From Lichenibacterium dinghuense (GTDB taxonomy: Bacteria; Pseudomonadota; Alphaproteobacteria; Rhizobiales; Beijerinckiaceae), in NCBI RefSeq assembly GCF_021730615.1, contig NZ_JAJLMN010000001.1:4041501-4105500 (forward strand): a DNA stretch of 64,000 nucleotides, read 5' to 3'. The notes beneath the pieces are model-generated. The model worked only from the letters and a program-made list of their open reading frames with translations. It was not told the origin of the DNA and ran no database searches. Positions within the stretch are counted from its first letter, which is position 1. The number at the start of each line of letters is the position of its first letter. A program made the position numbers and the translations under genes. Shown here piece by piece: positions 1 to 64,000 of this stretch.

Positions 1-240
1 GGCGACGAACTGGCGCGAACGGCCCTGTACGAGGCCGCTAACGCGCTGCTCGTGCGCAGCCAGAAATGGTCCAGCCTGCGGGCCTGGGGCATGACGATCG
101 CCAAGCATCGCGGCATGGCGCGGGCGCGCGTTGCCGTAGCCCGAAAGCTGGCCGTGGTCCTGCACCGGATGTGGAGCGACGGTACCGACTTTCGGTTCGG
201 CACCGGGCCGACCACCGCGCCCGCCACCGTAGTTGCCTGA
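1..240 (+). CDS. IS110-family transposase, C-terminal fragment (5' end outside window)
   Basis: The frame is open from the first base and ends at a TGA at 238-240, giving 79 residues. The stretch with ELARTALYEAANALL, then KWSSLRAWGMTIAKHRG and ARVAVARKLAVVLHRMW, is the typical end of the transposase_20 domain of IS110/IS1111-type enzymes. These use a DEDD-type catalytic core, which would lie upstream of the window. The IS border could not be placed. The 170 bp after the stop hold no other gene and probably contain the element's end, close to the tail of the neighbouring licD-like gene. Confidence 0.8.
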   Translation, partial: GDELARTALYEAANALLVRSQKWSSLRAWGMTIAKHRGMARARVAVARKLAVVLHRMWSDGTDFRFGTGPTTAPATVVA

Positions 241-408
241 CGCTCGGAGGACACCGCGGGCCGCCACCCGCACGAGCTTCACCTGAAAGGGTGATGTGGA
301 CCGTTCCCGTGGGGACGATCGGTAAGGCCACCTCGTTGAGAGTCTTGAGCCCGCGGCGACGTCGCGAGGTCGTGAAACAGATCGAGGGACCGAGCCGGAC
401 TGACCCCA

Positions 409-1740
409 TCATGCGGCGGCGAAACGCCGACCGCGAAGAGAAGCGTGTGACCCGCGGGAACGGGACAAAAAACCTGACAGGAGCGCTTGACCTCCAGAGC
501 CCCAATCAGAGAAGGCTCTCAGGTCAGGCGGCTGCAGTCTGAGGGTGCCGAGATCCGCCGCACGTCGGTCGGTCGATGCGTACCGTAACAGGTCTACTCT
601 GACCTCGTCATCGATCAATCGGGGGAAGAACAGCAGGGGCGGTGACGCGTAAGACCTGCGCCTTTCTCCCGCCTTGATGGATTTCACGAGGTTCGGCCAT
701 TCGTCATCGAGCCTGGAAAAGCCGAACCTCGCCACGACGTACCGCGCCGGGTCGACGACGATGATCGACAGGACGAAGTCCTGGTCGCGGTCCGGGGTAT
801 CGACATTGGGCAGGACACCGAAGGTTCGCGCCAGTTTCAGGTCGTGGTCATGGATGAAATGCGCTCCCTGCCGGCACGTTTCGCCCAGATCGTGCCGGGC
901 AACCTCTGGCGGGTCAGACGTGATGCAGAAGAGTCGAAGAGAACGGGCGGGCGCAGTGCCACGAAGCGCGATGATCTTGCTCAAGGTCGCGCGGCTCACC
1001 GGATGCGTGAAAGACGCGAAGAAGCCGAGGATAACGAAGTCGCCGGCGAGGCCATCCATGTCCCATGTCTCGCCATCCGTCGTCTTGAACCGGGCATCGG
1101 GCGCCCGCTTGCCGACGCCCACCGGCGTGTAGGGAGGCCAGGCAGGGAGCGGCCTTCCCCAAAACATGTAACCCTTTCCCGTCGGGTAGGAATGGTCATT
1201 GACGGGATAGGCTCCGACGACGGTCGCGCACGGCGCGTCGTCGTCGGAGAAGTCCGGCCGGCGGATGCGCCAGTCACCGTAGGCGAGGTCCAGCACCTCC
1301 TCCGCCCTGCTCGGGATCGACACCGGAACGCCCAAGAAGCTGGCCGGTCGGCAGTTCTGAAACAAGGCTTTCGGCATCTTAAAATGGTGCAGGCCGCCGA
1401 GCTTGCGGAATGAATACAGCGTGTAATCGTCCCCGTCCGCGTAGAACACCCAGATGTCGATGCCGAGGCGCGTGTCCCTGGGAAATGTCACCGTCATCTG
1501 ATAGGGCGTCCGCTTCTCCAACGCCAATCCGATGTCGTTCAACCTGCGCTCAAAGAGCGTGATCTTGTCGATGTCGTGATCGAAGATGTTGAGGTCGATG
1601 TCGTGGTCGTGCGGGATGATGCCGCCATCCCTGACATGGCCGAGCAGAGAGCCCCACATCAGCACGGACCTGATTCCGGCATCGTCCAATGCCCCGCAGA
1701 TCAGCGACAGGAGTTTGGCGCCTTCGACGTGTACCCGCAT
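409..1740 (-). CDS. LicD-family transferase fused to a C-terminal redoxin-fold domain
   Basis: This is a 443-residue protein. Residues about 1-190 form a LicD/fukutin-type nucleotidyltransferase-fold domain: VLMWGSLLGHVRDGGIIPHDHDIDLNIF carries the GSxLGxxR and DxDxD elements that bind metal and the activated donor. LicD proteins move phosphocholine or similar phospho-substituents onto glycans. Residues about 205-345 resemble a peroxiredoxin/AhpC-TSA fold (APDARFKTTDGETWDMDGL, then FVILGFFAS), but the place of the peroxidatic cysteine holds no Cys. I chose ATG 1740, which has AAGGA upstream; the longer start at 1848 would overlap the next gene by 61 bases. The last roughly 40 residues are low-complexity and may come from the adjacent IS110 end. 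It lies 47 bp downstream of a LicC-like gene and is probably co-transcribed with it. Confidence 0.75.
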   Translation of the reverse strand: MRVHVEGAKLLSLICGALDDAGIRSVLMWGSLLGHVRDGGIIPHDHDIDLNIFDHDIDKITLFERRLNDIGLALEKRTPYQMTVTFPRDTRLGIDIWVFYADGDDYTLYSFRKLGGLHHFKMPKALFQNCRPASFLGVPVSIPSRAEEVLDLAYGDWRIRRPDFSDDDAPCATVVGAYPVNDHSYPTGKGYMFWGRPLPAWPPYTPVGVGKRAPDARFKTTDGETWDMDGLAGDFVILGFFASFTHPVSRATLSKIIALRGTAPARSLRLFCITSDPPEVARHDLGETCRQGAHFIHDHDLKLARTFGVLPNVDTPDRDQDFVLSIIVVDPARYVVARFGFSRLDDEWPNLVKSIKAGERRRSYASPPLLFFPRLIDDEVRVDLLRYASTDRRAADLGTLRLQPPDLRAFSDWGSGGQALLSGFLSRSRGSHASLRGRRFAAA

Positions 1741-1787
1741 GGCCCTATCGCATCCTTGCTCACGGATCGTTCGATGCCCGCTGCGGC

Positions 1788-2462
1788 CTACGCCGACCAG
1801 TCTCGCCGGGCGTCTTCCAGTTCGTCCAACGTGTCCACCTCGTTCCACATGAAGTCACACTCGCGGCAGAACAGGCCATCCTTCAACGAGAGCATCGGAT
1901 CCCAGTACTCTACGCCTTCCATGCCCATCATCTCTTCAACAGCGTCTTGGGACAGCTTGTAGATGCCGACGAGTTCTCTGTCGGCCGTCAGATCGTACCC
2001 CCACCGTTCGACGCGCCCGTTCTCATCCGTCTGGACGTAGAACGGTTTCGCGTTCCTGCGAGGCGTCACACAGACGGCGTTCGGCTTTGCGTGGTCGATC
2101 AGGGCATCGACGATGCGGTGATCGTAGATCAGGTCGCTCTCGATCAGCAGTGCGCCGGACGTCAGCTCCGGATACGCGCAGTGGAAGGAATGGATGGAGG
2201 GGCGACGATTGTCTTCGTTCCAGATCAGCGATGTCGTGAGCGGGGGGCGATCTCTCGCCAGCCAGTCGCGTATTTCGGCACCGTGGTTTCCGACGACGAT
2301 CGTCGCCGCCTTGAAGCCGACCCTCGCGAGAGCTTCGAGCGAGTGCATGAGTAGCGGTTTTTCGGCCACCTCGGCCAGACATTTCGGTCGATCACCGCCG
2401 AAGCGGGTGCTTCTGCCGGCCGCAAGGATGACGGGTCTGTGTGTCTGGGTCATCACTCGCAT
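1788..2462 (-). CDS. LicC/MobA-like sugar-phosphate or choline-phosphate nucleotidyltransferase
   Basis: The protein has 224 residues and opens with a Rossmann-like nucleotidyltransferase signature, VILAAGRSTRFGGDRPKCLAEV (the GxGxRxG-like loop and PK motif for NTP binding). LIESDLIYDH supplies the acidic metal ligand, and EVDTLDELEDA near the end is common in LicC-type CTP:phosphocholine cytidylyltransferases. Its length fits that family. Standing directly upstream of a LicD-like gene, it likely makes the activated donor that LicD transfers. The actual substituent, choline or another alcohol phosphate, cannot be read from sequence. ATG at 2462 is used; a second ATG lies at 2453. Confidence 0.72.
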   Translation of the reverse strand: MRVMTQTHRPVILAAGRSTRFGGDRPKCLAEVAEKPLLMHSLEALARVGFKAATIVVGNHGAEIRDWLARDRPPLTTSLIWNEDNRRPSIHSFHCAYPELTSGALLIESDLIYDHRIVDALIDHAKPNAVCVTPRRNAKPFYVQTDENGRVERWGYDLTADRELVGIYKLSQDAVEEMMGMEGVEYWDPMLSLKDGLFCRECDFMWNEVDTLDELEDARRDWSA

Positions 2463-2578
2463 CTAATCGAAAATGCCGACTCGGGTGAAGATGTGGAGCC
2501 CGTCCATGCCACCTCGTCATGGCGCTCCTGTCCGGCAGGAGCCATGTGCGCCGATGGCCGACCAAACGTTAAGCGCTA

Positions 2579-3370
2579 TCAGATCCGGTCGTCGGATCCC
2601 TGGGCCGGCCGCTGCCCGGCGAAGCGGTCCGCGAAGCGCCCCTTGAACGGCACGGTGCCGACGTGGGTGATCTCGTGGCTGACGCTCGCCCAGATCTCGC
2701 CGCCGCAGTCCTCGGTCCAGCGCCGGCAGAAGGACAGGTCCTCGCCGAGCATCCGGTTGTCGGGCAGCACCATGGGGCGGAACGGCTGCACGAGCCGGCC
2801 CGACAGCCCGTCCGCCAGCAGCGGCTCGAAACGCTCCGCCACGAGGCCGGGCAGCTCCGCCATCCGCTCGATCACCGCGCGCTGGATCAGCATCACGCCC
2901 GATGGGCTGCCCTTCACCCGCGTGAAGCCGTTCACGATCTCGATGCGCCCGTCCGGGCCGGTCGCGAAGTCCTGGTAATAGTCGAGCGCCAGCGACTGCA
3001 TCTTCTGCCAGGATTCGGCCTGCCGCGCCGTGCGCCACAGCCGCTCGAACGATATGTCGCGCCGCGGGCCCACCACGGACACGACGGGCTTGTCGAAATC
3101 CAGCATGGCGAACAGCGCGTCCGCCGGAAAGCCCTGGTCCGCGTCGACGAACAGGAGGTGCGTGAAGCGCGACATCTCCAGCACGTAACTCGCCATGACG
3201 TTGCGGGCGAGGTCGATGCTGGCGTAGGAGTTCGCCGACAGCGTCAGTTCGATCTCGGGCCGGCGCAGGCGCGCCTGCTTCTGCAGCCCGAACACGCTGT
3301 TGAGATAGTCCACCGTCACCTTGCGGTCGTGTGTCGGGGTGGCGATCAGGATGTGGGCCGGGGCCGGCAT
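2579..3370 (-). CDS. GT-A-fold glycosyltransferase-like protein
   Basis: A 263-residue cytosolic protein. It begins HILIATPTHDRKVTVDYLNS and carries LLFVDADQGFPADAL, a DxD-type motif expected to hold the metal and nucleotide sugar. VKGSPSGVMLIQR and GEDLSFCRRWTEDCGG resemble the acceptor-side G and ED elements of GT-A enzymes. The class is clear but donor and acceptor are not. It lies 116 bp upstream of the LicC-like gene on the same strand and is divergent from the redoxin-hydroxylase gene. It could be the glycan-chain counterpart of the LicCD modification. Confidence 0.65.
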   Translation of the reverse strand: MPAPAHILIATPTHDRKVTVDYLNSVFGLQKQARLRRPEIELTLSANSYASIDLARNVMASYVLEMSRFTHLLFVDADQGFPADALFAMLDFDKPVVSVVGPRRDISFERLWRTARQAESWQKMQSLALDYYQDFATGPDGRIEIVNGFTRVKGSPSGVMLIQRAVIERMAELPGLVAERFEPLLADGLSGRLVQPFRPMVLPDNRMLGEDLSFCRRWTEDCGGEIWASVSHEITHVGTVPFKGRFADRFAGQRPAQGSDDRI

Positions 3371-3515
3371 GTCGGGCGTCTCGGGAGGGATCGCTCGTGG
3401 CTTAGCCCGAACCTCGGCGCCGCTGCAACTTCGGACGGGGCTGCGCGTTACCTACCCTTGCAAAAATGAGAGCACGCTTATAGACCCGGCCCGTGACGAA
3501 AGCCGGAGCTCGACG

Positions 3516-4655
3516 ATGTCCGACGACCAGTTGATCTACGCCAATCTCGCCGCCGGCGACCCGGTGCCGTGGATCAAGCAGCAGTGCCAGGGCATCCACT
3601 TCGCGCCCGACGCCATGGCGGGCCGCTACCTCGTCTTCTGCTTCTACGGCTCCGCGGCCGACGAGCGGGCCCGCGCGGCCATCGGCGCCGTGGGCCGCCG
3701 CCGGGACCGCTTCGACGACGCGCGCGCGAGCTTCTTCGGCGTGTCCACGGACCCCGAGGACCAGACCCTCGGCCGCGTCAAGGACGTGATGCCGGGCATC
3801 CGCTTCATGTGGGACTTCGACCGTTCGGTGAGCCGCGCGCTCGGCGCCGCGCCGAAGAACCGCGGCGACGCCGTCGGCCACCGGGCCTTCTGGATGATCG
3901 TCGATCCGTCGTTCCACGTCCTCGCCACCGTGCCCTTCGCGGCGGACGGTTCGGACGTGGACCGGATGTTCGAAATCCTCGATTGCCAGCCCCAACCGTC
4001 GCGCTTCGCCGGCTTCGAGGTGCCCGCGCCCGTGCTGGTGCTGCCGAACGTCTTCGACGCCGGCCTGTGCCGCCACCTGATCGGCCTCTACGACGCCGAC
4101 GGCGGCGGCGAATCCGGGGTGATGCGCAACAACGTCGGCGTGCTCGACCGCACCTTCAAGAGCCGCAAGGACTACTCGCTCGAAGACCCGAAGCTCGTCG
4201 GCCACGTGCAGGGTCTCATCGCCCGCCGTGTCCTGCCGGAGATCGAGAAGCTGTTCTTCATGAAGGTCACCCGCATGGAGCGCTACATGGTCGGGTGCTA
4301 TTCCGCGGAGGACGGCGGCCATTTCCGCCCCCACCGCGACAACAATTCCGAGATCACGGCGCACCGGCGCTTCGCGGTCTCGATCAACCTCAACGCCGAT
4401 TTCGAGGGCGGCGAGGTCAGCTTCCCGGAATACAACCCGCGCGGCATCAAGGCGCCCCCGGGCTGGGCCGTGGTGTTCCCCTGCGCGGCCCTCCACATGG
4501 TGTCGCGCGTGACGAGCGGGCGCCGCTACGCCTTCCTGCCCTTCGTCTACGACGAGGCGGGCGCCGCCATCCGCCAAGCCTACCTCCGCTCGCTCCAGCC
4601 CGCTGCCGCCCCCGCGGGCGGCGCCGGCCTCGGCGGAGAGGCCCTGGTCGCCTGA
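3516..4655 (+). CDS. Redoxin-fold domain fused to 2OG-Fe(II) oxygenase (prolyl-4-hydroxylase type)
   Basis: 379 residues. Residues about 8-160 form a peroxiredoxin-like domain (GDPVPWIKQQ, YLVFCFYGSA, FFGVSTDPED, FWMIVDPSFHVLA) lacking a cysteine at the usual peroxidatic site. Residues about 165-360 are a 2-oxoglutarate/Fe(II) dioxygenase: HFRPHRDNN provides the HxD iron ligands, ALHMVSRV the distal His, and TSGRRYAFLPF the 2OG-binding Arg. P4Hc enzymes hydroxylate protein or small-molecule targets. ATG 3516 has GGAG seven bases upstream and removes 65 non-conserved residues from the longer frame. It is divergent from the glycosyltransferase. The same kind of domain is fused to LicD close by, which suggests a shared partner or carrier. 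Confidence 0.8.
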   Translation: MSDDQLIYANLAAGDPVPWIKQQCQGIHFAPDAMAGRYLVFCFYGSAADERARAAIGAVGRRRDRFDDARASFFGVSTDPEDQTLGRVKDVMPGIRFMWDFDRSVSRALGAAPKNRGDAVGHRAFWMIVDPSFHVLATVPFAADGSDVDRMFEILDCQPQPSRFAGFEVPAPVLVLPNVFDAGLCRHLIGLYDADGGGESGVMRNNVGVLDRTFKSRKDYSLEDPKLVGHVQGLIARRVLPEIEKLFFMKVTRMERYMVGCYSAEDGGHFRPHRDNNSEITAHRRFAVSINLNADFEGGEVSFPEYNPRGIKAPPGWAVVFPCAALHMVSRVTSGRRYAFLPFVYDEAGAAIRQAYLRSLQPAAAPAGGAGLGGEALVA

Positions 4656-4704
4656 TGGGCTTGCACGGTCGGGTCGGCTGCAGCGGCGTCGATCCTTGAC
4701 GTCG

Positions 4705-6135
4705 ATGCGGCTACGGGGTGGCGCATCGACGTCGCGGCATCCGGCGGGGGCTGGGTGGCCGTCTCCCGCTCTGCTCTACCTGCTCCTGGCATTGCCGGTC
4801 GTCCTTTTCCAGGTGTTCGGCACGCCCCCCTTCCAGATGCCGGATGAACCGCGCCACTTCATGCGGGCCGTGCAGATCGCCGGCGGGGGCCTGCTCGGGC
4901 ATCGCTACGACGATACGTTCTCGGGCGGTGACCTCGAGATCGCGGCGCAGGACGTCGCCGTCGCCTTCCGGCCGCTCGCGCTCGACACCGAGAAGCGCCT
5001 CGATCTGGCCGTCGTCGCCCACATCGCGACCCTGCGATGGGGCATGACGGGCAAGACGCCAGCCTTATTCGAGAACACCTCGATCTACCCTCCGACGCTT
5101 TACGCGCCGGCGTCGCTCGCCATCCGCCTCGGAAAGGCTCTCGACCTCACGATCCTGTCCACATACTACCTGGCCCGCCTCGCGATGGGGCTGAGCGGGC
5201 TGCTGCTCGCCACCCTGGCGATTCGTACCTGCGCGATCGGTCGGAATGCGCTCTTCGTGTTCCTGTCCTTTCCCTTCGTGCTCAGCGCCTTCGGGTCGAT
5301 CTCGCAGGATGGGCTCGCCATCTCGGCGGGCGCATTGGCGGTGGCGCTGTGCTCGCGATACCTCGCCGAGGATCGGGCGATGCCCGTGGCCATTCGCGCC
5401 GGTGTCGCTTTGCTGTTGGGCGCCGTCGTCGGGGCCCGCTTGCCCTTGGCTCCTCTCCTCGCCCTCCTCGTAATCCCGACGTCGTCGTCCCGACCCGGGC
5501 TGCGCCCGGCCGACCTCGCGGCCTCCGCGCTCTGCTTGGTCCCGGTGTCGCTCAGCCTGCTGTGCGCCGCGGTCGCCAAGATCCCGTTCAGGGCACAGGA
5601 TGGCGTGGCGCCGGCCGATCAGGTCGCGTTCGTGCTGCGTCACCCGGCCGGCGTCGTCCAGACCCTTTGGACGACGATGGCGGAACACGGCGGCGAGTTC
5701 GCGCGCGAGATGGTCAGCGTTCTCGGCTGGTGGAGCGGCATGGGACCGTCCTTCTTCTATTGGTGGATCGCTGGCTGCCTCGCAGCGGCCTTGACGATCG
5801 ATATGTGCATGCCGGCGCCCGCGCGCTCGGATCGGAGCCGGCTGCTCGCCCTCGGTGCCGCGATCGTCGCGACCCTCGGAGTATTCGCCACCTTCTACGT
5901 GGCCTGGACACCCGTCGGAGGGGCGCAGATCGAGGGCGTGCAGGGCCGCTACTTCGTCGTCCCGGCCCTGGCCTCGCTGCTCGCCCTGCCACGCTTCTCG
6001 CCGGCGGCCGCTTATGTCGCGACGCTGTGGCCCTCACAGGTTCTGCTCGTTCTGGGACGGGCTATCTGCCTCGGCGTCGGCTGCCTCGATCTTTGGGCTG
6101 TTCCGACAACGATCCTGGCGCGGTACTATCAATGA
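4705..6135 (+). CDS. DUF2142-family polytopic membrane protein
   Basis: 476 residues with about ten hydrophobic segments. The family signature is near the start: FQVFGTPPFQMPDEPRHFMRAVQIA, and later GVQGRYFVVPALASLLALP. DUF2142 proteins sit in the inner membrane and are found with polysaccharide genes; they look like GT-C-type glycosyltransferases or related transporters, with the MPDEPxHF segment taking the place of an acidic catalytic loop. ATG 4705 is preferred over a TTG three codons upstream. It lies 49 bp after the hydroxylase gene and probably belongs to the same unit. Confidence 0.75.
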   Translation: MRLRGGASTSRHPAGAGWPSPALLYLLLALPVVLFQVFGTPPFQMPDEPRHFMRAVQIAGGGLLGHRYDDTFSGGDLEIAAQDVAVAFRPLALDTEKRLDLAVVAHIATLRWGMTGKTPALFENTSIYPPTLYAPASLAIRLGKALDLTILSTYYLARLAMGLSGLLLATLAIRTCAIGRNALFVFLSFPFVLSAFGSISQDGLAISAGALAVALCSRYLAEDRAMPVAIRAGVALLLGAVVGARLPLAPLLALLVIPTSSSRPGLRPADLAASALCLVPVSLSLLCAAVAKIPFRAQDGVAPADQVAFVLRHPAGVVQTLWTTMAEHGGEFAREMVSVLGWWSGMGPSFFYWWIAGCLAAALTIDMCMPAPARSDRSRLLALGAAIVATLGVFATFYVAWTPVGGAQIEGVQGRYFVVPALASLLALPRFSPAAAYVATLWPSQVLLVLGRAICLGVGCLDLWAVPTTILARYYQ

Positions 6136-6349
6136 TCGTGGGGCCGACCTCCGGGCGGTTAGCGCCCGCGACCCGACGGGGTCGGCCCTCGCAGGTTTCT
6201 CCGAATGGCCACAATCGCCGGTCATCCCCTCGGGCTCGCTGGTCGTCATGTTCGGATCGGAGAAAATGATTACCCGGGCTGGAAGGGTTAATCGTCTCGA
6301 TGTATGACGCCAGCCACCTCGGCTTATCGCCCTTCGATGGAACTCGTGA

Positions 6350-8551
6350 ATGTCGCTGAGCACCGTGGCGGAGCCGCAGACCCAAACAGCCCAGGCTCAG
6401 CCGGCATCGCTTCAGCAGCCGCGCGTGGTCGACACGGGTCTTCCCGCTCTCGCCCTGATCGCCAACTTCCACCGCCTCGGCTGCGACGTCGCGCAGGTCC
6501 GGCACGAGATGGGGCTGGGCGACAAGGTTTGCGACTCGCTCGATGTCGTCAGGGCCAGCAAGCTTGTGAAGCTCAAGGCGCGCCGCCTTCAGAAGCAGTC
6601 GACGAAGGCGTTGGAGAAGGCGCCTCTGCCAGCTCTGGTCGAGATGAAGGACGGGCAGTTCCTCATCTACGGTCGGCGCCACGAAGACGGGAAGATGCGT
6701 CTCGTCAACGCCGTGACGCGCGAGGTGCGCAACCTCACCGCGGATGAACTCGCCGCGGAATGGACCGGCACGCTCCTCCTGTTCGCCCGCAGGGTGGCCC
6801 TGAAGGCAGAAGCCGGCCATTTCTCAATCGCCTGGTTCCTGCCCTTCCTTTGGCGCTATCGCCGGCCGCTGGCCAGCGTGGTCACCGCCTCGCTGTTCAT
6901 CCAGCTCTGCACGCTGGCGACGCCCCTGCTGTTCCAGATCGTCATCGACAAGGTGCTCACCCACAAGGGCATGTCGACTCTGTACATGGTGATCCTGGGC
7001 ATGGTGCTGGTCGGCCTGTTCCAGGCGCTGCTGACCTGGCTGCGCACCTACATGCTCACCCACACGACGAGCCGCATCGACGTCGAACTCGGCGCCAAGC
7101 TGTTCGACCACATGGTGCGGTTGCCTCTCGCCTATTTCGAGGCCCGTGCTACGGGCCAGACCGTGGCCCGCATGCGCGAGATCGAGCAGGTCCGCAACTT
7201 CCTCACCGGCTCCGCCCTGCTGACCGGCCTCGACGTGATTTTCTCCGTCGTGCTGGTCGCCGTGATGGTGGCCTACTCGCCATTCCTGTCGGTGATCGCG
7301 CTGCTGTCGATCCCGGTCTACGTCGTAATCGGCATGACGATGCGTCCGCTTCTCCGCGCGCGCATGATGGACAAGTTCAACAAAAACGCGCTCTCGACGC
7401 AGTTCCTCGTCGAATCGGTCGTCGGCATCCAGACCGTCAAGGCCATGGCGATCGAGCCGGTGTTGCGCTCGGAATGGGAGGACAGGCTCGCCGCCTACGT
7501 GGGCTCGTCCTTCGACGCCGTGTCGATCGCCAACGTGGGCCAGAACGCGTTCCAATACGTGTCCAAGCTGTCGTCGGCGGCCGTGCTGTTCTTCGGCGCC
7601 CAGGCGGTGATCGACGGCGACCTCACGGTCGGCGGGCTCATCGCGTTCAACATGATCTTCGGGCAGGTGACCGGACCGATCCTGCGGATCTCCCAGCTCT
7701 GGCAGGACTTCCAACAGGTGCAGATCTCGGTCGAGCGCCTCGGCGACATCATGAACAACGCCCCCGAGTCGACCTCCATGGCCCAGGCGCACCTGCCGCC
7801 GGCCAAGGGCGACGTGCAGATCCGCGGCATGACGTTCCGCTACGAGGCCGGCGGACGCGAGATCCTGAAAAACATCAACCTTGCAATCCCGGCTGGGCAG
7901 GTGATCGGCATCGTCGGCCCGTCGGGCTCCGGCAAGTCGACCCTCACCAAGCTCGTGCAGCGGCTTTATACGCCCGAGCGCGGGCAGATCCTGGTCGACG
8001 GCATCGACGTCGGGCAGGTCGACCCAGCCTGGCTGCGCCGTCAGGTCGGCGTGGTGCTGCAGGAGAACCTGCTGTTCAACAAGACCGTGCACGAGAACAT
8101 CGCGCTGGTGAACCCCGCCATGTCGCGCGCCCAGGTCATCGCCATGGCGCGGCTGTCGGGCGCCGACGAGTTCATCAACCGCCTGCCGCTCGGCTACGAC
8201 ACGATGATCGTGGAGCGCGGCGCCAACCTGTCGGGTGGCCAGCGCCAGCGCCTCGCCATCGCGCGCGCCCTGGCCTCCAATCCGCGCATCCTGATCCTCG
8301 ACGAGGCGACCTCGGCGCTCGACTACGAGAGCGAGCGCATCATCCAGGAGAATATGCGCCACATCGTGCACGGCCGCACGGTGATCATAATCGCGCACCG
8401 CTTAGCCGCCGTCCGCGACTGCCACCGGATCATCGCCGTGCAGGACGGCAACATCGTCGAGGACGGGTCACACCACGAGCTTCTCGCCCTGCCGACGAGC
8501 CTTTACGGGCGCCTGTGGCGCATCCAAGCTGGAGAAGCGGAAGCCGCATGA
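6350..8551 (+). CDS. Type I secretion ABC transporter, HlyB-like (C39-like domain, TMD, NBD)
   Basis: 733 residues. Residues about 25-150 form a C39-peptidase-like domain without evident catalytic Cys function, used by RTX exporters to hold the substrate. Residues about 160-460 carry the six-helix ABC exporter region. The nucleotide-binding domain follows: GPSGSGKSTL (Walker A), LSGGQRQRLAIARAL (signature), ILILDEATSALD (Walker B) and the IAHRL H-loop. It powers one-step export of unfolded proteins through an HlyD/TolC channel. The stop overlaps the downstream hlyD-like ATG by ATGA. No RTX substrate and no TolC is present in the window. The 214 bp upstream hold no gene. Confidence 0.92.
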   Translation: MSLSTVAEPQTQTAQAQPASLQQPRVVDTGLPALALIANFHRLGCDVAQVRHEMGLGDKVCDSLDVVRASKLVKLKARRLQKQSTKALEKAPLPALVEMKDGQFLIYGRRHEDGKMRLVNAVTREVRNLTADELAAEWTGTLLLFARRVALKAEAGHFSIAWFLPFLWRYRRPLASVVTASLFIQLCTLATPLLFQIVIDKVLTHKGMSTLYMVILGMVLVGLFQALLTWLRTYMLTHTTSRIDVELGAKLFDHMVRLPLAYFEARATGQTVARMREIEQVRNFLTGSALLTGLDVIFSVVLVAVMVAYSPFLSVIALLSIPVYVVIGMTMRPLLRARMMDKFNKNALSTQFLVESVVGIQTVKAMAIEPVLRSEWEDRLAAYVGSSFDAVSIANVGQNAFQYVSKLSSAAVLFFGAQAVIDGDLTVGGLIAFNMIFGQVTGPILRISQLWQDFQQVQISVERLGDIMNNAPESTSMAQAHLPPAKGDVQIRGMTFRYEAGGREILKNINLAIPAGQVIGIVGPSGSGKSTLTKLVQRLYTPERGQILVDGIDVGQVDPAWLRRQVGVVLQENLLFNKTVHENIALVNPAMSRAQVIAMARLSGADEFINRLPLGYDTMIVERGANLSGGQRQRLAIARALASNPRILILDEATSALDYESERIIQENMRHIVHGRTVIIIAHRLAAVRDCHRIIAVQDGNIVEDGSHHELLALPTSLYGRLWRIQAGEAEAA

Positions 8552-10047
8552 GCACTCAAGCCCAGCTTCCCGCCGTCCGACCCTCGCGTGTGCCCGCCAT
8601 CGTCGCGCGGGTGCCCGCTGCCTTCAAAGCCTCGACGGCGCCCAAGCCGTCGACGGCCTACACTGAGTTCCTGCCGGCCCACCTCGAGATCCTGGAGACG
8701 CCCGCCTCACCCAAGATGTCGTTCATGCTCTGGACGATCTGCGGGATGATGACGGCCGCGATCGCCTGGAGCTCCTTCGCCAAGATCGACATCTACGCGG
8801 AAGCGCAGGGGCGCATCCAGCCGAGCGGCCGCTCCAAGGTGATCCAGCCGCTGGATGTGGGGCGCGTGTCCGAGATCGCGGTGCAGAACGGATCCATCGT
8901 CAAGGCGGGTGAACTCCTCGTCCAGCTCGACGCGACGCAGAGCGAGGCCGACCGGGCGAGTGCCGCCGCCGACCTGCAGTCGCTCCACGCCGAGATCGCC
9001 CGGCGCACGACCGAGATCGTCGACGTCCAGGCGGGCGTGACCAACCCCACCATCATCTATCCGCCCGACGTGTCGGACTCCTATCGCAGGCGCGACGACA
9101 GCGTTTTCCAGGCGGAGATGAGCCAGTACCAGGCGCAGGTGGACGGCCTCCAGGCCCAGCTCGCCGAGAAGACCGCCCGCAACAAGCACTTGGCGGACAC
9201 GATCGCGGCCCGCGAGAAGGTCATCGACTCGATGACCCAGCGCCTCGACATGAAGCAGACCTTGGAGGCTCGCCAGGCGGGCACCAAGGCGGCGGTGATC
9301 GACGCCAGCCAGACGCTCGAGAACGAGCAGCGCAATCTCGCCGACGACCACGGGCAGGTGATGGAGAACGACGCCGCTGCGGTGTCGCTGCGCCGCCGGC
9401 TCGACCAGGCCAAGCGCGACTTCCTGGCCACGCAGAACCAGAAGCTCAACGACGCGCAGCGCAAGCTGGACGATGTCCAGCAGAGCCTCGTCAAGGCGGC
9501 AGCGAAGGTTCAGCAGGCGCGCATCGTCGCGCCGATCGACGGCACTGTGCAGCAACTCGCAGTCACCACGGTCGGCCAAGTCGTCACGTCGGGCCAGCCC
9601 CTCATGGTGCTGGTGCCATCGACGAAGTCTCTCGAAGTGATGGCGCTGGTGCAGAACCAGGACATCGGCTTCGTCAAGGACCAGCAGGACGTCGTGCTCA
9701 AGGTCGACGCCTTCCCGTTCAGCAAATACGGGACGCTGAAGGGCAAGGTGACGCGCATCTCCAACGAGGCGGTCGACTCCCAGGAGGCCACGGCTTCGTC
9801 CGACGCGAGCACGCTGGCGCGCCCGTTGAACAGCCAAGCCGTGTCTGGCAGCCAGAAGGTTCAGAACCTCGTCTACCCGGTCACGATCCAGCTCGAACAG
9901 ACGTCGATCAACGCCGACGGCAAGGACGTGCCGCTGATGCCGGGCATGATGGTCACGGCCGAGATCCAGACCGGCAGCCGCCGTGTCATCCAGTACCTGC
10001 TGGCGCCGATCTGGGAAGCGACTTCGCAGGCGGCGCACGAGCGCTGA
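8548..10047 (+). CDS. HlyD-family type I secretion membrane fusion protein
   Basis: 499 residues. A single membrane helix lies at about 57-77 (MLWTICGMMTAAIAWSSF). GRIQPSGRSKVIQPLDVGRVSEI is the lipoyl-like half-motif, a long coiled coil covers about 115-330, and IVAPIDGTVQQLAVTTVGQVV is the second lipoyl half. A beta-barrel region and a C-terminal MPGMMVTAEIQTGSRRVIQYLL, characteristic of the family, follow. It bridges the ABC exporter and an outer-membrane TolC-type channel. The ATG overlaps the hlyB-like stop (ATGA), so the two are translationally coupled. Confidence 0.92.
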   Translation: MSTQAQLPAVRPSRVPAIVARVPAAFKASTAPKPSTAYTEFLPAHLEILETPASPKMSFMLWTICGMMTAAIAWSSFAKIDIYAEAQGRIQPSGRSKVIQPLDVGRVSEIAVQNGSIVKAGELLVQLDATQSEADRASAAADLQSLHAEIARRTTEIVDVQAGVTNPTIIYPPDVSDSYRRRDDSVFQAEMSQYQAQVDGLQAQLAEKTARNKHLADTIAAREKVIDSMTQRLDMKQTLEARQAGTKAAVIDASQTLENEQRNLADDHGQVMENDAAAVSLRRRLDQAKRDFLATQNQKLNDAQRKLDDVQQSLVKAAAKVQQARIVAPIDGTVQQLAVTTVGQVVTSGQPLMVLVPSTKSLEVMALVQNQDIGFVKDQQDVVLKVDAFPFSKYGTLKGKVTRISNEAVDSQEATASSDASTLARPLNSQAVSGSQKVQNLVYPVTIQLEQTSINADGKDVPLMPGMMVTAEIQTGSRRVIQYLLAPIWEATSQAAHER

Positions 10048-10152
10048 CGGGGGGCTGAGCGGCATCAGGGGCGGGCGCAGCTTGTCGGCAGCGCCCGACC
10101 GACCGCATCGGCGCGCGACCGCGGCAGATCGCGGCGTATCTGGGAGGACAGG

Positions 10153-11574
10153 GTGCGATCAGAGGACGACGGCCTGCAGCCAGGCCGCGCGAAGGCGGGA
10201 CTCGGCCGCGAAGCGGGCGAAGGTCGCACGGCCGTGCTGGTCACCGGCATGCACCGCAACGGCACCTCGGCCCTCGCGCGGACCCTGTCCCTGCTCGGCG
10301 CGGCCCTGCCGCGCGACCTCGTGCCCCCCAACGACGGCAACCCCCGCGGCCATTGGGAGCCGCAGGGAATGGTCGACCTCAACGACCGCATGCTGGCCGA
10401 CGCCGGCTCCGATCTCTACAGCGTCCGTGACTTTGCTCCCGGCTGGTTCGGCTCCGCGGCGGCCTCCGCCTTCACCGACGAGGCTGCGCGGCTGATCGCG
10501 GCCTCCTTTGCCGACGAGCGCCTCGTCGTCCTCAAGGATCCGCGGACGGCCCTCCTCGCGCCCGTCTGGAACGAGGCTCTGGCGCGTCAGGGCTTCCGGG
10601 TCGTCCACGTCCTCCCGCTGCGCCATCCGGCCGACGTCGCGGAGTCGCTGCGCCGCCGTCACCTGAAGACCATTTCCTACGACGCCTGGGCGAAGCCGCG
10701 CGGCGAGGCGGTCTGGCTCCGCTACACGCTGGCGGCCCTGCGCGGCTCCCGCGGGCACAGCCGCGCCTTCCTGCGCTACGGCGACCTCGTGGCCGACTGG
10801 CGCCGTGAGGTCGCGCGCGTGGGGGCGGAACTCGGCATCCGCTGGCCGGGGCTCGGCACGGGCGCCCAGGCCGAGGTGGACGCCTTCCTGCACGGCAACG
10901 ACCGCGCCGACGGCCGCCACCCTCCGGTCATCGTGGGAGGCGGCGACCTCGGCCGCCTCGACCTCGCCGGGCTCGCGGCGGCTTGCCACGACGCGCTCGC
11001 GACCTCCGCCGGCGATCCGGCCCGGATCGACGCCGCCGAGGCCGCCTTCGGCGCAGCCTTCGACGGCCGGATCGCCGGCGGCGGCGATCTCATCGCGGCT
11101 TTCGAGGACCTCTACGCGCTGGTCTGGCGCTTCTACGAGGAGGGCGGGGCGCTGCGGCAGAGCCTCGACCTCGCTGCGGCGGCGGAGGCGCGCCTGCGCG
11201 AGGCGTCGCAGCGCTCCTGGGCGGCCCTCACGGTGGCCAACAACGACAAACTCCGCCTCCAGCTCGACGCCGGCTCGCGCGACCGGCAACTGGCGAGCCT
11301 CGCGGCCGAACTGGCGCGCTCGAACGACCTCGCGGGAGGCGCCGCGGCCCGGGCTGCCGAGCTCGAGGCCCAGAACGCGCTTCTCGCCGAGGCGCTGGCG
11401 GGGATCGAGGGCGCGATGGACGCCCGCCTGAGCGAGCACCTCGTCGCAGCCGACGCGGCCCGCCGCGGACACGGCGAGGCGGAGGCGCGCCTGGCGGCCC
11501 TGCATGGCTCGACCTCCTGGCGGCTCACCGCGCCGCTGCGCGCCCTGTCCCGCGCCGTCAGGGGCCGGGCGTGA
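10153..11574 (+). CDS. Sulfotransferase-like protein with C-terminal coiled coil
   Basis: 473 residues, GTG start with GGGAGGA upstream. VLVTGMHRNGTSALARTLSLLGA near the N-terminus is the 5'-PSB-type loop that binds PAPS in sulfotransferases; LKDPRTALLAPVW and LPLRHPADVAESLRRR are the usual 3'-phosphate-side elements. Residues about 325-445 form an Ala/Glu/Arg-rich coiled coil ending in STSWRLTAPLRALSR, a tail often seen on glycan-synthesis proteins. It probably sulfates a surface glycan or acts as a PAPS-fold scaffold; the substrate is unknown. Its stop overlaps the GTG of the next glycosyltransferase. Confidence 0.75.
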   Translation: MRSEDDGLQPGRAKAGLGREAGEGRTAVLVTGMHRNGTSALARTLSLLGAALPRDLVPPNDGNPRGHWEPQGMVDLNDRMLADAGSDLYSVRDFAPGWFGSAAASAFTDEAARLIAASFADERLVVLKDPRTALLAPVWNEALARQGFRVVHVLPLRHPADVAESLRRRHLKTISYDAWAKPRGEAVWLRYTLAALRGSRGHSRAFLRYGDLVADWRREVARVGAELGIRWPGLGTGAQAEVDAFLHGNDRADGRHPPVIVGGGDLGRLDLAGLAAACHDALATSAGDPARIDAAEAAFGAAFDGRIAGGGDLIAAFEDLYALVWRFYEEGGALRQSLDLAAAAEARLREASQRSWAALTVANNDKLRLQLDAGSRDRQLASLAAELARSNDLAGGAAARAAELEAQNALLAEALAGIEGAMDARLSEHLVAADAARRGHGEAEARLAALHGSTSWRLTAPLRALSRAVRGRA

Positions 11575-13616
11575 GCGCGCCGCGGGCCGGGCGGCGTCTG
11601 CGCATCTGCTTCGTGGCCGGCGAGCTTCTGGGCGCCCACAAGAACGGTGGCATCGGCACTGCGACCACCCATGCCGCGCTGCTCCTGGCCCGGGCCGGCC
11701 ACGACGTCTCGGTCGTCTACACCGGCTCGCCCTGGATCGACTATGCCCATCCTTGGGTGCGGCGCCTGCAGGCCGCAGGCGTCGCGCTGACCCACCTCGA
11801 TGCGCGCGCGGGCGAGATCTACCCGGTCTGGATGCGTGAAACCTGCGTCATCCACGACTACCTGCGCGGGCTGGAACACGACTTGATCCTGTTCCAGGAC
11901 TGGGAGGGGCCGGCTTTCGCCAGCGTGGTCGCCAAGCGCGCGGCTTCGGCCTTCGCCGGCACCACCCTCGCGGTGGTCGCGCACGGGCCGACCGCTTGGC
12001 TGCTCGACGCCAACCGGGCGCTGGCGCGCGATCAGCGCACGCTCGCCCACCTCGAAATGGAGCGCGTCGCCTTCGAGGCGGCGGACGCCGTCCTGTGCCC
12101 GTCGCGCCACATGCTGGACTGGCTCCGGGCCAGCGACATCCGGGTCGCCGACGACGCCGAGGCCGTGCCGCTCTATCTGTGGTCTGACGAGGAGCCGTTG
12201 CCGTCGCGGCGCGGCCGGGCACTGGACCGGGTCGACAGGATCGCCTTCTTCGGGCGGCTCGAGACCCGCAAGGGCGTAGACCTGTTCCTGGACGCCGTCC
12301 TGTCCGACGCGCTCGCGACCCGCGACTTCGAGGTGATCTTCGTCGGCAAGCCCGCGTCGCACACGCCGGACACGGTCCGGGCCGCCGTCGCGCTGCGCCG
12401 CCCGTCGCTGCTGCCGCGCCTGTCCTTCCAGCCCGACCTCGACACCGACGCCGCCCAGGCTTTCCTGTGCGACGAAGGCTGCCTCGCCGTGATCCCGTCG
12501 CTCATCGACAACGCCCCCTGCGTGATCTCCGAATGTCTGCGCCGCGGGATTCCCTTCCTGTCGACCTCGACGGGCGGGATCCCCGAGTTGGTCGCCGAGG
12601 ACGATCGGGGCCGCGTCCTGGTCGAGCCCGAGGCGTCAGCGCTCGCGGCCCGGCTCGCCGATGCGCTGGAGCGGCCCTTCGCCCCGGCGCGCCCGGCCCA
12701 CGCGGAGCGTGAGACGGGCGCGCGGTGGACCGCCTGGTGTTCGCGCGTCGCCGGGAAGGCCCGTGCGGCCGCGGCGCCGTTCCGCTCCGGAGCCGCTCGC
12801 GAGCGGTCGCCGGACGGGCGGATCGCCGTGGTGGTGACCCATCACGAGCGGCCCGCGCTGGTCGAGCAGACGCTCGAGTCGCTGGCGGCACAGACCAGGA
12901 CCGATTTCGACCTCGTGCTGGTCGACGACGGCAGCCGGTCTGCGGCGGCCCTGGCGGCTCTGGCGGCATTGGAGCGCCGCCGCTGGCCGTTCGCGCTCAC
13001 GGTGCTGCGCGGGCCGAACCGCTACCTCGGCGCAGCCCGCAATGCCGGGCTGAGGGCCAGCGCGGCGGACCGGTTCGTCTTCATGGATGACGACAACATC
13101 GCTTTTCCGAACCTGGTCGAGCGGCTGGACGAGGCCATGTCGCGCAGCGGGGCCGACATCGTGACCTGTCAGATGTCGATCTTCCGAGACCCGTCCGGCG
13201 AGCCCGACCCGGCCGAACTCGCTTCCGCCGAGCGGTGGGGCTTCCTCGGCGGCTCGGGCGCGAGCGGGGTGGAGCTCGGGTTGTCGGTGAACTGCTTCGG
13301 CGACGCCACGGGGATCTATCGCCGCGAGGTCTTCGACCGCGTGGGCTTCTTCCACGAGCGGCGCGGGGTCGGCCACGAGGACTGGCAACTCCACGCGAGG
13401 GCAGTCCTGGCCGGCCTGACGGTCCTGTCGCTCCCCGAGCCGCTCTACTGGTATCGGCGGGTGGCGACCGGCATGCTGCTGTCGACCGACGCCTATGCCA
13501 ACAACCGCGTGGTCTGGGACGCCTACGCCGAAGCGTTGCCCTCGGCGCTCCGCCGCTTCGTCGACCTGTCCGTGCGGAACCACTTCACAGGCGATCCAGG
13601 GGTGCTCGGCGGGTAG
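11571..13616 (+). CDS. Bifunctional glycosyltransferase: GT4 domain plus GT2 domain
   Basis: 681 residues. Residues about 8-390 are a GT-B, GT4-type domain: RICFVAGELLGAHKNGGIGTAT, then RIAFFGRLETRKGVDLFLDA and a CLAVIPSLIDNAPCVISECL segment with the E of the E-x7-E pattern. Residues about 415-680 are a GT2 domain: IAVVVTHHERPALVEQTLES, LVLVDDGS, and FMDDDNIAFPN as the DxD motif, then GHEDWQLHARA. The GTG start overlaps the sulfotransferase stop (GTGA), a coupled pair. Two linked transferases in one chain suggest consecutive sugar additions. Sugar identity is not readable. Confidence 0.85.
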   Translation: MSAPRAGRRLRICFVAGELLGAHKNGGIGTATTHAALLLARAGHDVSVVYTGSPWIDYAHPWVRRLQAAGVALTHLDARAGEIYPVWMRETCVIHDYLRGLEHDLILFQDWEGPAFASVVAKRAASAFAGTTLAVVAHGPTAWLLDANRALARDQRTLAHLEMERVAFEAADAVLCPSRHMLDWLRASDIRVADDAEAVPLYLWSDEEPLPSRRGRALDRVDRIAFFGRLETRKGVDLFLDAVLSDALATRDFEVIFVGKPASHTPDTVRAAVALRRPSLLPRLSFQPDLDTDAAQAFLCDEGCLAVIPSLIDNAPCVISECLRRGIPFLSTSTGGIPELVAEDDRGRVLVEPEASALAARLADALERPFAPARPAHAERETGARWTAWCSRVAGKARAAAAPFRSGAARERSPDGRIAVVVTHHERPALVEQTLESLAAQTRTDFDLVLVDDGSRSAAALAALAALERRRWPFALTVLRGPNRYLGAARNAGLRASAADRFVFMDDDNIAFPNLVERLDEAMSRSGADIVTCQMSIFRDPSGEPDPAELASAERWGFLGGSGASGVELGLSVNCFGDATGIYRREVFDRVGFFHERRGVGHEDWQLHARAVLAGLTVLSLPEPLYWYRRVATGMLLSTDAYANNRVVWDAYAEALPSALRRFVDLSVRNHFTGDPGVLGG

Positions 13617-14160
13617 GCGACCGGGAAGCTGACCGGGAACGATGAGGCGGCCCCTTGGCCTGCCCGGCCGTCAGATCGGACCGAGCCAGAGGGGCGAGGT
13701 CGTGTCATCCGGGGTCCGTCTATCCGTGTCGCCATCGGCATGGCGGTGTCGGGCGATCGACGAGCGGGTCGAGACCTCCGTGGGGATCAGCAAGGGGGAC
13801 GGCGGAGCAACTCATCTCGTCAGCCTGGACGTTCCCGCTATCAGGGAGTGAAGCGAGCCTCGACCGGTCGGCGACGCCTGCGCTTCGACGCGCCGAAGCG
13901 GCTCGGGCAAGCTCAGGATCGTCGGCACGGCGCCGGACGCGCTGGGCCGGACGCGGAGCCGGTCCGTGCCGCGCCGAAGGCTCTGAACCACTCTGGACGG
14001 GAGCGTGACGCATGAGCTAATTCACCCACACCCTCGATGTGTGATGTGATGCTGTACGAGGCGCCGGTCCCCGGTCCAAGCCTGCCATGGTCCGCTCCGT
14101 CGCCGGGAGAATGACACTGCCGACGAACAGGCCGGATCGAGACAGCGACAGTGGGACCGG
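13617..14160 (+). other. Intergenic region, no gene recognised
   Basis: This 544-bp stretch contains only short open frames in several phases, with no recognisable protein motif and no convincing ribosome-binding site. It likely holds the promoter of the coiled-coil gene that follows. No repeat or hairpin stood out. Confidence 0.5.
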
Positions 14161-14925
14161 ATGGGAATGAAGGGTTCGTTGAGCGCGACGCTGGTGCCGG
14201 GTGTTCCAGCCAGCCAAGAGGTCGTCGAGGCCATCGAACGGCTCGAAGAGGAGCTCAGCCATCAGACCACCCTCCGCGAGGCCGCCGACCGCGCGGCCGC
14301 CCGAGCCCGCGACGATCGAGAAGACGCCTTCGAGCGCCTAGTGGTGCGCTGCGCCAGCCTCGAGGACGAGGCCGCGAGGTGGGCCGATGCGGATCGGCGC
14401 GACACCGCTGACCTTCGAAGGATCGAGCGGGAGCACTCGGAGATGCTGGCGCGGCGATCGGACGAGCTGTCCCTGTCGTTCAAACAGCAGCTCGAGGACG
14501 TCGAGCGTGGCAACCGGGAGAGCATCGAGCGCCTCGAGCGCCAAGCTGCCGAACTGCGTGACGAGCTCGCCGCGAGAGAAGGCGAAGGCATCAGGTCGCT
14601 GGCCGAGCGTGACGCTTCGATCGCAGATCGGGACCGGGCGCTCGCCGCCGCCGAGGAGCGTGAAGGCAGCCTGCATCTGGAACTCGCCGAAGCCGAGGAG
14701 CGATTCCGAGCCGAGGCCTTCCATCTCTCCGCGTTGATCGCATTGCGATCCAAGGAGGCGCTGACCGCGCAGGCGGAGGTGGAGGCGCTGAAACTTCACT
14801 TGGCCGCGGTCTACGCGTCGGGGACCTGGAAGATCGGACGCCCGCTGCGGGGGGCAGGTCGACTGGCGCGGCGTCTCAGGCGGGTCCCCTTTCGGCTGAT
14901 CGGGGTCGTCCGGCGCCAACCATGA
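14161..14925 (+). CDS. Coiled-coil protein of the glycan cluster, function unknown
   Basis: 254 residues. Residues about 20-200 are almost entirely heptad-like Glu/Arg/Ala/Leu coiled coil. The end, VYASGTWKIGRPLRGAGRLARRLR, matches in pattern the tail of the sulfotransferase upstream (STSWRLTAPLRALSRAVR). Such tails recur on glycosyltransferases and methyltransferases that assemble O-antigen-like glycans, so this may be a stand-alone scaffold or molecular ruler for the assembly complex. ATG 14161 is used; a second ATG at 14167 is equally possible. No catalytic motif is visible. Confidence 0.6.
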   Translation: MGMKGSLSATLVPGVPASQEVVEAIERLEEELSHQTTLREAADRAAARARDDREDAFERLVVRCASLEDEAARWADADRRDTADLRRIEREHSEMLARRSDELSLSFKQQLEDVERGNRESIERLERQAAELRDELAAREGEGIRSLAERDASIADRDRALAAAEEREGSLHLELAEAEERFRAEAFHLSALIALRSKEALTAQAEVEALKLHLAAVYASGTWKIGRPLRGAGRLARRLRRVPFRLIGVVRRQP

Positions 14926-15028
14926 CGATCCCGCGTCCCGATCGAACCGCATCGAAGCTCTGCTCGATGGTCTTCGCCCGCCTCGCGTTTTCGTCCCGTC
15001 GATACGAAGGGCGTGGAAGTCCGGTTTC

Positions 15029-16279
15029 ATGAGCGATATTCCGATCGGACGCCTGCTGGCTTTGCCGTTCTTCGACGCGAGGGACTACCTCGCCCTGAAT
15101 CCGGATCTCGATCCAGGTCGAGTCGACCCTGCAGATCATGCCTTCCGTCACGGGCTGACCGAGGGCAGGCCCATCTTCCGCCGACAGTCCCTGGCCGGCG
15201 CCTGGGGGCGAGCCAGCCTAGACGTGACCGCCCATGCCCCGGCCGTGCCCCAGGCCGTCGAAGCCGATCCGGACGCGTGCCCCCGCGTGTCGGTCTTCGT
15301 GAGCACGGCGAGTGATCCCGTCGAGGTCGCGCTCGCGGCCGACCTGACGGAGAGTTTGGCACTTGCAGGTGTCACGGCGGTCTTGAAGGATCAGTCCGAG
15401 AGTCCCGAAGCCGATCATGGTCTTCCCATCGTGGTCGCGCCGCACAGCTTCTTCCACGCCGGAAAGGGGCTCCTATGGGCAGGAACGGATGCGATCGAGC
15501 GCAGCCTGACTTTCAACACTGCGCCGATGCATCGCCGCTCCTTCACCCTCGCCCTTCCCTGGATCCTGCGTTCCCGGGGTGTCATGGACGTATCGCCGGA
15601 GGCCGTGCAGATTTTCCGAAGCTCGGGGCTGCACGCCTTCCTGATGCGGATCGCCGCGCCGCTTCGGAACCGTTGGCTGGAGGCTTCGGATCTCTCCCAT
15701 CCCTTGATCCAGTCCCTGCCGCAGGCTGCACGTCGACTCGATTTCGACGCCCGAGCGTGGGACGAGCGTCCGATCGACGTCGCCTTCTTCGACGTCCTCA
15801 CGACCCGGCGCGGCTCGATCCTTCGGCGGCAGGCACCGGCTTTGGCGGCTCGACCCTGTTTCCTCTACACGGCGCAAGGCGGGCGAGATCTTCTCGACGA
15901 GAGGGTCGAAAGGCGCAGCCATCACCGCCTCTCGGGGCATGTCAGCGCCCACGCCAAAGTCACATTGCACCTTTCGGAGGACGAGTTCCCGTACTTCGAC
16001 TGGTACCGGTGCATGGCTCGCACCGTGGCGTCCGGCTCGATCGTCGTCAGCGACATCCGCCCCGCCCATCCCGACCCTGAGATCGCCGACCTCGTCTTCC
16101 ACGACGATGAAAGGCACCTCGGGGAGATGATCCGGTGGCTGCTCGACGACGAGGACGGGCGTCGCTTTGCTTCGACGGCGCGCGAGACCGCCGCCCGAAC
16201 CATCGTCCGGCCGGACACGGACCATTCCGAGTCGCTGCAGAGATATCTCCGCGCAGCCGTGCGCTCGACCTCAGCTTGA
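15029..16279 (+). CDS. Uncharacterised protein with one FDxxxYL-type repeat, glycan cluster
   Basis: 416 residues. The N-terminus (FFDARDYLALNPDLDPGR, then a HAFRHGLTEGRP segment) is a single copy of the roughly 38-residue repeat found eight times in the large RgpF-GT4 protein nearby. The rest (residues about 85-410) shows ALPWILRSRGVMDVSPEAV and LHLSEDEFPYFDWYRCMARTVASGSIVVSD, which is the arrangement of the C-terminal half of a GT-B-like glycosyltransferase, but no clear donor-binding signature is present. It may be a divergent glycosyltransferase. The GT2 gene follows after eight bases. Confidence 0.6.
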   Translation: MSDIPIGRLLALPFFDARDYLALNPDLDPGRVDPADHAFRHGLTEGRPIFRRQSLAGAWGRASLDVTAHAPAVPQAVEADPDACPRVSVFVSTASDPVEVALAADLTESLALAGVTAVLKDQSESPEADHGLPIVVAPHSFFHAGKGLLWAGTDAIERSLTFNTAPMHRRSFTLALPWILRSRGVMDVSPEAVQIFRSSGLHAFLMRIAAPLRNRWLEASDLSHPLIQSLPQAARRLDFDARAWDERPIDVAFFDVLTTRRGSILRRQAPALAARPCFLYTAQGGRDLLDERVERRSHHRLSGHVSAHAKVTLHLSEDEFPYFDWYRCMARTVASGSIVVSDIRPAHPDPEIADLVFHDDERHLGEMIRWLLDDEDGRRFASTARETAARTIVRPDTDHSESLQRYLRAAVRSTSA

Positions 16280-16287
16280 GCCATCCC

Positions 16288-17052
16288 ATGCCCCTGCGAC
16301 CTCCGCAGCACGACGCCCTGTTCTCGCACCAGCGCCGGTCGCTGCCGCATCCTCGAGCCGTGACGGTGGCCGTCAGCCTGTACCACTACGGAAGGTTCAT
16401 CGAGGAGTGCCTCGACTCTGTCGCAGGGCAGACGCATGAACACCTGGAGGTGGTGGTGGTCGACGACCACTCGACGCGGGACGGCTCCGTCGAAGTCGCC
16501 CGTGCATGGGCCGAACGTCACGCGCGGCGTTTCGACCGACTCGAACTCTTGAGGCACAGGCACAACCGCGGCCTCGCGGCCGCACGCAATACGGCCTTCT
16601 CCGCGGCTCGGACCAGCCACGTCTTCGTCCTCGATGCGGATAACCTGATCTACCCTCGCGCCATCGAGGTCCTCCATCGAGCCGCGGCCGAGGGAGATCG
16701 CGATGCGGCCTACACCCAGATCGAGCTGTTCGGCGATCAGGTCGGCATCGGTCAGGCGGACGTCTGGAGCCGTCGCCGATTTCAGCGCGGCAACTACGTC
16801 GACGCCATGGCGCTGATCAGGGTGAGGTCCTGGGAGCAGGTCGGCGGCTACACCCACATCGAGGGAGGGTGGGAAGACTTCGATCTATGGTGTAAGTTCC
16901 TGGAATGCGGGATGACGGGCCTGTACGTCCCGGAGATCTTGTGCCGGTATCGCGTGCACGGCACGTCGATGCTGCGCACGGACACACGAGACGCCACCGA
17001 GGCACTCAAAGTCCAGTTGACCTATCGTCATCCATGGCTGAACCTCGACTAG
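16288..17052 (+). CDS. Family 2 glycosyltransferase
   Basis: 254 residues. VTVAVSLYHYGRFIEECLDSV starts the GT-A fold; VVVVDDHSTRDGS binds the nucleotide, VFVLDADNLIYPRAI supplies DxD, and GGWEDFDLWCKFLE the acceptor-side ED motif. It is a soluble inverting enzyme expected to act at the inner face of the cytoplasmic membrane. The ATG at 16288 is eight bases after the preceding stop, so the two genes form an operon; longer upstream codons in this frame overlap the neighbour and lack conservation. Confidence 0.85.
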   Translation: MPLRPPQHDALFSHQRRSLPHPRAVTVAVSLYHYGRFIEECLDSVAGQTHEHLEVVVVDDHSTRDGSVEVARAWAERHARRFDRLELLRHRHNRGLAAARNTAFSAARTSHVFVLDADNLIYPRAIEVLHRAAAEGDRDAAYTQIELFGDQVGIGQADVWSRRRFQRGNYVDAMALIRVRSWEQVGGYTHIEGGWEDFDLWCKFLECGMTGLYVPEILCRYRVHGTSMLRTDTRDATEALKVQLTYRHPWLNLD

Positions 17053-17183
17053 CAGATCGTGCGAAGGTCGCGCGATCGGATCGGCGGCGCCCGTTCGTGG
17101 GACGCTCCGAGGCGACCACGCAGATCCCTGACTGCGAGGCCATGAAGGCGTGTGCTGCCGTCGGGCAGCCCCGGTCCCGCGTC

Positions 17184-18713
17184 CTACGGGCGGGTCACGG
17201 GAAATAGATCGCGGGATGCGCGCACCCATTCGGAGGCGCTTGAGCGCGGCGCGACCTCGTCCGTGTCGTCGAGCAACTGCGGGCTGAACATCGGGTCGTC
17301 GGTCAGAACATCGACCCATTTCCGCATATAGCGCGCCACTTGGCTCCCCGGAGCGACCTCGCTTCGGCGCGAAGCCTTCTCGTGATGCGTCATCTCGGCG
17401 AACGGCGTGTAGACGATGCGGTATCCCAGCATCCGCATCCTGAAGCAAAGGTCGACGTCGTTGAAATCCAGGCTGAACCCTTCGTCGAATCCGTTCACGG
17501 CGTCCATCGGCCCGCGCCGCGTGGCGAAGACGGCGCCCGTCACGGCCGAGCAGTCCCGATGCGTCTCGGCCCATCCATCGTAGCTGGGCTCTTCCGCCCG
17601 CTTCATGTACCAGGGATGGGCGCACACGCCGAAGATGCCGCCGAACATGCCGGCATGTTGGATCCTGCCGTCCGGGAAGAGGAGTCTAGCCCCGACGCCG
17701 CCCACGTCGGGATCCATCGAGAACGTCAGGAGGGATTCGATCCAATCCGGTGTTCCGACGCTGATGTCGTCGTTCATCAGCACCATGGAATCCGTCTCGG
17801 CGAGCCGCCAGAGGCGGTTCATCTTCACGGCGTAGTTGAATTTCTCGCCAGGAGCCAGCTTCGTGACGATCCGCTTCACAGCGAAGGGGTCGTCGCGTCC
17901 ACGATAGATCGTGTCGTCCTCGCGGTCGTCGCCGATCAGCACCGTGACCCGATCCAGCGGGTAGGTGCTGCGCTTCAGGCTGTCGAGGAAGTTGGCGATG
18001 AAGGGACGCCCCGCACGCCCGACGTCGTCGATGGGTGCGCTTTGCCGCGTGGGGATCACCAGGGTCACCGGTGGGTAGTCGGCGAAGGCGCGCTGGAGCC
18101 TGCTGGTGTCCCCGAAGCGGCCCTCCCCCAGACGGAACGGCTGTCCCGCTTGGGCCAACCAACGCGCGGCCGCGGCCGCGCGTGCCCTCCGCGGCGCCTT
18201 CGGGCGCGGGGCGGGAGATGCCAGCAGTGTGTGGGGAACTCGGTCGATGACGACGCCGGCCATCAGAGCGTCCAGGCAGAAGCGGTACCAGCCCGCCTCT
18301 CCCATGTCGCCATCGAACGTCAATTCGACCTTCTGCAGGATGTCCGCCCTGATCAGGAGCGGGAACGCCATGTAATCGTCCGCCAACAGCAGCGCTGGAT
18401 TGAACGACGTCTTGCAGTGTACGCTCTCGACGGTGCCGTCCGGCGCCACGACGGCATCGTCGGCGTAGAAGATTCCCACGTCAGGCCGCTCGGCCATGAA
18501 GGGCCGCGCGAGCGCCACCGCATCGGGATGGATCGCGCTCGTCTCCGGAGCGACGAAGAAGAAGTGCGCGCGCGACCCCGCGGGCTGTGCCAAGCGGTCC
18601 GGCTCGACCGGGCGATGGTCCCGTCCCAGGGACAACGGAACGACGTCAGTCGGCCAGTCCGCAGACCAGGACATGTGAAGCATGGATGGGGGCATACCGA
18701 AAACGTCGTTCAT
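17184..18713 (-). CDS. Family 2 glycosyltransferase, rhamnosyltransferase-like
   Basis: 509 residues. An N-terminal part of about 200 residues contains VGIFYADDAVVAPDG and LLIRADILQK, typical of paired GT2 modules whose first half is degenerate. The second half is a full GT2: VTLVIPTRQSAPID, VTVLIGDDREDD, SMVLMNDDISVGTPDWIE (DxD-like), HAGMFGG and FDEGFSLDFNDVDLCFRMRMLGYRIVYTP. The arrangement resembles O-antigen rhamnosyltransferases. I used ATG 18713 because the only longer start is a TTG at 18752 without a visible ribosome site. It lies 60 bp downstream of the RgpF-GT4 gene on the same strand. Confidence 0.8.
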   Translation of the reverse strand: MNDVFGMPPSMLHMSWSADWPTDVVPLSLGRDHRPVEPDRLAQPAGSRAHFFFVAPETSAIHPDAVALARPFMAERPDVGIFYADDAVVAPDGTVESVHCKTSFNPALLLADDYMAFPLLIRADILQKVELTFDGDMGEAGWYRFCLDALMAGVVIDRVPHTLLASPAPRPKAPRRARAAAAARWLAQAGQPFRLGEGRFGDTSRLQRAFADYPPVTLVIPTRQSAPIDDVGRAGRPFIANFLDSLKRSTYPLDRVTVLIGDDREDDTIYRGRDDPFAVKRIVTKLAPGEKFNYAVKMNRLWRLAETDSMVLMNDDISVGTPDWIESLLTFSMDPDVGGVGARLLFPDGRIQHAGMFGGIFGVCAHPWYMKRAEEPSYDGWAETHRDCSAVTGAVFATRRGPMDAVNGFDEGFSLDFNDVDLCFRMRMLGYRIVYTPFAEMTHHEKASRRSEVAPGSQVARYMRKWVDVLTDDPMFSPQLLDDTDEVAPRSSASEWVRASRDLFPVTRP

Positions 18714-18773
18714 CGCGGCTTCAAAGCTGATAGGGGCGGCGTGGACGTGCAAGCCGCCGTCGATGCCCCGCCC

Positions 18774-21700
18774 TCATCGGCTTCGGTCGGAAGTCGAGAG
18801 GCGTCCGAAGGAGGCCGCCATGGCGGCGGCGACCGCTTCGATAGACAGGTCTTTGCGGATCCGCGCTCGTGCGGCGGCGGCGATCTCGGCCTGGCTCCCG
18901 TCCACGACCGCGCGGGCCGCGTCCTGCAGGGAAGCCGCGAGCGCCTCCTCGTCAACCTCGCCCCAGACTGCGCCGCGCAGGTAGGGGCCGTGGCTCACCT
19001 TCAACGCGACTTCCTCGGCCTTGACGGGGAAACCGCAGCTCGGGTCGAGGAAATCGCGGCTGCCGCCGTAGTCGGTGGCGACTACGACCTTCCCCAATTC
19101 CATGGCTTCGGCGATGGTCAAGCCGAAGCCCTCGGACGCATGCGACGAGGCGTAGATCGGGCAGAGCGCGAAGAGCGCCGCCAGATCCGTGCGGCTCATG
19201 GCCCGATCGACCACGACGACATCCCCGTCGGTCCCGACGAGATCGAGCAGCGACTGGCCTTCGACGGGCAGGTCGAAGACGTGCTTGGTCTTGAGGACGA
19301 GTTGCCAGCCGGCCCGGCCCAGACCGGCGGCGCGGAATGCCCTCACGAGGGCTTGCGGGTTCTTGCGCGCGAGGAAGCTCGACCCGTCGAAGGCGTACAG
19401 GATATGACGCTTACCTGAGTCGATTCCGAAGGAGCGGCAGACGTCCACCGCGGAGGCTTGGTCGTCGATCCGACCGGGCTCGTTCTCGACGACGTGGGGC
19501 ACGACATCGACGGGTATGCCCGTCACGGACCGGAAGATCTCGGCGCAGAACGCCGTCGGAACCCAGATGGCGTCGAGACCGTCGATGGTCGAAAGCCAAT
19601 CGTCAGGGATCACCGAGGTTTCCCAGACGAGCAGGCCGACCTTCAGCTTGGCCGCTTCGATGTCGCGCCTCTGGTGCTGCGTGAGGAGCGCCTCCCAACT
19701 GTCGCCGTTGAGGTGGACCACGGCCATGTCCGCGGGTCCCGAGAAGTCGCGGACCTGCCAGCTCGGGGCGGTCTTGGCATGGATGTGGAAAGGGCGTTCG
19801 AGCGGGTGGATGTTGAGGTGCCAGCCGGTCCGATGCAGGGCCTTGACGTAACCGCGGCTGGCCATGCCGAGCCCGTTCGCCACGTTCAACGGACCGAAGA
19901 ACGCCACGCGCGGGACGGGGCCCGGCTTCGCGGTGCGGTCGAGATCGACCCAGGCGACGGGACCCGGGTGGCGTTGCGTGACTTCGAGCAGGCCCAGGTC
20001 GAAGCCGCGCGCCGCCAAGGCGGCGCGCACCTCATCCTCGCCGAAGGATCGATGCTCGCCGACCACCAGCGAGGCTTTGACGAAAGGCAGGCCCTCGTCG
20101 AGCACCTCCTGCCAATCGAAGATCATGCGGTTGATCCTGGCGCGGGACGCGTCCTGCCTCGGCTCCGGGAACAGCACCTCCAGGCGGAGGCCGGCGGCCT
20201 TCATCCGACTCGAAAAAGTCAGCTCGTAGCTGGCGATCACCTCGTCTTTGGTGTCGAGGTTGACGATGTCCGCGAGGTATCGGCTGAACCCGTAGGAGGA
20301 CAGGCATCCACGTTTCAGAGCGAGGAAGAAGCTCTGCAGGTGCGTTGAATAGTAGGTGTTCTCGGTCAAGCCGACGAGGTCGGCCGGCGAGGCCGCGGTT
20401 CGCGAGAAGATCGTGGAGAGCTGGCCGATGTCGACAGGACCGAGCAGGCTGTCGTTCGTCAGCACCAGCAGATCGCTGTCGAGGAGCGTGTCGTCCTGCC
20501 CGATGACATGCGCCCAGGCGGCGAAGTCGAAGCCGGTGTTGTCCCGCACATAGACCGCGCGGCAGGCGTCCGAGATGGACTGCGGGATCGCCGTGCGCCG
20601 TCGGTCCGCCGCCACGATCAGGACCACTTCGGCGCCCGCCCGGCGATAGCCGTCGACCATCGTCTGCAGATGACCCTTCAAGGCTCCACGCGCCGAATGG
20701 GTGACGAGCAGGACCGTGATCCCAGCGCTCCGGCCATCGTCCTTCAGCGCGACCAGCCTCGCATCCGAGACGCGGCGGCCCAGATGGCCGCCACGGTTCA
20801 GAACACGCGGGGCGCGGCCCTCGTCCATGCCGGCGCGCAGGTAGTGCGTCAGGGGGTTGATACCGCTGCGTGCTACGTCCTGGTTCCGCCTGAGATACCA
20901 TCCCGCATCGAAGCGAGGCGACGGACTGGTCGAACGACCCCCATCGGCGATGAAATGCGCGAGCGGGTTCGATCCATCGCCGCGGTGGGCGAGGTACTCA
21001 GCCTTGTACCAAGCGGTGTCGAAGAAGATATTTGGATTGAGGTTCAGCGCCGCCCCCCGCTTGAGGTAATGTGCGAGCGGGTTGATGTTGTCTCGTTCGG
21101 TCTCCGGCACCTGATTGCAGTAGTAGTTGATGTCGAACAGAGCGTTCGGCACGCGACCTTCTTTGTAGCCGATCTCCATGTAATGAGAGAAAGGATCTAC
21201 GGCCGCGGCTGCGACATCCGGATAATTCTCTCCGTAAAATCCTGCGTCGAAGAGCCCGGACATCATAAGCTGGTATGTCAGGTTGTCAGGGTCGGGCAGA
21301 CTCTGCGGGTTGCAGAACGCGCCGGCATCGCGCCCCTCCCTGAAATAATGAGCCAGCGGGTTTTCAGCCTGCGACGCTTCCGTCATCGCATGCTGTCTGT
21401 ACCACTGCGACTGGAAAACCTGCGACGTGTCGTTGTCGGGATGGCGGAGGTAGTGAGCGAGAGGATTGATGACGTAGGCAGACTGCCGCATGTAGCGCGC
21501 TACATACCAATCCGTGTCGAACAAAGGATTCGGGTCGCGTCCTTCCGCAGCGCCGCGCGAAAGATAATGGACGAGCGGGTTCTCTGCGATCTCCCGGACG
21601 TCGGGGTTCATTTCGAGGTAGAAATCGCTGTGGAAGAGCGGGTGGGGGTGCCGTCCTTCATTGCCGCCGAAATCGAGAAAATGCGCGACGAGGTCCAACC

Positions 21701-21845
21701 CCGATCCGGCGAGATCAGGGTAGCGCTCCAGATACCATGCAGCGTCGAACAGAGGCGAAACGGCGAGCAGGGCCAGGATTGCAGCGCGCGAGGGGGGGCC
21801 GGAGACAACCTCCTGGAGAGGCAGCAGGGGATCCGACGTACTCAT
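18774..21845 (-). CDS. Giant multidomain protein: eight FDxxWY repeats, RgpF-like domain, GT4 domain
   Basis: 1,023 residues. Residues about 30-345 contain eight copies of a roughly 38-residue repeat with the pattern FDxxWYLxxxPDV...NPLxHYLxxGxxEGRxPNPL. Residues about 360-610 match the rhamnan-synthesis protein F type (VLLVTHSARGALKGHLQTM, RDNTGFDFAAWAHVI, LLVLTNDSLLGPV). Residues about 640-1010 are a GT4 domain (VAFFGPLNVANGLGMASRGY, YASSHASEGFGLTIAEAMELGKVVVATDYGG with the E-x7-E motif). RgpF proteins add side chains to rhamnose polymers. The repeats are likely a binding or docking module. ATG 21845 is the only good start. The two transferase domains suggest a polymerising or side-chain enzyme. 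Confidence 0.8.
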   Translation of the reverse strand: MSTSDPLLPLQEVVSGPPSRAAILALLAVSPLFDAAWYLERYPDLAGSGLDLVAHFLDFGGNEGRHPHPLFHSDFYLEMNPDVREIAENPLVHYLSRGAAEGRDPNPLFDTDWYVARYMRQSAYVINPLAHYLRHPDNDTSQVFQSQWYRQHAMTEASQAENPLAHYFREGRDAGAFCNPQSLPDPDNLTYQLMMSGLFDAGFYGENYPDVAAAAVDPFSHYMEIGYKEGRVPNALFDINYYCNQVPETERDNINPLAHYLKRGAALNLNPNIFFDTAWYKAEYLAHRGDGSNPLAHFIADGGRSTSPSPRFDAGWYLRRNQDVARSGINPLTHYLRAGMDEGRAPRVLNRGGHLGRRVSDARLVALKDDGRSAGITVLLVTHSARGALKGHLQTMVDGYRRAGAEVVLIVAADRRRTAIPQSISDACRAVYVRDNTGFDFAAWAHVIGQDDTLLDSDLLVLTNDSLLGPVDIGQLSTIFSRTAASPADLVGLTENTYYSTHLQSFFLALKRGCLSSYGFSRYLADIVNLDTKDEVIASYELTFSSRMKAAGLRLEVLFPEPRQDASRARINRMIFDWQEVLDEGLPFVKASLVVGEHRSFGEDEVRAALAARGFDLGLLEVTQRHPGPVAWVDLDRTAKPGPVPRVAFFGPLNVANGLGMASRGYVKALHRTGWHLNIHPLERPFHIHAKTAPSWQVRDFSGPADMAVVHLNGDSWEALLTQHQRRDIEAAKLKVGLLVWETSVIPDDWLSTIDGLDAIWVPTAFCAEIFRSVTGIPVDVVPHVVENEPGRIDDQASAVDVCRSFGIDSGKRHILYAFDGSSFLARKNPQALVRAFRAAGLGRAGWQLVLKTKHVFDLPVEGQSLLDLVGTDGDVVVVDRAMSRTDLAALFALCPIYASSHASEGFGLTIAEAMELGKVVVATDYGGSRDFLDPSCGFPVKAEEVALKVSHGPYLRGAVWGEVDEEALAASLQDAARAVVDGSQAEIAAAARARIRKDLSIEAVAAAMAASFGRLSTSDRSR

Positions 21846-22389
21846 TATGCGCCCTGCACTCCGCTTTTCGCAACCCGAAGCTTCATTTTTCTGGCTGGCC
21901 TCGCGCGAGCGCGCCGTAGAAGCGCAACGGCGAGGTCAATCCGACGTCCCGATGCTCAACGCGGCGTCTCCCCGGACGCAGCCAGGGCCCGAGCCTCTAA
22001 CATGCGGGTTTCAGATGCGGCAACTCATCATCCCGGCGACCCGCCTCGATGAGACCCGGCAGGTCGCTGAACAACGCTTCGGGGCCGGCCAATTCGTGAC
22101 CACCCGGCATCGATCCGAGCTTCTGCCGCTCGGGCCGGGTCACGGGCGTCCTCCGGGCTCCAAGCCGGGAAGGTCGAGCAGACGGTCCTCGATGGGCACG
22201 CGCAGAAGGGCCGCTGCCAGAGCGAGTGCCTGCTCGCCCCTGGCCGGCGAGGGTCCAGGGCGCCGCGTCGAGCGCAGGGCCTCCCCCTTCGCAGAACCGC
22301 GGGATCGTCCTCCGGGCGACGTCGTCGCCCATTGACGCCGAGGCCCATCCGCCGTCTCCTGCCGCCATCGGTCATCGGCGGAGGCGGCG
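21846..22389 (+). other. Intergenic region between divergent genes, no gene recognised
   Basis: 544 bp separating the RgpF-GT4 gene (left, minus strand) from the DUF1194 gene (right, plus strand). Both promoters should lie here. Short open frames are present but show no recognisable motif. No strong hairpin or repeat was seen. Confidence 0.5.
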
Positions 22390-23124
22390 ATGGAGCGGCG
22401 GACGGTCCTGAACGGGGTGGCGGCGCTGCTCGGGGGCGCGGTCCTCGGGCCCGCGCGGGCCTCGGCGGCGGGGACCGACCCCGCGACGGTCGACCTCATG
22501 CTGGTGCTGGCCGCCGACGTGTCGCACTCGATCACCGACGAGAAATACGAGCTGCAGCGCAAGGGCTACGCCGCCGCCATGTCGGACCCCGACGTGCTGC
22601 GCGCCATCGCGGCCGGCACGCACGGGCGCATCGCGGTCAGCTTCGTGGAATGGGCCGGCAGCCAGTCGCAGAAGCTGGTGATCCCATGGACGGGGATCGG
22701 CGGCCCCGAGGAGGCGCGGGGCTTCGGCCTCACGGTCGGGGCGGCGCCGCGCTCCTTCTCGGACCGGACCGCGATCGGCTCGGCCATCGACTTCTCCGCG
22801 GCCCTGTTCGCGGAGGCGCCGTTTCAGGCCGAGCGGCGCGTCATCGACGTGTCGGGCGACGGCGACAGCAACGGCGGCAGCGACATCGAGGGCGCGCGCG
22901 ACGCCGCGCTGGCCCACGGCGTCACGGCCATCAACGGCATCGTGATCCTGAGCGACATGTCCGGCCCGGCCTACCTCGTCGCCCACACCCACCCGCCAGG
23001 CGGGTTGCAGGAGTATTACCGCAGGCGCGTCACCGGCGGGCTCGCCAGCTTCGTGGCCGTGGCGGAGGACTTCGACAGCTTCGGCCGCGCGCTGGTGCGC
23101 AAGCTGGTGCAGGAGATCTCATGA
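22390..23124 (+). CDS. DUF1194 protein (secreted von Willebrand A-like domain)
   Basis: 244 residues. MERRTVLNGVAALLGGAVLGPARASAA is a signal peptide with a twin-arginine-like start, so export is expected. VDLMLVLAADVSHSITDEKYELQRKGY carries the vWA MIDAS pattern D-x-S-x-S, and VIDVSGDGDSNGG continues the fold. Function of DUF1194 is unknown; it is widespread in alphaproteobacteria as a periplasmic protein. The stop codon shares the palindrome TCATGA with the stop of the convergent nadD gene, so the two coding regions overlap by six bases. Confidence 0.85.
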   Translation: MERRTVLNGVAALLGGAVLGPARASAAGTDPATVDLMLVLAADVSHSITDEKYELQRKGYAAAMSDPDVLRAIAAGTHGRIAVSFVEWAGSQSQKLVIPWTGIGGPEEARGFGLTVGAAPRSFSDRTAIGSAIDFSAALFAEAPFQAERRVIDVSGDGDSNGGSDIEGARDAALAHGVTAINGIVILSDMSGPAYLVAHTHPPGGLQEYYRRRVTGGLASFVAVAEDFDSFGRALVRKLVQEIS

Positions 23125-23805
23125 GCCCGGCGCCCCCGCCGGGATCAGCCCCCGCCCGGCGTCCCGGAGCGCCGTGGACGAGGCCGACGAGCGCGGGCCG
23201 TGCAGGTAGACGAAGGCGGGGTGGCGCCGGGTCGGCAGCAGCTTCGCCTCCGACTCGCGCAGGCGCCCCGGCGCCAGCACGGCGGCGGCGCGGCCGTTGA
23301 GCGAGCGGAAGGTCGAGCCCGGCCGGTCCACCACCGCCACCGGCACCAGGGACACGAGCTCGCGCCAGCGCCGCCAGCGCGGCAGCTGCAGGAGGTTGTC
23401 GGCCCCCATGATCCACACGAAGTGCACGCCGGGGCAGCGCCGCCGGAGGTGCCGGATCGTGTCCACGGTGTAGCGCATGCCGATGCCGGCCTCGACGCCC
23501 GTGGCAACGATGCGCGGGTGATCGGCGAGGCGCCGCGCCGCCGCGATGCGGGTGTCGAGGTCGGCGAGGCCGTCGTGGCGCTTCAGCGGGTTGCCGGGCG
23601 TGACGATCCACCAGACGCGGTCGAGCCCGAGCCGCCGCATCGCGGTCAGCGACGCCAGCCGGTGGCCCTCGTGGGGCGGGTTGAAGCTGCCGCCGAACAG
23701 GCCGATCCGCAGCCCCGGCGCCCAGGCGGGCAGAGCCCGCCCACCCGGCGAACGCGCGGGCAGGGCCTGGCCGCCCGGCGACCGCGGCCCCGCGGGCGGA
23801 GTCAC
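23119..23805 (-). CDS. nadD: Nicotinate-nucleotide adenylyltransferase
   Basis: 228 residues. NadD transfers AMP from ATP to nicotinate mononucleotide to give deamido-NAD in the cytosolic NAD pathway. [21 protein letters not shown] is the family's GGxFxPxHxGH nucleotide-binding motif, [16 protein letters not shown] the central GADN motif, and SSTALRD the C-terminal SSTxxR motif. The GTG at 23805 overlaps the proA stop (GTGA), giving an N-terminal extension of about 30 Pro/Gly-rich residues before the conserved start, so an internal start is possible. The proA-nadD order is common in Hyphomicrobiales; the usual rsfS partner does not follow here. Confidence 0.9.
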
Positions 23806-25085
23806 GGCCGCGTCTGCCCGTCCCCGCGCACCCGGTACTTGAAGGAGCAGAGCTGTTCGAGGCCCACCGGCCCGCGCGCGTGCATGCGGCCGGTGGCGAT
23901 GCCGATCTCGCCGCCGAAGCCGAACTCGCCGCCGTCGGCGAACTGGGTCGAGGCGTTGTGCATCACGATGGCGGAGTCGACCTCCGCCATGAAGGTCGCA
24001 GCCGCCTGCAGGTCCTCGGTGACGATGCAGTCGGTGTGGTGCGAGCCGTAGGTTTCGATGTGGTCCACCGCGGCGTCGAGGCTCGGGACGGCGCGGGCCG
24101 AGATCACGGCGTCGAGGTATTCGGTGCGCCAGTCCTCCTCGGTGGCGGCGGTCACGCGCGGGTCGGCGCGCCGCGCCGCCTCGTCGCCCCGCACCGCGCA
24201 GCCGCGGTCGAGCAGGGCCTTGAGCAGCCGCGGCATCAGCTCCGCCGCGCGCGCCTCGTGCACCAGCAGCGTTTCGGCGGCGCCGCAGACGCCGGTGCGG
24301 CGGAGCTTGGAGTTGACGAGCAGCGCTTCGGCCTTGTCGGCGTCGGCCGCGGCGTCGACGTAGACGTGCACCAAGCCTTCGAGGTGGGCGAAGACCGGCA
24401 CCCGCGCCTCGGCCTGGACGCGCGCCACGAGCGCCTTGCCGCCGCGCGGCACCAGAACGTCGAGGTTCCCGTCGAGGCCGGCCAGCATGGCCCCCACGGC
24501 GTCGCGGTCCGTCGTCGGCACGAGCGAGATGGCGGCCGCCGGCAGGCCCGCGGCCTCCAGGCCCTCGACCAGGCATGCGTGGAGCGCCCGCGTCGAGTGG
24601 AAGGATTCCGAGCCGCCGCGCAGCACGGACGCGTTGCCGGACTTCAAGCACAGCGCGCCCGCGTCGGCGGTGACGTTGGGGCGGCTCTCGTAGATCACGC
24701 CGACCACGCCGAGCGGCGTCGACACGCGCTCGATGGTGAGGCCGTTCGGCCTGTCGAAGCTCGCCAGCACGCGGCCCACGGGGCAGGGCAGCTCGGCGAT
24801 GTCCTCCAGGCTGCGCGCCACCGCCTTCACGCGGCCGTGGTCGAGCGCAAGGCGATCGCGCGACGCGGGGGAAAGGTCGCGGGCCGCGGCGAGGTCGCGC
24901 GCGTTGGCGTCGAGGATGGCGGCCTCGGAGCGGCGCACCGCGTCGGCAGCGGCCACGAGGGCGCGGTCCACCGTGCCGGCGGCGGCGTTGGCCAGCGCCC
25001 GCTGGGCGAGGCGCGCCGCGCGGCCGATGCCGCGCATGAGGGCCGGCACCTCCTCGGGCACGCCGTCGATCACCTGCGACCCCAT
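23802..25085 (-). CDS. proA: Gamma-glutamyl phosphate reductase
   Basis: 427 residues, the usual ProA length. The enzyme reduces gamma-glutamyl phosphate with NADPH to glutamate-semialdehyde, the second step of proline synthesis. [24 protein letters not shown] is the NADP-binding region; [17 protein letters not shown] carries the catalytic cysteine; [31 protein letters not shown] is the family's C-terminal signature. ATG 25085 has GGGAGG about seven bases upstream; the longer frame to 25304 lacks family residues. Confidence 0.95.
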
Positions 25086-25401
25086 GACTACACCTCCCGC
25101 GCCGTCGTCAATGGCCGACGCCGATGCTGTTGTCCATCGGACCCGCTTCGAGGTGGCTCCTGCAAAGGACGCCGTCGAGCGTGGACGGTGCCCGTGCGAG
25201 CTCGCCGCGTGCGAGCCGACTCGCGTTAGCGGGATCGGAACACTCCATAGTGTCGCGCCGGTCACTGCCTTGCTCCGCGAGTTTGGGCAGTCGGGATGGC
25301 CCACCTTTCGAGTGAAAGCTACGAAAAACTAGCCAAAGCTAGCTGTTTTTCCTATGCACGGCTATATATCGCTAGACGCGCTGTTGCCGAGAGGGAGATC
25401 C
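25086..25401 (+). other. Intergenic region upstream of proA and of the interrupted ATPase
   Basis: 316 bp between divergent genes. It turns AT-richer toward the right side, and at 25329-25350 there is a short CTAGC/GCTAG inverted repeat followed by five T residues. That could be a weak terminator or part of a promoter; nothing upstream on this strand needs a terminator. No gene is recognised. Confidence 0.4.
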
Positions 25402-25719
25402 GTGGACCCCTACAACAACCCTTTCGCCCCTGGAGCGGGCAGTCGCCCACCGGAACTCGCGGGTCGAGACGCCATCATCGAGGCGGGCAGGATCGCCTGC
25501 GGAAGAGCCTTGCAGGGCAGGAGCGCTCGTCCGATGATGCTGCTGGGACTGCGCGGCACTGGGAAGACGGTGCTACTCAACGAGATCGGTCGCAATGCCG
25601 AGCAAGCGGGCCTGCTTGTCTCCAAAGTCGAGTCGCCGGAAGGAGAGAGTCTCGCGCGACTCCTTTACCCTGAGATGCGGAAGGTTCTGAGGTCGCTTTC
25701 CGGCGTCGAAGCGGCCAAG

Positions 25720-27143
25720 GTATCTACCCACGGGGTGGTGTGAGGCGACCGGTGCCGGGTGGGGCGGGTCGAAGTGCAACGAGGGCTTGCGCGGCGTGAT
25801 GAAGGCTGATTCCCTGATGGCATGAGCCGCGGTGATCTCGAGCGCCTGAGCAAGGAGGAACTGATCGAACTGGTGCTGAAGCTGCAGCGCCCGGCCAAGA
25901 CGTCGCGCACCTCGTCCAAGCCGCCCTCCACCGACCGCAAGGAGCGGCGCGAACAGTCCCGCCCCGGTGGTGCGAAGCCCGGCCACGAGGGCCATAACCG
26001 CCTCGTCGCCGAAGATCCCGACACGGTCGTCGATCACCGTCCGACCGAGTGCCCCGACTGCGGGCTGGCGCTGTCGGCCGAGCTGCCGGTCGAGACGGTC
26101 AGCGTGCACGAGCACATCGAACTGCCGGAGGTGAAGCCCGTCGTCGAGCAGCACCGGCGGCTCGCCGTGGTGTGCCCGGGATGCCGGGCCCGCGTGGCGG
26201 CGCCGAGACCGGCGGAGGCTGCGGCTTCGCCGTTCGGGCTGCGCCTGCACGCCACGGCCGTGTACCTGAAGACCTTCCAGGCCCTGTCCTACGAGCGGCT
26301 GCAAAAGGCCCTGTTCGACCTGTTCGGCCTGCGCATCAGCCAGGGCGGGCTCACCAACATGCTGCGCCGGGCCGAGACGCGCTTCGCGGCCGGGCGCGAC
26401 GCGGCCCTGTCGGTGTTGCGACGCGCCACCGTTGTGGCGTCCGACGAGACGGGCGTGCGCATCGAGGGCACGAACTCGTACCATTGGGTCTTCCGCTGCG
26501 AGGAAGCGGTGGTGCACCACGCCGCCCCGACGCGGGGCGCCTGCGTGGTGCACGAGATCATGGACGGGCACCGGCCCGCCGTGTGGCTGTCGGATCGCTA
26601 CTCCGCCCAACAGGGCCATGCCGACCGGCAACAGACCTGCCTGGCCCACCTCGCCCGCGACGTCGCCTATGCGCTCGAAGCCGGGAACGACATCCTCGCC
26701 CTGCGGCTCAAGCTGTGGCTCGACAAAGCCTTCGCGCTGGCGCGCACCGTCACCACAGCGGCGCCCTCGACGGTGGCCACCAAGCGCCGCAAGTTGGAGC
26801 GCTCCCTCGACGACATCCTCGCCGCCCCGGCCACCTGCGACCTGGCGCGCGACATCCAGAACCGCATGCGTCGCGCCCGCGACCAGCTCCTGACCTTCGC
26901 GGCCTTCCCCGGACGGGTCGAGGCCACGAACAACGCCTGCGAGCGCGACCTCCGCCCAGCGGTGATCCAGCGCAAGAACACCAACGGCTACCGCGCCATG
27001 TGGTCCGCCAAGGGCGAGGCCGCCGTGCGAACCGTGGTGGCCACCGCGCGCCTGACCTCCGGCGCCGGCACGTTCAGCACCGTGCTGGGCACCATCGGCG
27101 CCTGACGGCGCTCAGCCAAGCTGCGCACCCCGTGGGTAGTTAC
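25720..27143 (+). mobile_element. IS66-family element with 8-bp target duplication
   Basis: The element is 1,424 bp. Its ends are imperfect inverted repeats: GTATCTACCCACGGGGTG on the left, and the reverse complement of the right end reads GTAACTACCCACGGGGTG (17 of 18 identical). The 8-mer CGGCCAAG occurs immediately outside both ends (25712-25719 and 27144-27151), the target-duplication length expected for IS66. It encodes one transposase and no TnpA/TnpB helpers, as in single-ORF IS66 subgroups. The intact repeats and duplication suggest a recent insertion. Confidence 0.93.
25822..27105 (+). CDS. IS66-family transposase
   Basis: 427 residues. The N-terminal helix (LSKEELIELVLKLQRPAK) and SSKPPSTDRKERR belong to the IS66 leader; CPDCG and CPGCRAR are the zinc-binding pairs. 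VVASDETGVRIEGTNSYHWVF supplies the first catalytic Asp, LSDRYSAQQG the second region, and FPGRVEATNNACERDLRPAVIQRKNTNGYRA the DDE-type terminal Glu segment. All motifs are present, so it may be active. It lies inside the element that breaks the ATPase gene. Confidence 0.93.
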   Translation: MSRGDLERLSKEELIELVLKLQRPAKTSRTSSKPPSTDRKERREQSRPGGAKPGHEGHNRLVAEDPDTVVDHRPTECPDCGLALSAELPVETVSVHEHIELPEVKPVVEQHRRLAVVCPGCRARVAAPRPAEAAASPFGLRLHATAVYLKTFQALSYERLQKALFDLFGLRISQGGLTNMLRRAETRFAAGRDAALSVLRRATVVASDETGVRIEGTNSYHWVFRCEEAVVHHAAPTRGACVVHEIMDGHRPAVWLSDRYSAQQGHADRQQTCLAHLARDVAYALEAGNDILALRLKLWLDKAFALARTVTTAAPSTVATKRRKLERSLDDILAAPATCDLARDIQNRMRRARDQLLTFAAFPGRVEATNNACERDLRPAVIQRKNTNGYRAMWSAKGEAAVRTVVATARLTSGAGTFSTVLGTIGA

Positions 27144-28225
27144 CGGCCAAGCAACTGGCGACGCGCGGAATCAAAGGGCTGCGAAGCTTCGCGTCGGCCT
27201 TCAAGATCGAGATGGCCGGGGTGGAAATGAGCGTCGAGCCTGACCCCGGATTGGCCGATACGGGCGATCTTCAGTATGATCTGCCGGACATTTTCACCTT
27301 GATCGGCAAGGCCGCCATGGCTGCGAAACGCGGCTGGATTCTTTCAATCGACGAGGTGCAGTACCTGTCCGAATCCGACCTTTCAGCGTTGATCGTTTCT
27401 CTGCATCGGATGTCGCAGGATGGGCTGCCTGTCCTCCTCGTCGGCGCAGGTCTTCCGCAGATTGCGCGTTTGGCCGGAGAGGCGAAGTCTTATGCGGAAC
27501 GGCTGTTTCACTATCCAGCCGTCGGAGCCCTCGACGCCGTGTCCGCGCGACGAGCGGTCCAGAGGCCGATTCTCGACGAAGGTGCCTCGATCAGTTCCGA
27601 GGCGCTGGACCTCATCGTCGAACGCACGAGAGGGTATCCCTTTTTCCTCCAAGAGTGGGCTTCTGAAACATGGAACGATGCGGAAGGGCCTGAAATCTCT
27701 CTCCGGGACGCAGATAGATCCTACTCCAAGACGCTGTCATCGCTCGATCGAGGCTTCTTCAAGGTCCGGATTGATCGCCTGACAAAGGGAGAAGTGCAGT
27801 TTGTCAAGGCCATGGCACACCTCGGAGAAGGTCCTTATGCAATGGCTGATATCGCAAGAACAATGAGCCGCACTCCGTCATCATTGGGTCCATCTCGAGC
27901 GAACGTCATATCGAAAGGCATGATATACAGCACTGATCACGGGTATCTGGATTTCACGGTGCCGCTTTTTTCCGAGTTCATGCGACGCCAGGGGTGAGAG
28001 AGCGAAGAACACGGTCGGTCGACGCCCGTGAACACGTCTCGGTGATGGGGCATTTGTGATTCAACGGCAAACATGCTTCGGCGGAGAGGCGGCATATGCG
28101 ATCATGGGATGCGAGCCGCCCTTCACGGTCAGGCAAGCAATCGCATGCTGGCGTAGGCCTGGCGAGGCTGATCGACGGCGCGCTCGCGACTGGCACCGCG
28201 GCGGCGGCGTCCTGAGCGCTCCGCC

Positions 28226-29020
28226 GTGCCGCACCGCGCGACCCGGCACGCCGCCGTGCTGCCCGGCGTCGAGGCCGTGTCGCTGCTGTCCGACCGCTCG
28301 TTTCCCCGCCATGCCCACGACGACTTCGGCTTCGGGCTGATCGACCGCGGGGCGCACCGGTCCTGGAGCGGGCGCGGCCCGGTCGAGGCCGCGGCGGGCG
28401 ACGTCATCACGGTCAACCCCGGCGAGATGCACGATGGGCGGCCGATCGGTGGCGCCCGCGGCTGGCGGATGGTCTATCTCGCCCCGGCGACGGTCGCGGA
28501 CTGGCTCGGCGCGGACCTGCCCGGCGGCACCGAGTTCGCGCGGCCCGCCCTGCGGGATCCGGAGCAGGCGGCGCTCTTCGCCTCCGCCTTCGCGCGGCTG
28601 GCCGCGCCGGCGCCGGACCGCCTCGCCGCCGAGACGGCGTTGCTGCTCTGCCTCGCGCGCCTATTCGCCCGGCACGGCAGCCGGCCGCCGCGGCGCCGGG
28701 TCGTCGCCCCGGCCGTGGCCCTGGCGCGCGAGCGCATCGATCAGGCACCCCACCTCCCCGTCACCCTGGCGGAACTGGCGGCCCTCGCCGGCGTCGGCCG
28801 CTTCCAACTCCTGCGCGGCTTCGCCCGCGACGTCGGCGCGACGCCTCACGCCTATCTGCTCCAGGCGCGGGTGCGCGCCGCGCGCCGCCGCATCGCGGCC
28901 GGGCTGCCGCTCGCCGAGGCCGCTCTGGCCGTGGGGTTCGCCGACCAGAGCCACATGACGCGCGCCTTCCTGCGCCAGTTCGGCGTCACGCCTGGGCGCT
29001 GGCGGACAGCGGCTCGCTGA
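28226..29020 (+). CDS. AraC-family transcriptional regulator
   Basis: 264 residues from GTG. The N-terminal cupin (FPRHAHDDFGFGLIDRGAH, then ITVNPGEMHDGRP) is the usual effector-binding barrel. The C-terminal two helix-turn-helix units are clear: VTLAELAALAGVGRFQLLRGFARDVGATPHAYLLQARVRAARRRI and LPLAEAALAVGFADQSHMTRAFLRQFGVTPGRWR. It resembles AraC regulators that control nearby export or detoxification genes. The methyltransferase gene follows 70 bp downstream on the same strand and may be a target. Confidence 0.9.
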   Translation: MPHRATRHAAVLPGVEAVSLLSDRSFPRHAHDDFGFGLIDRGAHRSWSGRGPVEAAAGDVITVNPGEMHDGRPIGGARGWRMVYLAPATVADWLGADLPGGTEFARPALRDPEQAALFASAFARLAAPAPDRLAAETALLLCLARLFARHGSRPPRRRVVAPAVALARERIDQAPHLPVTLAELAALAGVGRFQLLRGFARDVGATPHAYLLQARVRAARRRIAAGLPLAEAALAVGFADQSHMTRAFLRQFGVTPGRWRTAAR

Positions 29021-29090
29021 ATAGGCTGCAATCCGCTTCAAGACCCGTCCGCCGGCGCGGCGCATCGTTCGGCCGTCACCGGAGGCGGCG

Positions 29091-29891
29091 ATGCGGGATT
29101 ACGTGCACGGCTACGAGGGACCGGAGGGCACGCGCCTCCTGGACCAGGCGCGGACCTTGGAGGACCTGCTCCACGGTGGCACGTCCTACCCGCCCGGAAG
29201 CGCCGTGCTGGAGGCGGGCTGCGGCGTCGGCGCACAGACGGTCGCCCTGGCGCGGCGCAGCCCCGGAGCCCGCTTCACCGCCGTCGAGATCGACGCCGGC
29301 TCGCTCGCGAGGGCCGAGGCGCGGGCGCGCGAGGCGGGCATCGAGAGCGTCGCCTTCCTGCATGCCGACGCGACGGCGCTGCCCGTCCCGGCGGCAAGCT
29401 TCGACGGCGCGTTCGTGTGCTTTCTGTTGGAACATCTGCGCGACCCGCTGGCCGCGCTGCGCGAGATCCGGCGGGTGCTGAAGCCCGGCGGCCTCCTCAC
29501 CGCGATCGAGGGCGACCACGGCTCGACGCTGGTCCACCCGCCGAGCGAGGCCGCGGCGGAGGCCGTCGCCTGTCAGGTCGCGCTGCAGCGCGCCGCCGGC
29601 GGCGACGCGACGATCGGCCGGCGGCTCACGCCGCTGCTGCGCATGGCGGGCTATGCCGACGCCGCGACGGTGCCCCGAACGGTCCACGCCGACGCGGCGC
29701 GGCCGGATCTCGCCGAAGGATTCGTGCTCGGAACATTCACCGCCATGGTGGCGGGGGTGCGAGACGCCGCCGTCGCGGCGGGCCTCGCGAATCCGCCCCA
29801 GTTCGACCGCGGCCTCACAGACCTCGCCCGCGCGGCGGAGCCGGACGGGACCTTCACCTACACGTTCTTCAAGGCCACCGGCCGCGCGTGA
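29091..29891 (+). CDS. SAM-dependent class I methyltransferase
   Basis: 266 residues. VLEAGCGVGAQTVALARRSPGARFTAVEID shows motif I (GxGxG-like) and the acidic motif that binds SAM ribose. ASFDGAFVCFLLEHLRDPLAALREIRRVLKPGGLL carries motifs II and III of UbiE/ubiquinone-type methyltransferases. The substrate is unknown. The ATG at 29091 has GGAGGCGG upstream. It converges on rpoH with 13 bp between stops. Confidence 0.88.
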   Translation: MRDYVHGYEGPEGTRLLDQARTLEDLLHGGTSYPPGSAVLEAGCGVGAQTVALARRSPGARFTAVEIDAGSLARAEARAREAGIESVAFLHADATALPVPAASFDGAFVCFLLEHLRDPLAALREIRRVLKPGGLLTAIEGDHGSTLVHPPSEAAAEAVACQVALQRAAGGDATIGRRLTPLLRMAGYADAATVPRTVHADAARPDLAEGFVLGTFTAMVAGVRDAAVAAGLANPPQFDRGLTDLARAAEPDGTFTYTFFKATGRA

Positions 29892-29904
29892 TCGCCGCCC
29901 GGCT

Positions 29905-30795
29905 TCACGCCCCCATCGCCACCAGGGCCCGCGCGGCGTCGGCCTCGGTGCGGTCGGACAGGGCGCGGCGCAGCTTCTCCATGGCGCGGTTCTCGATCTG
30001 GCGGACGCGCTCCTTGGAGATGCCGAGCCGCGAGCCGAGGGCTTCGAGCGTGGCGGCCTCCTCCTCGAGCCGGCGCTCGCGCACGATGCGCAGCTCGCGC
30101 TCGGAGAGCACGCCCAGCGCCTCGCGCAGCCACAGCACGCGCCGGTCGCCGTCGATCGCCTCGCCGACCGTCTCGTCCTGCAGCGGCTTGTCGTCGACCA
30201 GGAACTCGACGCGCTCGGTCTGGCCGGTGGAATCGGAATCCGTCACTGGCGCGTTCAGCGACACGTCCGGGCCCGACAGCCGCGTGTCCATCAGCTCGAC
30301 GTCGGCGGGCGACACGCCGATCGCCAGCGCGATGGTGTTGAACATGGACGCGTTCGACTCCGCCCCGCCGCCGTCGCGCGACAGCTTGGCGCGCAGGCGG
30401 CGCAGGTTGAAGAACAGCGCCTTCTGGGCCGAGGAGGTGCCGCCGCGCACGATCGACCAGTTGCGCAGGATGTAGTCCTGGATCGAGGCCCGGATCCACC
30501 AGGTCGCGTAGGTGGAGAAGCGCACCTCGCGCTCGGGCTCGAACCGCGCCGCGGCTTCGAGCAGGCCGACGTGGCCTTCCTGGATCAGGTCGGCGATCGG
30601 CAGGCCGTAGTGGCGGAAGCGGGCCGCCAGCGAGATCACGAGGCGCATGTGGGCCGCGGCGAGCTCGTGCAGGGCGCGCTCGTCGCCCCGGTGCCGCCAG
30701 CTCTCCGCCAGGGCGCGTTCCTCGTCGCGTTCCAGGAAGCGGGCCGACATCGCGGCCTTGACGAACTGCCGCCTCACGCCCGCCATCTGCAACAT
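29905..30795 (-). CDS. rpoH: RNA polymerase heat-shock sigma factor (sigma-32 type)
   Basis: 296 residues. Region 2 is intact (ISLAARFRHYGLPIADLIQEGHVGLLEAAARF, then FSTYATWWIRASIQDYILRNW). The RpoH-specific box follows (TSSAQKALFFNLRRLRAKL), and region 4 has LGSRLGISKERVRQIENRAMEKLRRAL. It directs RNA polymerase to heat-shock promoters. Alphaproteobacteria often have more than one RpoH, so this may be RpoH1 or RpoH2. The ATG at 30795 fits the family N-terminus. Confidence 0.93.
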   Translation of the reverse strand: MLQMAGVRRQFVKAAMSARFLERDEERALAESWRHRGDERALHELAAAHMRLVISLAARFRHYGLPIADLIQEGHVGLLEAAARFEPEREVRFSTYATWWIRASIQDYILRNWSIVRGGTSSAQKALFFNLRRLRAKLSRDGGGAESNASMFNTIALAIGVSPADVELMDTRLSGPDVSLNAPVTDSDSTGQTERVEFLVDDKPLQDETVGEAIDGDRRVLWLREALGVLSERELRIVRERRLEEEAATLEALGSRLGISKERVRQIENRAMEKLRRALSDRTEADAARALVAMGA

Positions 30796-30924
30796 GGTCG
30801 CTCTCCCCGGATGGTCCGGGAAAGATACGCGGCTGGCCGTTGAAGGTTTCGCGGAAGCGTTCAGGAACGGTGAAGGCCGAGCTGCGGCAAACTCGACCCT
30901 TGCCTATCTGGAGCCGCGACGGCG

Positions 30925-32436
30925 CTATTCAACCACGACTTTGTAGCGGCGGCCCGCGTCGAGCTGGGCACCCTCGAGGCCGTTCAGGGTTTCGAAGGTT
31001 TCGAGCGGGTGGTCCGGCACCGCCATGCGGGGCGCGAAGGCCTCGGCGGTGTCCCCGGCGGCGGCCGTCACCACGGCGATCCGCATCGGCTTCACGTCGC
31101 GCGCGTCCTCGGGCGTGATGCGGCGGAACGTTTCGATGCTGTCGCGGAAGCGGCGGTCCGTCTCGGGCGTCAGGTCCTTGGCCGCGAAGGTCAGGCGGTA
31201 CACGTCGTTGCCGATCTTCACGGCGGCGAGCCGGAACGACCAGGCGTCCGCCTTGGCGGTGGCCGTGACGGCGTCGAGGCCGTTGACCTTCAAGGCCTCG
31301 GCCGGGCTCGCCTGCAGCCCGTCGATCCAGCCCTTCGCGATGAAGCTGTCGAGCGTCTGCCCCGCGCCGAGCTTCAGGCTGTCGAGCCGCAGCGCTTCCG
31401 TGCCGCTCGGCGTCACGCCCAGCACGGCCTGGGCGGAGTTCTCCAGCACGAAGCCGTCCGGCGCCGTGAAGGCGAAGCCGAGCCGCGGGTGGATGAAGCG
31501 CCGCCCGCGCACGAAGCCCTGCGCCGGGTCGTCGCCGTACAGGATGCCGTCGATGGCGGCGAGGTAGCGGTCGTGGCCGGTCTCGCCGAGGCCGGGCGCC
31601 GCGATGCCGCGGGCCACCGCCACCGCGTGGGCGACGCGCTCGGGCGTCGAGGGGTGGGTGGCCATCATGTCGGGCTTGGCGTCGCCGCCCGGGTGGAGCG
31701 ACTGGCGCAGGTCCGTGGCGCGGCCGAGCGACACGAGGAAGCGCGACGCCGCGAAGGGGTCGTAGCCCGCCTTGGCGATGACGCGGATGCCGACCTGGTC
31801 GGCGTCCATCTCCTGCTGGCGCGAGAAGGCGGCGAGCGAGAACTGAGCGTAGTTCTGGAAGTTCTTCTGGCGGTTCTGGTCGTCGATCACCGCGGCCGCC
31901 TTGGCGATCACGGCCGAGTTCTTCTCGATCTCGGCGCGCCGGGACGCGTGGCGCTCGGTGACGTGGGCGATCTCGTGCGCCATCACGGCGGCGACCTCGC
32001 TGGTGTCGTTGGCGAGCGCCAGGAGCCCGCGCGACACGAAGATGTCGCCCGAGGGCAGCGCGAAGGCGTTCACGATCGGCGAGTTCAGCACCGTGACGCG
32101 GTACACCTGGCTCGGCGTGTCCGAGGCCGCGGCGAGCTTCACCAGCACCTCGTCGAGGAAGCGCTCGGTGGCGGGCGCGCGGTATTCGCCGCCGTAGAAG
32201 CCGAGGAGCTGCTTGCGCTCCCGCGCCGCCGGGCTGTCGACGCCCGTGGTGCGGGGCGCCGCGGGCGGCACCGGAACCGTCAGCGCGGCGGGGATGGGGT
32301 TGAGCCTCTCCTCCACCGTGGGGGCGCAGCCGGCGAGGAGCAGGGCGGCCAGCGCCGAGGACAGGGCAGCGCGCGCGCGGGGCGCCGCGGCGCGGACCGC
32401 GCCCCACGGGCCTTGGTGGCTGGTCCCCGTCGCCAT
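30925..32436 (-). CDS. M48-family zinc metalloprotease lipoprotein
   Basis: 503 residues from ATG 32436; an alternative ATG lies at 32466. A signal peptide ends in the lipobox LLAGC, so the mature protein should be a lipoprotein facing the periplasm. AAVMAHEIAHVTERHASRR is the HExxH zinc motif, and QQEMDADQVGIRVIAKAGYDP supplies the third ligand Glu. MATHPSTPERVAHA closes the M48 core at about residue 265. The remaining C-terminal half is a separate unknown domain (FTAPDGFVLENS...). Such proteases act in envelope quality control, consistent with rpoH next door though not proving shared control. Confidence 0.9.
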   Translation of the reverse strand: MATGTSHQGPWGAVRAAAPRARAALSSALAALLLAGCAPTVEERLNPIPAALTVPVPPAAPRTTGVDSPAARERKQLLGFYGGEYRAPATERFLDEVLVKLAAASDTPSQVYRVTVLNSPIVNAFALPSGDIFVSRGLLALANDTSEVAAVMAHEIAHVTERHASRRAEIEKNSAVIAKAAAVIDDQNRQKNFQNYAQFSLAAFSRQQEMDADQVGIRVIAKAGYDPFAASRFLVSLGRATDLRQSLHPGGDAKPDMMATHPSTPERVAHAVAVARGIAAPGLGETGHDRYLAAIDGILYGDDPAQGFVRGRRFIHPRLGFAFTAPDGFVLENSAQAVLGVTPSGTEALRLDSLKLGAGQTLDSFIAKGWIDGLQASPAEALKVNGLDAVTATAKADAWSFRLAAVKIGNDVYRLTFAAKDLTPETDRRFRDSIETFRRITPEDARDVKPMRIAVVTAAAGDTAEAFAPRMAVPDHPLETFETLNGLEGAQLDAGRRYKVVVE

Positions 32437-32559
32437 TCTCCGCCGGTCGCCCCCGTTTCGCCGCATGGGCCCCTGTCTAACGGCGCCCCGGCGCCACCGT
32501 CCAGTGTTTCGCGGGGCGCGCGGAGCGCCGGTCGCGGCCGCCGGACCGCCCCGGCTCCG

Positions 32560-34098
32560 TCACCGGAACGGCGGCTCGTCGAAGGCCCGGAGCTTGCGCG
32601 AATGCAACCCCGCGCGGTCGCGGCGCAGCCGGTCGAGCGCGTCGAGGCCGATCAGCAGGTGCTCGCCCACCGCGCGCTCGTAGAAGGCGTTGGCGGCGCC
32701 GGGCAGCTTGATCTCGCCGTGCAGCGGCTTGTCGCTGACGCAGAGCAGCGTGCCGTAGGGCACGCGCAGCCGGTAGCCCTGGGCCGCGATCGTGCCGCTC
32801 TCCATGTCGACCGCGATCGAGCGCGACAGGTTGATGCGCCGCCGCTCCTGCGTGAAGCGCAGCTCCCAGTTGCGGTCGTCGTAGGTCACGACCGTGCCGG
32901 TGCGCAGGCGGCTCTTCAGCGCGTCCGGGTCCTCGCCGGTGACGCCGGCCGCCGCGGCCTGGAGGGCGAGCTGCACCTCGGCCAGCGCCGGCACGGGCAC
33001 GTCCGGCGGCACCAGCTCGTCGAGGATGCGGTCGCGGCGCAGGTAGGCGTGGGCCAGCACGTAGTCGCCGATCGTCTGAGACTGGCGCAGGCCCCCGCAG
33101 TGCCCCACCATCAGCCAGCAGTGCGGGCGCAGCACGGCGAGGTGGTCGGTGATGGTCTTGGCGTTGGACGGGCCGACGCCGATGTTGACCAGCGTGGTGC
33201 CGGTCGGCGCGCCGTCCGGCCCGCGGCCGACGAGATGGTAGGCCGGCATCTGCGAGCGGTGCCAGGGCGAGGCGGCGATCACGGCGGCCGGGTCGGCCCC
33301 TGCCGCCTCGCCGCGCTCCACCACGACGCCGCCGGGCAGCACGAGCCGCTCGTAGGCGTCGCCCTCGGCGAGCGCTTTCAGGCCGACGCGCACGAACTGG
33401 TCGACGTAGCGGTGATAGTTGGTGAGCAGGATCCAGGGCTGGATGTTGCGCCAGTCCGAGCCCGTGTAATGCACCAGCCGGCGCAGCGAGAAGTCGATCC
33501 GCACGGCGTCGAACAGGGCGAGGGGCCGCGCGCCGTCGGGATCGTCCACCGCCCACAGCCCGTCGGCGATCTCGTCGCCGACCGCGCTGAGCAGCGGCAC
33601 GGGGAAGTGCCGGGCGAGCTCGGCCGGCGTGACGCCGCCGGACGCGAGGTCGGCGCCGGGCTCGACCACGTAGGGGTAGGGGATCTCCTGCGCGCTCGCC
33701 CCCACCTCGATCGTCACGCCGTAGTCGCGCACGAGCGGGCGGAGCTGGTCGAGCAGGTAGGGGCGGAAATAGTCCGGCTGGGTCACCGTGGTGGAATAGG
33801 TGCCCGGCCCCTGCAGCTTGGCGGTGGCGCGCTTGATGCGCGGCACCGGCCCGTCCGGCGCGTAGGTGAGGCGCAGCTCCGGATAGCGGAAGCTCATCCG
33901 CGCGCCCATGTCGGGCGGCGTGCCGTCGTCGAGGAAGCGCTGCAGCGAGAACCGCAGCGCCTCGGTGGCGCCGGCGTGGAGGTCGCGCAGGCGGTCCACG
34001 GCGGCCTCGGGCGAGGCCATGGTCTCGGTCGGTCGGAGTTCTTCGGTCTGCACGCGGATCGGGACCTCGATGGCGCCGGGGAGCGGCGAGTGTCGCAC
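32560..34098 (-). CDS. amn: AMP nucleosidase
   Basis: 512 residues. The enzyme cleaves AMP to adenine and ribose-5-phosphate in purine turnover. The N-terminal half is the Amn regulatory fold (FRYPELRLTYAP). The C-terminal half is a nucleoside-phosphorylase fold: TTLVNIGVGPSNAKTITDHLAVLRPHCWLMVGHCGGLR, VAVDMESGTIAAQGYRLRVPYGTLLCVSDKPLHGEIKLPG, with the purine- and ribose-contacting ME and D residues. ATG 34098 is the longest start; an in-frame ATG at 34020 is closer to the conserved region. Confidence 0.92.
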   Translation of the reverse strand: MRHSPLPGAIEVPIRVQTEELRPTETMASPEAAVDRLRDLHAGATEALRFSLQRFLDDGTPPDMGARMSFRYPELRLTYAPDGPVPRIKRATAKLQGPGTYSTTVTQPDYFRPYLLDQLRPLVRDYGVTIEVGASAQEIPYPYVVEPGADLASGGVTPAELARHFPVPLLSAVGDEIADGLWAVDDPDGARPLALFDAVRIDFSLRRLVHYTGSDWRNIQPWILLTNYHRYVDQFVRVGLKALAEGDAYERLVLPGGVVVERGEAAGADPAAVIAASPWHRSQMPAYHLVGRGPDGAPTGTTLVNIGVGPSNAKTITDHLAVLRPHCWLMVGHCGGLRQSQTIGDYVLAHAYLRRDRILDELVPPDVPVPALAEVQLALQAAAAGVTGEDPDALKSRLRTGTVVTYDDRNWELRFTQERRRINLSRSIAVDMESGTIAAQGYRLRVPYGTLLCVSDKPLHGEIKLPGAANAFYERAVGEHLLIGLDALDRLRRDRAGLHSRKLRAFDEPPFR

Positions 34099-34127
34099 CC
34101 CCAGCGGTCGAGCGCAAAGCGCGGCGA

Positions 34128-34412
34128 TCAGGCCGCCTTCGGGCGCGGCGGCGTGCCGTCCGGCTTCGGCTCGTGAGGCTTCGGGCCGTGCGGGATGTCG
34201 ACCGTTTCGCCGGCCCGCAGGACGCTCAGCACCTTGATCTCGGACGGCTTCCGCTCGCCCGTGATCGTGACGGCGTCGCCGGACGCCAGCGCGACGCGCT
34301 CGGCCCCTTTCGGGCCGAGGTCGGCCAGCACGGCGCGGCCCTCGACGGTCAGCGTGAAGCGGTGGGCGAAGACGTCGGCGACGGTGCCGGACAGGGTGAC
34401 GGTGTCGGACAT
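34128..34412 (-). CDS. Small cytosolic OB-fold-like protein, unknown
   Basis: 94 residues. LSGTVADVFAHRFTLTVEGRAVLADLGPKGAERVALASGD reads as a five-strand OB-like domain, ending in a Pro/Lys-rich tail. The same pattern (VADV...F, GRALV..GP.G, GETVT..G) appears in the membrane-anchored protein encoded 33 bp upstream, so the two are paralogues. No function is known. The gene is probably translated from the same transcript as its neighbour. Confidence 0.6.
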   Translation of the reverse strand: MSDTVTLSGTVADVFAHRFTLTVEGRAVLADLGPKGAERVALASGDAVTITGERKPSEIKVLSVLRAGETVDIPHGPKPHEPKPDGTPPRPKAA

Positions 34413-34445
34413 GATGCGGTATTCTCGGGGTTGGGAACGGGGGGA

Positions 34446-34910
34446 TCAGAGCCCGGCCTGGGCCGGCGGCGGGCCGGGCGGATGGGGCGGGCCGCCGGGG
34501 CCGGGGTCGAGCGCGTCCTGGCGCCCGTCGGCGTGGGTCAGCACGGCGGCGTGGAGCGAGCCGTGGTCGAAGCGGCCCTGCGCCGTCACGGTCTCGCCGG
34601 GCTTGACCAGCGAAGCGCCGCGGCCCGCCGGCCCGGTCTCGACCAGGGCGCGGCCGCTGTCGTCGGCGATGACGAACTTGTCGCCGTAGACGTCGGCGAC
34701 CTGGCCCTTGAAGGCGGCGCTGCCGTCGCGCACGGCCGCGATGGGCTGCGGCGCCAGCGCCACCACGGTCGTGCGCCGCGGCTCGTCCGCGAGGTGGATC
34801 AGCGCGCCGCCCGCCCCGAAGGCGATCAGCAGCGCGGCGGCGGCCTGCACGCGGCGGCGCCCGAAGAACGACCCGCGCGGGGGCGGTGAAGGCTTGTCGG
34901 AGGCGGTCAT
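34446..34910 (-). CDS. Membrane-anchored OB-fold-like protein, unknown
   Basis: 154 residues. A Pro/Arg-rich cytosolic start is followed by one helix (VQAAAALLIAFGAGGALIHLA, residues about 21-41), which places the rest in the periplasm. Residues about 60-125 carry FKGQVADVYGDKFVIADDSGRALVETGP and LVKPGETVTAQGRF, the domain shared with the small gene downstream. The end is Gly/Pro-rich. It is divergent from a LysR regulator, 169 bp away, which may control it. Confidence 0.6.
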   Translation of the reverse strand: MTASDKPSPPPRGSFFGRRRVQAAAALLIAFGAGGALIHLADEPRRTTVVALAPQPIAAVRDGSAAFKGQVADVYGDKFVIADDSGRALVETGPAGRGASLVKPGETVTAQGRFDHGSLHAAVLTHADGRQDALDPGPGGPPHPPGPPPAQAGL

Positions 34911-35079
34911 AGATGTCTGTCCCGTCGTTGCGATGCCCGCTGTCTAGCGGGCGCCTCCGGACCGGCGCTGAACCCCGCGGTTCAGGCTCGGTTCAGCCTC
35001 GGGGGGGCGTCGCCCGGCTTTCACAGTGCGGCCGCCTTTGCTACCGGACGTCATCGGCGGGCGACGCGCGGGGGACAGG

Positions 35080-35982
35080 ATGGCGGACGGGCTCGACGGC
35101 GTGCTCACGGCGGACCAGATCCGCACGATGATCGCCATCGCGGAGGCGGGCAGCTTCAACCGCGCCGCGGCCGCCCTCGGCGTGCAGCAGTCGGCCGTGA
35201 ACCAGCAGGTCGGGCGCATCGAGGAGCGGGTGGGCCGCCGCCTGTTCGACCGCACGCCCCTCGGCGCCCGTCTGACGCTCGACGGCGAGGCGGTGCTGAT
35301 CTACGCGCGCGCCATGGCCAAGCTCGGCCGCGACCTGCGCTCGCACCTCGCCGCCTCGGAGCCCGACGCCGTGCTGCGCATCGGCTTCAGCGAGGACTTC
35401 GCCCGCACGGCGCTGCCCACCGTGCTGGGCCTCTTCGCGCGCGAGCACCCCCACCTGCGCTTCGAGGCGCTCTCGGCGCCGGCGCCGGGGCCGCTCTTCG
35501 CCGCTCTCGACCGGCGCGAGCTCGACGTCGTGATGACGCGCCGCGACACCCGCATCACGCGCGGCGAAACGTTGTGGACCGAGCCGACGACCTGGATCGG
35601 CCGGTCGGACATCGCGCTGCCGGTCGCCGACCCGGTGCCGCTCGTGCTCGGGCCCCCCGGCGGCGCGCTGCGGGCGGCGGTGCTCGACGCGCTCCAGGGC
35701 GCCTCGCGCCCGTGGCGAGTGGTGTTCGAGAGCTCGGGCCTCGCGACCCTGGAGGCGGCGCTGCGGGCGGGCCTGGGCGTGGCGGCCTGCCCGCTGCGGA
35801 TGGACCTGCTCGACCTGGTCCATCTCGACGGCGCCGCCGGCCTGCCGGCGCTCGCGCCCTCGGTCTTCGTCTACGAGCGCGCCGAGCCCGCGCGGTCGGA
35901 CAGCGCGGAAGCCTTCTGCGAGGTGCTGCGGACCGCCGCGCGGCTGTCGCTCCCAGCGGACGCGGGCGCGGCCCCAGCGTGA
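35080..35982 (+). CDS. LysR-family transcriptional regulator
   Basis: 300 residues. The winged helix-turn-helix is clear: MIAIAEAGSFNRAAAALGVQQSAVNQQVGRIEERVGRRLFDRTPLGARLT. The periplasmic-binding-like effector domain follows (VLRIGFSEDF, RELDVVMTRRD, GGALRAAVLDAL). ATG 35080 has GGGGACAGG upstream and lies after 18 non-conserved codons of the longer frame. LysR regulators often control the divergent gene, here the small OB-fold pair. Confidence 0.9.
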   Translation: MADGLDGVLTADQIRTMIAIAEAGSFNRAAAALGVQQSAVNQQVGRIEERVGRRLFDRTPLGARLTLDGEAVLIYARAMAKLGRDLRSHLAASEPDAVLRIGFSEDFARTALPTVLGLFAREHPHLRFEALSAPAPGPLFAALDRRELDVVMTRRDTRITRGETLWTEPTTWIGRSDIALPVADPVPLVLGPPGGALRAAVLDALQGASRPWRVVFESSGLATLEAALRAGLGVAACPLRMDLLDLVHLDGAAGLPALAPSVFVYERAEPARSDSAEAFCEVLRTAARLSLPADAGAAPA

Positions 35983-36079
35983 CGCGGTCCGCGTGGCGGC
36001 CGAGGCGACCATCGGTGGAGGGGCGGGCCCGCGAAGCCTGCCTTGACACACCGGCGCGACTCGCGCCCCACTCGCCCGC

Positions 36080-36448
36080 ATGACGCGGCCGGCTGTGATC
36101 GGATGGCGGCGCGCCCTCGCGGCGCTCCTCGTGATGGTGACGGCCCTGGCCGGCGCCGGCCGTGCCGCCGCGTCCACCGTCGATCCGGTCGACCTGATCC
36201 CGGGCTTCCACGCGCCGATCTGCCATTCGGGGGCGCGGGGCGCCGCGGACGACCCCGCCGCGCCGACCCGTCACGACTGCTGCGACGACTGCGCGCTGGT
36301 GGCGCTGGCCGTGCTGCCGGCGCCTCCGGCCGTCGCGGATCCCCTCGCGCCCGCCGCCGCGGCGGAGCACGGCGCCTTCGCCGCCGGGCCGACCACCCCG
36401 GCCCGCCAGCGCAGTCCGCGCCAGTCGCAAGGTCCCCCGCGCGGCTGA
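36080..36448 (+). CDS. Secreted Cys-rich protein, DUF2946-like
   Basis: 122 residues. RRALAALLVMVTALAGAGRAAA is a signal peptide. CHSGA and HDCCDDCALV supply a Cys/His cluster like that of DUF2946, a small exported family found beside copper genes. The copC-copD pair follows within 170 bp on the same strand. It may bind copper in the periplasm. Low-complexity Ala/Pro-rich tail. Confidence 0.6.
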   Translation: MTRPAVIGWRRALAALLVMVTALAGAGRAAASTVDPVDLIPGFHAPICHSGARGAADDPAAPTRHDCCDDCALVALAVLPAPPAVADPLAPAAAAEHGAFAAGPTTPARQRSPRQSQGPPRG

Positions 36449-36614
36449 TCCGGCCCTGAACCACCCCTTCGACGTCGCCACCTCCCGATGCGCGCTCCGC
36501 CTCGCCCTCTCTTCAAGAAGGGGCATCGCTCGGGCGGCCGTGACGTGCCTTTCCCCATCTCGCGGCCGCACGCGCATCCGGCGCCGCCGGCCGCCCTCGT
36601 TCCAGGATCCCACC

Positions 36615-36983
36615 GTGCTCCAGTCCCTGCGCCCCATCGCGCTCGCCTCGGCCCTGTGCCTCGCCGCCTCGGCCCCCGCCTTCGCCCACGCCCACCTCAA
36701 GGCCTCCACCCCCGCGTCCGGCGCCAGCGTCGCGCGCCCCGGCGAGATCGACCTCGCCTTCACCGAGGGCGTGAACCCGAAGTTCACCGGCCTGTCGCTG
36801 TCGGGGCCCGGCGGCGCGCCCGTGTCGACCGGCCCCGCCCGGCCCGGCGCCGGCGGCGACGCGACCCTGGTCGTGCCCGTCGCCGGCCCGCTGGCGCCGG
36901 GCACGTACAAGGTCGACTGGCACGCGCTCGCCACCGACGGCCACAAGACGGAGGGCAGCTTCTCCTTCACCGTGGCGCCGTGA
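36615..36983 (+). CDS. copC: Copper resistance protein CopC
   Basis: 122 residues from GTG, with AGGA upstream. ALASALCLAASAPAFA is a signal peptide, so the mature chain starts HAHLKASTPASGA, which places a histidine at the N-terminus as in CopC copper sites. PGEIDLAFTEGVNPKFTGL and DGHKTEGSFSFTV are the cupredoxin-like CopC body with its second copper-side His. Periplasmic copper carrier that hands copper to CopD. The stop overlaps the copD GTG. Confidence 0.88.
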   Translation: MLQSLRPIALASALCLAASAPAFAHAHLKASTPASGASVARPGEIDLAFTEGVNPKFTGLSLSGPGGAPVSTGPARPGAGGDATLVVPVAGPLAPGTYKVDWHALATDGHKTEGSFSFTVAP

Positions 36984-37879
36984 CCTCGGCGGCGGTCGAC
37001 GTCACCGGCGTCTCGGCGCTGTGCCGCTTCGCCGAGGACGCGGCCGCCCTGCTGCTGTGGGGCGCCTGGGCCACCCTGGCCTGGCTCGTCCCCTCCCGCC
37101 TCGCCGCCGCCGTGGGGCTGAGCCTGCGGCGCGCGACGACGGCGGCCATCGCGCTGGCGCTGCTGGCCGTCGCGGCGAAGCTGCCCGCCACGGCGGCGAC
37201 GATCGGCGACGGCTGGCGCGACGCGGCCGACCCCGGCTTCGTCGCGAGCGTCCTCGCCGACACGGGCCCCGGACGGGCCTGGGCGGCGCAGGCCGCGGCG
37301 GCGGCCCTGCTGCTCGCCGCGGCTTTCGCCCCGCGCCGCCTGCGCGCGGGCGCGACCGCGCTGGCGGCCGCGCTGCTCCTGCTGGGCCTCACGCTGACGG
37401 GCCACGCCGCGATGCACGCGGGCGCGCTCGGACTGTTCCACCGCGCCGTCGCCGCCGTGCACGTGCTGGCGGCCGGAGCCTGGCTCGGCGCGCTGGTGCC
37501 GGTGCTGGCGATCCTGCGCGCGCTCGACCGGCCGAACGATCGCGCCGAGGCCGTGCTCGCCTTGCGGCGCTTCTCGCGCGCCGGCCACGTCGCGGTGGCG
37601 CTGGTAGTCCTGTCGGGCGTCGCGCAGGCCGCCCTGGTGCTCGGCCGGTGGCCGCTCGACCTCGGCTCGCCCTACGAGGGCCCGCTCGACCTCAAGACGC
37701 TGGCCGTCGCCGGCATGGCGGCGCTGGCCCTCCTCAACCGCTACGCCCTGGTGCCCCGGCTCGGCCGCGACCGCGCCTCCGCGTCGGCGATGCTGCGGCG
37801 CGCGACGCTGGCCGAGATCCCGCTCGGCCTCGTCGCGGTCGCGGCGGTCGCGGTCTTCGGCCTGCAGGACCCGAACTAA
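36980..37879 (+). CDS. copD: Copper transport membrane protein CopD
   Basis: 299 residues, GTG start overlapping copC stop (GTGA). About eight transmembrane helices; the CopD domain appears as LGLFHRAVAAVHVLAAGAWLGALVPVL and RFSRAGHVAVALVVLSGVAQAALVLG, with conserved His residues for copper. It takes copper from CopC into the cytosol. The TAA stop at 37877-37879 is part of the 4-bp target duplication of an IS1380 element that begins at the next base; the coding region itself is intact. Confidence 0.9.
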   Translation: MTSAAVDVTGVSALCRFAEDAAALLLWGAWATLAWLVPSRLAAAVGLSLRRATTAAIALALLAVAAKLPATAATIGDGWRDAADPGFVASVLADTGPGRAWAAQAAAAALLLAAAFAPRRLRAGATALAAALLLLGLTLTGHAAMHAGALGLFHRAVAAVHVLAAGAWLGALVPVLAILRALDRPNDRAEAVLALRRFSRAGHVAVALVVLSGVAQAALVLGRWPLDLGSPYEGPLDLKTLAVAGMAALALLNRYALVPRLGRDRASASAMLRRATLAEIPLGLVAVAAVAVFGLQDPN

Positions 37880-39509
37880 CCTGTCCTATTCACCGGTGCG
37901 AGGACGTCGGGCTCAGCAGGCGGCGTGTTTTGTCTCGGGCATGCGAGGCCGGTCGGCGCGGAGCGCCGTCGGGTGATGCTTCGGTGTGGGTGCGGCGCTG
38001 GAGGGAGGACCTGATTTCGACGTGAGGGGACGTGGCCCCGCCGATCAGATCCGGCGCCGGATCAGGGCCGCTGACAGACCAGCGATGACATCGGCCTCGG
38101 GACAGGCGGCCGCGAAGGCGATGCGCACGCGGTGCCGGGCTTCCACGATCCTGGCGGCGACCTTGAGCAGGCGGAGGCGCAGCGTCGTGAACTCGGCCGA
38201 AGCCAAGTCGCGGATCTTGGGGATGGCGTCCCTCACCTCCAGCATCAGCCAGTAGGCGGCGGTGTGCAGGACGAGACGCATCTGGTTGGCCAGCGCGGAG
38301 CGGCACGAGGTGCGGTCGGACCGGAGCTGGGACTTGTGCAGTTTGATCAGGTTTTCGGCCTGCCCGCGGGCACAGTAGAGGCTGTCGTAGACCCACTCGG
38401 GCGAGCCCCGCTCGACGTTGGTGACGACGAAGCGGATATCGAGCCCCAGACGGGTCGCCTCGATGCGTGCCACGGCGCGGCGCTCCCGGTTCCAGGAGCC
38501 CGCCCTGTGCCGGGTTTCGGCGTCGTCGCGCACGACGAGCTTGTCGCCGATGGCGCGCTCGGTTCGGACGGCGTCGGCGGTGTCCTCGACCTTCCTCGAC
38601 AGCGGCTTGGAGCCCGGCAGGCCGAAGACGTCCTGCAGGCCGTTGGCCTCGCACCACGCCATGACCTCGGGCCGCGCATAATGGCCGTCGCCCCGGAGCA
38701 GGATGCGGGTCTCGGGCCAACGGGCACGGATGCGGCGGACCAGGCGCCGGACATGGGCCCGCACCTCGACGCCCGACGGCGTCTTGCCCGGGCGCAGCAC
38801 CACGGCGACCGGGCGGCTGCGCTCCGTGTCGTAGACGTGGATGGGCAGGAAGCAGCGCTCGTCGTAGTGGGCGTTGAACAGCGACAGCTGCTGATGGCCG
38901 TGGACCACGTCGCACGTGTCGTCAATATCGAGCGTCACCGCCTCGGGCTGCCGGGGGTAAGAGTCCATCCAGGCGTCCACCAGGGCGTAGGTGAGCCGGA
39001 TCACGTCGCGCAGGCGCGGGGCGTTCTCCAACCGCGACACGGTCGGCTGCGAGCACAGGTCGACCCCGGTGTCGGGCAGGCGTCCGCAGGCGAGCTTTAA
39101 GGCGGGATCGGTGCGCAGGGTGTCGAGATCGTCGGCATCCTCGTAGCCGCAGCAGATCGCGAAGATGCGGGCCCGGATCATGTCGGCGAAGCTGTGGGTG
39201 ATGCGGGTCGGATCGCGACGGTCCGGGATCAGCCGGGCCAGCCGCTCGGCGATCCCGAGGCGCCGTTCCGCCAGCGACAGCAGCATCACGCCGCCATCCG
39301 AAGTGAGGCGTCCGCCGTCGAAGGCGGCTGTGACTTTCTTCCGTCCGACGGCTGGAAAGCCGAAGCACGGGACCGTATCGTCGACCATGGCGGGCGTGGC
39401 AGGGCGTGGGGTGGATCGGGGTTGGCGTCAGCACCCAATTCCTACGCCGCCTCAACGCGTTAAGCTATGCTCGCCACCACCCTGCACCCGTCCCGGCGAA
39501 TAAGACGGG
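37880..39509 (-). mobile_element. IS1380-family element with CTAA target duplication
   Basis: 1,630 bp. The left end reads CCTGTCCTATTCACCGG and the reverse complement of the right end CCCGTCTTATTCGCCGG, an imperfect terminal repeat. CTAA flanks both ends (37876-37879 and 39510-39513), the 4-bp duplication expected for the family. It holds a single transposase gene on the minus strand. The insertion point is directly after the copD stop codon, so copD is not damaged but any downstream co-transcription would be cut. Confidence 0.9.
38045..39388 (-). CDS. IS1380-family transposase
   Basis: 447 residues. FDGGRLTSDGGVMLLSLAERRLGIAERLA is the family N-terminus. TLDIDDTCDVVHGHQQLSLFNAHY holds the first catalytic Asp, ILLRGDGHYARPEVMAWCEANG the second, and WVYDSLYCARGQAENLIKLHK the Y-containing C-terminal motif with Glu. 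Full length and uninterrupted, so potentially active. Confidence 0.94.
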   Translation of the reverse strand: MVDDTVPCFGFPAVGRKKVTAAFDGGRLTSDGGVMLLSLAERRLGIAERLARLIPDRRDPTRITHSFADMIRARIFAICCGYEDADDLDTLRTDPALKLACGRLPDTGVDLCSQPTVSRLENAPRLRDVIRLTYALVDAWMDSYPRQPEAVTLDIDDTCDVVHGHQQLSLFNAHYDERCFLPIHVYDTERSRPVAVVLRPGKTPSGVEVRAHVRRLVRRIRARWPETRILLRGDGHYARPEVMAWCEANGLQDVFGLPGSKPLSRKVEDTADAVRTERAIGDKLVVRDDAETRHRAGSWNRERRAVARIEATRLGLDIRFVVTNVERGSPEWVYDSLYCARGQAENLIKLHKSQLRSDRTSCRSALANQMRLVLHTAAYWLMLEVRDAIPKIRDLASAEFTTLRLRLLKVAARIVEARHRVRIAFAAACPEADVIAGLSAALIRRRI

Positions 39510-39633
39510 CTAAGACCGAGGATCAGGACTCCTGACCCCCACCGCGAAGGCGCGCCGCCGCTCGTGCGGCGTGATCCATCAGGCAGGCGTCAGCCTGTCT
39601 GATGACTGGCATGAGCAAGGCCCGCGCGGCGCC

Positions 39634-40803
39634 TCACGCTTCCAGCCGCTCCAGGATCGACACGTAGTTGGCCACCCCGGCGCCGCCCATGTTGTACACG
39701 CCCGCGAGGTCGGCACGCGGCAGCTGGAGAGCGCCCGCCTCGCCGGCGAGTTGCATCGCCGCCATCACGTGCATGGACACGCCCGTGGCGCCCACGGGAT
39801 GCCCCTTCGCCTTCAGGCCGCCCGAGCGGTTCACCGGGAAGCGCCCGTCGGCGGCCGTGTGGCCGTCGAGCACGAGCCGCGCGCCCCGGCCGCGCTCGGC
39901 GAGGCCCATCGCCTCGTATTCCATGAGCTCCGCGATGGTGAAGCAGTCGTGGAGCTCGGCGAAGGACAGGTCGCCGACCGCGAGCCCCGCCTCGTCGAGC
40001 GCCTTCGACCAAGCCAGCGCGCCGCCCTCGAACCAGGTCGGGTCGCGGCGCGACAGCGGCAGGAAATCGTTGACGTGGACGGCGGCGCGGAACCGAACGG
40101 CGCGGCGGAGCGCGCGCGCCGTGTCGGCGTCGGCCAGCACCAGCGCGGCCGCGCCGTCGCTGACGAGCGAGCAGTCGGTGCGCTTCAGCGGGCCCGCCAC
40201 GTGCGGGTTTTTCTCCGACGGCTGCCGGCAGAAGCCGAAGCCGAGGTCGCGCCGCATCTGGGCGTAGGGGTTGTCGACGCCGTTGCGGTGGTTCTTCGCC
40301 GCGATGGCGGCGAGCGCGTCCGACTGGTCGCCGTGGGCCTGAAAATAAGCCCCGGCGATGCGGCCGAACACGCCCGCGAAACCGCCCGGCACCTCGCCCT
40401 CCTCGCGCCGGTAGGAGGCGCCGAGCAGGTTGTCGCCGACATCGGGGGCCGGCGTCGCCGTCATCTTCTCGACGCCGACCACCAGCGCCACCCGCCCGCG
40501 CCCCGCCGCGATGAAGTCGCGCGCCGCGTGGATCGCCGCCGAGCCCGACGCGCAGGCGTTCTCGCAGCGCATGGCGGGCTTGAAGCGCAGTTCCGGCACG
40601 GCCTGCAGCACCAGCGAGCCGGGGAAGTCCTGCTTGGAGAAGCCGCTGTTGAACTGGCCCACCACGACGCCGTCCACCGCGGCGGGCTCGATCCCGGCGT
40701 CCGCGATGGCGGCGCCGGCGACGCGGCCGATGAGGCCCTCGACGTCGTCGTCGAGCTTGCCGAAGGGCGAGTGGGCCCAGCCCACGATGCAGGCGTCGGT
40801 CAT
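39634..40803 (-). CDS. Thiolase-family acetyl-CoA acetyltransferase (SCP2-thiolase type)
   Basis: 389 residues. CENACASGSAAIHAARDFI carries the nucleophilic Cys of thiolases; HDCFTIAELMEYEAMGL the catalytic His region; NRSGGLKAKGHPVGATGVSMHV the His/GHPxGATG motif. The enzyme class condenses or cleaves acyl-CoAs; in SCP2-like members the substrate is often not simple acetoacetyl-CoA. ATG 40803 has GGGAGGA nearby and removes an 89-codon unsupported extension. It is divergent from dctP, 172 bp apart, and probably belongs to the same catabolic locus. Confidence 0.88.
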   Translation of the reverse strand: MTDACIVGWAHSPFGKLDDDVEGLIGRVAGAAIADAGIEPAAVDGVVVGQFNSGFSKQDFPGSLVLQAVPELRFKPAMRCENACASGSAAIHAARDFIAAGRGRVALVVGVEKMTATPAPDVGDNLLGASYRREEGEVPGGFAGVFGRIAGAYFQAHGDQSDALAAIAAKNHRNGVDNPYAQMRRDLGFGFCRQPSEKNPHVAGPLKRTDCSLVSDGAAALVLADADTARALRRAVRFRAAVHVNDFLPLSRRDPTWFEGGALAWSKALDEAGLAVGDLSFAELHDCFTIAELMEYEAMGLAERGRGARLVLDGHTAADGRFPVNRSGGLKAKGHPVGATGVSMHVMAAMQLAGEAGALQLPRADLAGVYNMGGAGVANYVSILERLEA

Positions 40804-40975
40804 GCGGCGTCCTCCCACCCCGAACCGGCCGGGGCTGTTTACAGCAGCTATGGTTCCGCCCACACTGTTCAACACCGGATCGACGCTTCCGGACCGGCCT
40901 CGCGGGGGGCCGGGCGGGGCGTCGCCGCAGGGGCGCCAGACCTCGCGGGATCCGAAGGGGAAGAAGGAGACGTCC

Positions 40976-41986
40976 ATGCCGAGCATCACCCGCCGCGGGC
41001 TCCTCGTCGGCGCGAGCGCGCTGCCGCTCGTGACCATCCGCACGCGGCCCGCGCGCGCCGCCGAGTTCACCTACAAGCTCGGCACCAACCTGCCGGCCGC
41101 GCATCCGCTCAGCGCCCGCAACATCGAGGCGGCGGCGCGCATCAAGGAGGCGACCGGCGGCCAGATGGAGATCAACGTGTTCCCGTCGAGCCAGCTCGGC
41201 ACGGACACGGACATGCTGAGCCAGGTGCGCGCGGGCGGCGTCGAGTTCTTCACCCTGTCGCCGCTGATCCTGTCGACCTTCGTCCCCGTCACCGCCATCA
41301 GCGGCGTCGGCTTCGCCTTCAAGGACCGCAACCAGGCCCTGTCGGCGCTGGACGGGGCGCTCGGCGAGCTGGTGCGGGCCGAGATCGCCCGGCGCGGCCT
41401 GATGGCCTTCCCGCGCATCTTCGACAGCGGCTTCCGGCAGACCACATCCTCGACGCACCCCATCAAGCAGCCCGGCGACTTCTCCGGCTTCAAGATCCGC
41501 GTGCCCGCGGCGGCGCTGTGGACCTCGCTGTTCAAGGACTTCGGCGCGGCCCCGACCACGATCAACTTCTCGGAAACCTATTCCGCCCTGCAGACCCACG
41601 TGGCGGACGGGCAGGAGAACCCGCTGGCCATCATCGACTCGGCCAAGCTCTACGAGGTGCAGAAATACTGCTCCATGACCAACCACATGTGGGACGGCTA
41701 CTGGCTGCTCGCCAACCCGCGCGCCTACAACCGCCTGCCCGACAAGGTGAAGGAGGTGGTGCGGCGCGAGTTCGACCGCGCCATCGACGAGGAGCGCGCC
41801 GACCTCGTGCGGATCGACGCGGGCCTGCGCCAGACCCTCGTCGACAAGAAGATGGAGTTCAACGACGTCGACGCCGCGGCTTTCCGGGACACGCTGCGCA
41901 GCGCGGGCTTCTACACCGAATGGAAGAACAAGTTCGGCGACCAGGCCTGGCAGACGCTGGTGTCCTTCACCGGGCCGCTGTCGTAG
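40976..41986 (+). CDS. TRAP transporter solute-binding protein, DctP family
   Basis: 336 residues. MPSITRRGLLVGASALPLVTIRT is a signal peptide with a twin-arginine-like pair, so export may use Tat. FTYKLGTNLPAAHPLSARNIEAAARIKEATGG begins the fold; FSGFKIRVPAAALW contains the ligand Arg (Arg in the ..KIRVP.. segment), and FSETYSALQTHVADGQENPLAII the family's second motif. It captures an organic acid or similar substrate in the periplasm for the fused DctQM permease at 46.8 kb. The oxidoreductase gene follows 33 bp downstream. Confidence 0.92.
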   Translation: MPSITRRGLLVGASALPLVTIRTRPARAAEFTYKLGTNLPAAHPLSARNIEAAARIKEATGGQMEINVFPSSQLGTDTDMLSQVRAGGVEFFTLSPLILSTFVPVTAISGVGFAFKDRNQALSALDGALGELVRAEIARRGLMAFPRIFDSGFRQTTSSTHPIKQPGDFSGFKIRVPAAALWTSLFKDFGAAPTTINFSETYSALQTHVADGQENPLAIIDSAKLYEVQKYCSMTNHMWDGYWLLANPRAYNRLPDKVKEVVRREFDRAIDEERADLVRIDAGLRQTLVDKKMEFNDVDAAAFRDTLRSAGFYTEWKNKFGDQAWQTLVSFTGPLS

Positions 41987-42019
41987 CGGGCGCCCGGCGC
42001 GAGAACCAGAGGGGGACGC

Positions 42020-43381
42020 ATGGGCCTGTTCGACGGATTGAAGCGCCGCGCCGCGGAAGGGCGGCCGGTGCGGGTCGGCATCGTCGGGGCCGGCAAGTTC
42101 GGCTCCATGTACCTGTCGCAGGCGCCGCGCACGCCCGGCATCCACCTGATCGGCGTGGCCGACCTGTCGCCGCCCCGCGCCATGGACTCGCTGCGCCGCG
42201 TCGGCTGGGCGGACGAGCGCTTCGCCGCCCGCTCCCTCGACGAGGCGGCGCGCACCGGGGGCGCCTGCGTGACGGAGGACGCCGACGCCATGATCGCGAG
42301 CCCCCACGTCGACATCGTGATCGAGGCGACGGGAAGCCCCGCAGCCGGCATCCACCACGCGCTGCGCGCCTTCGCGCACGGCAAGCACGTCGTCATGGTC
42401 AACGTCGAGGCGGACGTGCTGGCCGGGCCGCTACTCGCGCGCCGCGCCGCCGAGGCCGGGGTGATCTGCTCGCTGGCGTCGGGCGACCAGCCGGCGCTGA
42501 TCGCCGAGCTCGTCGACTGGGCCCGCACGATCGGGCTCGACGTGGTCTGCGCCGGCAAGGGCACGAAATACCTGCCGGTCTACCACGCCTCCACCCCGGA
42601 CACGGTGTGGGGCCACTACGGCTTCACGCCCGAGCGGGCCGCGGCCGACCGGCTGAACCCGCAGATGTTCAACTCCTTCCTCGACGGCACCAAATCGGCG
42701 CTGGAGATGGCCGCGGTGGCCAACGCCTGCGCGCTGACGCCGCCGCGCGACGGGCTGCTCTTCCCCTCCTGCGGGGTCGACGACCTGCCGACCGTGCTGC
42801 GCCCGATCGCGGACGGCGGCCTGCTGGAGCATCGCGGCACCGTCGAGGTGGTGTCGTCGCTGGAGCGCGACGGGCGCCCGGTGTTCCGCGACCTGCGCTG
42901 GGGCGTCTACGCCGTGTTCGAGGCGCCGACCCCCTATGTCGCCGAATGCTTCGCGCAGTACGGGCTCAAGACCGACAGCACCGGCCGCTACGCCGCCACC
43001 TACAAGCCCTACCACCTGATCGGCCTGGAACTCGGCACCTCGGTGGCCTCCATCGCGGTGCGGGGCGAGGCCACGGGCTCGACCAGCGAGTGGCGCGGCG
43101 ACGTGGCCGCCACGGCCAAGCGCGACCTCAAGGCCGGCGAGCGGCTCGACGGCGAGGGGGGCTACACGGTCTTTGGCAAGCTGATCCCCGCCGCCGACGC
43201 GCTGGCGCAGGACGCCCTGCCGATCGGCCTCGCCCACGACATGGTGCTGAAATGCGACGTGCCGGCAGGACAGGCCGTGCGCTGGAGCGACGTCGACTAC
43301 GACGCGGGCCGCGAGGCCGTGACGGTGCGGCGCGAGATGGAGGCGATGTTCAGGGGGGAGGGGGGACGCGCGGCGGCGTAG
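42020..43381 (+). CDS. NAD(P)-dependent oxidoreductase with C-terminal SAF domain
   Basis: 453 residues. VRVGIVGAGKFGSMYL starts a Rossmann fold with GxGxFG; VDIVIEATGSPAAGIHHAL and the central VVCAGKGTKYLP show a homoserine-dehydrogenase or Gfo/Idh-like catalytic region. Residues about 350-440 form a SAF domain (AATAKRDLKAGERLDGEGGYTVFG, then DVPAGQAVRWSDVD), often misnamed FlgA-like. This architecture is recurrent beside TRAP transporters and probably acts on the imported substrate. The reaction is not identified. Confidence 0.85.
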   Translation: MGLFDGLKRRAAEGRPVRVGIVGAGKFGSMYLSQAPRTPGIHLIGVADLSPPRAMDSLRRVGWADERFAARSLDEAARTGGACVTEDADAMIASPHVDIVIEATGSPAAGIHHALRAFAHGKHVVMVNVEADVLAGPLLARRAAEAGVICSLASGDQPALIAELVDWARTIGLDVVCAGKGTKYLPVYHASTPDTVWGHYGFTPERAAADRLNPQMFNSFLDGTKSALEMAAVANACALTPPRDGLLFPSCGVDDLPTVLRPIADGGLLEHRGTVEVVSSLERDGRPVFRDLRWGVYAVFEAPTPYVAECFAQYGLKTDSTGRYAATYKPYHLIGLELGTSVASIAVRGEATGSTSEWRGDVAATAKRDLKAGERLDGEGGYTVFGKLIPAADALAQDALPIGLAHDMVLKCDVPAGQAVRWSDVDYDAGREAVTVRREMEAMFRGEGGRAAA

Positions 43382-43590
43382 GCCGTGGTCGTGCGGCGCT
43401 CACGATCATGTCTCGCCCGCCCGGGTCCGACATACCGTCCGAGTCCCCTCTGACCACGTGCCGCGGGGCTCCATGACGGGGAATGCGAGGCGGTCGCAAT
43501 CGAAGCGGGGTGAGCCGAAAGCGATCGGATGGACCGCGTCGGCGACCCCGCGTGCCTCGGCGATGAGGCGATCGGCACGCTCCAAGCCGG

Positions 43591-43616
43591 TTCGTTTTGG
43601 GTACACCCAAAGCGAA
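43591..43616. repeat. 26-bp near-palindrome, copy 1 of the cassette-region family
   Basis: TTCGTTTTGGGTACACCCAA plus six more bases reads almost the same on both strands, with two mismatched pairs. Related copies occur at 44478, 44919, 46593 and, in a longer-loop form, 46631. It stands 62 bp upstream of the hydrolase gene. The 300 bp to its left hold no recognised gene. Confidence 0.75.
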
Positions 43617-43677
43617 TTGACGGAGCACTTACCATTAAGCGGCTTGCCGCCCATTCAGGACATGAGATCATGCCGCG

Positions 43678-44460
43678 ATGACCCTATCCGTCCGGCAGTC
43701 CGTCGCGTCCACCCGCGAGAACCTCTATTGGCCTGCCGGAGAGCCCCGAGGGGGTATTGTCTGCCTCCATGGAAGCGAAGGAGGGTGGGCGGGCTGGAAC
43801 GACCTAACCTGCGCCCTGTTCGCCGCTCATGGCTTCGTTGCGCTCAGCCACAATTACACGATCAACGCACGGTGGTTGGTACACCCCGACATTGATGACG
43901 TCCCACTCGAAAGCACGCGAGCTGCCTTGGCCTCGATGCGCGAGGAGATCGCCCCCTTCGGCTGCGGCCTGGGCCTCTATGGCATCTCGCGCGGCGCCGA
44001 GCGCGCACTTCTCGTGGCGCAACTGCTCGCGGAAGACGGCTGCGCCGAAGTGCCGGATGCGCTCGCGGTGCACTCGCCGCCGGACGTCGCATGGCCCGCT
44101 TTCATCGTGGCGAATTTCATGCCCGAAGGGTCCGGGGCGGGCCGTGAAGCCGGGCCCGCGTGGTCCTGGCGCGGCACGCATGAGCGGACGAGATCGGGGA
44201 CGCCGCTTTGCCCGGGCGCGGTGCCCTATCCCGTGTTCATCGCTCAAGGCACAGAAGACAATACCTGGAATGCCAGTATGGCACGACGGCTCGTCGCACG
44301 CTTGATCGAGAACGGGTGCGAGCCCGAAGTGCATTTCTTCGAGGGCGAAGGGCATATCTTCCGGGCCGAGGCGCGGATCCGCGAATGGGCGCTGATGACG
44401 GATTTCTTTGCACGCCACCTCGCGATCAGGAAACCTTCCGGGTTCGTGACCGAGTCTTGA
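43678..44460 (+). CDS. Alpha/beta hydrolase, dienelactone-hydrolase/acyl-thioesterase-like
   Basis: 260 residues. GGIVCLHGSEGGWAGWNDLTCALFAAHGFVAL starts the fold, GLGLYGISRGAERALLVAQLLAE holds the nucleophile in GISRGAE, YPVFIAQGTEDNTWNASMARRL the acidic residue region, and EGEGHIFRAEAR the catalytic His. The layout (G-x-S-R-G and GHxF) resembles BAAT-like acyl-transferases/thioesterases and dienelactone hydrolases. It lies between two of the related palindromes as one unit of the small-gene insert. Confidence 0.8.
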   Translation: MTLSVRQSVASTRENLYWPAGEPRGGIVCLHGSEGGWAGWNDLTCALFAAHGFVALSHNYTINARWLVHPDIDDVPLESTRAALASMREEIAPFGCGLGLYGISRGAERALLVAQLLAEDGCAEVPDALAVHSPPDVAWPAFIVANFMPEGSGAGREAGPAWSWRGTHERTRSGTPLCPGAVPYPVFIAQGTEDNTWNASMARRLVARLIENGCEPEVHFFEGEGHIFRAEARIREWALMTDFFARHLAIRKPSGFVTES

Positions 44461-44477
44461 GCGTCTGTCCGAACTGG

Positions 44478-44503
44478 TTCGCTATGGGTACATCCAAAGC
44501 GTA
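44478..44503. repeat. 26-bp near-palindrome, copy 2
   Basis: TTCGCTATGGGTACATCCAA followed by AGCGTA. Weaker than copy 1 but clearly related. It begins 18 bases after the hydrolase stop codon. The 70 bases that follow carry the 3' side of the minus-strand membrane gene. Confidence 0.7.
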
Positions 44504-44574
44504 CCGGCTTCGACCTTCTTGGGCATACTTGTTTGAAATCGCGCTCCATTTTCCGCTGATGATATATATTTGAC

Positions 44575-44880
44575 CTATATTTCAGTATTGATCGATGTAA
44601 GAAATGCATATGCCGCTATGCTGAGGATAATGGATAATATCAAAGAAACAATTATCCAAATAGGTGAGAGCATCAGATAAGACCACAACCCGCCGTCGAT
44701 GGCCGTGAGATCACGGGATAGCTGAACCTGTCTGGTCACAATGAGCCAATATGCAATGCTTTTCGAGGTTGTAAATGTGAATACTCCCACAAGTAGGGAG
44801 ATCAAGATCCTGAATATGACGCTTCCATGTCGAGTGAGCACTGGAGCGACCTCGCGAAAATGAGTGGAGGAGCGGGTCAT
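44575..44880 (-). CDS. Small membrane protein, unknown
   Basis: 101 residues with two clear hydrophobic segments (IFRILISLLVGVFTFTTSKSIAYWLIV, and LMLSPIWIIVSLILSIILSIAAYAFL). AT-rich codon use differs sharply from neighbouring genes and points to transfer. ATG 44880 is preferred over the TTG two codons before it. No family recognised. Confidence 0.5.
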   Translation of the reverse strand: MTRSSTHFREVAPVLTRHGSVIFRILISLLVGVFTFTTSKSIAYWLIVTRQVQLSRDLTAIDGGLWSYLMLSPIWIIVSLILSIILSIAAYAFLTSINTEI

Positions 44881-44918
44881 AGACAAGTGGCAGTTTTTTT
44901 CCGCAGGAGCAAATAGGG

Positions 44919-44944
44919 TCTGCTTTGGGTGTACCCAAAATGGA
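44919..44944. repeat. 26-bp near-palindrome, copy 3
   Basis: TCTGCTTTGGGTGTACCCAA followed by AATGGA. Its core TTTGGGTGTACCCAAA is a near-perfect inverted repeat. It sits between the minus-strand membrane gene and the lysE-like gene. Confidence 0.75.
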
Positions 44945-45154
44945 TCGACGTCGGCCGTTCGGCAGAAAGCTCACATGCCTGAGCCTCCGATAGGCGCGAG
45001 CGTGCTACATGAGTTAGTGTGCTGACCTGAGGCAAGCGCCATGGACTACGTTGGATCTCTCGCGACCCTTTCGGGCATCATCGCGATAAGTGCTATCAGC
45101 CCAGGACCTAATTTCGTTATCGTTAGTTCGACTGCAATGCGCGGATCGCGTGAG

Positions 45155-46068
45155 AGTCCGTCCGGGAAGTCAGGCTGCGCAACCTATGCGACGTAGCAGC
45201 ATCATGACGGACGCAGCGTAGAGGAAGGCCTTTGCGGATGCGATTGTGGCCTCCGGATCCTTCCAGAGGCGTCGATTGCGGCTGATCCAGGCGAAGAAGC
45301 GCTCAACCACCCATCGCCGGGGGTGAACCACGAAGCCGACCTGCCCGGGTGGTTTGCGGACGATCTCGACGGCGATGAGCGTGGCGCTGTCCGGCTTGTC
45401 GCCGGCGTAGCCCGCGTCGGCGAAGGCCTTGGCGATGAAAGGATATGAACGGCGTGACTGCTTGAGCACCGGCACGGCCCCGTCGCGGTCCTGCACGTCG
45501 GCCGGCTGCGGGTCGAGCACCAGGGCGCGGCCGTCCGTGTCGACCAGGGCCTGGCGCTTGCGACCCTTCACCTTCTTGCCCGCGTCGTAGCCCCGCGGAC
45601 CGCCGCTCTCCGTGGTCTTCACGCTCTGGCTGTCGAGCACGGCCGCGGTGGGCGAAGCCTCTCGCCCGGCCCGCTCGCGATCCAGCATGACGAGATGGTG
45701 GTTGATGCCGGCGAACAGGCCCTCATCGCGCCACGCGCTGAAGTAGCCGTACACCGTGCTCTTCGGGGGCAGGTCCTTCGGCAACAGGCGCCAGGGAACG
45801 CCGCCCCGCAGCACATAGAAAATGCCGTTCACAATCTCCCGCAACGACCACAGCCGGGGCCGTCCGAGCGGGTTGCCGGGCGGCAACAGCGGTTCGATGA
45901 CGGCCCATTCGGCGTCGGTCAGATCGGTTGAGTAGCGGAGTTCGGAGCGGCTATGCTGCTCGCGGGTGGCCGGGGTCCACATGGCGGTTCCAGATCAGGT
46001 TTCAGCACCCTCCTGGAATCATCTCAGCCCCGGCCACTCAACCCCACGTGCCCTTATCGGACGGACAC
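45155..46068 (-). mobile_element. IS5-family element inside lysE-like gene
   Basis: About 914 bp. The left end reads AGTCCGTCCGGGAAG and the reverse complement of the right end GTGTCCGTCCGATAAGGG; shared core GTCCGTCCG and AAG. The flanks TGAG (left) and TAAG (right) look like an imperfect target duplication, so the exact ends may shift by one or two bases. It carries one full transposase. The same right-end sequence forms both ends of the MITE at 61829. Confidence 0.8.
45170..45982 (-). CDS. IS5-family transposase
   Basis: 270 residues. LTDAEWAVIEPLLPP starts the family; REIVNGIFYVLRGGVPWRLLPKDLPPKSTVYGYFSAWRDEG is the N-terminal DUF4096 domain; AAVLDSQSVKTTESGG gives the first catalytic Asp, FADAGYAGDK the second and PRRWVVERFFAWISRNRRLWKD the Glu motif. 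Single uninterrupted frame, so active enzyme is possible. Confidence 0.93.
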   Translation of the reverse strand: MWTPATREQHSRSELRYSTDLTDAEWAVIEPLLPPGNPLGRPRLWSLREIVNGIFYVLRGGVPWRLLPKDLPPKSTVYGYFSAWRDEGLFAGINHHLVMLDRERAGREASPTAAVLDSQSVKTTESGGPRGYDAGKKVKGRKRQALVDTDGRALVLDPQPADVQDRDGAVPVLKQSRRSYPFIAKAFADAGYAGDKPDSATLIAVEIVRKPPGQVGFVVHPRRWVVERFFAWISRNRRLWKDPEATIASAKAFLYAASVMMLLRRIGCAA

Positions 46069-46592
46069 TAAGGCAGGCCTGGGTGCAGGTCTTGGACTAG
46101 CAGGTGCAAGCTTCACCTGGACGGTCTTGGCCATTTTCGGCCTTGGTCTACTTCTCTCACATGCCATATGGGTTATTGAAGTAATCCGATTTGTTGGCGC
46201 AGTCTATCTTATTTATCTAGGCGTCAAGATGATACTTGACGCTAGAAAGCCTCTCGATCTGTTCTCCGCTGCGCGGCAGGTAAGCCCGTGGACTTCGATG
46301 AGAGAGGCCTACTTTGTCAGCATGGGAAATCCGAAATCCCTCGCCTTTTATGCTAGTATATTTGCGTTGATGGTCCCGCCTCACGCACCGTTCTGGTTCT
46401 ATGTGGCAACAGTAATGATAGCGACCTCAATTTCTGCTGTCTGGCACTGTGGTGTGGCCCTCATGTTTTCCAGTCTGGCTGTGCAGAGAGGCTTCGCAAA
46501 AGTCAAAACATCTGTGGAGACCGTAATAGGACTGTGCCTTGTGGGGATTGGAGGGAAGCTTCTGATCGAGACGTAACTCGATGTCGGTCCGG

Positions 46593-46667
46593 TTCGTTTG
46601 AGGTGTACCTCAAGCGGACCACTCGATCGGTTCGTTTTGGGTCTCAGGACCTCCCACTCGAAACGAA
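46593..46667. repeat. Near-palindrome copies 4 and 5 after the lysE-like gene
   Basis: 46593-46618 begins TTCGTTTGAGGTGTACCTCA and its arms are extended by GGTCC and GGACC outside. 46631-46667 begins TTCGTTTTGGGTCTCAGGAC and ends AAACGAA, a looser inverted repeat with a longer loop. The first starts 17 bases past the stop. Together they close the small-gene insert on its right side. Confidence 0.7.
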
Positions 46668-46757
46668 CTTTTCAAAACAGACCGTCCAAATCGAACTGGT
46701 CACGGGCCACAAATAGAGGTCCTCGCGCGCACGCGACACGCCGCCGAGGCCAGGCAC

Positions 46758-48611
46758 CTACGGCAGAAACCCCGTCGAGAACCACGGCACGGCGGCGATC
46801 AGCAGCAGCGTCACCGTGAGCACGCCGAGGTAGGGCCAGATCTTCCTGAGCGCCACGTCGGGGTGCACCCGGCCGATGGTGCAGGCCGTGTAGTAGCCGA
46901 GGCCGAAGGGCGGGGCGAAGAGGCCGATGCCCATCGCGAGGATGATCACGATGGCATAGTGCACCTCGTTGACGCCGATCTGACGCGCGATGGGGAACAG
47001 CAGCGGGCCGAACAGCACCATGGCGGGGATGCCCTCCAGCACCGAGCCCAGCACGATGAAGGCCGCGACCGAGATGGCGAGGAAGCCCCACTGGCCGCCC
47101 GGCACCGAGCCCATGGCGCGGGCCAGCGCGCCCGAGAAGCCCGACTGCGTCAGCGCCCAGGCCATGGAGGTCGCGGCGCCGATGATGAACAGGATGGCGC
47201 CCGACAGCGTCGCGGTCTCGACCAGGATCGGATAGGCGCGGCGCCAGTCGAACTGGCGGTAGAACAGGATGCCGACGATGATGCAGTAGGCGATGCCGAT
47301 CGTGGACACCTCCGTCGCGGTGGCGACGCCCTCGACCACCGCCGTGCGGATGATGACGGGGAGCACCAACGCGGGCAGGCCGACCAGGAAGGTGCGGCCC
47401 ACGGCGGACAGCGGGGCGCGCGCCGTCGCGGCCTCGCGGGTCCGCCCGCGCGCCAGGAAGGCCAGCGCCGCCGCCAGAACGAGGCCCGGCAGCAGGCCGC
47501 CGGTGAACAGCGCCGACACCGACACGCCGGTGACCGACGCGATGGCGATGAGCACCAGCGAGGGCGGGATGGTCTCCGCCATGGCGCCGGAGGCGGCGAG
47601 CAGCGACACCATCTCGCCCTCGTCGAGGCCGCGGCGCTTCATATCGGGGAACAGCACCGGCGCCACCGCGGCCATGTCGGCCGCCTTGGAGCCCGAGATG
47701 CCCGACACCAGCAGCATGCCCCCGAGCAGCACGTAAGAGAGGCCGCCGCGCACGTGCCCGATCAGCGCCGCCAGAAAGGCCACCATGGCGCGGGCCATGC
47801 CGGTCGCCTCGACGAGCAGGCCGAGCAGCACGAACAGCGGCACGGCGAGCAGGATGAGGGAACTCATGCCCTCGTCGAGCCGCCCCACCACCACGGCCAG
47901 CGGCGTCGAGCTCGTGGTGAGCAGGTAGGCGGCGGTGGCGAGGCCGAACGCGAAGGCGATCGGCACGCCGAGCAGCACGCCAACGCCCACCAGCGCGACG
48001 AAGAAGACGAGCAGGTTCCAGTTGCCCATGGCTGTCAGGGCCGGCGAGGCGACCCACAGCAGAGCCGCGACGGCGCCGAGCGCGAGGGCCGCCGCCGCGG
48101 CGTCGCGCCAGCCGAGGCGGGCGAGGCGCAGCAGCGAGATCAGCAGCATGAGGCCGATGCCGACCAGCATGGCATAGGCCCGCACCGAGCCGGGCCAGCC
48201 GAGCGCGGGCGTCTCGATGAAGCCCTGGTCCTCCACGTAGTCGCGGGCCGGGCCGACCAGCAGGCCGAGGAACAGCAGCGGCACGCCGACGCCGAGCGCC
48301 TCGAAGCGCGGCCGCCAGCGGGCCGGGAGCCGCGCCGTGACGGTGGACAGCCGCATGTGGGCCCCGCGCCGGAGCGCGATGGCGGCCCCCGCCATGGCGA
48401 GCCACAGGAACAGCAGGGACGCGACCTCGTCGCTCCACACCAGGGGCGCGTCGAACACGAAGCGGGACACGACGCCGAGCAGGAGGATGACGACCTCGGC
48501 CACGACCAGCACGGCGGCGGTCGCCTCCGTGACGAGGCCGACGGCGCGCTCGACCGCGTCGAGGGCGCGGCGGCCGGACGGCGCCGCGGACAGGGCGGCG
48601 GCGTGGCTCAC
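46758..48611 (-). CDS. TRAP transporter fused small/large permease (DctQM)
   Basis: 617 residues from GTG. Residues about 20-170 are the four-helix DctQ part (VVSRFVFDAPLVWSDEVASLLFLWLAMAGAAIALRRGAHMRL). From about 195 the DctM part follows (GVPIAFAFGLATAAYLL, GISGSKAADMAAVAPVLFPDMKRRG, SGAMAETIPPSLVLIAIASVTGVS, and NEVHYAIVIILAMGIGLFAPPFGLGYYTACTIG). It couples sodium flow to uptake of the substrate delivered by DctP. DctP lies on the opposite strand, converging on this gene across the small-gene insert. Confidence 0.93.
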   Translation of the reverse strand: MSHAAALSAAPSGRRALDAVERAVGLVTEATAAVLVVAEVVILLLGVVSRFVFDAPLVWSDEVASLLFLWLAMAGAAIALRRGAHMRLSTVTARLPARWRPRFEALGVGVPLLFLGLLVGPARDYVEDQGFIETPALGWPGSVRAYAMLVGIGLMLLISLLRLARLGWRDAAAAALALGAVAALLWVASPALTAMGNWNLLVFFVALVGVGVLLGVPIAFAFGLATAAYLLTTSSTPLAVVVGRLDEGMSSLILLAVPLFVLLGLLVEATGMARAMVAFLAALIGHVRGGLSYVLLGGMLLVSGISGSKAADMAAVAPVLFPDMKRRGLDEGEMVSLLAASGAMAETIPPSLVLIAIASVTGVSVSALFTGGLLPGLVLAAALAFLARGRTREAATARAPLSAVGRTFLVGLPALVLPVIIRTAVVEGVATATEVSTIGIAYCIIVGILFYRQFDWRRAYPILVETATLSGAILFIIGAATSMAWALTQSGFSGALARAMGSVPGGQWGFLAISVAAFIVLGSVLEGIPAMVLFGPLLFPIARQIGVNEVHYAIVIILAMGIGLFAPPFGLGYYTACTIGRVHPDVALRKIWPYLGVLTVTLLLIAAVPWFSTGFLP

Positions 48612-48774
48612 GGGCGCGAACCCCCGCGCGAGGGCGCGCGTGCGATGCCCGCGGCGTCGCCGGACCCGGCTGCGGCACTCATGGTTCCCCCCATCGGTCG
48701 GCGGCCCGCGGCCCGCCCGGGCGCCGTTCCGGCCGCTCCGTCGCCCGCGATGGTAGGGGGGGAACCGGCGGCTG

Positions 48775-50292
48775 TCACGCTTCCCGGACGAGGCGGTCGA
48801 CCTTGGCGGCGAGCGCCGCGAGATAGGCCGCGGGGTCGAGGTCGGAGCCGGTGGCGTCGCGCAGCAGGCGGGCGGGGCTGCGGCTCCGGCCGTGGCGGTG
48901 CAGGTGCTCGGCGAGCCAGCGCGCGAGCGGCGCGTAGTCGCCGCGCCCGAGCCCCTCGGCGACGGCCGGCTCGGCCGAGGCCGCGGCGAAGAACTGCGCC
49001 CCCATGACGTTGCCGAGCGTGTAGGTCGGGAAGGTGCCGAAGCCGCCCGACGACCAGTGCACGTCCTGCAGGCAGCCCTCGCGGTCGGTCGGCACGGCGA
49101 GGCCGAGCCGGTCCTGCATCGCCTCGGCCCAGGCGCCCGGCACGTCGCGCACCGCGAGCTCGCCCGCGATCAGCCGCGCCTCGATGTCGGTGCGCAGCAT
49201 GATGTGGGCGTCGTAGGTCAGCTCGTCGGCCTCGACGCGGATCAGGCTCGGCCGCGCGCGGTTGACGGCGCGCCAGAAGCCCTCCGCGTCCGCGTCCGCG
49301 AGCTGGTCGGGGAAGCGGCTCGCGAACTCGTCGAAGTGCAGGTCCCAGAAGGCGGCGGAGCGGCCGACGCGGTTCTCCAGCAGGCGCGACTGCGACTCGT
49401 GCAGCCCGAGGCTCGCGCCCGCCAGGGCGTTGAGGTTGCGCAGGTCGGTGGCCGCCACGGTGCGCGACAGCGCGGGGTCGACGCTCTGCTCGTAGAGGCC
49501 GTGGCCGGCCTCGTGCCACACGGCGAAGAGCCCGCCGGGCAGCCAGTCCTCGCGGAAGCGGCCGGTGATGCGCACGTCGTCGCGCCCCATCGAGACCTCG
49601 AAGGGGTGGACGGTGTCGTCGAGCCGCCCGCGCGCGAGGTCGTAGCCGAAGCGGCCCGCCATCTCGAGCGCGAAGGCGCGCTGCTCCGCGACCGGGTAGC
49701 GCCGCGCGAGCCAGGCCGGCTCGGGCCCGGCGCCCGCCAGCGCGCGCCGGAGCAGCGGGCGGATGCCGGCCTCCAGCGCGGCGTAGAGCGGCGCGAGCCG
49801 CGCCAGCGTCATGCCGGGCTCGTGGAGGCCGACGAGGGCGTCGTAGGGGTGGGCCTCGTAGCCCAGCGCCTCGGCCCACTCGCGCCTGATCGCGACCGTG
49901 CGCTCCAGGAAGGGGCGGAAGGTCGCGAAGTCGTCGGCGGCGCGGCACGCGGCCCAGGCCGCCTGGGCGGGGCCGCGCAGCTCCGCCGCGGCCTCGACGA
50001 GGCGCGCGGGCAGGCGGCGCAGGCTCGCGACCGCCGCCTCGGCGCCTTCGATGAGGGTGCGGCGCGGGTCCGCCTCCGGCACGGCCGCGCGGGCTTCGTC
50101 GAGCGCGGCCCGCATGTCGTCGCCGGTGGCGAGGTCGCGCGCGATGCCGAGCAGCGTCGCGCTCTGCCGCCCGCGCGCCGCGGCGCCGGCCGGCGGCATG
50201 CCGGTGCGGGCGTCCCAGGCGAGCAGGTTCACGGCGCAGAGCACGTCGTTGATCCGGCCCATCAGCGCGTCGAAGCGCTCCGTGCCCGCCAT
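48775..50292 (-). CDS. M32-family metallocarboxypeptidase (Taq type)
   Basis: 505 residues, typical length. VWHEAGHGLYEQSVDP is HExxH; LGLHESQSRLLENRVGRS the third-ligand motif HES/GQ; DELTYDAHIMLRTDIEARLI and DVHWSSGGFGTFPTYTLGN further M32 signatures. It removes C-terminal residues from peptides in the cytosol with a bound metal, usually zinc or cobalt. It is divergent from the DUF1826 gene, whose upstream region has a Zur-like box. Confidence 0.93.
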   Translation of the reverse strand: MAGTERFDALMGRINDVLCAVNLLAWDARTGMPPAGAAARGRQSATLLGIARDLATGDDMRAALDEARAAVPEADPRRTLIEGAEAAVASLRRLPARLVEAAAELRGPAQAAWAACRAADDFATFRPFLERTVAIRREWAEALGYEAHPYDALVGLHEPGMTLARLAPLYAALEAGIRPLLRRALAGAGPEPAWLARRYPVAEQRAFALEMAGRFGYDLARGRLDDTVHPFEVSMGRDDVRITGRFREDWLPGGLFAVWHEAGHGLYEQSVDPALSRTVAATDLRNLNALAGASLGLHESQSRLLENRVGRSAAFWDLHFDEFASRFPDQLADADAEGFWRAVNRARPSLIRVEADELTYDAHIMLRTDIEARLIAGELAVRDVPGAWAEAMQDRLGLAVPTDREGCLQDVHWSSGGFGTFPTYTLGNVMGAQFFAAASAEPAVAEGLGRGDYAPLARWLAEHLHRHGRSRSPARLLRDATGSDLDPAAYLAALAAKVDRLVREA

Positions 50293-50417
50293 GCGATCGT
50301 CCTTCGGAAGGGGAGGGGCGCGGGGAGCGCCGGGCCGCCGGACGGTAGGCGGGCGCTTCTCGCCGTGTCAACGCCGCGCGAGCGCCTTGCGCGCCCATCG
50401 ATGGCGGGTTACGATAC

Positions 50418-50430
50418 GTTATAACATAAT
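50418..50430. promoter_or_regulatory. Possible Zur-binding box upstream of DUF1826 gene
   Basis: GTTATAACATAAT lies 9 bases before the ATG at 50440. The GTTATAAC core is a perfect palindrome and the AT-rich site stands out in GC-rich DNA. It resembles the zinc-uptake-regulator consensus built on TGTTATA and TATAACA half-sites. DUF1826 genes are often found near zinc genes, which supports the idea but does not prove it. Confidence 0.45.
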
Positions 50431-50439
50431 GAGATCGGC

Positions 50440-51114
50440 ATGGCGCAAACCTCCTTCCCGGCCCGCGGCGGCGAGATCCGCCCGTCTCCGCGCCCCGCCG
50501 CCGCGCGCTCCGGCCCGGTGGTGCTGATGCCGCGGCGGGTGCCCGGCGGCGTGCTGGCGACGCTGGACGCCCTGCCGGCCGAGGCGCTGCCGCGGATGGA
50601 CTACGAGGGTCCCGTGTCGGGGCTCCGGCGGGCGATGCGCGCGTCGCTCGCCGCGCGGCTGCCGCGGCCGCGCTGGCTCGCCAACTGGCTGCTCGACGAC
50701 GTGCTCGACCACGCCGCCCTGATGGCCGAGCTGACGGGCGCCCCCGCGCTCCGGGCGGTGCTCGACGCCCCCGGCGGCGGGCCGGACAGGTCGTTCGCCG
50801 CCGCGGCGGGACGGTGCCGCCTCGTCACCGCCTATCGCGGGGCCGGCTTCGACTGGCTGCCGCCGCGCGCCGCGGCGGGCCTGCCCGGGGGCGAGGCGCC
50901 GCCCGCCTCCCTGCTGCGGCGCCTGCCGCGCGGCGACGTGGCGGTCTTTCGGGGCGGCGCCGACCCCGGCGCGCGGGGCGTGGCGCACCGCGCCGCCTCC
51001 GGCCCCGGCACGCCGCTGCTGCTCACGATCGACGCGGCCGGGACGGTCCGGCGCCCCGCCGCCGCCTGCGCGGAGCGGCCGGCCGGCCGGGGCGCTGCAG
51101 TAGCGGGAGGCTAG
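50440..51114 (+). CDS. DUF1826-family protein
   Basis: 224 residues. The central and C-terminal pattern (LVTAYRGAGFDWLPP, RLPRGDVAVFRGG, GVAHRAASGPGTPLLLTIDA) is that of DUF1826, a cytosolic family of unknown function often associated with zinc-responsive genes. An upstream palindrome resembles a Zur box. The stop codon shares the bases CTAG with the stop of the convergent HAD gene, an antisense overlap of four bases. Confidence 0.7.
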   Translation: MAQTSFPARGGEIRPSPRPAAARSGPVVLMPRRVPGGVLATLDALPAEALPRMDYEGPVSGLRRAMRASLAARLPRPRWLANWLLDDVLDHAALMAELTGAPALRAVLDAPGGGPDRSFAAAAGRCRLVTAYRGAGFDWLPPRAAAGLPGGEAPPASLLRRLPRGDVAVFRGGADPGARGVAHRAASGPGTPLLLTIDAAGTVRRPAAACAERPAGRGAAVAGG

Positions 51115-51770
51115 CCCCCGAACAGCCGCTCCTCGACGCCTTCCCAGTCTCGCTCGACGTAGAGGGCGCCGGCTTCGGCGAGGGCGTCGGCGTGGTGGGG
51201 CTCGATGTGGCTGCCGCCGGCGAAGCCGATCGCCCGCATGCCGGCCGCGATCGCCCCCATGACGCCGAAGCGCGAATCCTCGATCACCACGCAGCGCGAC
51301 GGCTCCGCCCCCATGGTGGCGGCGGCGAACAGGAACAGGTCGGGCTCGGGCTTGCCGCGCGCCACCTGGCTCGACGAGAACAGGTTTTCGCCGAAGAAGG
51401 GCAGCAGCCCGGTCAGGTGCAGCGAGTTGCGGATGCGGTCCGGCCCCGACGAGGAGGCGACGCAGCGCGGCACGTCCGGGTGGCGGCGCAGGAAGTCGGC
51501 GAGGCCCGGCATGGGCTTCAGCTCCCGCTCGAAGCGCTCGCGCGTGGCGGGCCAGATGCGCGCCGACACCTCCATCGGGATGTCGTGGCCGGTCTCCTCC
51601 GACACCTTGAGCATGATGTCGGCCTGCTTCATGCCGAAGTAGCGCGCGATCATGGCGTAGGTGGCGGGCACGCCGGCCTCGTTCAGCACCGACACCACGC
51701 CGCCGATCGACAGCACCTCGCTGTCGACCAGCACGCCGTCGCAGTCGAACACGATCAGGTCTGGATGCAT
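51111..51770 (-). CDS. HAD-superfamily phosphatase, beta-phosphoglucomutase/phosphoglycolate type
   Basis: 219 residues. LIVFDCDGVLVDSEVLS is HAD motif I (DxDGVLxDSE), CVASSSGPDRIRNSL motif II, GKPEPDLFLFAA motif III and CVVIEDSRFGVMGAIAAGM motif IV. The alpha-helical cap between motifs I and II is type C1. Small phosphosugars or nucleotides are usual substrates; the precise one cannot be read. ATG 51770 is directly before the motif I strand. Confidence 0.9.
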   Translation of the reverse strand: MHPDLIVFDCDGVLVDSEVLSIGGVVSVLNEAGVPATYAMIARYFGMKQADIMLKVSEETGHDIPMEVSARIWPATRERFERELKPMPGLADFLRRHPDVPRCVASSSGPDRIRNSLHLTGLLPFFGENLFSSSQVARGKPEPDLFLFAAATMGAEPSRCVVIEDSRFGVMGAIAAGMRAIGFAGGSHIEPHHADALAEAGALYVERDWEGVEERLFGG

Positions 51771-52019
51771 CCCGGGGTCCCTTGGGTTTCCTGCGGAGCG
51801 CCCTCTTGGCAGGTTCGGGGCTCGGGTGAAAGCGCGCGGGGTCCGGCCGCGGTTGCCTGATCCGGCCCCGCCGCCCGGAGCGGCCGCCGCCGGCCCCGGC
51901 TCGCGGCGTCGGCCCCGGTTTTCGTCTTTTGCGGGCGTCCTCACGCGATCAGGTGATTCCACCCGGTCGCGATCTGCTCTAATCGGGGCACCATCGACCG
52001 TCGCCGTGAGTGTACCCCC

Positions 52020-52271
52020 ATGCAGGCCCGCGTTTCCGTCACGCTGAAGACCGGCGTCCTCGACCCCCAGGGCAAGGCCATCGAGGGGGCGCTGCACTCG
52101 CTCGGCCACGCCGGCGTGAAGAGCGTGCGCCAGGGCAAGATCTTCGACGTGGAGCTGGAGGGCGCGGACCGCGCGGGCGCCGAGGCGGAGCTGAAGCGCG
52201 TCTGCGAGGCGCTGCTCGCCAACACGGTGATCGAGGACTACGCGATCAGCGTCGAGGGAGCGGCGGCGTGA
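52020..52271 (+). CDS. purS: Phosphoribosylformylglycinamidine synthase, PurS subunit
   Basis: 83 residues, the normal PurS length. [45 protein letters not shown] is the complete family pattern. PurS, PurQ and PurL form the FGAM synthase complex in purine synthesis. The TGA overlaps the purQ GTG (GTGA). purL is not in the window directly after purQ. Confidence 0.94.
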
Positions 52272-52951
52272 AGGCGGCGGTCGTCGTCTTCCCCGGCGTC
52301 AACCGCGACCGCGACGTCGCCCGCGCGCTGCGGCTCGCGTCCGGCGCCGAGCCCGCCAGGGTGTGGCACACGGAGACGGGCCTGCCCGCGGGCACGGACC
52401 TCGTCGTCCTGCCGGGCGGCTTCTCCTACGGCGACTACCTGCGCTGCGGCGCCATCGCGGCGCGCTCGCCGGTGATGGACGCGGTGCGGACCCACGCGGC
52501 GCGCGGCGGCCGGGTGCTGGCCATCTGCAACGGCTTCCAGGTGGCCTGCGAGGCGGGGCTGCTGCCCGGCGTGCTGATGCGCAACGCCGACCTCCACTTC
52601 GTGTGCCGCATGCAGCACCTCAGCGTCGAGCGCGCCGACACGCCCTTCACCCGCGCCTACGCGAAGGGCCAGGTGATCGAGGTGCCGGTGGCCCACGGCG
52701 AGGGCAACTACGCGGCCGACGATAACACGGTGGCGCGGCTCGAGGGCGAGGGCCGCGTGGCCTTCCGCTACTGCGGCCCGGAGGGCGACCCGGCCCACGG
52801 CACGAGCCCCAACGGCTCGCGCAACCACATCGCCGGCATCTATTCGGAGAACCTCAACGTTCTCGGCATGATGCCCCACCCCGAGAACGCCGTGGAAGCG
52901 CTGGCGGGCGGCGAGGGCGGCCGGGGCCTGTTCGCGAGCCTGATGGGGTAG
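52268..52951 (+). CDS. purQ: Phosphoribosylformylglycinamidine synthase, PurQ glutaminase subunit
   Basis: 227 residues. [17 protein letters not shown] begins the class I amidotransferase; [20 protein letters not shown] and [19 protein letters not shown] carry the oxyanion and nucleophilic Cys; [10 protein letters not shown] the His and Glu of the triad. It releases ammonia from glutamine for PurL. GTG start overlaps the purS stop, so expression is coupled. Confidence 0.95.
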
Positions 52952-53030
52952 GGCGAGGCCCTTCCCCGGATTGACCCGCGCGGGCGCTGCGTTGTAGCCT
53001 CCGCGCCTGTCACGGGCTCCGGCTCGCGAC

Positions 53031-53115
53031 GCCCCTGTGGCGGAATCGGTAGACGCGCTCGACTCAAAATCGAGTTCCGCAAGGAGTGCTGGTTCGATCC
53101 CGGCCAGGGGCACCA
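53031..53115 (+). tRNA. tRNA-Leu (anticodon CAA)
   Basis: The 85-base sequence folds as a class II tRNA. Acceptor arms GCCCCTG and CAGGGGC pair, the anticodon arm CTCGA-CTCAAAA-TCGAG places CAA in the loop, there is a long variable arm around TTCCGCAAGGAGT, and the T arm holds GGTTCGATCCC. CCA is encoded at the end. The island to the right starts at once after it, the typical site for tyrosine-recombinase integration. Confidence 0.95.
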
Positions 53116-53197
53116 AGGGTTCTTCGGAATTCGTCTGCTTTTGCAATGACTTAGGTTCGTTTTCGAATCAGCTTTGAGCGCCTCGTGGTAACACACG

Positions 53198-53856
53198 ATG
53201 GTGGCACAGGTGGCAATAGTCGTATTCGAATCGTCTTCACTCACCCTGAAATTGAAGCACGTTGAACGTAAAGCTGACGGCTCCTTCCAATACCGGCGAA
53301 GGATTCCAAAGCCTCTGCAGAAGCATTACTCCGAGAAAACCTTCTTTGTACGATCGATGGGCAGATCCATTGATAAAATCCAAGAGTTATCCGTTGGCCT
53401 GACGGAGAAGCTTGATAGGGACTGGTCTGCTCTGAAAGGCGGGGAGCCGCCGATTTTAGATCTTAACACTCCATTTGCCTCCAGAGTGGCACCGCTACAT
53501 ATCTCGTGCGGAAAAGATCTTCCGATACAGACAGCGCTGAGTCTGACCTCCTCATTGTCTCTGTATCTCGGATTGCATCCTAAAGGAACGCAGAAGAAGT
53601 TTAGAGAAGACAATGAGAGGGTAGTGAAGGCCTTAACAGACCGCATTGGAGATTTGGCTCTGGCGTCGATCACTCGATCTCACGCCGAGGACTACAGAGA
53701 TAATGCTCTGAAATCACAATCTACATCTACGGTGCGTAGAAATCTTCACGCGCTCACCGCGATTGTGAACAAGGCTCGGAAGGAAAAACAGCTCCAGATA
53801 CTCAATCCATTTGAAGGGCTTGGGATCGTTGGAGAGGGGGAAGATGGCGCCAAGCG
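53198..53856 (+). pseudogene. Tyrosine recombinase (phage-type integrase), 3' part lost at an IS21 element
   Basis: About 220 residues remain. VERKADGSFQYRRRIPKPLQKHYSEKTFFVRSMG is the N-terminal DUF6538-like region of integrases; SLYLGLHPKGTQKKFREDNERVVKALTDRIGDLALASITRSHAEDYRDNAL is the SAM-like core-binding domain, and TSTVRRNLHALTAIVNKARKEKQLQILNPFEGL closes it. The catalytic domain with R-H-R-Y is missing because an IS21 element begins at 53857. No continuation is seen beyond the right end at 56337, so a deletion accompanied or followed the insertion. It lies 83 bp past tRNA-Leu and probably integrated the island. Confidence 0.85.
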
Positions 53857-53989
53857 TGTCAATCGGCGTTGAAATTTGACCCCCTATCGGCGTCCAATGT
53901 TGACCCCCTTGCTGCAATCTGAGGCGGTAGCGGCCGCCCGGCGAAGCGGGTCAGGGTTGCGCAGCCGGGCGGCTGCGGTGGCGTGATGC

Positions 53990-54724
53990 TCAGGCCGAGG
54001 CGCGGTTTTTGAAGCGCCAACTCTCGTTGCCGGTCTCGACGATCTCGCAATGGTGGGTGAGCCGGTCCAGCAGTGCGGTCGTCATCTTGGCATCGCCGAA
54101 CACGTTCGGCCATTCACCGAAGGCCAGGTTGGTCGTCACGATGACGGAGGTCTGCTCGTAGAGGCGGCTGATGAGATGGAAGAGGAGTTGCCCGCCAGAC
54201 TGGGCAAAGGGCAGATAGCCGAGTTCGTCGAGCACGATGAAATCCATGCGCGACAGGTAGTCGGCCATGCGGCCGTGGCGGCCGGCGCGGCCTTCGGCTT
54301 CGAGCCGGTTCACGAGGTCGACGACGTTGAAATAGCGGCCACGGGCGCCGTTGCGGATGCAGGCTCGGGCGATCCCGATGGCGAGGTGAGTCTTGCCGGT
54401 CCCGGTGCCGCCCACCAGGACAGCGTTGCGCTGGTGAGCAAGGAACTCGCCGCCGGCGAGATCGCGCACCAGCATCTCGTTGATGAGCGTGCCTTCGAAC
54501 CGGAAATCCTCGATGTCCTTGGCTAAAGGCAGCTTGGAGATGGTGATCTGATACTTGATCGAGCGCGCCTGTTTCTCGGCGATCTCGGCCTGCAGCAGAT
54601 CACCGACGATGCGTTGCGGCTCGTGCTGGCGCTTCAACGCCGTGGTGATGATCTCGTCGTAGCCGGCCTTCATGCCGTAAAGCTTCAGGTCCACCATCGT
54701 GGCCAGGATTTCGGAACGTTCCAT
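53990..54724 (-). CDS. istB: IstB-type ATPase of IS21
   Basis: 244 residues from ATG 54724 (GTG one codon upstream possible). [23 protein letters not shown] is Walker [30 protein letters not shown] Walker B plus sensor, and [47 protein letters not shown] the family end. IstB helps the IstA transposase with target selection in an ATP-dependent way. Confidence 0.95.
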
Positions 54725-56218
54725 CACATGATGCTCCTCAGAGTGTCATAGCGCGCGCAGTCGGCGACGGGCTCGTGCTGCAGGCGCAGCGCGTCAGGGG
54801 TATCGATGGTGATGACGCGCGCGGGTTCGCGGCGTCGGGCCAGGATGTTGAGGATGATGTCGGCCGAGTGGACGCCGGCTTCGAGCGCCTCCAGGCAGGC
54901 AGCCTCGACGGCCTCCAGCCCGTCGTCCATGGCGGCCGTCAGCAGGCCCACCATCTGGCGATCGCCATCGTCGGCGCCGGCGAGCTTGCGCCGGACGCGC
55001 TCGAAGGCGGGCGGCAGCACCCAATCCTGAACGGCGCCCCGTTACGCAGGGCGCCGGGCTTGCGGGCCAGCACCGGCACATAATGCCAGGGCTCGAATAC
55101 GGTCTCGTTGCGGCCGAACCTGCGAACATGCTCGCCCACGACATGGCCGCCCTGGCGCAACTCGATCCGCTCCGCATAGGCCCGCACTTCGACGGGGCGG
55201 CCGACGGCGCTCGCCATCACCGAGTAACGGTTGTTGTCGAAGCGGATCAGGCACGTCTTGGACACCGAGACCGGCACGGCGTGGAAACCGTCGAAGGCGC
55301 TGACATAGGGCACGAGGCTCGGCCGCTCCGCCTCGAACGCCTGCCAGACCGTGATCTCCTTGTTCTCGGGATGGGGATGGCCCTGGCGTAAGCGACGCAC
55401 TGATCGAGGAGCCACCTGTTCAGCTCCTCGATGCTCTTCACGCGCAGGCGGGGCGTGAAGAAGCGCTCGCGCACCGGCCGACCGGTTCTCGACTTGGCCC
55501 TTCTCCCATCCCGACGCCGGCGTGCAGGCGACGGGATCGACGAGATAGTGAGCGCACATCTGCTGAAAACGGCGGTTATATTGTCGTTCCTTGCCGACGA
55601 GGATCGTTTCGACTGCCGTCTTCATGTTGTCGTAGATGCCGCGGCGGCAGGCGCCTCGAAGAAGGCGAAGGCCTTGTCGTGGGCGTCGAACACCATCTCC
55701 TGGCTTTCGCGCGGATAGGCCCGCGCAAACAGCATGCGGCTGTGGCAGAGCCGGACGTGGGCCACCTTGATGGTGACGGTGGTGCCGTTGATCAGCACGA
55801 TCTCGTGGCTCCAGTCGAACTGGTAGGCCTCGCCCGGATCAAAGCTCAGCGGCACGTGGGCGGCGGCCGTCACCGCGACCCGCTCGCGCCGCCAGCCCCG
55901 GGCGTAGCGCCGGACAGCGTCGTAGCCGCCCGCATAGCCGCGGCCGCGCAGATCCTCGAACACGCGGATCATGGTGAGCCGCTCGCGGGCCGCCTTGCTG
56001 TCGTTGGCGGCCAGCATCTCGTCCAGATCAGCCCGCCACTGCCCGAGCTTGGGCATCGGCTGGACCTCACGCTCGTACTCGAACGCGGTGCGGCCGGTGC
56101 GCACCACCTTGCGCACGGTGTTCCGGGACACGTGCAGATCCCGGACGATCTCCTTGATGGACCGGCCTCGAATGAAGAACTCGCGCCTGATGCGCGCAAT
56201 CGTGTCCACGCCTTTCAT
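54724..56218 (-). pseudogene. istA: istA transposase gene of IS21, broken by several frameshifts
   Basis: The start (from ATG 56218) is intact for about 195 codons: REFFIRGRSIKEIVRDLHVSRNTVRKVVRTG is the helix-turn-helix region and PGEAYQFDWSHEIVLINGT the first catalytic Asp. The frame then breaks near 55620, between about 55490 and 55380 (the stretch RERFFTPRLRVKSIEELNRWLLDQCVAYAR is in another phase than the surrounding ASGWEKGQVEN and ENKEITVWQAF segments) and again near 55025 before LAGADDGDRQMVGLL. At least four frameshifts, so no active IstA. Confidence 0.88.
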
Positions 56219-56436
56219 CCCCCCCACCGCCCGTCCCGCAACAAGGACGTGCAGCTTGCTCGAATTGCACTCGAGGGGGTCAAAGTTGGACGCCGATCCC
56301 CCTCACATGGGGGTCAAAATTCCACGCCTAATCACACTATCGAGACATGAGAATCCGTTTATCACCGACCTCGCTAGAGCTGTTTCCGTCCGGTTTGAAC
56401 CGGCAGGGGTAGCAGGCCCGGTTTCGAGATGAAGTT

Positions 56437-57035
56437 GTGGTCGCTGCCAAGCCGATTGGCGGGGATCAACACTCCCGCAACGGCGAGGCTCAAGCGGAGG
56501 TGATCCTGCAGGATTGCGAAGCGGAGCCGCAGGCCTACCAGCGCGAGGTGCGCGACAGTCTGCGCGAGAGGGTGGTGAGCACCAGCACGAGCGGACTGCA
56601 CCGCTTCTTCGCGCGCCACAAGATCAGCCGTAAAAGGGGATCTGCACGCCGCCGAGCGAAGCCGTCCCGACGTGATGAAGGCACGCGAGGACTGGTTTAA
56701 AGGTCAACTCGACCTGGATCGCGAGCAGACGGTTTCTCTGGACGAAACAGCGGCGGCCACCAACATGGTCCACCGCCATGGCCGGGCTCCGCGCGGCGAG
56801 CGCTGCCGCGTCGCGGTGCTGCACGGCCGCTATAAGACAACCACGGTCACGGCTGCCCTGCGGGCGAGCGGTCCTTCCAGTTTCAACCTGATGAACGGTA
56901 TGTGGTTCCTCCGCTACATCACTGACCTCGTCGTGTCGGCCTGCCTGATGACATAATTGTGATGAACAACCTGAGCGCCCACAAGGTGGAAAGCGCGGGG
57001 GATACCATCGAAGCAGCAGGCGGTTGCTTGCCGAT
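56437..57035 (+). pseudogene. IS630-family transposase remnant
   Basis: Three fragments in different frames. 56437-56700 gives an N-terminal winged-helix piece with LRERVVSTSTSGLHRFFARHKI; from about 56672 LDLDREQTVSLDETAAATNMVHRHGRAPRGERCRVAVLHGRYKTTTVTAALRASG carries the first Asp motif DE(T/A); the piece at about 56960 (NNLSAHK, then IEAAGG) matches the D-N-x-x-x-H-K motif. The Tc1/mariner-like core is too scrambled to work. The 3' DDE Glu region is absent. Confidence 0.75.
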
Positions 57036-57072
57036 CTGGGATCTAAAGCAACTTGAATATAATTAGTCAGAT

Positions 57073-57840
57073 TTAATGCGAGAAGCTGTTAATGACTGTG
57101 AGTTGTCCTGCGATTTGATTATATATTATGAAACGCAGGTTTTCTTGCACACGCGCGATCTTATCGTTTGAACTTTTTCCAGCGCCTGCTTCAGCGAAGG
57201 CAAACGCGATTCGATCAGTATTCACCTCAGAAACACCCGCTAGTCCACCTGGTCCTTTGAAATGTTTCAATGCCCATGTAGGTCCAACACCATTTAAACT
57301 CTTCGTGACGACAAAGTTGACATAACCACCAAACTCGCCATCAGTACCTGAAATCGATTTATCGTTCTTTAAATGTGTCGACTGAACCGCCATGGCGACT
57401 GTTTCACGCAGCCCCAAATTTCCTGCGAGGTTGGTATTCACAGTCGGAGGGCAGTTGCCTGGCGAGCTTTTTAAATCGTTGTAGAGTTGATCAAGGTCGA
57501 AATAGAGTGTTTCCGTATAGTTCTGCTCCCGCGATTGGCTTAGTGTCGCATTCACCCCGAAGCTAAAGGTCTGGTCGAGGTAGGTCAGAGATGGTGTCAG
57601 CCCACCAGTGTCGTTCACTGTCAAGGTGAGCTGCGCGGCAGCTACCATTCCGCCAAGAAACCGTCGATAGTCGGGAATTCTCAATATATCACCAAGCTCG
57701 CAGGCTATCTTGTCATCAATCGAGCGAACCGTTGGGAGCCCAGTGTCTTGGTCATAGGGTATATCGAAGTGTGGCACCACTTCTGCGCAACCACTCAGAA
57801 ACGCCGAGCAGCATAAGGCCACAACGAATGTGCGCATCAT
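57073..57840 (-). CDS. Putative lipoprotein of the island, unknown
   Basis: 255 residues from ATG 57840 (one codon earlier or later also possible). FVVALCCSAFLSGCAE is a type II signal with lipobox LSGC. The remainder (TLTVNDTGGLTPSLTYLDQTFSFGVNATLSQSREQNYTETLYFDLDQL) looks beta-rich. No family was identified. AT-rich codon use is typical of the island. A small gene lies 22 bp upstream on the same strand and may be co-transcribed. Confidence 0.6.
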   Translation of the reverse strand: MMRTFVVALCCSAFLSGCAEVVPHFDIPYDQDTGLPTVRSIDDKIACELGDILRIPDYRRFLGGMVAAAQLTLTVNDTGGLTPSLTYLDQTFSFGVNATLSQSREQNYTETLYFDLDQLYNDLKSSPGNCPPTVNTNLAGNLGLRETVAMAVQSTHLKNDKSISGTDGEFGGYVNFVVTKSLNGVGPTWALKHFKGPGGLAGVSEVNTDRIAFAFAEAGAGKSSNDKIARVQENLRFIIYNQIAGQLTVINSFSH

Positions 57841-57861
57841 GATCACCGAATCGGAAAAGAT

Positions 57862-58074
57862 CTAAGGATATTTTTTTGCATAGCCGAGAGGCTTGACGTG
57901 TCCGACAATATCAGTTCCCGGGGCACCCCATCTGCGGCACCAGTCCTTATTGATGGATGGATACCACTTGGTCTGTTCAGGTCCGATCGCGATTAGACAG
58001 TCACAGAGATTGCGACCTGATTTTTGCTCCCGCTTCTCTTTTCGGTAATCGTCATCGATGACGTCGAAATTCAT
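57862..58074 (-). CDS. Small hypothetical protein
   Basis: 70 residues, charged start (DDDYRKEKREQK) and a middle with NLCDCLIAIGPEQTKWYPSINKDWCRRWGAPG. Not recognised. It is supported mainly by position just upstream of the lipoprotein gene, in the same strand, and by its island-like composition. Confidence 0.4.
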   Translation of the reverse strand: MNFDVIDDDYRKEKREQKSGRNLCDCLIAIGPEQTKWYPSINKDWCRRWGAPGTDIVGHVKPLGYAKKYP

Positions 58075-58243
58075 GACAAAGCCTCCACATTATCGGATCG
58101 CTGAAATGCCATATCGAATCAGAATTATGCACGAAGCTGACCACATGTCCCGCGGTCTGACAGTGTCATTCCTGCAACTGATTGGAATTTTGTGACTTGG
58201 TGGTTTCACACCCAGGTGAGACTGGTCGCGACTGATTCACGAG

Positions 58244-58360
58244 CGTTCCACAGGCCCTGCCGATGCGGGACGTTCCAACCCTGGCCCAAGTTCGTTCCAC
58301 ACACGTCCCTTTCCATTTTGGAACGGGTATGCTACAAACGTCTAAGATGCATGTGGAACG
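58244..58360. promoter_or_regulatory. Five CGTTCCA/TGGAACG repeats upstream of the resolvase gene
   Basis: CGTTCCA occurs at 58244, 58271 and 58293 in one orientation and TGGAACG at 58319 and 58354 in the other. The pattern of several spaced, partly inverted 7-mers just before a serine resolvase is what a res site or autoregulatory operator looks like. The last copy is 12 bases before the resolvase ATG. Confidence 0.5.
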
Positions 58361-58371
58361 GAGCAGCCTCC

Positions 58372-58926
58372 ATGCTGATCGGCTACGCCAGGACGTCGAC
58401 CACGGATCAGGTAGCGGGCCTAGAAGCTCAGGAGCGCGATCTCAGAGCCCTTGGCGTGGAGGAGCTGTTCTCAGAGCAGGCCTCGGCCGTTGGGCGTAGG
58501 CAGGGGCTGGAGAAGGCCATAGCCTTCGCACGGAAGGGAGACACCCTCTGCGCCACCAAGATCGATCGCTTGGCCCGGTCTGTCACTCACCTATGGGAGA
58601 TCGTCCGACGTCTGGAAGCCAAGGGGGTGGCCCTCAAGATCCTTGATCCCGATCTCGACACCTCAAGCTCGGTGGGGAGGCTCATCCTGTCCATCATGGG
58701 AGGAATTGCGGAGTTCGAACGCTCCATGATGCTGGAGCGGCAGCGGGAGGGGATCGCTAAGGCTAAGCAGGAGGGGAAGTACAAGGGACGTCAGCCAACC
58801 GCACGGAAGCGGACGGCGGAGGTGGAGGAGCTAGCCGCTCAGGGCCTGTCCATGGGAGCCATCGCGAACAAGCTCGGGATCGGCAAGGGATCGGTGCATC
58901 GCATCCTGAGCGGGAAGCTCGTATAG
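58372..58926 (+). CDS. Serine recombinase (resolvase/invertase family)
   Basis: 184 residues. MLIGYARTSTTDQVAGLEAQ holds the nucleophilic Ser (YARTSTTDQ); GDTLCATKIDRLARSVTHLW the R-x-x-R motif; GRLILSIMGGIAEFERSMMLERQREGI the E-helix. The C-terminal helix-turn-helix is LAAQGLSMGAIANKLGIGKGSVHRIL. ATG 58372 begins the conserved region; the longer frame adds 60 unsupported codons. It probably acts on the upstream repeats. Confidence 0.93.
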   Translation: MLIGYARTSTTDQVAGLEAQERDLRALGVEELFSEQASAVGRRQGLEKAIAFARKGDTLCATKIDRLARSVTHLWEIVRRLEAKGVALKILDPDLDTSSSVGRLILSIMGGIAEFERSMMLERQREGIAKAKQEGKYKGRQPTARKRTAEVEELAAQGLSMGAIANKLGIGKGSVHRILSGKLV

Positions 58927-59019
58927 GGCTACCCGCAACAAATGGCGCTCTGCGTCCAGGCGCCACCTGGCACCCACTCGAAACCCTCGGCAGCTTCCTC
59001 CAACTCTCGACGTGTATCG

Positions 59020-59051
59020 ATATCGAAAACAGGGTCTCCTGTTTTCGATAT
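59020..59051. repeat. Perfect 14-bp inverted repeat downstream of the resolvase gene
   Basis: Arms ATATCGAAAACAGG and CCTGTTTTCGATAT are exact complements around a GTCT loop. Neither strand has a T run right after the stem, so it is not a classic terminator. It could be a recombination or protein-binding site, about 94 bases past the resolvase stop. Confidence 0.75.
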
Positions 59052-59167
59052 TCGCACAGTGCCAGATCTCCTGTAGGGTGGGCAGAATATCTTGGAATTA
59101 TATCATTTCCGTCTCCTTTTCACAATATTTTCTTATTTGCGATCCCGATTATTCGACGAATAATTTG

Positions 59168-59578
59168 TTATCTTCCGATCGGCTGAACTCTTGAGCATTC
59201 TATTTGACCGTGCGAGTTAAGATGATCATTGACGCTTATGCTAAGTCCCGTCAGAAAACTTCCTGGGTCGCAAGCCGCAAAGCCCGATCCGTTATAATCG
59301 ACGTTCGTTCGCACTCTGCCATTCACCGGCCTTAGTTCATCATTTATTGCTGAGACCTGACTTTTGAGATTTCGTACATCTTCCAATTGGTCTTTCAGCG
59401 GTTTAATCTGTTCAGAGATATCTGCAACCTGTTTTTTCAGGCTAGTGATATCTGCAATCAAACCGTTAATGTAGGTCGTTGTTGATATGACTGCGGCAAT
59501 CACGCTGCCAGCAACCGTTAGTATCGCCCACATCGCTTTCGTTTTGCTTGAGAGCGTTTTGATAGAAATATTGCTCAT
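59168..59578 (-). CDS. Small membrane-anchored coiled-coil protein, unknown
   Basis: 136 residues. AMWAILTVAGSVIAAVISTTTYI is a transmembrane helix at about 15-37; DITSLKKQVADISEQIKPLKDQLEDVRNLKSQVSAINDEL is a coiled coil. A short C-terminal part with CDPGSFLTGLSIS follows. ATG 59578 has AAGGGG seven bases upstream. Probably displays its C-terminus outside the membrane. No family recognised. Confidence 0.55.
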   Translation of the reverse strand: MSNISIKTLSSKTKAMWAILTVAGSVIAAVISTTTYINGLIADITSLKKQVADISEQIKPLKDQLEDVRNLKSQVSAINDELRPVNGRVRTNVDYNGSGFAACDPGSFLTGLSISVNDHLNSHGQIECSRVQPIGR

Positions 59579-59812
59579 GCTTACCCCTTCGAAGTTCAAT
59601 GCTCCGCCACGATCGCCGCCCTGACCGCGTCCCCAGGATCAGGCAGCCGCCTGGGCCGAGTAACCGGCGAGGCCGTCATTCAGAGTTTTCGTATTGCCCA
59701 GCTGGAACACGCTGAGCTAGCTCACAAGGTACAACGTGTTTGGGACGGATGCAATGTCAGAGACTACTCGAGGCTGCTCTGCACCCTACTTCATCCAACA
59801 GAGAGATCTTCC

Positions 59813-60859
59813 TTATTTCCCATGATAATACGTCGTCGGTTCAAATCGGTCCTCCACTTCATAGACGGAGAATCTCCCTGAAGATCGAACATCCAGAGGT
59901 ATATATCGCTTGGGTATACGGCAGACCACCTCCATTGTGGATTGGGAAAGAGCCGAAATTCCAAGCGCTAGGGCATGTGGCTTCGATCCAATTGCAACTC
60001 CTGTGGTTACGTCGGACCTGCTGGACGAGAGAAAGGAATTAACTGATGCGATAACGCCCTTAACGTCTGTTAGAGACACATCACTACGCTGCACGTTTGG
60101 CTCGGAAAGAATGCTCGTCAGCGCGTGGCGCTCGCTGTCCGGCAACTTATCTGGGTGTTGGACCAGGCTTTCAGAAATAAGAATGAGATGTAACCTACGC
60201 GGCTCGTAACGTTCAATAAAAGGCACAGAAAGTCCGACTTCTCCCCCCATCGTTACGATGAGATCGCGCTTGCTCGGAAACAAGTCAGCCTCAAGAAACG
60301 GAACTTGCTGCGAAATCCACTCTCCTTCCGAGATAATCCCTTTGCGCTCCGCATTATCTTCCGTCAAAAGCGAATGCGAAACGTCCAAGGAGTACTCACC
60401 TTCCGCATAAATAAAATCTATCCTCGATGTGTAGCCTCTCGAAAACGAGATCGCGAGAAGGTACAGCAAGTATGATTTTGGCATACAGGTTGTGTCTATT
60501 AGCAAGCGAAGTGGCCGGCGCGCGGCGACAGCTTTGTCAGCTAAAAACTGCTCGATAACGGGCGTATTATGTGAATATTCCGTGGACCTCTTCAGGTGTA
60601 ATACGGAAAGGTTGTCAAATTTCTCTCGGAACAGCTTCGACTGCTCGTCTTTTTTCTGCAATTTTTCCACATCTGAGGAGGCGAATCTCAGAAGATAGAC
60701 GTTTGCCGTTAAGTCCTTTATAGCTTTTAACGCAGCGATACTCCGCTGCTCCCAGCTCAAAGCGCCTAATGCGAAATCATACGTGGTTCGCAGTTTTAAC
60801 TCGGGAAGGTTGACAGCTTGATTAATAAATAAGTTCCCGCTGATGAGCAAATCAGTCAT
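59813..60859 (-). CDS. Unknown protein, third gene of the phosphoesterase-ATPase operon
   Basis: 348 residues. Its ATG lies inside the last codons of the ATPase frame (8-base overlap), so it is translationally coupled. LRTTYDFALGALSWEQRSIAAL, PLRLLIDTTCMPKSYLLYLLAISFSRGY and RIDFIYAEGEYS look like alternating strands and helices of a Rossmann-like domain with a conserved-looking D-T-T-C-M-P-K stretch; DLIVTMGGEVGLSVPFIERYEP opens a second part. No catalytic family was recognised. Its fixed place after an ORC-like ATPase and a phosphoesterase suggests it is the partner or effector of that pair. Confidence 0.65.
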   Translation of the reverse strand: MTDLLISGNLFINQAVNLPELKLRTTYDFALGALSWEQRSIAALKAIKDLTANVYLLRFASSDVEKLQKKDEQSKLFREKFDNLSVLHLKRSTEYSHNTPVIEQFLADKAVAARRPLRLLIDTTCMPKSYLLYLLAISFSRGYTSRIDFIYAEGEYSLDVSHSLLTEDNAERKGIISEGEWISQQVPFLEADLFPSKRDLIVTMGGEVGLSVPFIERYEPRRLHLILISESLVQHPDKLPDSERHALTSILSEPNVQRSDVSLTDVKGVIASVNSFLSSSRSDVTTGVAIGSKPHALALGISALSQSTMEVVCRIPKRYIPLDVRSSGRFSVYEVEDRFEPTTYYHGK

Positions 60860-63085
60860 CGCTGGTCGCCGTCGAGAGAGGAAGAGAAAGTTGGGAGAAT
60901 GAGAGGCTTAGGTTACGGCTCGCCAGGGCATTCGCCCAAGTCGTCGGATCGACGGGTGTCGCGCGGTCGCATAGAGGCCAAAAATCTCGCGCGTGGAATT
61001 GTACGGTTTCGTACGCGCCTCGGAAGGAAAAATGATAGTAGGGCGAGAAGCGTTTGTGGAGACGGAAGGTTATGACCTGGGGCCCCGAACCGGCGAGGTC
61101 GAGATTGCCTCCACCCACATCGATAGCGCGAACATATCCAGATATTTCTGCTAGCCTTATAAGTGATTTGACCACGGCATCATTAGCCGCTTCGCTTGAG
61201 TGCTCTTCTTTTCCCTCGAATGTGACTGCGAAGATGCCCCGTTCAGATCGTCCAAGCACTCTGGGGTCGTTCGGGTTCGATTGCAAGATAGATGTCAGCG
61301 TTCCAAGCCCTTGGATAAACCTCAGGAGGACGTCAGCCTCCCTTTCGGAACGAGAGCTCACTCCGCTAACATAAGCTTCAGACGCTTCGTAAATGCCGTC
61401 CGTCTGGATGTCGAAGGCAATCGGTGTTCGGGCAGTCGCAAACTTATCCAGGCTGGTGCTGGACCGAGGGTCGAGCTTCTGGCGTCGGGCGTAGTGCTCA
61501 AAGATGCTGCCAAGGATCTCAAGAAAGTCTCGAATGGATCCATCAGCAAGGGAGGTTATCACGTTTACCCCGGCAAGGGGCGTCCTTCGAAATTTGAGTT
61601 TGGATGATAGCTGCAGCAAGGCAGCTCTTTGTTTGCGACGCAGCCAAGCCTCAAACCGAATCTGGCCGATTCGATCGACCTTGACCTCGAAGTTTTCCTG
61701 GCCTACGGGTGGAAACTCAACTTGAAATGAGTCTTCTCTCCCCTGCCACAACATCAGCAGGTAGGTCTCATAGTAAGGAAGGTAATCAGGTTGGACTGCA
61801 AACCGCTTTCTGTATCTTGCGTTCTTAAGTGTCCGTCCGATAAGGGTACGAGAGGTTGTCAAAACGGACCGCTTCAACGAGGGAGACGGACACTCCGTTT
61901 GCAACTTGCCGTACCCTTATCGGACGGACACTTAAGTGAGAGAAGTTCTCGCACTCTGGCGCTGGCATCAGAGAGCCGTTTAGCAATTGGGTTGAAAGAT
62001 TTCGCGACCATGAGCGCGATCGTCTCGTTTATCGATCGCGTCCTCAGCCTTGAACTAAGTGAAAAAAACTTTTGGACCTCGAACTCATTTAAATTAGGCC
62101 TAGCCTCTGGTGAAATAGAAAACAGGAGCCTGAGACTTACTACTGCTTCGCACAACTCTTTAAAATCATCCTCTTTTCGATCGTCTAACGAGCGTACTCG
62201 ACGATCGGCGTCGGTAAGCGGTTGTTGTGCGATGAACGTCTCCGATGACTCGAAGGATGACCCCACATAGCTGATTACCCACGAAACCGGGTGCCTGCTT
62301 ATCCGCACTAGTGTATTTATGCTTCTCTGCTGCTGAACACTCAGAACCTCACAATCATCGAGACAAAATTTAAAGCCGATGGATCGGAATGTGTCATGAC
62401 TAGTTGCGACGAATTCAACAGCCTGGGAGAGCTTACTCGTTACGTGGAGCAGAAACTCTCCAGGTTCACGCGGAGGTAGGGCGGAAGAGATCTGAAACAG
62501 TTCGCCACGGCTTGCCGACTCGTTCATGGCACGAACCATGTTTCTGAGCAGCAAGCTAAGCTCTACGAACGTACGCGTCGTCCTCTCTGAGAAATTCCGT
62601 ATCGCAGAAAACTCAGAAATGATCCCCTCGACAATCGATAACTCTGCGCCAGGCTTAATCCTAATCTGGCCGTCCATCCTCAGCTCATGGCAGGCAGAGA
62701 TAGCCTTTTCGGCACATGCGAGTTCAACGAGCAAGGAAAAAAATCGATGAAACTGCATCTCCGCACTTGCAAAATCCGTAGCCATAGTCGTCCACGGCTC
62801 AAACAGGAGCGATGTACTCAAATGGTCCGGGAATCTGATATATACTCCAATATGATCAAAATCGGACATCTTCTTCTGAAGTCAAAGCGACTCGTTTCGA
62901 GATAGATCCTCCCAGCAAACGCTCCTCAGCAGCGTGGTTTTTCCACTCCCCCGACTCCCACGAACATAAATAGATTTCTCTTCCGCCAGCTCTTCAGCAG
63001 TTTTCGTGAACCAAATAAGTTGGAAGCCGTCTCGCTGATGCTCCCAACGCGTCGGCCGAAACGGATTGAAAGAGTAGGAGTTCAT
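60852..63085 (-). pseudogene. ORC/Cdc6-like AAA ATPase gene broken by in-frame TGA and a MITE
   Basis: Reading starts at ATG 63085 (ATGA overlap with the phosphoesterase stop): FNPFRPTRWEHQRDGFQLIWFTKTAEELAEEKSIYVRGSRGSGKTTLLRSVCWEDL carries Walker A. After NESL there is one TGA (62882-62884), then the same frame goes on LQKKMSDFDHIGVYIRFPDHLS. The second break is a MITE at 61829-61931. Removing it plus one TTAA (107 bases) joins RVRELLSLK directly to NARYRKRFAVQPDYLPYYETYL in frame. The restored chain would be about 708 codons, counting the TGA. The long non-ATPase part is unrecognised. As it stands the gene cannot give the full protein without readthrough. Confidence 0.85.
61829..61931. mobile_element. 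103-bp MITE with IS5-type ends and TTAA target duplication
   Basis: Both ends have the same 22-base inverted repeat, beginning GTGTCCGTCCGATAAGGG. TTAA flanks on each side (61825-61828 and 61932-61935), fitting the YTAR targets of the IS5 group. No coding capacity. The end sequence is nearly the same as the right end of the IS5-type element at 45-46 kb, which could therefore mobilise it. It splits the ORC-like ATPase gene. Confidence 0.92.
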
Positions 63086-64000
63086 AGAGTTGCTCCGATG
63101 ATCCAGTGCTCCGGGTCCAGATCTAGGTTTTCAATCTGAATATGCCCGTCTGTCGCTAGGAGCTCAAGCTCTTCGATGAGCTGATTCTTTACGTCGAGGC
63201 TGTAAATGCTCTCGGCTTCACGCAAGGCGTCCAGCCAATAAATTTCTCTGCTCTTCAGCAGTACAGAGTAAAGGTTGGGCAGTGTTTTACTAGAAGACCG
63301 ACGTCGATTTCCAAGTAAAGCAACCCTCATCGTCTCGACCTCTCGGATGACCCCCGAGTTCGAATATCTCCACTTTCGGATCGCACAGCTTATCGGTAAA
63401 CCGTTGGCATTGCTGATAACCTCCACTATGTTGTACCCGTCAGTTATCAAGGGTGCAGAGATCATAACGACCGGTGGCGTACCAGGTCTGTTTAGGATTT
63501 CGACTGGGTCGTCGTGGATATGACCATGCAAATACAGCACAGGACGATCAAGCTCTTGAAGGGTAGAGCGAAGCGCACCGGAATTGACCAGTTCCGTGTA
63601 AGGCGCCAGCCGGGGTTGTCTTTGAGGCAAAAGGTTGTGATGAGCGCTGACGATGAGAAAATCGCTGCCTAGATGGCGCGCGGCTATGGCCTGGAGTACA
63701 TTGGTAGAGAACGCAGGAGTATCGAACTGACGCTCATAATATTCTCTTGTTGCCTTCTCGCTGTTGCCGGAGCTAATAGCTTCGTCGATGGCAGATGCCA
63801 CACCTCCTCTGAATTCCTCGGGAATAAACTCCTGAGCCCCACATCCCCAACTGCTGTTTAAAAGCGCAATGGATGCAGACGATTTTCCACTTTGTAATTT
63901 GATCCAGATCGGATCCTGTATGGGCATGTTGCTCAATCCTACTCTAGCAAGAGCATCACGCAGGGGTAGAAATTTAGCGACCAGAGCCGGATTCTTGGCG
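63082..64000 (-). CDS. Metallophosphoesterase (calcineurin-like), 5' end outside window
   Basis: The frame is open to the window edge; about 305 codons are visible. FLIVSAHHNLLPQRQPRLAPYTELVNSGAL and VLYLHGHIHDDPVEIL are the conserved H and GHxH metal ligands of the calcineurin-like fold; the earlier D-x-H and GNHD blocks must lie beyond 64000. The C-terminal about 110 residues are an unrecognised helical part. The stop overlaps the ATPase ATG (ATGA). As first gene of the operon it is likely the hydrolase of the system. Confidence 0.85.
   Translation of the reverse strand, partial: AKNPALVAKFLPLRDALARVGLSNMPIQDPIWIKLQSGKSSASIALLNSSWGCGAQEFIPEEFRGGVASAIDEAISSGNSEKATREYYERQFDTPAFSTNVLQAIAARHLGSDFLIVSAHHNLLPQRQPRLAPYTELVNSGALRSTLQELDRPVLYLHGHIHDDPVEILNRPGTPPVVMISAPLITDGYNIVEVISNANGLPISCAIRKWRYSNSGVIREVETMRVALLGNRRRSSSKTLPNLYSVLLKSREIYWLDALREAESIYSLDVKNQLIEELELLATDGHIQIENLDLDPEHWIIGATL

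Follow-up and report, generated by a model that had tools for sequence, protein, structure and literature searches.

Genes at the locus

Within the 64,000-nucleotide stretch of Lichenibacterium dinghuense DNA analysed here (the window), two genes near the left end – one for a LicD-type protein, the other for a prolyl-4-hydroxylase-type (P4H) protein – both encode a peroxiredoxin-like domain that lacks the peroxidatic Cys, as a first-pass annotation had correctly noticed. That annotation placed them three genes apart, but the number lying between them is two (an NTP transferase, 1788–2462, and a putative glycosyltransferase, 2579–3370). The features that matter for this discussion are:

1–522, plus strand: right-hand portion of an insertion sequence of the IS110 family (1441 bp overall, extending left of the window)
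523–660, minus strand: start of a P4H domain and native C-terminus of the LicD protein (SPPLLFFPRLIDDEVRVDLLRY...), truncated by the IS110 end; a full-length family profile aligns throughout
661–1146, minus strand: residues 199–360 of the LicD gene product, a Cys-less redoxin domain (redoxin-of-P4H profile, Foldseek, alignment)
1156–1740, minus strand: LicD domain, residues 1–195 from ATG 1740 (PF04991, 4.4e-9; motif GSLLGHVRDGGIIPHDHDIDL intact, read directly)
1788–2462, minus strand: NTP transferase (NTP_transf_3, 3.4e-19)
2579–3370, minus strand: putative glycosyltransferase, assigned by inspection only (no Pfam family above cut-off)
3516–4025, plus strand: Cys-less redoxin domain of the redoxin–P4H protein (Pfam, alignment; predicted structure, pLDDT 86.5)
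4026–4652, plus strand: prolyl-4-hydroxylase-type 2OG-Fe(II) dioxygenase domain (Pfam; His273, Asp275, His327 and Arg337 intact)
4696–6135, plus strand: DUF2142 membrane protein (Pfam, 2.1e-49)
6350–8551, plus strand: type I secretion ABC transporter, HlyB (TIGR01846, 4.5e-276), syntenic with P4H in lichen-associated relatives
8548–10047 (start approximate), plus strand: HlyD-type adaptor of a type I secretion system (HlyD_3, 5e-20)
10153–11574, plus strand: sulfotransferase-like protein (Sulfotransfer_3, 0.0015, below cut-off), syntenic
11574–13616 (start approximate), plus strand: two-domain glycosyltransferase (GT4 + GT2), syntenic

The LicD open reading frame (409–1848, minus strand) matches PF04991 with 37.2 bits against a cut-off of 22.6, contains the GSLLG...DxDxD motif of LicD in the form GSLLG...HDHDID, and likely starts at ATG 1740 in place of GTG 1848. 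The adjoining NTP transferase is expected to be its LicC-like partner, making the NDP-linked donor; the putative glycosyltransferase has a paralogue elsewhere (L028:12725–13546). On the opposite strand, the P4H frame (3321–4655; 2OG-FeII_Oxy_3, 2.9e-10) most likely begins at ATG 3516, in agreement with the starts of its relatives.

A redoxin–P4H family in Alphaproteobacteria

Alignment and predicted structure confirm the architecture of the window P4H protein: about 380 residues in which an N-terminal redoxin leads directly into a P4H-type DSBH, with the iron ligands (HxD...H) and the Arg for 2OG in place. The top Foldseek matches of its P4H domain are PHD2/EGLN1 and the Pseudomonas putida P4H, including the complex of the latter with EF-Tu (4iw3), and prolyl 4-hydroxylase activity is predicted from this fold and these residues.

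In all of this the protein does not differ from a full-length alphaproteobacterial redoxin–2OG-Fe(II) oxygenase. It shares 74% identity with a Lichenifustis protein and 52.8% (over 92%) with a plasmid protein of Rhizobium leguminosarum; two plasmid-borne relatives are annotated merely as '2OG-Fe(II) oxygenase', and our literature search found no paper describing the family. There are at least 566 redoxin–P4H relatives among the matches listed, and relatives of the P4H half occur in 89 of the 385 genomes sampled from the class. Phage 2OG oxygenases were considered as relatives and set aside, the match covering the dioxygenase core only.

Among the 94 members analysed, the hydroxylase residues are almost invariant (HxD and Arg in all 94, the distal His in 93), whereas the redoxin half evolves faster yet is retained, with a mean identity of 45% against 66% for the P4H half. 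Sequence comparison identifies the Cys-less redoxin as the usual N-terminal half of a redoxin–P4H protein widespread in Alphaproteobacteria: all strong redoxin-profile matches in the 385 genomes lie in frames of the redoxin–P4H type, except those in the LicD gene and in L215, a redoxin frame without P4H that is a probable remnant.

This survey bears on the proposal that LicD and P4H each acquired the Cys-less redoxin separately, as an all-purpose docking or recognition domain for a common carrier or target. The two genes do share one cluster, and neither redoxin has the Cys. However, a single P4H family has the domain as its fixed N-terminal half, and the strong redoxin-profile matches in the 385 genomes have, L215 apart, no other enzyme partner. 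Given also what follows the redoxin in the LicD gene (see below), we regard independent recruitment as very unlikely.

A peroxiredoxin fold without the peroxidase motif

Pfam searches detect the domain at the margin, with AhpC-TSA barely above the cut-off in the LicD frame (5.3e-6) and 0.5 bit below it in the P4H frame (1.4e-5). A profile built from the redoxin domains of redoxin–P4H proteins recovers the LicD redoxin with 66 bits (E ~1e-18), although ordinary peroxiredoxins reach up to 47 bits with it, which tells somewhat against a tie to the P4H redoxins. The predicted structure of the LicD redoxin resembles the Tpx/Bcp peroxiredoxins of the PDB (Foldseek, E 8.6e-10), and the redoxin half of the family profile matches PDB peroxiredoxins by sequence, so the thioredoxin-like peroxiredoxin fold supposed at first is supported. 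That fold is assigned here to both proteins from models and alignments, while PxxxTxxC with its peroxidatic Cys is absent from both: the peroxidatic column holds Ser249 in LicD (window 994–996) and Ala52 in P4H (window 3669–3671).

The LicD redoxin is divergent (about 20–25% identity), and a tree of redoxin domains is too weak to place it firmly with those of P4H proteins; both points weigh against a common origin. In that tree it does not group within the P4H redoxins, which is a further point for independent recruitment.

The loss is family-wide. The peroxidatic position is Gly in 44 of the 94 members, Ala in 26, Ser in 14, Val in seven and Cys in three, so that 91 lack Cys there; what remains of PxxxTxxC is a Pro in one member and a Thr in two. 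The peroxidase motif is lost across the whole family; the redoxin domain is probably no peroxidase and must have another role.

Might that role still be a redox one, with another Cys at work, or with the domain sensing peroxide for P4H or delivering electrons to it? A strand Cys (YLVLC) is present in 74 of the 94 members, the active-site Arg of the redoxin part is retained in 68, and a few members keep the peroxidatic-column Cys; at 10 loci, mostly in Rhodobacteraceae, an ECF sigma factor follows the gene, which could mean stress control. Yet the strand residue replaces a Phe beside the PxxxTxxC site and is Gly in LicD, the Thr and Pro of the motif are nearly all gone, and the redoxin part of the 94 members has no second widely conserved Cys column. 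Nor did comparison of the LicD and P4H redoxins, over the Cys columns in this part of the family, turn up a Cys common to both in an alternative position. A surviving redox role therefore seems improbable to us. Of the first-pass interpretation, the peroxiredoxin fold, the loss of the peroxidase motif (family-wide, as seen here) and a different role for the domain are supported; independent loss and a docking domain common to several enzymes are not.

The LicD gene as the probable front of a broken fusion

A first observation concerns the tail of the LicD frame. Its last 37 codons and stop come from the IS110-family element: codons 409–522 belong to a sequence with many near-identical copies, the C-terminal ~40 residues are matched at 16 further places in the genome, and 1441-bp copies, 99.9% identical and with the transposase domains Transposase_20 and DEDD_Tnp_IS110, end at the base that matches window position 522. 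What lies between this boundary and the redoxin aligns with the first stretch of a P4H domain; none of 300 shuffles of the tail equals its score against the family profile. By this alignment the native LicD protein is not P4H-free; its C-terminus is the beginning of the hydroxylase domain.

The remainder of that domain (P4H profile, 5e-22) lies just outside the window at L028:17238–17642 (minus strand), past an IS5-family element with 12-bp inverted repeats (CTGACCCAAAAG). It has the same strand and codon phase as the LicD frame, and the two halves of one domain complement each other. The mobile repeat is not a single 3.65-kb element; it consists of IS5-like elements with an IS110-family copy on either side. 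The LicD gene has the order of the family – redoxin, P4H start, P4H remainder – but differs from it in three respects: an extra LicD domain in front, a P4H part without HxD (now Q-R-Y, Gln having replaced the His and Tyr the Asp, with the distal His retained) and the split by insertion sequences.

The remnant could instead be an unrelated fragment that adjoins the insertion-sequence pair by chance, the LicD–redoxin protein having ended soon after the redoxin. Relative to the family, the junction lacks some 20 residues, the remnant has no HxD, and no intact fusion was found: other LicD fusions were absent from plasmids, from genome_contigs and viral_contigs (close-relative patterns), and from 100 relatives, 385 class, 318 family and 299 phylum genomes. 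Long-frame LicD matches of 480–619 residues in the family genomes have LicD at the C-terminal end and neither redoxin nor P4H. Against a chance neighbour stand the common strand and phase, the complementary halves and the LicD tail, which itself scores as a P4H start; we consider it unlikely. As no intact LicD–redoxin–P4H gene was found elsewhere, the original is inferred from its two pieces.

Judged from the sequence, the evidence identifies the LicD frame as the front part of a LicD–redoxin–P4H fusion, split by IS5-family and IS110-family elements and leaving today a LicD–redoxin product with a short tail encoded by the insertion sequence. The LicD gene would carry a Cys-less redoxin because LicD was fused to the whole redoxin–P4H module, and the supposed independent loss in two unrelated enzymes gives way to a single origin. 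A caution follows: seemingly 'independent' domains may have one origin, masked by an insertion sequence at the window edge.

Neighbourhood and possible substrates

The order RTX–GT–P4H–HlyB–HlyD–sulfotransferase–GT recurs, whole or in part, in Lichenifustis and two Lichenibacterium. This gene order is conserved among lichen-associated relatives, and the LicD fusion interrupts it as a lineage-specific insertion. The genome has three paralogues, of which the window copy, one intact copy and the broken LicD fusion share one glycan/secretion cluster. Beyond the lichen clade the neighbourhood is not about secretion (neighbours in Microvirga and Rhodobacteraceae are non-glycan genes), so any link to RTX export is local.

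The reading we favour, and hold to be probable if by no means secure, is that a common redoxin–P4H module was fused to LicD, that its P4H half lost HxD and that mobile DNA later cut the gene apart, with the dead redoxin serving the hydroxylase as a structural or substrate-holding partner. The intact window P4H would then hydroxylate prolyl residues of a peptide in the secretion/glycan cluster; the RTX protein exported by the type I system is the most plausible candidate. Alternatively, the P4H half may act on a housekeeping target such as EF-Tu, like the P. putida enzyme, its position in the cluster being incidental. Its likeness to 4iw3 and the non-glycan neighbours in other genera speak for this; the clustering of the three paralogues and the P4H–HlyB adjacency conserved in relatives speak against it, and leave it possible but doubtful.

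Under the favoured reading, the dead redoxin–P4H part of the ancestral fusion may have aimed LicD at the target of P4H. A fuller version, frankly speculative and with little chance of being right, casts the fusion as a targeting device: a catalytically dead redoxin–P4H would have retained its surface for recognising peptides and guided the LicD phospho-transferase to sites of (hydroxy)proline in the exported RTX protein; if true, this would be a bacterial phospho-modification built upon a prolyl-hydroxylase scaffold. The locus also suggests, in a form open to testing, that prolyl hydroxylation is connected with glycan tailoring and with type I secretion in bacteria associated with lichens.

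Comparison with known systems

A family spread across much of Alphaproteobacteria retains a dead peroxiredoxin ahead of a PHD2-like hydroxylase. Why prolyl hydroxylases pair with thioredoxin-fold partners is an old question, which this family poses within a single chain. PHD2/EGLN1 and the P. putida enzyme (PPHD) share the dioxygenase fold and the Fe/2OG residues with the window P4H, a predicted hydroxylase, but their structures have no redoxin domain. Closer in architecture is collagen prolyl 4-hydroxylase (alpha2beta2), in which PDI, the thioredoxin-fold beta subunit, is bound to the P4H catalytic domain (PMC9676403), and which suggests the partner role proposed here. The bacterial protein differs in being a single chain with a peroxiredoxin-type instead of a PDI-type fold and no CGHC, so that no inter-subunit disulfide of the collagen P4H/PDI kind is to be expected.

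With the Bcp/PrxQ and Tpx peroxiredoxins (AhpC-TSA) the redoxin shares fold and family profile, PxxxTxxC being lost with its Cys. The P-DUDES domain of SRPX/CCDC80 is likewise peroxiredoxin-like without the classic peroxidatic Cys, but often has a shifted Cys pair (PMC3091736), of which the LicD and P4H redoxins share none; that paper uses neither the word hydroxylase nor the word oxygenase.

LicC/LicD pairs, which transfer NDP-activated phospho-substituents to glycans, have the same LicD motif and an adjoining NTP transferase; the LicD protein described here, a putative phospho-transferase, differs by its fusion to the redoxin–P4H module. LH3/PLOD, finally, also combines a 2OG hydroxylase with a glycan-type transferase in one chain, with a weak match to the P4H profile; its transferase domains are unrelated to LicD, and in the LicD fusion the HxD iron ligands of the hydroxylase part are gone.

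Two redoxin domains without the peroxidatic cysteine

Two proteins encoded in the window join a peroxiredoxin-like domain to a second enzyme domain:

409-1848, minus strand: LicD ORF, LicD domain plus AhpC-TSA/redoxin domain
3321-4655 (likely start ATG 3516), plus strand: P4H ORF, with an AhpC-TSA-like domain, then 2OG-FeII_Oxy_3 (prolyl-4-hydroxylase type)

The first-pass annotation held that both redoxins lack the peroxidatic Cys, and this is borne out: when both are aligned to the active-type 1-Cys peroxiredoxin of a relative (FTPVCTTE), the position is Ser in LicD (residue 249; FTHPVS) and Ala in the window P4H (residue 52). No alternative Cys is common to both, and LicD lacks Cys at the redoxin columns where the P4H's family shows one (13, 74 and 26 of 94 sequences). 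The predicted LicD structure matches the peroxiredoxins Tpx and Bcp (best E 8.6e-10), which argues against a fold that is not thioredoxin-like.

The redoxin-P4H family

The more interesting object is the large family of redoxin-P4H proteins to which the window P4H belongs. A scan of GTDB species confirmed at least 566 relatives; a relative of the P4H half is present in 89 of 385 genomes of the class, and the own genome has three redoxin-P4H copies. Across 94 family sequences the peroxidatic column reads G (44), A (26), S (14), V (7) or C (3), and the PxxxTxxC motif keeps its Pro in one sequence and its Thr in two. The P4H half, in turn, has HxD in 94/94, the distal His in 93/94 and the 2OG Arg in 94/94, and the iron site of the window P4H is intact. 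Mean pairwise identity is 45% for the redoxin half versus 66% for the P4H half – lower in every pair – and the redoxin remains recognisable even in very divergent members. The structures nearest to the window P4H model (pLDDT 86.5) are PHD2 and the P. putida P4H bound to EF-Tu. One genome (locus L217) has two tandem redoxin-P4H genes, the first split into two frames.

The LicD gene is a broken fusion

The LicD ORF takes its final 37 codons and stop from foreign DNA, a 1441-bp IS110-family element that ends at window position 522 and has 99.9% identical copies elsewhere in the own genome. Further features lie upstream, outside the window, in the own-genome locus L028:

L028:17643-18585: IS5-family element, with 12-bp perfect inverted repeats
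L028:17235-17717, LicD strand: P4H-remnant ORF beyond it, C-terminal half of a P4H domain

At its native C-terminus LicD reads SPPLLFFPRLIDDEVRVDLLRY..., which aligns to the P4H start of the family (APVLVLPNVFD..LCRHLI) and is covered by an extension of the full-length family profile; against that profile, no shuffle of the tail out of 300 reaches the same score. The remnant matches the family P4H profile at E 5e-22 (Pfam 2OG-FeII_Oxy_3 at 7.4e-5, below cut-off), and by coordinate arithmetic its native part begins with a whole codon, in the reading frame in which native LicD leaves off. The LicD gene was therefore formerly LicD-redoxin-P4H. In the remnant HxD reads Q-R-Y and the distal His is kept. 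Its frame is free of stops and frameshifts and the IS copies differ very little from one another, from which we infer that HxD was lost before the gene broke.

IS110-family copies often form inverted pairs around IS5-like elements of ~870 bp, different ones per locus, and each copy in such a pair begins at an IS5-type end:

L029:10543-14290; L030:3416-7164; L031:2269-6017; window 1-522: IS110-family/IS5-like arrangement

The IS110-IS5-like-IS110 composite at L029:10543 opens ~45 bp past the stop of another own-genome redoxin-P4H copy (L029:9392-10498; contig C1:1049391-1050494).

One module and one fusion

The Cys-less redoxin had been proposed as a docking domain recruited by different enzymes; given the former LicD-redoxin-P4H, the two domains instead reflect one module and one fusion. 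Nor did further users of the domain appear: in the 385 class genomes, strong matches to a redoxin-only profile are confined to redoxin-P4H-type frames, bar the LicD gene and locus L215. Weak matches of 150-280 aa look, by length and score, like ordinary peroxiredoxins. A second LicD-redoxin was found neither in plasmids nor in 100 relatives, 385 class, 318 family and 299 phylum genomes, nor, with close-relative patterns, in genome_contigs or viral_contigs. At L215, a 266-aa frame with a Cys-less redoxin and no P4H behind it adjoins a methyltransferase-like ORF; probably a remnant, it is the sole candidate for a free-standing redoxin domain.

Gene neighbourhood and possible function

In the own genome, GT4-GT4-...-RTX-GT4 is followed by the LicD block (P4H remnant, IS5, IS110, LicD, NTP transferase and putative GT; its genes on the opposite strand) and then by P4H-DUF2142-HlyB-HlyD-sulfotransferase-GT. 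In Lichenifustis flavocetrariae and Lichenibacterium ramalinae the LicD block is absent and the order is RTX-GT-P4H-HlyB-HlyD-sulfotransferase-GT; L. minor has P4H-HlyB-HlyD-sulfotransferase-GT. This makes the block a lineage-specific insertion, the surrounding gene order being conserved. Several lichen-associated genomes (L070, L073) have a small RTX gene beside those for the P4H and type I secretion, and its product is a candidate for the exported and modified protein:

L028:13805-15385, left of the window: small RTX protein, 526 aa ORF, HemolysinCabind 1.4e-33

The link between P4H and secretion is local to the lichen-associated clade; in Microvirga the P4H neighbours are of housekeeping type. 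The window P4H may act on the exported RTX protein, or else on a housekeeping protein (EF-Tu, for instance).

As a non-catalytic partner, the redoxin would stabilise the hydroxylase or keep hold of its peptide, a proposed parallel to collagen P4H, whose partner PDI has a thioredoxin fold. In older work, collagen P4H reportedly assembled with PDI lacking its catalytic cysteines. In the 2022 structure, however, those cysteines do form inter-subunit disulfides; PDI there binds the catalytic domain (PMC9676403). In the ancestral LicD fusion, with its P4H dead, the redoxin-P4H module may have served for targeting.

In 10 loci, mostly of Rhodobacteraceae (L088, L093, L097, L101, L106, L112, L123, L125, L140, L147), an ECF sigma factor directly follows the redoxin-P4H gene, and a second conserved, anti-sigma-factor-like gene follows it in 10 overlapping loci, which suggests stress-regulated expression there.
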